DNA from: Rhodanobacter sp.
GTDB lineage: Bacteria; Pseudomonadota; Gammaproteobacteria; Xanthomonadales; Rhodanobacteraceae
Reading direction: 5' to 3'
Length of the DNA: 34,695 bases
NCBI GenBank assembly: GCA_022730295.1
Contig: DZCM01000018.1
Location: forward strand, 1-34,695
Shown: positions 1 through 34,695 of the stretch, piece by piece
Numbering within the stretch: position 1 is the stretch's first letter
How the letters are laid out: each line of letters opens with the position of its first letter
Notes under the pieces: generated by a model
The model's input: the letters and a program-made list of their open reading frames with translations, nothing else
Databases searched by the model: none
Told to the model about the DNA's origin: nothing
Position numbers and translations under genes: made by a program

Positions 1-1
1 G

Positions 2-1093
2 CCCGACAAGATGAGCCGCGAGAAGATCTTCAACCTCAAGGCCATGGGCGCCGAAGTGGTGCTGACCCGCTCGGACGTCGCCAAGGGCCACCCCGAGTAT
101 TACCAGGACCTCGCCGCCAGCATCGCCGAGCGGACGCCGGGCGCGTATTTCATCAACCAGTTCGGCAATCCCGACAATCCGGCCGCGCACGAGGCCAGCA
201 CCGGCCCGGAAATCCTCGAACAGCTCGACGGCCGCGTCGACGCGATCGTGTTCGGCTGCGGCTCGTCCGGCACCATGACCGGGCTGTCGCGATTCTTCGC
301 GAAACACTCGCCGGACACGCGATTGATCCTCGCCGATCCGGTCGGCTCGATCCTCGCCCAGTACATCAACGAAGGCACGCTCTCGACCAAGAGCGCCTCC
401 TGGATGGTCGAAGGCATCGGCGAGGATTTCCTGCCGAGCATCAGCGACTTCTCTCGGGTGCACAAGGCCTACCCGATTTCGGACAAGGAAAGCTTCCTCA
501 CCGCGCGCGAATTGTTGGCGAAGGAAGGCGTGCTGGGGGGTTCATCCACCGGCACCCTGCTCGCCGCTGCGCTGAAGTACTGCCGCGAACAGACCACGCC
601 GAAACGCGTGGTGACGCTGGTGTGCGACACCGGCAACAAGTATTTGTCGAAGCTCTACAACGATTACTGGATGCTCGACAACGGCTTCCTCGAACGCCAG
701 CCGACCGGCGACCTGCGCGACCTGATCATGCGCCCGTACGCGCAGCGCGACACCGTGGTGGTGAAACCCGGCGACATGCTGGTGACGGCCTACAACCGGA
801 TGAAGTTGTACGACGTGTCACAACTGCCGGTGCTGGATGGCGAAAAAATCCTCGGCATCATCGACGAGTCCGACCTGTTGCTGCACGTTTACGGCGACGA
901 GAAGAAATTCCTCGACCCGGTCTCGGCCGCGATGATCACCAAGCTGCAAACGCTCGAGGTCAAGGCCCCGATCGAAAACCTGCTGCCGATCTTCGAACAC
1001 GACCGCGTCGCGATCGTGATGGACGGCGACAGGTTCCTCGGCCTGATTACCCGCATCGACCTGTTGAACTACCTGCGCCGCCGCGTGGCGTGA
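2..1093 (+). CDS. cbs: Cystathionine beta-synthase (PLP-dependent domain plus C-terminal CBS-domain pair), 5'-truncated by window edge
   Basis: ORF open from the window edge; GGSSTGT PLP-phosphate loop, FGCGSSGTMTG, C-terminal tandem CBS motifs (YDVSQLPVLDGEKILGIIDESDLL; FLGLITRIDLLNYL). Confidence 0.88.
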   Translation, partial: PDKMSREKIFNLKAMGAEVVLTRSDVAKGHPEYYQDLAASIAERTPGAYFINQFGNPDNPAAHEASTGPEILEQLDGRVDAIVFGCGSSGTMTGLSRFFAKHSPDTRLILADPVGSILAQYINEGTLSTKSASWMVEGIGEDFLPSISDFSRVHKAYPISDKESFLTARELLAKEGVLGGSSTGTLLAAALKYCREQTTPKRVVTLVCDTGNKYLSKLYNDYWMLDNGFLERQPTGDLRDLIMRPYAQRDTVVVKPGDMLVTAYNRMKLYDVSQLPVLDGEKILGIIDESDLLLHVYGDEKKFLDPVSAAMITKLQTLEVKAPIENLLPIFEHDRVAIVMDGDRFLGLITRIDLLNYLRRRVA

Positions 1094-1122
1094 ACTACCC
1101 ACCTTTGCAAATCGAGCCTCCC

Positions 1123-2286
1123 ATGCCAGCCAAGAAATCCCCCAACCTCGCCCTCGCCACCCGCGCGATCCACGCCGGTCAGTCGCCCGACCCCTCGACC
1201 GGCGCGATCATGACGCCGATCTACCAGACCTCGACCTACGTGCAGGCAAGTCCCGGCAAGCACAAGGGCTTCGAGTATTCGCGCACTCACAACCCCACGC
1301 GTTTCGCCTGGGAACGTTGCATCGCCGATCTGGAAGGCGGCGTCGCCGGCTTCGCCTTCGCGTCCGGAATGGCGGCCACCGCGACCGTGCTGGAGTTGCT
1401 CGATTCCGGCAGTCACGTGATCGCGATGGACGACGTCTACGGCGGCACCTATCGCCTGTTCGAACGCGTGCGCCGGCGCAGCGCCGGACTCGATTTCAGC
1501 TTCGTCGACCTGAATGACGCGGAGGCGTTGAAGGCCGCGCTGAAGCCCGACACGCGCATGATCTGGGCGGAAACGCCGACCAACCCGACGCTGAAACTGG
1601 TTGATCTGTCCAGGGTTGCCAGGTTCGCTAAAAAGCATGGCCTGCTGCTGGTCGTGGACAACACATTCTGTTCCCCGATGGTGCAGCGCCCGCTGGAATT
1701 CGGCGCCGACATCGTGGTGCATTCGGCAACCAAATATCTGAACGGCCATTCCGACATGGTCGGTGGCGTCGCGATTGCTTCCACCCAGGAGCTGGCCGAA
1801 CGGCTGGCGTTCCTGCAGAACTCGGTCGGCGCGGTGGCAGGCCCGTTCGACGCATTCCTCGCACTGCGCGGCGTGAAGACGCTGGCGCTGCGCATGCAGG
1901 CGCATTGCGCCGGCGCGCTGGAACTGGCCAGGTGGCTGGAAAAACACCCGGCGGTCGAGCGCGTGATCTATCCAGGCCTGAAATCGCACCCGCAGCACGC
2001 GCTGGCGCGCCGCCAGATGCACGGTGGCGGCGGCATCGTCACGATCGAGGTGAAGGGCGGTTTGAAGAAGGCGCGGCGGATGCTTGAGCGCTGCGAGTTG
2101 TTCGCGCTCGCCGAATCCCTCGGCGGCGTCGAAAGCCTGATCGAGCACCCGGCCATCATGACCCACGCCTCGGTGCCAGCCGCAAACCGCAAGCGGCTCG
2201 GCATCAGCGATGGACTGGTTCGCTTGTCGGTGGGCGTCGAGGACGTGCGCGATCTGCGCGACGAGTTGCAGCAAGCGCTGACCTGA
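1123..2286 (+). CDS. metB: Cystathionine gamma-lyase / gamma-synthase (Cys/Met metabolism PLP enzyme)
   Basis: ATRAIHAGQSPDPSTGAIMTPIYQTSTY N-terminus, HSATKYLNGHSDMVGG PLP-Lys motif, SLGGVESLIEHPAIMTHASVP; ATG at 1123 in frame with the longer ORF track entry 622..2286. Confidence 0.92.
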   Translation: MPAKKSPNLALATRAIHAGQSPDPSTGAIMTPIYQTSTYVQASPGKHKGFEYSRTHNPTRFAWERCIADLEGGVAGFAFASGMAATATVLELLDSGSHVIAMDDVYGGTYRLFERVRRRSAGLDFSFVDLNDAEALKAALKPDTRMIWAETPTNPTLKLVDLSRVARFAKKHGLLLVVDNTFCSPMVQRPLEFGADIVVHSATKYLNGHSDMVGGVAIASTQELAERLAFLQNSVGAVAGPFDAFLALRGVKTLALRMQAHCAGALELARWLEKHPAVERVIYPGLKSHPQHALARRQMHGGGGIVTIEVKGGLKKARRMLERCELFALAESLGGVESLIEHPAIMTHASVPAANRKRLGISDGLVRLSVGVEDVRDLRDELQQALT

Positions 2287-2342
2287 CCCGGATCGCGCGC
2301 TGACGTCAAGTTGATCGGTACGTCGGTGGATCGGGCGGTGCC

Positions 2343-3692
2343 ATGAGTGATGTTCCCAAGGGGTTGCGCAAACACATCGGATCCGCCGTGTTGCGGGTTT
2401 TTGCCTGGGGCAAGCAGCACGTCGGCCTGACGCAGGTCTACACGCGGTTGCCGCTTTCCTGGCGGCTCGCGATCCGCCGGCGCCTGCATGGCACGTCCGG
2501 GGTACCCATGCCCGTGTTCCCGTTCGGGGACGTGAAGAAACTCGCGACTTCGATCGATTCTGCACACCAAGCCACAAGTCCGGGTGTCAACCTGCTTGGC
2601 TATGCATCCGGCGAATTCGGGATTGCAGAAAACGTGCGCTTGTATGCGCGTGCGCTGGAACGAGCCGGGCATCCATTTGTCATCGTCGATCTCGATGCGG
2701 GTACGGTCGGCCGCCAGACAGATCGCTCGATGGAGCGTCATTTTGCCGACACGCTGCGCCATGTCGACAACGTGTTTTTTCTCAATCCCGAACAGCTCGC
2801 GATTGCACGTCGCATGCTGGGACGCAATGCGTTTGTCGATCGGCACAACATCGGCTTCTGGGTATGGGAACTGGAACGATTTCCGCGCGAGTGGCGCGGC
2901 GCCTTCGATTGGGTTGACGAAGTGTGGACGCCGAGCACGTTCGCGCGTGACGCGATCGGCGCCGCGACCGACAAGCCGGTGTTGTGCATGCCCACGGCCG
3001 TCGAATTCGAGCCTCCATCGGGGATGGAGCGCGCGTATTTCGGCTTGCCGCGCGATGCGTTCGTGTTCTTGTTCAGTTACGACTTCAACAGTTTTGTCGC
3101 GCGCAAGAATCCGGAAGCGGTCATCGCCGCGTTCCGGCAGGCGTTCTCGGACGGCGTTCAAGGCGTGCGCTTGCTCGTGAAGTCCACGAATGGTCACGTT
3201 TTTTCGGACAGGCTCGCAGAACTTGAACACGCCGCAGCCGGTGACCCGCGCATTGAAGTACGCGACGGGTTCTTGAGCCGCCAGGAAATGTTCGGATTGC
3301 AGAACAATGTCGATTGCTACGTGTCGCTGCATCGCGCCGAAGGCTTCGGCCTCGGCATGGCCGAGTGCATGTATCTGGGCAAACCCGTGATTGCGACGGG
3401 CTACTCCGGCAATCTCGACTTCATGAACCGTGGCAACAGTCTGTTGGTGGACTACAACATGGTACCGTTGCATGAGGGCGATTACATGTGCTGGCGTGGT
3501 CAGTCCTGGGCCGAGCCCGATGTCGCGCACGCGGGCCGCCTGATGCGGCAGGTCTTCGATGACAGGGCTCTGGCGCGCCGGGTCGGAGCGAGCGCTGCCG
3601 CAAGCATCCGCCGTACCCATTCGTACGCGGTCTGTGCTGCCGCGCTCGCGCGGCGTTTGCGAGAAATCGACGGCCACAACACAGCCGCATGA
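2343..3692 (+). CDS. Glycosyltransferase family 4 (GT-B) protein
   Basis: GYASGEFGIAENVRLYARAL N-domain, C-domain HRAEGFGLGMAECMYLGKPVIATGYSGNLDFM. Confidence 0.85.
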   Translation: MSDVPKGLRKHIGSAVLRVFAWGKQHVGLTQVYTRLPLSWRLAIRRRLHGTSGVPMPVFPFGDVKKLATSIDSAHQATSPGVNLLGYASGEFGIAENVRLYARALERAGHPFVIVDLDAGTVGRQTDRSMERHFADTLRHVDNVFFLNPEQLAIARRMLGRNAFVDRHNIGFWVWELERFPREWRGAFDWVDEVWTPSTFARDAIGAATDKPVLCMPTAVEFEPPSGMERAYFGLPRDAFVFLFSYDFNSFVARKNPEAVIAAFRQAFSDGVQGVRLLVKSTNGHVFSDRLAELEHAAAGDPRIEVRDGFLSRQEMFGLQNNVDCYVSLHRAEGFGLGMAECMYLGKPVIATGYSGNLDFMNRGNSLLVDYNMVPLHEGDYMCWRGQSWAEPDVAHAGRLMRQVFDDRALARRVGASAAASIRRTHSYAVCAAALARRLREIDGHNTAA

Positions 3693-3830
3693 TTGCCCAC
3701 GGTTTGGAGATCGCATAAATGCCCGCGCAACTTGCCGCATTCATGTTGTCTCCACGACAATGCGCAGCTTCGGGAAATCGCTGGCCACTGGCCCCGCCTT
3801 GTCTCTCCGGGCGGCAGGAGGCGTGAGTCC

Positions 3831-4625
3831 ATGAAGTTGATGCTGATCGCCATCTGGCACTACCGCCATTTCATCCTGACCTCGATCAGGAACGATCTGC
3901 GTACCCGCTTTGCGCGCAGCCGGCTGGGTGCAATCTGGGGTATCTTGCAGCCGCTTGCGCAGAGCGCCATCTATGCCATCGTGATGGGTCGCGTGCTCGG
4001 CAGTCGGCTTCCGAACACCACGAACAAGTATGCGTATGTCATTTACCTGTTGGCAGGCCTGGCCGGCTGGACGCTGTTCGCGGAGATGATTACGCGTTGT
4101 CAGACAATCTTCGTGGACAACGGCAGCCTGCTCAAGAAGGTGGTTTTTCCGCGCATCTGCCTGCCTTTGATCGTGTCGGGTTCGAGCCTGCAGAACAACC
4201 TGTTCCTGCTCGCGACCACGCTGGCCATATTCATCATCGTCGGCAACTACCCCACCTGGACATGGCTTTGGCTGCCTGTACTGGTCATCGTCACGCTGAC
4301 GTTCGGGCTTGCCTTGGGCCTGGTGCTCGGCGTGTTGAACGTGTTTGTACGCGACGTGGCGCAGGTGATGAACGTGGTGATGCAGTTGTGGTTCTGGCTG
4401 ACGCCCATCGTGTATCCGGTCAACACCTTGTCAGGTCATTTCGAACTCGTGTTACGGCTGAATCCCATGTATGCCATCGCTTCGTCATATCAGCAGGTTT
4501 TCGTGTGGGGGCACGTGCCGCACCTCGAATCGCTGGCGGTGATCTTCGTGGCCTCGTTGCTGGTGCTTGCGGCGGGCATGAGCCTGTTCCGGCGCGCATC
4601 GCCCGACATGGTGGACGTGCTGTGA
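3831..4625 (+). CDS. wzm: ABC-2 type polysaccharide/O-antigen export permease
   Basis: FARSRLGAIWGILQPLAQSAIYAIVMG and multiple TM segments typical of Wzm/TagG; ATG at 3831 chosen inside ORF 3693..4625; next to the ATPase gene. Confidence 0.88.
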   Translation: MKLMLIAIWHYRHFILTSIRNDLRTRFARSRLGAIWGILQPLAQSAIYAIVMGRVLGSRLPNTTNKYAYVIYLLAGLAGWTLFAEMITRCQTIFVDNGSLLKKVVFPRICLPLIVSGSSLQNNLFLLATTLAIFIIVGNYPTWTWLWLPVLVIVTLTFGLALGLVLGVLNVFVRDVAQVMNVVMQLWFWLTPIVYPVNTLSGHFELVLRLNPMYAIASSYQQVFVWGHVPHLESLAVIFVASLLVLAAGMSLFRRASPDMVDVL

Positions 4626-5848
4626 GTGGCGCCGTCCTGCAAGTCGAGGGCCTGGGCAAGGCTTTCCGCGAATACCGGATGGAGTGGCAGCGGATGCTGG
4701 GCTGGTTCGGCAGCCAGCAGAAACCGAAGAGTGAATCCTGGGTCTTGCGCAACATCGGGTTCAAGGTGTCAGCGGGCGAAAGCGTCGGCATCGTGGGCCA
4801 GAATGGCGCCGGCAAAAGCACCCTGCTGAAGCTGGTGACGGGCACGCTGCGGCCCACGGAGGGGTCGATCCGCGTCGCGGGCCGCATTGCCGCGATCCTC
4901 GAACTCGGCATGGGTTTCAACCCCGACCTGACCGGGCGCCAGAACGCACGCTACACCGCGGGCCTGATGGGCATGAGCCCCGACCAGATCGACGCGGTCA
5001 TCCCCGCGGTCGAAGAGTTCGCCGAGATCGGAGCTTACTTCGATGAACCCATCCGAACCTATTCCAGCGGCATGCAGATGCGCGTGGCCTTCAGCGTGGT
5101 CACGGCGGTGCGGCCCGAGATCCTGATCGTCGACGAGGCCCTGTCGGTGGGCGACGCGTATTTCTCGCACAAGAGCATCGCGCGCATTCGCCAGTTTCGC
5201 GAGGAAGGCACCACCCTGCTGTTTGTCTCCCACGATGCAGGGGCGATCCAGTCACTCTGCGATCGCGCAATCCTGCTCGACCGCGGCAGGTTGCTGATGG
5301 ATGGTGCTCCACATGGAGTGATGGATTACTACAACGCACTGATCGCGGAGAGAGAAAATGCCACTGTCGAAGTACATGATCTCGGGGCGGGTGCGATGCA
5401 GACTATTTCGGGCACCCGCGAGGCCGTGGTCGAATCGATAAGCCTGTTCAACGGCAAGGGCGAACCTGTCGAGTTCGTCAATGTCGGAGATGCCGTGGAA
5501 ATGCGCATCAGAGCTGCGATTCATGGCGACATCCCGCGGTTGGTGCTTGGTTACATGATCAAGGATCATCTGGGTCAGGCCGTGTTCGGCACCAATACCT
5601 ACCACACGCGCCAGATGCTGGAACATTTGCGGGATGGCCAGATCGTCGAGTACCGCATCGCTTTTCCGATGAATTTCGGCCCTGGCAGCTATTCGATATC
5701 GACCGCGCTTTGCAGCAGCGACACACACCTCGTCAACAATTACGAATGGCGCGACCTCGCACTGGTATTCACCGTCGCCAACCAGAACCGCGATTTCTTC
5801 GTGGGCAATGCCTGGGTGCCGCCACGGATCGAGGTGCTGCAACGATAG
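4622..5848 (+). CDS. wzt: ABC transporter ATP-binding protein for polysaccharide export with C-terminal Wzt-type carbohydrate-binding domain
   Basis: Walker A GQNGAGKST, signature YSSGMQMR, Walker B ILIVDEAL; ~170 aa C-terminal extension (VFGTNTYHTRQML...FGPGSYSISTALCSSDTHLVNNYEW) as in Wzt-C; GTG start overlaps the wzm stop (GTGA). Confidence 0.9.
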   Translation: MSGAVLQVEGLGKAFREYRMEWQRMLGWFGSQQKPKSESWVLRNIGFKVSAGESVGIVGQNGAGKSTLLKLVTGTLRPTEGSIRVAGRIAAILELGMGFNPDLTGRQNARYTAGLMGMSPDQIDAVIPAVEEFAEIGAYFDEPIRTYSSGMQMRVAFSVVTAVRPEILIVDEALSVGDAYFSHKSIARIRQFREEGTTLLFVSHDAGAIQSLCDRAILLDRGRLLMDGAPHGVMDYYNALIAERENATVEVHDLGAGAMQTISGTREAVVESISLFNGKGEPVEFVNVGDAVEMRIRAAIHGDIPRLVLGYMIKDHLGQAVFGTNTYHTRQMLEHLRDGQIVEYRIAFPMNFGPGSYSISTALCSSDTHLVNNYEWRDLALVFTVANQNRDFFVGNAWVPPRIEVLQR

Positions 5849-5951
5849 ATCTGCGTGCGTTTCGTCGTGCGTATTCGAAGGGGCAGAGAGGTTTTGCGGA
5901 TGCGGGCCGATCCTCAGGCGCCACATCCACAGGTCAAACACAAGGGGTTGA

Positions 5952-7135
<1,184 letters not shown>

Positions 7136-8548
7136 TTACGCCCTGCCGTACACATCTTCCAGCCGCACGATGTCGTCTTCGCCGAGATAGCTGCCGGACT
7201 GCACTTCGATCAGTTCCAGCGGCACCTTGCCGGGGTTGCGCAGGCGGTGCACCGCGCCCAGCGGCAAGAAAGTGCTTTCATTTTCCGCCACCAGGAACAC
7301 CTCGTCGTTGCGGGTGACTTCGGCAGTGCCCGATACGATCACCCAGTGCTCGGCCCGATGGTGATGCCTCTGCAGGCTGAGGGCTGCGCCGGGTTTCACG
7401 GTGATGCGCTTGACCTGGAAGCGTTCGCCCATGTCGACGGAGTCGTAACTGCCCCAAGGACGGTACACCTTGCGATGGAACAGGTGTTCCTGACGTCCGT
7501 CCAATTTGATCTTGTCGACCACCCTTTTCACATCCTGAACCCGCGCACGCGGTGCGACCAGCACGGCATCCGGCGTATCCACGATCACGATGTCTTCGAG
7601 CCCCAGTGCAGCGACCAGTCGTCGCTCAGTGCCGCGCACGAAGCAGTTGTGGCTGTCGACGGCGATCACGTCGCCTTCCAGCCGGTTGCCGGCCGCGTCC
7701 CGCTGCGATGCTGCCCACAGCGCATCCCACGAACCGATGTCGCTCCACGCGCAACTCACCGGCACGACGGCCGCACGGGTGGTTTTTTCCATCACCGCGT
7801 AGTCGATGGAGTTGTCGGGTGACGTCGCGAAGGCGTCCTTGTCGATACGCACGAAATCGAGGTCGGCCTTGGCTTTGTCGAAGGCGGCCTTGCTGGCCGC
7901 GTGCATGGCCGGGGCATGCTGCTGCAGTTCCTCAAGAAAGCGGGCAGCCTGGAACAGGAACATGCCCGAGTTCCACTCGTAGTCGCCGGCCTCGATGTAG
8001 GTTTTCGCCTTGGCCACATCGGGTTTTTCCACGAAGCGTTCGACCCGAAACCCGCCATCGCCAATCGCTTCCGCGCGCTTGATGTAGCCGAACCCGGTTT
8101 CCGCTGCCTCGGGCCGGATGCCGAAGGTGACCAGCCAGCCTTGTTCCGCAAGCGGCATTGCCTTGCCGACGGCTTCCGCGAAGCTTCGGGTGTCGCCGAT
8201 CAGGTGATCGGCCGGCAGCACCAGCAGGGTCGCATCGGCATCGTTCGCGAGGGCCTGCCATGCCGCCAGCGCGATGGCCGGGGCGGTGTTGCGGGGCATA
8301 GGCTCCAGCAGGATCGAAGCACCCTCGACCTTCAACGCACGCAACTGTTCGGCGACCAGGAAGCGATGTTCTTCGCTGCACACCACGATGGGCGCGCCGG
8401 TTCCGGCAAGCGCACGGGTGCGTTCGGCCGTCTGCTGGAAAAGGGTTTCGGTTCCCGCCAATTCAAGAAATTGCTTGGGCAGGTTCTTGCGTGAAAGCGG
8501 CCACAGGCGGGTGCCGCTGCCGCCGCTGAGGATGACGGAGGTGAGCAT
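7136..8548 (-). CDS. manC: Mannose-1-phosphate guanylyltransferase / mannose-6-phosphate isomerase (bifunctional)
   Basis: SVILSGGSGTRLWPLSRKNLPKQFL, FVEKPDVAKA, C-terminal cupin RPWGSYDSVDMGERFQVKRITVKPGAALSLQRHHHRAEHWVIVSGTAEVT; ATG at 8548. Confidence 0.95.
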   Translation of the reverse strand: MLTSVILSGGSGTRLWPLSRKNLPKQFLELAGTETLFQQTAERTRALAGTGAPIVVCSEEHRFLVAEQLRALKVEGASILLEPMPRNTAPAIALAAWQALANDADATLLVLPADHLIGDTRSFAEAVGKAMPLAEQGWLVTFGIRPEAAETGFGYIKRAEAIGDGGFRVERFVEKPDVAKAKTYIEAGDYEWNSGMFLFQAARFLEELQQHAPAMHAASKAAFDKAKADLDFVRIDKDAFATSPDNSIDYAVMEKTTRAAVVPVSCAWSDIGSWDALWAASQRDAAGNRLEGDVIAVDSHNCFVRGTERRLVAALGLEDIVIVDTPDAVLVAPRARVQDVKRVVDKIKLDGRQEHLFHRKVYRPWGSYDSVDMGERFQVKRITVKPGAALSLQRHHHRAEHWVIVSGTAEVTRNDEVFLVAENESTFLPLGAVHRLRNPGKVPLELIEVQSGSYLGEDDIVRLEDVYGRA

Positions 8549-8720
8549 TGAGGATTCCTTGCAACGATCAGCGGCACAATTTAGCAGGGCCTGGCTGGGT
8601 AGAGCGTGCCTACGTGGCGGCATGGCCAATGAGTGGTTGCCAACGCATTCGGCAGATCGAAAGAGATTGTGCCACTCGAGTGTACCCTCAATGTTCATGA
8701 TCATCCAGGGCGCAAATTTC

Positions 8721-9328
8721 ATGCATGCACGTCACGCCGTGTTGTTCGCATCCGTCTTGTCCGTATTTGCGTTGACCGCCTGCCAATCCGGTAAGCCTGC
8801 AAGTGGTTCGCCTGGGCAAACTGCGACTGGTTCATCGCCAGGCCGTGCGCCAATCGCCGCGTACACCGCTACGCAGCCGACTGGTCCACAACCGACTGGT
8901 TCGCTACATGCGAAGTTGGCGCTGGTGGGGCACCCCGAGATGACGGCGGATGGCAGAAACCTTCTGGTCAGGATTGCCGTGACCAATGATCGAACCCAAG
9001 CGTTCGGCTTTGCGAGTGGCCGCTATGGTGTGAACCTCGCGCCCACAGCATCGATGTAGCCGGCGAGGTAGCGGATCTGAAGTTGGCGCGCGACCACTTG
9101 CCGCAGATTGCGCCCGGCACGAGCCAGCAAGCGTCGATCCAGATCTCGGTGACGGGCGCCTTGGGGCACCGCGTGGAATTGCTGCCGGTCGACGAGGGCG
9201 TGGCCTGGTTCGACAAATGGAGCAACAAACCGCTGGTGATGGGTCCGTTCAACGCTTGCCCCGATGGCTCGTCAGCCAAGGTCTGCGATGCCACTGGCCA
9301 GCCGTTGCTGATTGCACCGTCGCAATAG
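8721..9328 (+). pseudogene. Lipoprotein gene interrupted by a single-nucleotide frameshift near 9037-9042
   Basis: Signal peptide plus lipobox (VFALTACQSG) in ORF ending 9059; adding one G after CTC (9038) restores NLGAHSIDVAGEVADLKLARDHLPQIAPG, continuous with ORF 9083..9328. Confidence 0.65.
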
Positions 9329-9388
9329 CCCTGAGCCGCCGCGGTCGTCGGTTTCGGCCGCATCATCCAACTGGCGGCACGAGCGATG

Positions 9389-9411
9389 GCGCTGCACTTG
9401 TCGTGCAGCGC
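9389..9411. terminator. Perfect 9-bp inverted repeat hairpin downstream of the lipoprotein ORF (possible terminator)
   Basis: GCGCTGCAC-TTGTC-GTGCAGCGC. Confidence 0.45.
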
Positions 9412-9439
9412 TTGGGTTGCTTGAGAGTTCTGGGATAAT
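9412..9439 (+). promoter_or_regulatory. Candidate sigma70-like promoter for the FkbM/GT operon
   Basis: TTGGGT -16 nt- GATAAT, ~44 bp upstream of ATG 9483, directly after the hairpin. Confidence 0.35.
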
Positions 9440-9482
9440 GGCGAGTTCTGGCATCCCGCCCCCCCCGCGCGGTACCTGCAAA

Positions 9483-10817
9483 ATGTATCAAAATGCACTT
9501 GTCTCCTACGCACAGAACGGCGAAGACGCCTTGCTCAGGCGTGCGCTGAGCGATGTGCAGCGTGGCTTCTATATCGACGTCGGCGCACAGGATCCGATTG
9601 AATTTTCGGTGACGAAGGCGTTTTACGAGCGGGGTTGGCACGGCATCAATATCGAACCCGTGCGGCACTGGCATGACCGTCTGGTCGAGGATCGTCCTCA
9701 CGACATCAACCTGCGCCTTGCCGCATCGAACCAGGTGGGCACGATCAAGTTGTTCGAGGTCGAGGATACGGGTTTGTCGACCTCTGCCCCCGAGTTTGCC
9801 CGTAGACACGAAACAGAGGGTTACACGCTTCGCGAACAGACCGTTGAATGTACGACGCTGGATCAGATCTGCGCCGACAACGATGTTCACACGGTACATT
9901 TCCTCAAAATTGATTGCGAAGGTGCCGAAAAATCAGCGTTGGGGGGGATCTCGCTTGCCGGTGTGAGGCCTTGGATCATCCTGGTGGAGGCCACCGAGCC
10001 CAACAGTACCAAGCCGACTTGGCACGAATGGGAATACCTTCTGACTGGGCGTGGTTACCATTTCGTGTTTTTCGATGGACTGAATCGCTATTACCTCGCA
10101 GACGAGCATATGAACAGAGCCTCTGCGTTCGAAGCGCCCGTGAATGTCTTTGACAGCGTGACGCGGATTTCCGAAGTCAACGCGCAGAAGCGGATTGAAC
10201 AATTGCAGGGTGAGGTGGAGGGGCTGCGGGGCGCGGTGATCGTGGCGAAATTGCGCGCCCGTCTTGGTGCAGCGAAGGCCGAGCGTGATGCTGCCATTGT
10301 GGAACGCGATGCGGTCACGGCCGAGCGCGATGCTGCCGTGGCAGCGCATCACGCTGCATTGCAGCACGAGGAAGCCGAGCACAAGCGCGAACTGGGACGC
10401 CTTCAGGCGAGCTTGGCAGAGTTGTTGTCCAGTCATTCCTGGCGCATCACCGCACCTTTGCGTGCCTGTTCACGCGCTACCCGCCGCCTGTATCGAGGGG
10501 TGCGCAGGCTGGTCTATTTGTTGCTGCGGCCATTCGCGCATTGGGCCAAGCCAGTGTTGTTGCGCCTTGCGCAGAAACCCGCTGCAAGGAAACTGGTGAT
10601 CCGCGTATTCGGCAGGCACTCGAGGTTGGTGAATACGGCGCGACTGTTCCTGATCGGCACGCCCACGCCTTATCACCCCGCTGAGGCGATGGCACCTTCG
10701 CCCGAAGTTGTGAAGGAGGGGGAGTCGTTGTCGGCAAGAGGCCGTGAGGTCCTGTCGACGATCGAGGACATGCGGATGCAAGAAAAGGGAGAGACGCAGC
10801 GTGCGAGTCGTACTTGA
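9483..10817 (+). CDS. FkbM-family methyltransferase with C-terminal coiled coil and basic amphipathic tail
   Basis: YAQNGEDALLRRAL, GFYIDVGAQDP, HFLKIDCEGAEKSALGG (FkbM motifs); coiled coil from ISEVNAQKRIEQLQGEVEGL to QASLAELL; SHSWRITAPLR motif; Arg-rich tail. Confidence 0.85.
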   Translation: MYQNALVSYAQNGEDALLRRALSDVQRGFYIDVGAQDPIEFSVTKAFYERGWHGINIEPVRHWHDRLVEDRPHDINLRLAASNQVGTIKLFEVEDTGLSTSAPEFARRHETEGYTLREQTVECTTLDQICADNDVHTVHFLKIDCEGAEKSALGGISLAGVRPWIILVEATEPNSTKPTWHEWEYLLTGRGYHFVFFDGLNRYYLADEHMNRASAFEAPVNVFDSVTRISEVNAQKRIEQLQGEVEGLRGAVIVAKLRARLGAAKAERDAAIVERDAVTAERDAAVAAHHAALQHEEAEHKRELGRLQASLAELLSSHSWRITAPLRACSRATRRLYRGVRRLVYLLLRPFAHWAKPVLLRLAQKPAARKLVIRVFGRHSRLVNTARLFLIGTPTPYHPAEAMAPSPEVVKEGESLSARGREVLSTIEDMRMQEKGETQRASRT

Positions 10818-12123
10818 TCTGCAGGCTTGCCAGAGTGGCGGCAGCCGCACGCGCGGCATAGGAAGATTTGGTTGGGAACTGGCCGTGGCCATGTTGCAGC
10901 GCTCGGGGGCGGATGAGCTATGGGTGGCGCTGAACGGTGCGTTTGCCGAGTCGACTGAGTCGATTCGCAGCGATCTTTCAGGGTTGTTGCCGGCGGAGCG
11001 CTGTATCACCTGGCGGGTAGCCGGTTCGACCGCCGCCGCGGATCCGCGCAATGCCTGGCGCGCTGCCAGTGGCGAGGTGTTGCGCGAGACATTGCTGGAA
11101 TCGCTGGCGCCCGACTGGGTGCACATCGGCAATTTGTTCCAGGGATTCGTGGACGATTCGCTCGAATCGGTGCCGACCCGTCCCGATGCGGCGCCCGTGG
11201 CGGTGACGCATCATGACCTGATACCGCTGGTCTATCCGCACGACTACATCACCTCGCCGCAGGCGAAGATGTGGTATTTCAGAAGGCTGGAATCGCTCAA
11301 GCGCGCGCCGCTGGTGCTGACCAACTCGGAGTTCACGCGCAGCGAGGCGATCGAGATGCTGGGCCTGCAGGCCGCATCGGTGGTGTGTATCGGATGCGCG
11401 GCTTCCGGTCATTTCGCCCCGCTCGATGTGGATGCAACCACCCGTGACGAGGTGTTCGCGCAGTACGGCATCACGCGTCCGTTCGTGATGTACACGGGTG
11501 GCGCGGATCCGCGCAAGAATGTCGAGGGCCTGATCCGCGCTTTCTCCATGCTTCCAGCCGCGGTACGGCAGGCACACCAACTGATCTTCGTCGGCAAGGA
11601 ACCCGTCGACTTTCGCGACGCCTTGCTCGGCACCGCCCGCAAGGCCGGCGTCGATCCCGGCGACCTTGTTTTTACCGGGTTCGTGCCCGACGAACGGTTG
11701 GTGATGCTTTACAACCTGTGCCGCCTATTCGTGTTTCCGTCCTTGCGTGAAGGTTTCGGGCTGCCGGCGCTGGAGGGCATGGCATGTGGCGCGCCCGTGA
11801 TCGCTTCGAATACCTCGAGCCTGCCGGAAGTGATCGGGTGGCCCGATGCGATGTTCGATCCGTACAGCGATGAAGCGATCGCCAAGGCCATGTACGCCGG
11901 ACTGACGGATGAGGCTTTCCGATCGGTATTGATCCAGCACGGTACGGGTCGCGCAAAGCTGTTTACCTGGGAACGCAGCGCGCAACGCGCGCTCGACGCG
12001 ATGCGTGCAGCGGGCGAAAGAATCGTTGCGCGTCGAATGGATCGGGCGCGCGAGCAAGCCGCGCTGACGGCGTCGCGCCGACCGGGTGTCGACCATGCAG
12101 CATGGCGGGAGATCTTACGTTGA
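10801..12123 (+). CDS. Glycosyltransferase family 4
   Basis: LDLQACQSGGSRTRGIGRFGWELA; GGADPRKNVEGLIRAF; FPSLREGFGLPALEGMACGAPVIASNTSSLPEV; GTG at 10801 overlaps the previous CDS by 17 nt. Confidence 0.88.
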   Translation: MRVVLDLQACQSGGSRTRGIGRFGWELAVAMLQRSGADELWVALNGAFAESTESIRSDLSGLLPAERCITWRVAGSTAAADPRNAWRAASGEVLRETLLESLAPDWVHIGNLFQGFVDDSLESVPTRPDAAPVAVTHHDLIPLVYPHDYITSPQAKMWYFRRLESLKRAPLVLTNSEFTRSEAIEMLGLQAASVVCIGCAASGHFAPLDVDATTRDEVFAQYGITRPFVMYTGGADPRKNVEGLIRAFSMLPAAVRQAHQLIFVGKEPVDFRDALLGTARKAGVDPGDLVFTGFVPDERLVMLYNLCRLFVFPSLREGFGLPALEGMACGAPVIASNTSSLPEVIGWPDAMFDPYSDEAIAKAMYAGLTDEAFRSVLIQHGTGRAKLFTWERSAQRALDAMRAAGERIVARRMDRAREQAALTASRRPGVDHAAWREILR

Positions 12124-15100
12124 GGATCGTTCTGGACTTGCAGGCGTGCCAGGGGGAAAGCCACGAGCGGGGGATCGGGCGTTATTCCTGGGCTCTCGCA
12201 CAGGCGATGCTGCGTTGTGGCTGCGACCGGCATGAATTCTGGGTGGCCTTGAATGCAGCGCTCCCCGTATCCGTCGAAACCATGCGGCGCAAGTTGGATG
12301 GGTTGCTGCCGCCCGAGCGCATCGTTGCGTGGCAAGCCGAAGGGCCGATGGAGGCGCGTGTCGTCGCCAATGAACCGCGACTTGAACGTGGCTTGGCTGT
12401 GCGCGAGGCGTTCCTCGATGCGCTACAGCCCGATTTCGTGCACATCGCCAGCCTGTTCGAGGGCATGAGCGATGATTCGTTGCAATCCGTGCCTGCGGCA
12501 TTGGATGCCGCGCCAGTCGCCGTCACGCTATACGACCTGATCCCCTTGCTGAATCGCCCGCAGTATCTGCCGAATTGGATCGCACGGGATTTTTACTACC
12601 GCCAACTCGATTCGCTGCGACGCGCACGCCTGCTGCTTGCCATTTCCGAGAGTTCGCGCAGGGAAGTGCTGGAGTGTCTGGGTTGGCCTGAAGACCGGGT
12701 GGTCAACATTTCTTCCGCGGTGGATGCGAAGTTCAGGCATATCGATCTGGATGCGGCCTCGGCCTCGAGGCTGAAACGAAAATTCGGGTTGCGTCTGCCG
12801 TTTGTCATGTGTGCCGGCGTAGTCGAAATGCGCAAGAATGTGGATGCGCTGATTCGCGCGTTCGCTGCACTGCCCAGCGATTTGCGTAATACACACCAAC
12901 TGGTGCTGGTCGGCAAGGTTGGCTCACTGGACGATGCCAGGATCCTCGAACTGATGCGCAAGCACGGACTGGCATCCGAGGCGGTGGTCATGACGGGGTT
13001 CGTCGTCGACGACGACCTGATCGGCTTGTACAACCTTTGCAAGCTGTTCGTGTTCCCGTCGTGGCACGAAGGGTTCGGGTTGCCTGCCCTGGAAGCCATG
13101 GCTTGTGGCGCGCCGGTGATCGCGGCAGGTGCGTCCAGCCTGCCGGAGGTGGTCGGGCGGGAGGACGCACTGTTCGATCCGCACGACGATGCATCAATCA
13201 TGGCGTTGATACAGAAGGTCTTGCGCGATGACGCGCTGCGTGCGTCGCTTGCGGCGCACAGTCTCGAACGTGCGAAACGGTTTTCCTGGGACGAAACCGC
13301 GCAGCGCGCACTGGCCGCGATTGAGGAAGCAGCGCGCCGGCCGTTGCGTGATCCGGAACGCGCGACGAAACCTCGCCTGGCTTACGTGCCGCTGGCTTCG
13401 GCAAACCGTACGGGCCTGGTACAGCAGTACATGGGCCTGATGCGCGCGCTGATGGCCCACTACGACATCGAACTGGTCACAGATGTTCCGGGAGTCGACC
13501 AGGTCGTGCCGAGGTCATGGTCGATCCGCAGTACGCGTTGGTTCCGCAGCCACGCCGGGGTCTACGACCGCGTGCTCTATCAGGCCGGTGATTTGCCTTG
13601 CAGCGAGTACGAGGCGGTGCTGTTGCGGCGTGTCCCGGGAACCGTACTGCTGCATCGAATCCCACCGGAACGGATCGCGGAACTGTTTGCGGACGAACCG
13701 CCCGAGAGGGAGGTCATGCGCACGAAGCTGTATCGCGCATGGGGGTATCGCGGGCTGATGGCCGCCGACGGGAACGTGGATTGGCAGGATCTGCTTACGC
13801 GCTATCCGGCGAGCTATGCGGATCTGGAAAATGCCGATGGACTGGTTGTCACGCCGGCCGGGAACGAGAAGGCGGCGGCCTGGAATCCCGGAGAGCGCGC
13901 GGCTGCGGCTGTGCATCATCTCTCGTTCCAGCCGCGGCAAGTGGGATCCTGCGAAAGCAGCGGGGCGGCATTTGCGCACGATCCAGATGCGCGTGAGGCG
14001 GCCGGGGAATTGCGTGATGCGATCGAGCGCTTGCATGTGGCGAGCCCGCACCCACGCATGCAGCAGGCGCTCGCCGATCTGGTTGCACGCACGGCGGGGC
14101 TCACCCCGGAACCGGGGGATGTGGCGCTGGCCGCGCAGGCGATTGCGGATGCCTTTCCACCGACTCTTGCGCAGCGGCAATTGTTGCTGGACATTTCGCG
14201 GCTAGTGGTCACCGACGCCGGCAGCGGAATCCAGCGCGTCGTGCGCAGCTACCTGACGGAGTTGCTGCGCAGCCCTCCTGCAGGGTTTCGCGTCGAGCCG
14301 GTCTACGCACTCCACGAAGAAGGGTTCTATCGGTACGCGCGCGACTATACCTGTCGATTTCTCGAGGTTGATCCGCTTGAAATGCGCGATGAGCGGCTGG
14401 ATGTTGCGCCGGGCGACATGTTTCTGGGTTTGGATCTCGCAGCGGACATCGTGCCGGGCCGGAAGGATTATTTCCTCGATCTGCGGCGCCGCGGCGTGTC
14501 CATCCATTTCATTTTCTACGATGCGCTGGCCGGACGCCACCCGGAGTGGTTTCCGGAGGATCTGTCGATGTGGATGCGCCGGTGGTACCAGACCATCGCC
14601 GAGGTTTCGGACGGGGTGATCGCCATCTCTCGTGCCAGCGCCGAGGATTTGCGCGACTGGCTGGTGGAAAATGGTCTGCGGCGGGATCGTCCGCTGCCCA
14701 TCTCATGGGTGCATATCGGCGCGGACATCGGGGCAAGCGTGCCGAGCCGGGGTATTGACGAATCAATCAAACGCGCCATCAAGACCTGGCACGGCTCACC
14801 GGTCTTCCTGATGGTGGGGACGGTCGAGCCGCGCAAGGGCCAGAGCCAGGCGCTGGATGCATTCGAGAAACTCTGGACCGCAGGTGCGGGCGATCGCCTG
14901 GTCATCGTCGGCAGGCAGGGCTGGCGGATGGAGGCGTTTGCGCAAAGATTGCGCAATCATCCTGAATTCGGCAAGCGCCTGTTCTGGCTCTGCGGTATCA
15001 GCGACGAGATGCTGGAAGCCGTCTACGTAGCCTCCGATGTGTTGTTGGCGGCATCGTTCGGAGAGGGCTTCGGCCTGCCCCTGATCGAGGCTGCGCAACA

Positions 15101-15398
15101 CGGATTGCCGATCCTGGCACGTGACCTGCCGGTGTTTCGCGAGGTCGCGGGCGACGCGGCGGTCTATTTCGATGCGCCAGATGCCGGGGTGCTGGCTCGC
15201 GCGATCACGGCGTGGGTCGAGCGCGCGAGGAATGGCGACCTGCCGGATGTACGCCTATTGCAACATCTGACCTGGGCGGAAAGTACAGTACAGCTGTTGG
15301 CTGCCATTGAAGGGCAAGGCCCCTGCATCCATTGGCAGCCATCCAAAAGAGCGACGGCAGACCATGGTTCAGACTCCGAAGCACGGGTTGTCGTGTGA
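12120..15398 (+). CDS. Large multi-domain GT4 glycosyltransferase (GT4 + partial GT-B domain + GT4), WbdA/WbpY-like architecture
   Basis: Two complete GT4 signatures (FPSWHEGFGLPALEAMACGAPVIAAGASSLPEV; ASFGEGFGLPLIEAAQHGLPILARDLPVFREV) plus a middle N-half GT-B segment (LAYVPLASANRTGLVQQYMGLMRALMAHYDIELVTDV); TTG 12120 aligns with the GTG start of the upstream paralogue (ATG 12102 is the alternative). Confidence 0.85.
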   Translation: MRIVLDLQACQGESHERGIGRYSWALAQAMLRCGCDRHEFWVALNAALPVSVETMRRKLDGLLPPERIVAWQAEGPMEARVVANEPRLERGLAVREAFLDALQPDFVHIASLFEGMSDDSLQSVPAALDAAPVAVTLYDLIPLLNRPQYLPNWIARDFYYRQLDSLRRARLLLAISESSRREVLECLGWPEDRVVNISSAVDAKFRHIDLDAASASRLKRKFGLRLPFVMCAGVVEMRKNVDALIRAFAALPSDLRNTHQLVLVGKVGSLDDARILELMRKHGLASEAVVMTGFVVDDDLIGLYNLCKLFVFPSWHEGFGLPALEAMACGAPVIAAGASSLPEVVGREDALFDPHDDASIMALIQKVLRDDALRASLAAHSLERAKRFSWDETAQRALAAIEEAARRPLRDPERATKPRLAYVPLASANRTGLVQQYMGLMRALMAHYDIELVTDVPGVDQVVPRSWSIRSTRWFRSHAGVYDRVLYQAGDLPCSEYEAVLLRRVPGTVLLHRIPPERIAELFADEPPEREVMRTKLYRAWGYRGLMAADGNVDWQDLLTRYPASYADLENADGLVVTPAGNEKAAAWNPGERAAAAVHHLSFQPRQVGSCESSGAAFAHDPDAREAAGELRDAIERLHVASPHPRMQQALADLVARTAGLTPEPGDVALAAQAIADAFPPTLAQRQLLLDISRLVVTDAGSGIQRVVRSYLTELLRSPPAGFRVEPVYALHEEGFYRYARDYTCRFLEVDPLEMRDERLDVAPGDMFLGLDLAADIVPGRKDYFLDLRRRGVSIHFIFYDALAGRHPEWFPEDLSMWMRRWYQTIAEVSDGVIAISRASAEDLRDWLVENGLRRDRPLPISWVHIGADIGASVPSRGIDESIKRAIKTWHGSPVFLMVGTVEPRKGQSQALDAFEKLWTAGAGDRLVIVGRQGWRMEAFAQRLRNHPEFGKRLFWLCGISDEMLEAVYVASDVLLAASFGEGFGLPLIEAAQHGLPILARDLPVFREVAGDAAVYFDAPDAGVLARAITAWVERARNGDLPDVRLLQHLTWAESTVQLLAAIEGQGPCIHWQPSKRATADHGSDSEARVVV

Positions 15399-15606
15399 CG
15401 AGGCCGGTCGGTGACAGCATGATTTGCAGCGCGCCTTTCACCAAAGAACGAGGCCTGCGTTCACTGCTACCCTGCACCGGCAGAGGGTGTGATGGAAAAA
15501 CGACACGGGGGATCGGGTGCGGGAACGTTCCTGCATGTCAACGTGGTGGCGCGCGGCTTACGTTCAATGAGAGGAGCGTTGCCGCGTGAAACCGGGGGAG
15601 TAGCGG

Positions 15607-18189
15607 GTGGAAGATGAGGCCATCAACCAGAACGCCGATGCGCGGTTGACCGATACGGTGCGTGCTGCGACGGCGCCCGGGCTGGCGGCAGATCGCCTGT
15701 TGGTCTGGACGGCCGTGTTCGCGATCGTGACCAGCCTGGTGGGGCTGGTGACGACACTGGCAGGCGTTTTCCACGCGCCGCAAGTGCTTCTGATATCCCT
15801 CGTATTGACCATCCTGTGCGTCCGCAAGATGGGTGCGGGTGCGACGAGGCTGCCCGGCCTGACGCCCCGTTGCCTGCACATGGTCTTGCTGATCCTGGTG
15901 GCGCTGATATTCCGTGTGCCCGCCTATCATTATGTGCTGGGCGGCCAGGATGAGGGACTCTATGTAAACATCGCCCACTACATCAATGACACGGGGGGCG
16001 TTGCCGTCCACGATCGTACCAGGCAGGAGCTGAAAGGAACGCCGCTCCTGGACAATTACATCGCGGAAAATCAGATAGCCGGCGGAACCTACCTGGCGGG
16101 CGTGTACAAGCGCAGCTACAAGAACGGAAAGCTCGAGTTCCAGTTCTATCATGTATTTCCTGTCTGGATGGCCTTGTTCGACGGGATTTTCGGCAGCACG
16201 GCCGGGGTCTATGCGCTCACGTTCCTGGCCATATTTTCGATAGTCCTGTTTTACCGTCTCGCGCTGTTGTTGACCGGTTCGTACCGAGCCGGCCTGGCCG
16301 CCGGGGGGCTGCTGGCACTCAGTCCCCTGCACACTTTTTTTTCGAAGTTTCCCGTCACCGAAGTGCCCACGCTGTGCTTTGCGCTGATCGGTTTCCTGTT
16401 CCTGGCGGCCTTCTGGTCGTCGCCACGGGAAGGTAGGCAGTACAAGAGTTGGCTCTGCATATCGGTACTCGCATTCCTGTGCGTGTTCACGACCCGCATC
16501 AGCGGGTTCATGTACGTGCCGTTTTTCATTGCGCTGGCGTGGGCAGCCTTGATCTTTGACACCGATCGCGCAAGGTGCCGCGCCCTCCAACGCTGGGCTG
16601 TAGGCGTCACGGTCGTGTATCTCGTTTCAGTGGTCTACGGCCTGGTTTGGTCGCATTCGTACTCGCACGATATATACAACTTGTCTTTCGCCCCCCTGCT
16701 GGGGAGCCATTGGAAGGGCGTGCTCGCGGTTGTCGGCATATTTATAGTCGTGATATGGGTTGCGTTGGCATGGATGGTTCGCAATGAAAGTTTGCGTGCA
16801 CGGTTTGGAATATGGTTCGAACGTCCCGTGGGCTGGGTACCGACCGTCGTGGTATGGGGCGCGCTGCTGCTGGGCATGGTCAAGATTTATCGCCTGGCGT
16901 GGACAAGCCGTTATGTATCCGACCCGTGGTTGGGTGCCATGTGGCACGTGGCGGATGCGGGCCGGACCTCCGTCGAGGCCAGCAGCTTGTGGACGCTGGT
17001 GGTATTTCTTGGCCCGTTTCTGGTGCTTGCCTTCCTGCTGCTCGCGACGATCAGAAAACACGAACCGCGGATAGCTTTCCTGTTCTGGTTCGTGTCCGGA
17101 TTTTTCGCTTACATATTGTTGCTGCAGTGGGTCACCCCATACGTTCCGTATTACTCCCGTTACCTGTTGAGCGAGCTCGTGCCGTACACGATCCTGTTCG
17201 TGGTCTGTGTATGGAGCGGGCTGCGGCGCAGCCTTGGCCGCAAAGTACTGACGGCCGCGATCGTGGTGAGCGCGGTGTACGCGACGGCTCTGTCGGCAAC
17301 GCAGATAGGGAAGAATGAATACGCGGGGGCGTACACCGAACTGGCGCGGGCCATCGCGCCGGTGGGGCCGTCCGACATGGTGCTGCTGTACCTGCAGCCG
17401 GGCGCTCCCTTTAACCAGAACCAGATCAAGACGCCCCTGCTTTACACGTTCCATCGCCAAACGGTGACCGTGGGCACTTCGGATTTGACCGACGCGGCGT
17501 ACCTGGCGAAGCTCGACTCCCTGTGCAACAACGTATTCCTGCTCACGGAGGGAGGGGGCTATACGCCGCCCGGCTTCGAATTGGTCACAAGCACACAATT
17601 CAACATCAGGCGTTACGAATGGAACCACACGTTTCCGCGCAAACTTGCTCCGCCAAGCGATGTCATCCTCAATCTGTACCGGATGGCCCACCCACGGCTG
17701 CCCGAGGGAACACCGCTGGGATTTGCGACGGATGGTGTTGCCGCCGGGTGGCTGGAGTCGGGCTGGACTACTCCGGGGAGTTGGGGGACCTGGAGCTCCG
17801 GCAAGCAAGCCGTACTCCGGATCGACTCGCGCGAGCTTCCGGACGTGCACGGGCCCTTGTCGTTGCGGTTGGACGGGAAGGTGTTCGTCGTCCCGCAGCA
17901 TCCCGTGCAACGAATCACGGTTACGGTCAATGGTGAACCCGCCGGTCAGTACACCCTGCGCTACCCGAACGAGAAATTCTCCCCGCGCATACCGTTGGGG
18001 CAGGTCGGCGTGGAACCCATGCACATGATTCGCGTGGTATTCGATTTGCCCGATGCCATGAGTCCCAGGGATCTCGGACTCAGCGTCGACGGACGGGATC
18101 TGGCGATGGCGCTCATCAGCGCGACCATCGAGCCTTCCTCGCAACACGGGCAAGCTGCGCCGGCCGCATCGAAGGCAGGTAACCCATAG
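15607..18189 (+). CDS. Multi-pass GT-C-type membrane glycosyltransferase with C-terminal beta-sandwich-like extension
   Basis: Many TM segments; periplasmic-loop style motif YYVLGGQDEGLYVNIAHYI (acidic DE motif); non-TM C-terminus GWLESGWTTPGSWGTWSSGKQAVLRI...RITVTVNGEPAGQYTLRYP; GTG start. Confidence 0.72.
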   Translation: MEDEAINQNADARLTDTVRAATAPGLAADRLLVWTAVFAIVTSLVGLVTTLAGVFHAPQVLLISLVLTILCVRKMGAGATRLPGLTPRCLHMVLLILVALIFRVPAYHYVLGGQDEGLYVNIAHYINDTGGVAVHDRTRQELKGTPLLDNYIAENQIAGGTYLAGVYKRSYKNGKLEFQFYHVFPVWMALFDGIFGSTAGVYALTFLAIFSIVLFYRLALLLTGSYRAGLAAGGLLALSPLHTFFSKFPVTEVPTLCFALIGFLFLAAFWSSPREGRQYKSWLCISVLAFLCVFTTRISGFMYVPFFIALAWAALIFDTDRARCRALQRWAVGVTVVYLVSVVYGLVWSHSYSHDIYNLSFAPLLGSHWKGVLAVVGIFIVVIWVALAWMVRNESLRARFGIWFERPVGWVPTVVVWGALLLGMVKIYRLAWTSRYVSDPWLGAMWHVADAGRTSVEASSLWTLVVFLGPFLVLAFLLLATIRKHEPRIAFLFWFVSGFFAYILLLQWVTPYVPYYSRYLLSELVPYTILFVVCVWSGLRRSLGRKVLTAAIVVSAVYATALSATQIGKNEYAGAYTELARAIAPVGPSDMVLLYLQPGAPFNQNQIKTPLLYTFHRQTVTVGTSDLTDAAYLAKLDSLCNNVFLLTEGGGYTPPGFELVTSTQFNIRRYEWNHTFPRKLAPPSDVILNLYRMAHPRLPEGTPLGFATDGVAAGWLESGWTTPGSWGTWSSGKQAVLRIDSRELPDVHGPLSLRLDGKVFVVPQHPVQRITVTVNGEPAGQYTLRYPNEKFSPRIPLGQVGVEPMHMIRVVFDLPDAMSPRDLGLSVDGRDLAMALISATIEPSSQHGQAAPAASKAGNP

Positions 18190-18227
18190 CGGCGCTCGTG
18201 GCGCCAGGTTGTCACGAGGAGTCGGTC

Positions 18228-19193
18228 TCAGTAACGTGGTTTGTCGGCGACAGATCGGGTAAGTTCGATCCGCTGCAGGCGCAAGTTGACCTGTTCCATC
18301 AGCTTGCGGTTGGTGGCAATCAGGTCGGCGACCAGGCCGATCATGAAAGACAGGCTGCCGAGCAGGATGCACAGCGCAGCCAGGATCAGCGACTGCACGT
18401 GGCCACCGCCGTCGCCGGCGGCAAGGAAGACCAGGAACCGCACACCGATCGCGAGTCCGGCCAGCGTACACACACTTCCGGCCCACGCGAACAGGACCAG
18501 CGGCCGATAGATCACGAATACCCTGAAGATGGTCACCAGCGAGCGCTTGACGTAGTTCGGGATGCTCTTGACCAGCCGCGAAGGGCGCAAATCCGGATTG
18601 GTGCGAATGGGTACGGATACCACCGCGAGATTGCTCAAGCCGGCCTGAATGATGGTTTCCAGCGTGTAGGTATAGGCATTGAACACGTTGAGCCGCATCG
18701 CCGTCTCGCGGGTCATGGCGCGAAAACCGCTGGGAGCATCCGCGACATCGGTTTTGCTGGCGAGCCGCACGGCCCAGCTGCCAAGATGCTGCAGCCTTTT
18801 CTTGATCCAGCTGAAGTGTTCAGTCTGCGCGATGGGGCGCGCGCCGATGACCATGTCCGCCCGGTGCTCGAGGATCGGTTGCACCAGCAGCGGAATGTCG
18901 GAAGCTTCGTATTGGTTGTCGGCGTCGGTGTTGACGATGACATCGGCGCCCCGCTGCAAGGCGGCATCGATGCCGGTCATGAAGGCAGCCGCGAGCCCCC
19001 GGTTGACCGGGTGGCGCACCACGTGGTCGACGCCGAGCGTGCGTGCCAAGCCGGATGTGCCATCTGTGGATCCATCGTCGATCACCAGCCATTCGACTTC
19101 GTCGAAGCCTTCAACCACGCGCGGCAAGGTCGCCAGTGCGGCGCCGAGGGTCTCGGCCTCGTTGAGGCAAGGAATCTGGATGATCAGCTTCAT
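18228..19193 (-). CDS. Glycosyltransferase family 2 with C-terminal TM helices (polyprenyl-phosphate sugar synthase, DPM1/GtrB/ArnC-like)
   Basis: MKLIIQIPCLNEAETLGAAL, WLVIDDGSTDGT, NTDADNQYEASDIP; two hydrophobic segments near C-terminus; ATG at 19193. Confidence 0.88.
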   Translation of the reverse strand: MKLIIQIPCLNEAETLGAALATLPRVVEGFDEVEWLVIDDGSTDGTSGLARTLGVDHVVRHPVNRGLAAAFMTGIDAALQRGADVIVNTDADNQYEASDIPLLVQPILEHRADMVIGARPIAQTEHFSWIKKRLQHLGSWAVRLASKTDVADAPSGFRAMTRETAMRLNVFNAYTYTLETIIQAGLSNLAVVSVPIRTNPDLRPSRLVKSIPNYVKRSLVTIFRVFVIYRPLVLFAWAGSVCTLAGLAIGVRFLVFLAAGDGGGHVQSLILAALCILLGSLSFMIGLVADLIATNRKLMEQVNLRLQRIELTRSVADKPRY

Positions 19194-19221
19194 ATCGGAT
19201 GTGTCGCTGCGCCCGCGAAGC

Positions 19222-21183
<1,962 letters not shown>

Positions 21184-21365
21184 GCAAAGTCCATTTCCGG
21201 AAACAATGAAATTGTAGCGGATCGAAATTCGTCGAGCCTGGTCTTGATCTGGTGGTAGCGACCATGGCGGTGCGGCCTGCCGGCGTCCAGCTTGCGCCGG
21301 TTTGGCGCGAGGGGTTTGATCAACCCGGCGCTGTGATGCCGGCGAAATGGCCCGTGGAGTACGGC

Positions 21366-22535
21366 TCAGTGCGGATGCCGGGGTACCGACTGTTGGGCTG
21401 GCCTGGTTGAAGCCGGCTGCGGTGTCAGTGCCAGCAGACATTCAGCCAGCGATTCCCATGAAAAACGCGGTTTGCGCGCGTGGATGCATTGCCGCATCGC
21501 GGCGAGCTGCTCGCGCGTTACTGTCCGGATGGTCCGGGCGAGTTCTGTGGCTGAACCGGCCTCGACGAGGAACCCGGTCACCCCTTCTTCGATCACATCC
21601 GGAAATGCGCCGGTTCGGGTGGCGAGGATCGGGCGCTCGTAGTGCATGGCCATTGCTGCCACTCCGCTCCCTGATGCCGCGAGGTACGGCAGCACCACCA
21701 GATCAGCGCGGGCGAAATAGCCGGCTACGCTTTCGGCGCTGACGTAGTCCAGGTGCAACTCCACATTCGGCGCCTGCTTGGCAGCGATGCGCTGGGTGAG
21801 CTCGCCGGGTGCAATCCACGGTTCGCCAACCACCGTCAGGTACACATGGACGTCGTTGAGCTGAGCCAATGCATCGATCAGCACATCCAGTCCCTTGTAT
21901 GGGCGGATGAAGCCAAAGAACAAGAGTTCCAGGCGGCCGCGTCCAGCAGCCGTAGTGGTGGCGATGGGGTACTGGTCGTACAGTGGATGCACGTGCTGTG
22001 CGATGGTTTTGCCGGGGAAAGTCGCTCGCAACAAGGCTGCCTGTTCGGAGCTGTGTACCAGATACGCGTCGGCCCGCGACAGCAGAAATCTTGCGAGTTT
22101 GCGCTTGAACGGGCCGGTATCGTGGTCGGAGAGGTTGTGACAAATGAACGCGATACGCACGCCGCGCCTGTGCAGCCCGTACGCCATCAGGGCGATGGCA
22201 GGCGCCCAGAACAGGGTCCACCAGTCAAACACCGCGAGCGTGCAACCTTGATTTGCGATGGTATGTACGCTGCGGCGCCAAGAGAACGGGTTCAGACAGT
22301 CGAGCGAATAGTCCACATCAGGCTCTCGATGGGTCGCGTGATTCGGTTCGCGGTCGCTTTTGCCTGGGTACAACCAGGCTGGATACTGGCGTCGGTACGA
22401 AACTGTATAAAGGTCACATATCCGTGCCAACGCTCGGCGCAGTTGCGTGGTGTACTGGGCGATGCCACCACGAAATGGCAACACCGGTCCGATCAATGCC
22501 ACGCGCGGCTTGCCCGCCTGAAGGGGGGTGGACAT
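21366..22535 (-). CDS. Glycosyltransferase family 4
   Basis: RVALIGPVLPFRGGIAQYTTQLRRAL; FGFIRPYKGLDVLIDAL; ASGSGVAAMAMHYERPILATRTGAFPDVIEEGVTGFLVE. Confidence 0.88.
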   Translation of the reverse strand: MSTPLQAGKPRVALIGPVLPFRGGIAQYTTQLRRALARICDLYTVSYRRQYPAWLYPGKSDREPNHATHREPDVDYSLDCLNPFSWRRSVHTIANQGCTLAVFDWWTLFWAPAIALMAYGLHRRGVRIAFICHNLSDHDTGPFKRKLARFLLSRADAYLVHSSEQAALLRATFPGKTIAQHVHPLYDQYPIATTTAAGRGRLELLFFGFIRPYKGLDVLIDALAQLNDVHVYLTVVGEPWIAPGELTQRIAAKQAPNVELHLDYVSAESVAGYFARADLVVLPYLAASGSGVAAMAMHYERPILATRTGAFPDVIEEGVTGFLVEAGSATELARTIRTVTREQLAAMRQCIHARKPRFSWESLAECLLALTPQPASTRPAQQSVPRHPH

Positions 22536-22537
22536 GG

Positions 22538-23503
22538 CTAGTTTTCAACCTTTTCGCCGGGTTGGACACGGCCGGACTTCCGCGGCAACAGCAACCACCC
22601 CGCCAGTGCACACAGGAAATCGCCAAAGACTGTCGCGATGCGCAAGGCGATGATCAGCACGCCCGCCAGCGCTGCCCCGTAGACCGGGCCGAGCATCAGC
22701 AACAGCAATCCCTCGCGCACACCGAGGCCGGCAGGCGCACCCGGTGTGACGAAGCCGACGATCCAGGCCAGGGCAAAACTCGCCAGTAGCAGCCAATCCT
22801 CGTGAGACACGCTTGGGTACAGCACGTGCGCGAGCACGATCAAGGCAACGCCGACTACGAGGCAGCTGCAGCAATACAGGAAAAATGCACGCAGGATCCA
22901 CCATCGCGACGGCAGCAGCTCGCCTTCCAGCACGTGTGCGCGCTTCGGTGCGATCCGGCGCAGGAGCGGCGGTACAAAACGTCGAAACGCGAACATCCCG
23001 GCGCCAGCGATCGTCAACAGGCACAACACCATGAAAAGCTGCAGGCTCCTGCTGCGCACCACCGTCAAGCCTGCTTGCGACAACATGCCGGTACACACGC
23101 CAACGAACAAGGCCGCCGCGACGGACAATACGATTTCCAACAGCACCGTGACGGTGAACGGCCGAAGCTCGATGCCACGCTTGAGCGAGAGGGCACCCCG
23201 GCCGATGTATTGGCCGACATTGCCCGGCACGTACTTGCCGATCTGCGTGAAGCCGAGGATCGCAGTCAGCTCGCGCCAGCTCTTGTGCGTGCCGACGCCG
23301 CGCAACAGTCCTTGCCATGCGAGTGCGGTCAGCGGGATTCCGCAGCAGTAGATCAGCGCCGCGGCGACGATCGCCACCAGCGCGCGTGGGTTGGCGTAAA
23401 CCGCAAGGTCGTGTCCGCGCAGGGCATGCCACACGTACACCACGAACACGATCGTCACGGCCAGCGCAGCCAAGGTACCGAGGGTACGGTAAACGTGTTT
23501 CAT
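22538..23503 (-). CDS. Flippase-like integral membrane protein (lysylphosphatidylglycerol synthase TM region / UPF0104 family)
   Basis: Multi-TM; GKYVPGNVGQYIGRG; PGAPAGLGVREGLLLLML; ATG at 23503. Confidence 0.82.
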   Translation of the reverse strand: MKHVYRTLGTLAALAVTIVFVVYVWHALRGHDLAVYANPRALVAIVAAALIYCCGIPLTALAWQGLLRGVGTHKSWRELTAILGFTQIGKYVPGNVGQYIGRGALSLKRGIELRPFTVTVLLEIVLSVAAALFVGVCTGMLSQAGLTVVRSRSLQLFMVLCLLTIAGAGMFAFRRFVPPLLRRIAPKRAHVLEGELLPSRWWILRAFFLYCCSCLVVGVALIVLAHVLYPSVSHEDWLLLASFALAWIVGFVTPGAPAGLGVREGLLLLMLGPVYGAALAGVLIIALRIATVFGDFLCALAGWLLLPRKSGRVQPGEKVEN

Positions 23504-23543
23504 GTTGGCGGCTTCCAACCGGCCGCAGCGGCAAGCACGGATG

Positions 23544-24491
23544 TCAGAGCGCGGCTTCCAGTTCCGGCACCAGCTTGAACAGGTCGCCGACCAGGCCGAT
23601 GTCGGCCACTTCGTAGATCGGGGCATCGCCGTCCTTGTTGATGGCGACGATGGTGCCCGCATCCTTGATGCCGGTGAGGTGCTGGATGGCGCCAGAAATG
23701 CCGATCGCGATGTACAGCTCGGGCGCGATGATCTTGCCGGTCTGGCCGACCTGCATGTCGTTGGGGCAGTAGCCGGCATCGACCGCGGCGCGCGAAGCGC
23801 CGGCGGCGGCGTGCAACTTGTCGGCGAGCTTGTAGATGATCTCGAAGTTTTCCTTCGAACCGACACCGCGCCCGCCCGACACTACTTTCGCGGCGCTCTG
23901 CAGATCGGGACGCTCGCTGGAAGCTTGCTGCAGGCCGACGAAACGGGTGTGCGTGGGCAACACGGCATCGACCGGCAAGGCTTCGACCGGCGCGGTGTTC
24001 GCGCCCTCGCCCATCGCCGGCCATGACGCCGTGCGCACGGTACCGACCACGAGTGCGTCGCTCGGGGTTTCTACCGTGACGATGGCATTGCCAGCATAGA
24101 TCGGACGGGTGAAGGTGTGCGGGCCGGTGACCGACATGATGTCGCTGACCTGGCCAACACCCAGCAGGGCAGCGGCGCGCGGGGCGACGTCCTTGCCGAA
24201 GGTGGTCGAAGGCAGCAGCAGGTGCGTGTACGCGCCGGATCTTGCAGCGGCAGCGATCTGCGGGGCGAGCACGGCGGCCAGCGGGTGCGCATTCTCGGCG
24301 CGGGCGACGTTCAGCACTTTGCTGACGCCATCGAGTTTCGCGGCTTGCGCGGCGACGGCAGCAGGCGCATCGCTCAGCACCAGCACGTCGATGGCTTCCG
24401 GCTGCAATGCACGCGCGCAGGTGACGCAGCGCGCGGTCGCGGTGTTGAGTTGGCCATTGAGGTGTTCGGCGATGATGAGGACTTTGGACAT
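23544..24491 (-). CDS. etfA: Electron transfer flavoprotein alpha subunit
   Basis: [16 protein letters not shown]-terminal FAD motif [18 protein letters not shown]...[60 protein letters not shown]. Confidence 0.95.
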
Positions 24492-24520
24492 ATTTTTGTA
24501 CCCGCTCGACTTTGACGGTT

Positions 24521-24564
24521 CCTTCTCCCTCCGGGAGAAGGTGCCCCGAAGGGGCAGATGAGGG
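24521..24564. repeat. REP-like palindromic element, copy 1 (etfA-etfB intergenic)
   Basis: CCTTCTCCCTCCGGGAGAAGGTGCCCCGAAGGGGCAGATGAGGG: two adjacent hairpins plus GATGAGGG tail. Confidence 0.75.
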
Positions 24565-24599
24565 TACGAGTTCTGCTGGAAAATTCGCGAAGAGCCGGA

Positions 24600-24643
24600 C
24601 CCTCATCCGGCGCTGCGCGCCACCTTCTCCCGAAGGGAGAAGG
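24600..24643. repeat. REP-like palindromic element, copy 2 (inverted relative to copy 1)
   Basis: CCCTCATCCGGCGCTGCGCGCCACCTTCTCCCGAAGGGAGAAGG; reverse complement nearly matches copy 1. Confidence 0.75.
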
Positions 24644-24645
24644 AA

Positions 24646-25392
24646 TCAAGCCAGTCCTTTTTGTTGCAGCAGCGCCACCAGTTCGGCGACATCCTTCACC
24701 ATCACCCCGCGCGAACGCTTGGCCGGCGGCGCGTAGTTCGTGTTGCTGATTTCGCCACCGTGCGCGACGCCGAGTGACGCCAGTTCGACGGTTTCGATCG
24801 GCTTGGCCTTGGCCTTCATGATGTCGGGCAACTTGATGAAGCGCGGCTCGTTCAGGCGCAGGTCGGTCGTGATGACGGCCGGAAGATCGACCTCGATGGT
24901 TTCGAGGCCGGCGTCAACTTCGCGCGTCACCGTGGCCTTGCCATCTGCCACTTCCAGTTTCGAGGCGAAGGTCGCCTGTGGACGATCCCACAGCGCCGCC
25001 AGCATCTGCCCGGTCTGGCTGCAATCATCGTCGATGGCCTGCTTGCCGAGGATCACGAGGCCCGGCTGTTCCTTTTCGACCAGCTTCAGGAGTGCGCGCG
25101 CCGCCGCCAGCGGCTGCACCGGCTCGGCCGAGACCACGTGGATCGCGCGGTTGGCGCCCATCGCGAGACCATTGCGCAGGTGCGGCTGGGCATCGGCGGG
25201 AGCGATGGTCGCGATGATGACTTCTTCCGCGATGCCCTGCTCGCGCAAGCGCAGCGCTGCCTCCAGCGCGATATCGTCGAACGGGTTCGGCGACAACTTG
25301 ACGCCTTCGCTGGCGACGCCCGAACCATCGGGCTTCACCTGGATGCGCACGTTGAAATCGACCACGCGCTTGTATGCAACCAGAATCTTCAT
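24646..25392 (-). CDS. etfB: Electron transfer flavoprotein beta subunit
   Basis: MKILVAYKRVVDFNVRIQVKPDGSGV; ETF beta signature region VDAGLETIEVDLPAVITTDLRLNEPRFIKLPDIMKAKAKPIE; ATG at 25392. Confidence 0.95.
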   Translation of the reverse strand: MKILVAYKRVVDFNVRIQVKPDGSGVASEGVKLSPNPFDDIALEAALRLREQGIAEEVIIATIAPADAQPHLRNGLAMGANRAIHVVSAEPVQPLAAARALLKLVEKEQPGLVILGKQAIDDDCSQTGQMLAALWDRPQATFASKLEVADGKATVTREVDAGLETIEVDLPAVITTDLRLNEPRFIKLPDIMKAKAKPIETVELASLGVAHGGEISNTNYAPPAKRSRGVMVKDVAELVALLQQKGLA

Positions 25393-25458
25393 CGGAAATC
25401 CCTTGCGTGCGGCAAGCCATTGCAATCAACGGGCCATTGTAACCGACCTCCCGTTTTG

Positions 25459-25506
25459 CTTCCCCCTTCCGCTGGAAGAGGGCCGGCACGTAGCGCCGGA
25501 GGGATG
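25459..25506. repeat. Diverged REP-like two-hairpin element upstream of etfB
   Basis: CTTCCCCCTTCCGCTGGAAGAGGGCCGGCACGTAGCGCCGGAGGGATG: imperfect CCCTTCC/GGAAGAGGG stem followed by CCGGCaCGTagCGCCGG. Confidence 0.5.
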
Positions 25507-25509
25507 TCG

Positions 25510-26739
25510 TTACGACTCCCGGACCTGCGCGGCTTCGGTATGACCGAAGAAACGTGCGTAGAGCACGAGGTAACCAAGTTGCAGCGCGGCGCCGAGCATG
25601 AAGGGCAAGGTCAAATGCCCGCTCGCGAACAGCGCGCCACCGAGCAACGGGCCGATCGCGCGCGGCAACTGGATCGACACATTTTGCAGGCTGCTGGCGA
25701 GGCCGCGGCGTTCGGCGCGCGTCAATCCCGCGGCCAGCGCCTGGCGCACGCCGCCGGTGCCGCGATTGGAAATGCCGCGCGCGATGTACAAGCCCATCGC
25801 CGGCCAGAACCACGGCACCAGCGGCATCGCGATCAGCAGCGCGACGCCCACACCGCGCATCCACAGCACCGCGTTCATGATGCCGTGGCGGCGTGCGATC
25901 CAGCCGGCGAGGAACGAACCGCCCGCGCCGGCCAGCAGGCCCAGCGCGATGCCGGGTCCGATCACCAGCAGGCCGCGGTGGAACTTGATCGCGAACCAGT
26001 ACGCGATCAGCGGGCCGATCAGGCCGATCCCGAGTCCGTTCAATAAATTGGCCAGTAACAGTTTGGCCAGCAGACGATTTTCCGCGTGGCGCACACGGCT
26101 CGCGCCAGCGTCTTCGCGATCGTGCAGGGCACGCACCGCGGGTTCGCGCGCCAGCCACAGCAACACGACGCTCCCGATCGATCCCGCCAGCGGCAACACG
26201 AACAGCAGCCGGTAATCCGCCGGGCTCATGGCGTGTCCCATCCACCACGCGGGGATCGCGGCCAGCAACGCGCCGGTCCCCATGCCGGCAAAACCGACGG
26301 CGCTGTTGATACTGAAGATGCTGCCGCGGCGTGCCATCGGCAGCTCGATCGCGAGCCACGCCTGTTCGATCGGCGAAAACGCACCCGCGGAGCCATTGGC
26401 GCCGCGCCCGAATGCGCCGATCACCGCCGCCGCGACCAGCAGCCACGGCGCGGTAGTCGCCATCGCGACGATCGCCGCCAAGGCTTGCGCGAGGTCGTAG
26501 CCGATCAGGAACCGGCGCCGGCCGCCGCGGTCGCTCAAGGGACCAACGATCATCGTCAGCACCGTGCCGATCAGCAGCGCGCCCATCAACACCGCACCGA
26601 TCGCGGTGCCACTCCAGCCCAGCGCATGCAGGTACAGCGCGAAGGCCGCCACCATCGCGCCCTGGCCGATACTGCGCACCGCGCGCATGCCGATCAGCAG
26701 GCGCACGTTGCGGGACAGGGGTGGTCTTGCAGCGGTCAC
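25510..26739 (-). CDS. Major facilitator superfamily transporter
   Basis: ~12 hydrophobic segments; GPLSDRGGRRRFLIGYDL (MFS loop 2-3 motif); probable GTG start at 26739. Confidence 0.83.
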   Translation of the reverse strand: MTAARPPLSRNVRLLIGMRAVRSIGQGAMVAAFALYLHALGWSGTAIGAVLMGALLIGTVLTMIVGPLSDRGGRRRFLIGYDLAQALAAIVAMATTAPWLLVAAAVIGAFGRGANGSAGAFSPIEQAWLAIELPMARRGSIFSINSAVGFAGMGTGALLAAIPAWWMGHAMSPADYRLLFVLPLAGSIGSVVLLWLAREPAVRALHDREDAGASRVRHAENRLLAKLLLANLLNGLGIGLIGPLIAYWFAIKFHRGLLVIGPGIALGLLAGAGGSFLAGWIARRHGIMNAVLWMRGVGVALLIAMPLVPWFWPAMGLYIARGISNRGTGGVRQALAAGLTRAERRGLASSLQNVSIQLPRAIGPLLGGALFASGHLTLPFMLGAALQLGYLVLYARFFGHTEAAQVRES

Positions 26740-26878
26740 GATCCGTGCATGATGACGTATCTGTGGTTCAAGGCGCGAGCAGCCATCTCCCTCGATCCAC
26801 CTTCCTGCGAAAGGGAGCAAACAAGCTCGCCCCGTTCGCTACGAAGGCGGAGGGCAAGATCGGAGCATGACGCCGCAA

Positions 26879-27808
26879 TCACCCTGGCCGCCGCGTCAGC
26901 GGCGGGGGGATGTCGCCCGCGCGCTGCAAAATCACGGCGGCGAAGCGCGCGGCGGCGCCGTCGGCGTATTCGAGGAACACCGAGGGTTCCACCAATTCCA
27001 GTTCCAGCAGGCACGGCGCACCATCATCGTCGCGGATCAAGTCGACGCGCGCATACGGCAGCGGTTGCGGGAACGGGATTGCCGCCAGTGCCCGTTGCGC
27101 CACCGCCATTTCGTCCGCTGACGGGGTGCGCGGCGTGATGGCTTCTTCCGCGTACAGGCTGGTGGTCGACCCCTCGTTGCGTTTCAGGAGCGGGCCCTTG
27201 CGGATCGCGTGGCTGAACTCGCCTTCGAAGAACAGCAGTGCGGTTTCACCGTGTTCGTCCACGCGCGCGAGATAGGGTTGCAGCAACACGCTGCGGCTGG
27301 CGTCGAGCAGGCGCTGCGTGTGCGCGATCATCGCCGCGCGCGCGCTGTGCACATGCCGCTGCGCATCGCGCGAGCCAGCGCCTACCGCGGGTTTCACCAC
27401 GAAATCCTGCGCCTGCGGATGCGCCGCCAGTGCGGCGTCGATCGCGCGTTCCGCATCCGCGCCCGGCTCCACGAAAGCACTCGGCACCACCGGTACGCCG
27501 GCCTCGGCGAGAGGAATGAGATAGTGTTTGTCGGTGTTCCAGCGCAGCACGTCCAGCGGATTCAGCAGCCGCGTTTGCCGCGACACCTGTTCGACCCAGC
27601 CAAGGAATTCGGGCAGGCGCTCGAAGTAATCCCAGGTCGAGCGCAGCAGCACCAGATCGAAGCACGACCAGTCAGCGCTGTCGTCATCCCAATCTACTTC
27701 GCACGCATCGGCGCCGGCGTCGCGCAGGGCCGCGAGCAGCGGCGGCATGTCATAGTCGGTGCCGCGCGCGGCGCGTGCGGTCACCAGGGCAATCATGGGT
27801 TTGGTCAT
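26879..27808 (-). CDS. ATP-grasp ligase-like protein (DcsG/RimK-like)
   Basis: LLRSTWDYFERLPEFLGWVEQVSRQTRLLNPLDVLRWNTDKHYLIPLAEAGVPVVPS; DFVVKPAVGAGSRDAQR; PYARVDLIRDDDGAPCLLELELVEPSVFL (ATP-grasp metal-binding E-x-E/N region). Confidence 0.82.
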   Translation of the reverse strand: MTKPMIALVTARAARGTDYDMPPLLAALRDAGADACEVDWDDDSADWSCFDLVLLRSTWDYFERLPEFLGWVEQVSRQTRLLNPLDVLRWNTDKHYLIPLAEAGVPVVPSAFVEPGADAERAIDAALAAHPQAQDFVVKPAVGAGSRDAQRHVHSARAAMIAHTQRLLDASRSVLLQPYLARVDEHGETALLFFEGEFSHAIRKGPLLKRNEGSTTSLYAEEAITPRTPSADEMAVAQRALAAIPFPQPLPYARVDLIRDDDGAPCLLELELVEPSVFLEYADGAAARFAAVILQRAGDIPPPLTRRPG

Positions 27809-28518
27809 GCGGCTTGGATATCCACGTAGAGCAGGCGCCAATCCACGACCACCTCGCCCTCGACGTGGCGAAAGCCGACGAGATCGCCCAGCGCTTCGCG
27901 CAATGCCGTGGGCGGGCAGTCGATGACACCGAACAAACCGGCACAAAATTCGAGCATCCGCGCTTCATCAGTGAAGTGCCAGGGACACGCCAGCTCACCG
28001 AGGCGGATCACGCTCCCCAGCTTGGCGAACCACGCCGGATCGGCGGCCAGGTAACTACCTTCGTGGCCGGTGACGTTGTAGCGGCCGACGAAACCGTCGA
28101 GGAAGCGCGCGACCCCCGAGCCGCGGGCGACATCGGCCAGATGCAGGGTGCCTCGCGGGTGCAGGCGCGTCAGCAAGGTGCGCAGGAAGACGGACTGGTC
28201 TTCGATGTGATGCAGCGCTGCGAGACAAACTGCGTGGTCGAAGCTGCCATGCGGCCACGGCTGCGCGGGATCGTACACGGGCACGTCGTTGCCGAAACCG
28301 TGCGTAAGTTCGAGGCACAAGACTTCGACATCATCAGGCAGCCACCGGCGCAGGTAGCCGCCACCGGAGGGCAGGTCCAGCACGCGTTGTCCGGTGTGCG
28401 CCGGCGTGCCTTCGAACAGCCGCGCGAATTCCGCATCGCGCGCATGCGGGTGCCGCAACATTGCGCCGTGGTAGGCGTCGCCGCGCTGGGTGAAGATTTC
28501 GCCGTATTCGAGCCTCAC
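27805..28518 (-). CDS. Class I SAM-dependent methyltransferase
   Basis: RVLDLPSGGGYLRRWLPDDVEVLCLEL (motif I), FDHAVCLAALHHIEDQSVFLRTLLTRLHPRGTLHLADV; 4-nt overlaps with both neighbours. Confidence 0.85.
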   Translation of the reverse strand: MRLEYGEIFTQRGDAYHGAMLRHPHARDAEFARLFEGTPAHTGQRVLDLPSGGGYLRRWLPDDVEVLCLELTHGFGNDVPVYDPAQPWPHGSFDHAVCLAALHHIEDQSVFLRTLLTRLHPRGTLHLADVARGSGVARFLDGFVGRYNVTGHEGSYLAADPAWFAKLGSVIRLGELACPWHFTDEARMLEFCAGLFGVIDCPPTALREALGDLVGFRHVEGEVVVDWRLLYVDIQAA

Positions 28519-29552
28519 GCCGTGGCCACCTCGCGCCGAGGGTGACGCCAGCGTGATGGATCGACCACCAGTGCGCCGAGTGCCTCGCGGACCTCGCGGA
28601 TTGGTGCGTCCCAGCAGTTCGGACCGGGCATGGTGTTGATCAGGATGTCCATCAGCGCGTTGACCTCGTAGATCAACAGGCGACCATCGGGACGCAAGTT
28701 GCAGTCGATGCCGAAGTAGTCAAGATCGATCGTGTTGGTGAGCGCGCGCAGGCGTTCGGCGAGTTCCGGCAGCAGCGTCGACGCGAAGGTCGCCAGCAAC
28801 CGTGCTTCTTCCTGCAGCGCAGCGATGTCACGGTCGCCTGCGTGCACCATCCATTCAGCCGCCACGACTTGATGCCGCATGAATACCTCGCCGCCCACGA
28901 TCACCAGCCGCAACTTGCGGTAGTGGCCGTCGCGATCACGACTGTCGACGTATTCGGTAAGGTACAAATCGTGGCCGCCCCAGGCCAATCCACGCAGTCC
29001 TTCCTTCGCCTGTTGCGGACCATCGATGCGCACCGTGGCAGCACCGCGGTGACTGCCGGTGGTGCGCACGATCAGTGGCCAGACGAAGCTGTTTTTTCGC
29101 ACTGCGCGCGCAAGGTCGGCTGGCTCTTCGAGGCGTACCCGGATGGTGCGCGGCACGTGCAGGCCGTCGATCCCGGCGAGTGTCTCCGCCACGCGTTCAC
29201 GCGCGGTGCCGAGTACCGCCGAGGGATGGTTGAAACAGGCGACATCGTTCGCACACAGGTGTTGCTCAAGCATCTGCAGGGCGAGCTGCGACATGTCGGC
29301 GTCGGCAATGGCGTTGATATGCGGACGGGTGCGCAGCGCGGGCGGCATGCGGAGCGGGACGCCGGGACCGAAAATGACCGGGAGCATGCGTTGCTTGGTC
29401 TGCGGCGCGAGATCGGTGACGATCCGGCCGTTGCCGAGGAACACGTAGTTGATCGCGCCATTTTGGCCCATGCGCACCGCCGCCTGGCCGTTGTCGGGAA
29501 TACCCAGCAGCAGCGGGAACAGCGATTTCGCAGGCGCGACATGATCGGTCAT
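28515..29552 (-). CDS. Second ATP-grasp-fold protein (RimK-like ATP-grasp domain)
   Basis: FVWPLIVRTTGSHRGAATVRI; KLRLVIVGGEVFMRHQVVAAEWMVH; DLDYFGIDCNLRPDGRLLIYEVNALMD; ATG at 29552 preferred (GTG 29591 possible). Confidence 0.75.
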   Translation of the reverse strand: MTDHVAPAKSLFPLLLGIPDNGQAAVRMGQNGAINYVFLGNGRIVTDLAPQTKQRMLPVIFGPGVPLRMPPALRTRPHINAIADADMSQLALQMLEQHLCANDVACFNHPSAVLGTARERVAETLAGIDGLHVPRTIRVRLEEPADLARAVRKNSFVWPLIVRTTGSHRGAATVRIDGPQQAKEGLRGLAWGGHDLYLTEYVDSRDRDGHYRKLRLVIVGGEVFMRHQVVAAEWMVHAGDRDIAALQEEARLLATFASTLLPELAERLRALTNTIDLDYFGIDCNLRPDGRLLIYEVNALMDILINTMPGPNCWDAPIREVREALGALVVDPSRWRHPRREVATA

Positions 29553-29609
29553 GGGTGCAATCCGGGAAATGTCATGGTTTTGGATGCGCACATCGGCGCG
29601 GGGCCAAGC

Positions 29610-31262
29610 CTAAAGGTTCTGGTAGTTCGGCCCGGAGCCACCTTCCGGCGTGACCCAGGTAATGATCTCGTAGGGGTCCTTGATGTCGCAGGTCTTGCAG
29701 TGCACGCAGTTGGCTGCGTTGATCTGCAGGCGCAGCGGGTTGCCGCCCCCGGCCACGGTGTCGGCGACGATTTCGTACACATTGGCGGGACAGTAGCGCG
29801 TGCAGGGATTGCCGTATTCGGTGACGCAGCGGTCGATGCAGATCGACGTGTCGGCCACATGCAGATGCACGGGCTGGTCCTCATCATGTTCGGTGGCGGC
29901 GAAGTACACCCCGGCCAGGCGATCGCGTGGCGGCAGGTTGCGTTCGACCCAGCCGGGCTCGCGCGATGACGTGGCATTCGGACCGGGTCGACTGTCCAGC
30001 GTGGCCGGCGGATCGAGCTTGTCCAGCGCCGAAAAATCCGCGTGGTTCTTCAATGTCCACGGCGACAGTCCCGCGGTCAGGGTTTCCCAGCCTGCATTGA
30101 ACAAGCCACGCCACATGCCGCCGTGGAAACCCGGGCGGATGTTGCGCACCTTCTTCAGCTCCTTTGCGATCGGCGAGGCACGCAGGCGCGCGTCGAAGCC
30201 CTCGGCGGATCGTTGCTCGGCAAAGTGTTCGGCGGCGAGCATGCCTGCGCGCAGCGCCTGATGCGTGCCCTTGATCTTCGGCACGTTCATCAAACCGGCG
30301 GCGTCGCCGATCAAGAGTGCACCCGGCATCTCGACTTTCGGCAGCGACTGAATGCCGCCTTCGATCAGCGCGCGCGCGCCGGCCGACACGATCGTGCCGC
30401 CTTCCAGCAACGGTTTGATGCGCGCGTGGTTCTTCAACTGCTGGAACGCTTCCCACGGACGGAACAGCGGATCGGAATAGTCCAGCCCAGCGACGAAGCC
30501 GATCGCAATGCGGTCCTGGTCGAGTTGGTAGATGAAGCTGCCACCGTAGGTTTTCGAGTCGAGTGGCCAGCCCAGCGTGTGGGTAATGTGGCCGGCCTGC
30601 ACGCGGCCCGGCGGCAGCTGCCACAGTTCCTTCAAGCCGATGCCGTAGGTTTGCGGATCGCAGTGCTGGTCGAGGCCAAATTTCGCGATCAACGTTTTCG
30701 TCACGCTGCCGCGACAGCCCTCGGCCAACACGGTGAGCGAGGCTCGGATATCAATGCCTTGCGTGTAACCGGGCTTGTGCGAGCCATCCTTGGCGACACC
30801 CATGTCGCCGATCCGCACGCCCGCAACCGCACCCTTGTCGTCAAACACCGCGTCACACGCAGCGAAACCGGGGAAGACGTCCACGCCGAGAGCTTCGGCC
30901 TGCGCCGCCAGCCACGCGCACAGCGCGCCGAGGCTGACGATGAAGTTGCCCTTGTTGTGCATCTGCGGCGGCGTCGGCAATTTGCTCGCGCGCTGCGCGT
31001 CGCGCAGCAGCAGGAATTCATCGTGTGCGGCGGGCACGCAAATCGGCGGCGGATTATCGCGCCAGCCCGGCAGCAAGGCATCCAGCGGCGCAGGTTCGAT
31101 CACCGCGCCCGAAAGGATCTGTGCGCCCACGGTCGAACCCTTCTCGATCACGCAGACGCGGGTGTCAGGCTTGAGCTGCTTCAGGCGAATCGCGAAGGCC
31201 AGCCCGGACGGGCCGGCGCCGACCACGACCACGTCGTATTCCATCGTTTCGCGTTCGGCCAT
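29610..31262 (-). CDS. Electron transfer flavoprotein-ubiquinone oxidoreductase
   Basis: DVVVVGAGPSGLAFAIRLKQLKPDTRVCVIEKGSTVGAQILSGAVIEP; C-terminal 4Fe-4S CTRYCPANVYE / NCVHCKTCDIKDPYEIITWVTPEGGSGPNYQNL. Confidence 0.95.
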   Translation of the reverse strand: MAERETMEYDVVVVGAGPSGLAFAIRLKQLKPDTRVCVIEKGSTVGAQILSGAVIEPAPLDALLPGWRDNPPPICVPAAHDEFLLLRDAQRASKLPTPPQMHNKGNFIVSLGALCAWLAAQAEALGVDVFPGFAACDAVFDDKGAVAGVRIGDMGVAKDGSHKPGYTQGIDIRASLTVLAEGCRGSVTKTLIAKFGLDQHCDPQTYGIGLKELWQLPPGRVQAGHITHTLGWPLDSKTYGGSFIYQLDQDRIAIGFVAGLDYSDPLFRPWEAFQQLKNHARIKPLLEGGTIVSAGARALIEGGIQSLPKVEMPGALLIGDAAGLMNVPKIKGTHQALRAGMLAAEHFAEQRSAEGFDARLRASPIAKELKKVRNIRPGFHGGMWRGLFNAGWETLTAGLSPWTLKNHADFSALDKLDPPATLDSRPGPNATSSREPGWVERNLPPRDRLAGVYFAATEHDEDQPVHLHVADTSICIDRCVTEYGNPCTRYCPANVYEIVADTVAGGGNPLRLQINAANCVHCKTCDIKDPYEIITWVTPEGGSGPNYQNL

Positions 31263-31369
31263 GGTTACTCCCGTCGAGGCTGCAGCACTGACTGCTGATT
31301 GTCACGGGTTCCCGGGTACCCGGCAAACCCTGTGCGAATCCCCCATAATCCGGGTCCCGGGGAGGGCGC

Positions 31370-32785
31370 ATGCACGCAATCGACGACGACACAATGGGAC
31401 CCGAAGCGCTGCGACGCGGCAGCGTGTGGCAGTGCCTGCACTGGCTGGCATCCGGGCGCACCACCGCCAAGGCCCTGGCAGACTCCTGCCTCGAAGCGAT
31501 CGAACGGCTCAATCCCACCCTGCATGCCTTCGTCGACGTGCGCCCCGACATCGTGCGCGACCAGGCCGCGAGCGCGCAGCATCGCCGGCGCGAGGGGCCG
31601 ATCGGGCGGCTGGACGGCATCCCGGTCGCCATCAAGGACAACTTCGATGTGGCCGGATATCCGACCCGCGCGGGGCTGCCAACGCGGGCCGCACACGTCG
31701 CGCGCCATGACGCCCACGCGATCGCGCGCCTGCGTGCCGCGGGCGCGGTGTTGCTTGGCAAGACCAACCTCGATGAAGGCGCACTCGGCGCGGCGACGAA
31801 GAATCCGCATTTCGGCACTACCCGCAATCCGTTCAATCACGCGTACGTGGCAGGCGGCTCGTCGGGCGGTTCGGCGGCGGCCGTGGCCGCGGGCCTGGCA
31901 CCGGTCGCGATCGGCTCGGACACCCTGGGCTCGGTGCGCATCCCGGCCAGCTATTGCGGCGTGTTTGCGCTCAAGCCCACCCATGGCGAGATTTCCGCGC
32001 GCGGACTGGTACCTGCCGCACGACGCCTCGATGCAGTCGGTATCCTGGGCCGCAGCGTCGGCGATCTGGTGGTGATGTTGCAAGTGTTGGCCGGTTACGA
32101 CGCCGATGATCCACGTTCGCGCCGCCGCCGCGTCGCGCTGCAACCACCGGACTGGGATCCGAACCATCTGCGTTGCGGAGTGTTGCCGGACCTCGCCGCG
32201 GCCGGCGTGGAACCGGCGGTGGTCGCGGTGTTCGAGCAGGCGCTCGCGAAACTGCAGCACGCGTTGCACGAGTGCACGCCGCTGGATTTTTCCGACTGGC
32301 CATTCCAGAAGATGCGCCGCGCGGGCCTGTTGCTGATGGAAGCGGAAATGCGCAACACCTTCGCCGGCGACCTCGCCGACACGGCGCACCCGGTCTCGGA
32401 TGAATTCCGCCGCATGCTCGATTACGCGGCGCAGAAATCGGCCGCCGACTACGTCGTCGCCGACCGCATGCTCGACTTCGCGGTGCTGAAGGCACGCCGG
32501 GTGTTCTCGCGCGTCGACGTGCTGGTGCTGCCGACCACGCCGCAGGGCGCGTTCCGCGTCGAGGCGCCGGTGCCCGCCTCACAGGCCGACCTGACGTCCT
32601 TCGCCAGCCTCGCGTCCTGCCCGGCGGTCAGCATCCCGATGGGAACCTTGCCGGATGGCATGCCGATCGGCATGCAGTTCGTCGGCGCACCCGGATCCGA
32701 CCTGCGCCTGCTGGAGCTGGCGGAAGTGTGTTCATCGGCGCTGGATGCCGCGCCCTCCTACCCGGTCGCGGCTGCGCGCGCGTAA
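31370..32785 (+). CDS. Amidase signature family hydrolase
   Basis: VAIKDNFDVAGYPTRAG (catalytic Lys), AGGSSGGSAAAVAAGLAPVAIGSDTLGSVRIPASYCGVFALKPTHG (Ser-cisSer). Confidence 0.9.
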   Translation: MHAIDDDTMGPEALRRGSVWQCLHWLASGRTTAKALADSCLEAIERLNPTLHAFVDVRPDIVRDQAASAQHRRREGPIGRLDGIPVAIKDNFDVAGYPTRAGLPTRAAHVARHDAHAIARLRAAGAVLLGKTNLDEGALGAATKNPHFGTTRNPFNHAYVAGGSSGGSAAAVAAGLAPVAIGSDTLGSVRIPASYCGVFALKPTHGEISARGLVPAARRLDAVGILGRSVGDLVVMLQVLAGYDADDPRSRRRRVALQPPDWDPNHLRCGVLPDLAAAGVEPAVVAVFEQALAKLQHALHECTPLDFSDWPFQKMRRAGLLLMEAEMRNTFAGDLADTAHPVSDEFRRMLDYAAQKSAADYVVADRMLDFAVLKARRVFSRVDVLVLPTTPQGAFRVEAPVPASQADLTSFASLASCPAVSIPMGTLPDGMPIGMQFVGAPGSDLRLLELAEVCSSALDAAPSYPVAAARA

Positions 32786-32788
32786 CGT

Positions 32789-33238
32789 TCAGCCCGTCAG
32801 GCGCGCCTTGACCTGCCCGGACAACGCGCCCATGTCGGCACGGCCCGCAGCGCGATCCTTCAGCAAGGTCATCACCTTGCCCATGTCACGTGGCGAAGTG
32901 GCCCCGGCATCGGCGATGCACTGCGCCACGAGCACGTCAAGTTCGGCGGCGGTCAGTTGCGCCGGCAGGTAGGCCTCGATCACCCCGATCTCGAAACGCT
33001 CCTGCGCGGCGAGATCTTCGCGCTGCGCGGCTTCGTACTGGGTCACCGAATCGCGCCGCTGCTTCAGCATCTTCTCCAGCACGCCGAGCACCTGCGCATC
33101 GTCCAGCGTGATGCGCTCGTCCACTTCGCGCTGTTTGAGCGCGGCGAGGATCAGCCGGATCACGCCGAGGCGCGGCTTGTCGCCGCCCTTCATGGCAGTC
33201 TTCATGTCCTCGGTGATGCGGGCCTTGAGGTCGCTCAT
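32789..33238 (-). CDS. yqeY: GatB/YqeY domain protein
   Basis: MSDLKARITEDMKTAMKGGDKPRLGVIRLILAALKQREVDER...QRRDSVTQYEAAQREDLAAQERFEIGVIEAYLPAQLT...MGKVM. Confidence 0.93.
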   Translation of the reverse strand: MSDLKARITEDMKTAMKGGDKPRLGVIRLILAALKQREVDERITLDDAQVLGVLEKMLKQRRDSVTQYEAAQREDLAAQERFEIGVIEAYLPAQLTAAELDVLVAQCIADAGATSPRDMGKVMTLLKDRAAGRADMGALSGQVKARLTG

Positions 33239-33272
33239 GGATACTCTCCCGTTCAAATCGCGGAAACGCGAA

Positions 33273-33303
33273 ACGGCCGGCTCCGCGATGCGGGGCCGGC
33301 CGT
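33273..33303. terminator. Strong GC-rich hairpin between rpsU and yqeY (possible attenuator/terminator)
   Basis: ACGGCCGGC-T-CCGC-GAT-GCGG-G-GCCGGCCGT; in the minus-strand direction followed by TTCGCGTTT. Confidence 0.5.
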
Positions 33304-33354
33304 CAGATTCGACACGACGCGCTCGATCAGTCTTGCTGAATCCGGCGTGCGGAA

Positions 33355-33570
33355 TCAGTACAGGCGCTTGCGGCGCGTGACTTCACGCGAGACGCGGCGC
33401 AGGTGGCGCTTGACCGCCGCAGCGCGCTTGCGCTTACGTTCCTGGGTCGGCTTCTCGTAAAATTCGCGCTTGCGCGTTTCGGCGAGCACACCGGCCTTCT
33501 CGCAGGTACGCTTGAAACGGCGCAGGGCGATTTCGAAGGGTTCGTTCTCGCGGACTTTGACGCTGGGCAT
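33355..33570 (-). CDS. rpsU: 30S ribosomal protein S21
   Basis: [59 protein letters not shown]. Confidence 0.97.
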
Positions 33571-33636
33571 GGATGCTCCACTTGGTAAACTGACCCGCTG
33601 GCTCGCGGGTGAGCCGTGAATTATAGCGTGACTTCC

Positions 33637-34695
33637 ATGACTGATTCAAAGCCCCCCTTTTCCGGCCCGGTCCTCGGCATCGAAAGCTCCTGCGACGAGA
33701 CCGGTATTGCGGTCTATCAGGCCGGCCGCGGACTGCTGGCGCACGCCCTGTATTCGCAAATCGCCCTGCACGCCGAATACGGTGGGGTGGTGCCGGAACT
33801 GGCCAGCCGCGATCATGTGCGCAAGCTGCTTCCCCTTTTGCGCCAGACACTTGCCGAGGCCAACCTCAAGGTTTCCGACCTCGCCGCGGTGGCCTACACG
33901 GCCGGCCCGGGTCTGATCGGCGCCCTGCTGGTCGGAGCTTCGGTCGCGCGCGCGCTGGCCTGGGCGCTGGAGGTTCCGGCAATCGGCGTGCACCACATGG
34001 AAGGGCACCTGCTGGCGCCTTTGCTTGAAGAACCGGCGCCGGGAACCCAGCCGCTGGCGCCGCCCTTCGTGGCCCTGCTGGTATCGGGCGGGCATTCCTT
34101 GCTGGTGGGCGTCGACAAGATCGGCAGCTACCGGATCCTCGGCGATACCCTCGATGATGCCGCCGGCGAGGCCTTCGACAAGACCGCCAAGTTGATGGGC
34201 CTACCCTACCCCGGCGGCCCGGCGCTGGCCAAGCTGGCGGAGAACGGCAATCCGTTCGCATTCAAGTTCGCCCGCCCGATGACCGACCGGCCCGGTCTCG
34301 ACCTGAGTTTCTCCGGCTTGAAGACCCAGGTGTTGATGGCCTGGCGCGGCAGCAACCAGTCCAACGCCACACGTGCCGACGTGGCGCGCGGATTTGAAGA
34401 AGCCATCGTCGAGACCCTGACGATCAAATGCCGCCGCGCGTTGACCGCAACCGGCTACAAGCGGCTGGTCGTGTCCGGCGGCGTCGGCGCCAACAAACGG
34501 CTGCGTGCGCAGTTGGCCGAGGCCGGCGACAAGGAAGGCTTCCAGACTTATTTCCCGCGCCTCGCGTTCTGCACCGACAACGGCGCGATGATCGCGTTGG
34601 CAGGCTCCATCCGGCTCGCCGCCGGACAAACCAGCGGACCCGAGATCCAGGTGCGGCCGCGCTGGAATCTGGAATCGCTGCCGGAGGTGGCGTGA
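33637..34695 (+). CDS. tsaD: tRNA N6-adenosine threonylcarbamoyltransferase
   Basis: [64 protein letters not shown]; stop at window end. Confidence 0.97.

Follow-up and report, generated by a model that had tools for sequence, protein, structure and literature searches.

The window analyzed here is the whole 34,695-nt stretch of Rhodanobacter sp. contig DZCM01000018.1. Three consecutive minus-strand genes in it are flanked by ETF genes, with the ETF-ubiquinone oxidoreductase gene (ETF-QO, 29610..31262, minus strand) upstream and ETF subunit genes downstream. The three encode GraspA (28515..29552; 345 aa, ATG at 29552), a short RimK/LysX-type ATP-grasp ligase; MT (27805..28518; 237 aa, GTG at 28518), a class I SAM methyltransferase; and GraspB (26879..27808; 309 aa, ATG at 27808), a DcsG-family ATP-grasp protein. 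GraspA and MT overlap by 4 nt (GTGA, 28515–28518), as do MT and GraspB (ATGA, 27805–27808). Upstream of GraspA is a gap of 57 nt, and 139 nt separate GraspB from an MFS transporter gene on the same strand (25510..26739; GTG start; MFS_1 match, 4e-25), beyond which the minus-strand ETF beta subunit gene (24646..25425; likely start ATG 25392) forms the downstream border of the locus. An alternative GTG start for GraspA lies upstream at 29591, but homologues favor ATG 29552. Codon use is coding-like for the GraspA, MT, GraspB and MFS genes, which were themselves within the training set; this and the existence of homologues elsewhere indicate that the three-gene arrangement is not a chance ORF pattern. 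The preliminary description of this DNA had reported the same overlapping genes and MFS spacing, and these coordinates were confirmed; the ATP-grasp peptides that it quoted are present in the translations. Its failure to see a precursor peptide ORF also holds, as the overlaps and short gaps leave no space for one.

Profile searches agreed with the earlier view that the two ATP-grasp proteins are distinct, GraspA being RimK-like and GraspB a member of the DcsG family. GraspA scored 21.7 bits against RimK PF08443 (cut-off 21) and 29 bits (E = 6e-7) against TIGR00768, far below the curated cut-off of 143.4, and is therefore RimK-related rather than a member. On the strength of profile matches to PDB 3vpd (E = 3e-6) and, weakly, LysX, carboxylate-amine ligation appears the likeliest chemistry for GraspA. 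GraspB is homologous to DcsG over its full length and matched PDB 6jil DcsG with an E value of 2e-71. The middle gene had been called a class I SAM methyltransferase, which is supported by scores above the gathering thresholds of both Methyltransf_23 (PF13489, 29.9 versus 27 bits) and Methyltransf_11 (PF08241, 27.9 versus 21.2 bits) and by a glycine-rich SAM motif, DLPSGGGYL, with D48, G53 and Y55 invariant in nine members. The nine MT relatives have a G151-H152-x-G154 element in common. Among solved structures, those closest to MT are generic methyltransferases of small molecules, which is not diagnostic, and a weak PADLOC match of MT to mad2 is not a defence assignment.

A structure prediction of GraspA from four sequences was of low confidence (mean pLDDT 37); sequence profiles were used instead, and residue positions were assigned by alignment, not structure. 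Over 15 divergent members, R118, R163, R212, K213, R215, D278, D283 and E296 are invariant. R118 is the basic residue of the linker, R163 lies on strand 2, D278 and D283 are the acidic residues of strand 4, and E296 belongs to the strand 5 ExN motif, whose asparagine, N298, occurs in the window and in most rows, with D or A at this position in some of the longer forms. GraspA matches the ATP-grasp template residues summarized in PMC4431377, except that arginine replaces the typical lysine of strand 2. The preliminary description had made its reading depend on both ligases keeping their ATP-binding and metal residues; these are kept, as the GraspA template positions are invariant and the ATP- and metal-binding stretches of GraspB are common to 6jil. 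Four further invariant residues of GraspA, H168, H227, W234 and H237, are specific to the family and suggest a common substrate pocket. Assignment of GraspA to the R2K clade, which has two conserved RAGNYA lysines, no linker basic residue and a divergent strand 2–3 loop (PMC4431377), was rejected, given its linker R118, strand 2 R163 and GxHxG loop. R2K_3 matches were weak and confined to two relatives.

In a midpoint-rooted tree of 48 ATP-grasp rows, the nine short forms of GraspA (MT-paired, ICMT-associated, Tct-associated and unpaired) fell into one group (SH-aLRT 89), set apart from the longer forms. Among the longer relatives, some of which carry TPR repeats, a PLP decarboxylase is a neighbor in 13 rows or loci and a SerC-like aminotransferase in 11. 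Both are enzymes of amino-acid-like substrates, which hints at the substrate class of GraspA. Five loci with longer relatives (L037, L108, L114, L117 and L173) lie near flagellin or fliS and also contain the PLP decarboxylase or the SerC-like aminotransferase; flagellin modification is a possible role of these genes. A divergent relative in L116 (L116:7368-11416) is accompanied by asparagine-synthase-like, sulfotransferase-like, PaaK-like and 6-pyruvoyl-tetrahydropterin-synthase genes, in what looks like a biosynthetic cluster.

The distributions of the two ligases were compared across genomes. When 60 relatives and the window were searched, 40 genomes had a GraspB match and 4 a GraspA match, of which one was distant; close GraspA was found in 3 of 234 family-set genomes, all of the same genus, the remaining matches being distant, longer forms. 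Each of the 13 same-genus contigs with GraspB (window included) has it downstream of ETF-QO, and 12 have it upstream of ETF-beta, the 13th contig stopping before that point. GraspA is absent from 10 of these contigs and MT from 12. The MFS gene follows GraspB in seven, five of them without GraspA. Because most genomes of the genus retain GraspB and the MFS gene but have neither GraspA nor MT, GraspB is assigned to the ETF locus itself, frequently accompanied by the MFS gene, and GraspA-MT has the look of cargo.

The interval between ETF-QO, its upstream border, and GraspB differs from genome to genome. It holds GraspA-MT in the window, GraspA with an ICMT-type methyltransferase in L035 (PF04140, 60 bits), GraspA alone in L036 and a prolyl-oligopeptidase-type (S9 peptidase) gene in L038, L039 and L042-L044 (Pfam check on L043), and is short or empty in L040, L041, L045, L046 and L047. 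The same-genus loci L035-L047 thus show a variable cargo slot inside an otherwise conserved ETF locus.

Conservation of the trio as a unit was the preliminary description's own refutation test, and the synteny search went against it: among all loci examined, GraspA, MT and GraspB are adjacent only in the window. GraspA followed by MT, by contrast, recurs with no GraspB nearby. The pair is found in L057 (MAG SZAS-112), with a spore-coat-U fimbrial operon before it and the rpsB-tsf region after it, in L101 and L102 (family f73) and in L169, from a genome (G691) listed under a different class of the phylum. The ligase gene always comes first, on the same strand, and the two genes overlap or lie at most ~40 nt apart by predicted starts. 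MT matches are rare, occurring at E ≤ 1e-20 in 7 of 369 class genomes and 3 of 399 phylum genomes, and such rarity combined with adjacency to GraspA in separate lineages takes the association far beyond chance. To judge from these gene orders, the pair, with GraspA as its first gene and MT as its second, is what evolution retains, rather than the trio, and GraspB is placed outside the module.

The partner of GraspA is not constant. An ICMT-type (PF04140) methyltransferase takes the place of MT beside GraspA in a single genome (G005), which hints that methyl transfer is wanted at that site, and G010 has GraspA without MT. In f95 genomes, GraspA adjoins a Tct transporter and MT is absent. In L103 and L104 (f95), the genes of a TctC-TctA-TctB-type tricarboxylate transporter are immediately upstream of the short-form GraspA, and in this lineage the substrate may be a di- or tricarboxylate. 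A single-sequence scan of genome contigs gave no match; a three-row profile search of the contigs gave three loci, two of them those of G005 and G010. No relative was found on viral contigs, and plasmids yielded only distant, longer GraspA relatives and one remote MT. The simplest history would be one entry into the ETF slot within the genus, with MT persisting in the window, giving way to another gene in G005 and disappearing from G010. GraspA and MT resemble the neighboring genes in base composition, so the insertion was not recent or the donor DNA was similar.

On balance, we favor a reading in which two units stand side by side: GraspB of the ETF locus, often with the MFS gene, and an inserted GraspA-MT unit for amide ligation and methylation of one small molecule. 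The two genes of this unit, a sporadic module, would have landed in the variable interval that separates ETF-QO from GraspB. GraspA would use ATP to turn a carboxylate into an acyl phosphate and join the activated carboxylate to an amine, which probably belongs to a small molecule resembling an amino acid. MT, translated together with GraspA, would use SAM to methylate that molecule (as an O- or N-methyl), capping or finishing it, and the product of this exchangeable module would be a methylated, amide-bonded small molecule. What the sequences show directly is the order of the genes, the repeated pairing, the conservation of catalytic residues and the independence of GraspB; the chemistry and the sharing of one substrate by both enzymes are inferred. 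It counts against this reading that the MT–GraspB translational coupling seen in the window could have acquired a function once the module was in place. Of the ligation pathway first proposed, a compact ligase/methyltransferase unit remains, and the membership of GraspB and the MFS transporter does not.

Relatives of MT without GraspA, ~30–35% identical to the window MT, have other partners. Four f154 genomes have them directly after a QueC-like PP-loop gene, overlapping it or at most 5 nt away (L133:7272-8649, L186:5154-6522, L187:660-2038 and L188:4990-6355); a DUF4915-TPR (TIGR03032-like) gene adjoins this QueC-like/methyltransferase pair in L186, L187 and L188. G673 has an MT relative after a weakly QueC-like gene (20.2 bits versus a cut-off of 22). 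In L132, L134 and L135 (L134 via tblastn only), MT relatives lie within two genes of a PaaK-like adenylating gene. The MT family tree does not separate these partner groups. ATP-grasp, QueC-like PP-loop and PaaK-like families are all able to activate carboxylates with ATP, and the derivation of all three partner types from such families suggests that MT acts on carboxylate-derived small molecules. It is a speculative and rather unlikely extension that the MT family marks a metabolite group built by exchangeable carboxylate-activating enzymes (R-type ATP-grasp, QueC-like and PaaK-like), usually with the activator first; if true, one methyltransferase family would serve three unrelated activation chemistries.

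An alternative to a free small molecule is a protein or surface structure, with GraspA-MT adding a peptide tag and a methyl group to a pilin, flagellin or surface glycan. RimK and its kin act on protein C-termini, the L057 pair comes after the fimbrial operon, and flagellin genes are found within ~8 kb of longer GraspA relatives in L037, L108, L114 and L117, as is fliS near the one in L173. There is also a precedent in flagellin modification in Shewanella, where sfmD/sfmE encode a methyltransferase and an ATP-grasp protein (PMC3765264). However, the flagellar neighborhoods belong to longer GraspA forms with other partners, and no surface-protein gene lies near the copies in the window, L035, L036, L101 or L169; we regard this alternative as improbable. 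Like GraspA-MT, SfmD-SfmE of Shewanella oneidensis combines an ATP-grasp protein and a SAM methyltransferase in one operon, and has a methylated product. It consists of a 412-aa ATP-grasp_4 protein and a 395-aa methyltransferase, with the methyltransferase first, in a nonulosonic-acid operon (PMC3765264), whereas GraspA-MT is ligase-first; the two systems are set apart here by description, not by sequence.

The larger claim of the preliminary description, that two ligases, a methyltransferase and their own exporter make up one pathway producing and exporting a small peptide-like product, fared poorly, adjacency being the single observation in its favor. The 4-nt overlaps do connect all three window genes, and in each of the three same-genus genomes with GraspA, GraspB is next to it or almost so. 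These three cases nevertheless fit a single insertion followed by shared descent, and what is seen looks like one insertion. Most same-genus genomes keep GraspB and the MFS gene without GraspA or MT, and GraspA-MT recurs away from GraspB, which leaves a joint pathway a quite unlikely outcome.

It is very improbable that this is a graspetide (RiPP) locus whose precursor peptide escaped notice. ATP-grasp and methyltransferase genes are common together in graspetide loci, including those with PCMT-type O-methyltransferases (PMC8939145), but the overlapping genes and the 57- and 139-nt gaps give no room for a precursor, GraspA matches maturase models weakly (TIGR04187, 0.0018; TIGR04184, 0.0077) and the window MT does not match PCMT; ligase and methyltransferase come from other families. 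A further known combination of two ATP-grasps and a methyltransferase is the mycosporine pathway; neither ATP-grasp protein of the window matched any mycosporine-named model.

GraspB bears on the naming of DcsG relatives. It scored 357.7 bits in the window against the NF058666 DcsG model, just under the equivalog cut-off of 360, and the L038 orthologue (L038:3711-4604) scored 368.8; eight orthologues spanned 311–369 bits around the cut-off, most others lower than that of the window. An arginase-family search of the rest of the genome, as a proxy for DcsB, gave a canonical-looking match elsewhere in all six genomes. Despite these DcsG scores and the ATP- and metal-binding stretches in common with 6jil, it is scarcely credible that GraspB makes D-cycloserine or a close cyclic analog within a cycloserine-type cluster, as no other dcs-type gene lies beside it (the neighbors are ETF, MFS and unrelated genes), the strong arginase-family match comes from a different contig and does not single out DcsB, and, unlike an antibiotic cluster, GraspB occurs at an ETF locus in nearly all of the genus and commonly in the family. 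The NCBI model thus borders on mislabeling a common Rhodanobacteraceae gene beside which no cycloserine pathway is visible, and some orthologues would receive the name D-cycloserine synthetase with no cycloserine genes in their surroundings, an annotation trap.

As far as can be seen this is no graspetide locus; nor is it R2K or a D-cycloserine cluster. The preliminary observation was correct and its larger interpretation mostly was not. Compared with RimK and LysX-ArgX (TIGR00768, PDB 3vpd and 1uc8), GraspA is alike in its ATP-grasp profile and carboxylate-activating template residues and differs in its subfamily score, its strand 2 arginine, its family-specific histidines and tryptophan and its methyltransferase partner. 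No publication on GraspA-like proteins or DcsG relatives in such a context was found in the literature searched, although an earlier mention in a 2009 amidoligase survey is possible (PMC3268129). GraspA represents an uncharacterized RimK-like branch whose partner varies by clade (methyltransferase, PLP decarboxylase or SerC-like aminotransferase), pointing to a substrate class. A misleading trio is replaced by a testable two-enzyme unit: GraspA-MT would be a rare, sporadic and apparently uncharacterized module, the new neighbor in a soil bacterium of a widespread and separately conserved DcsG-family gene.
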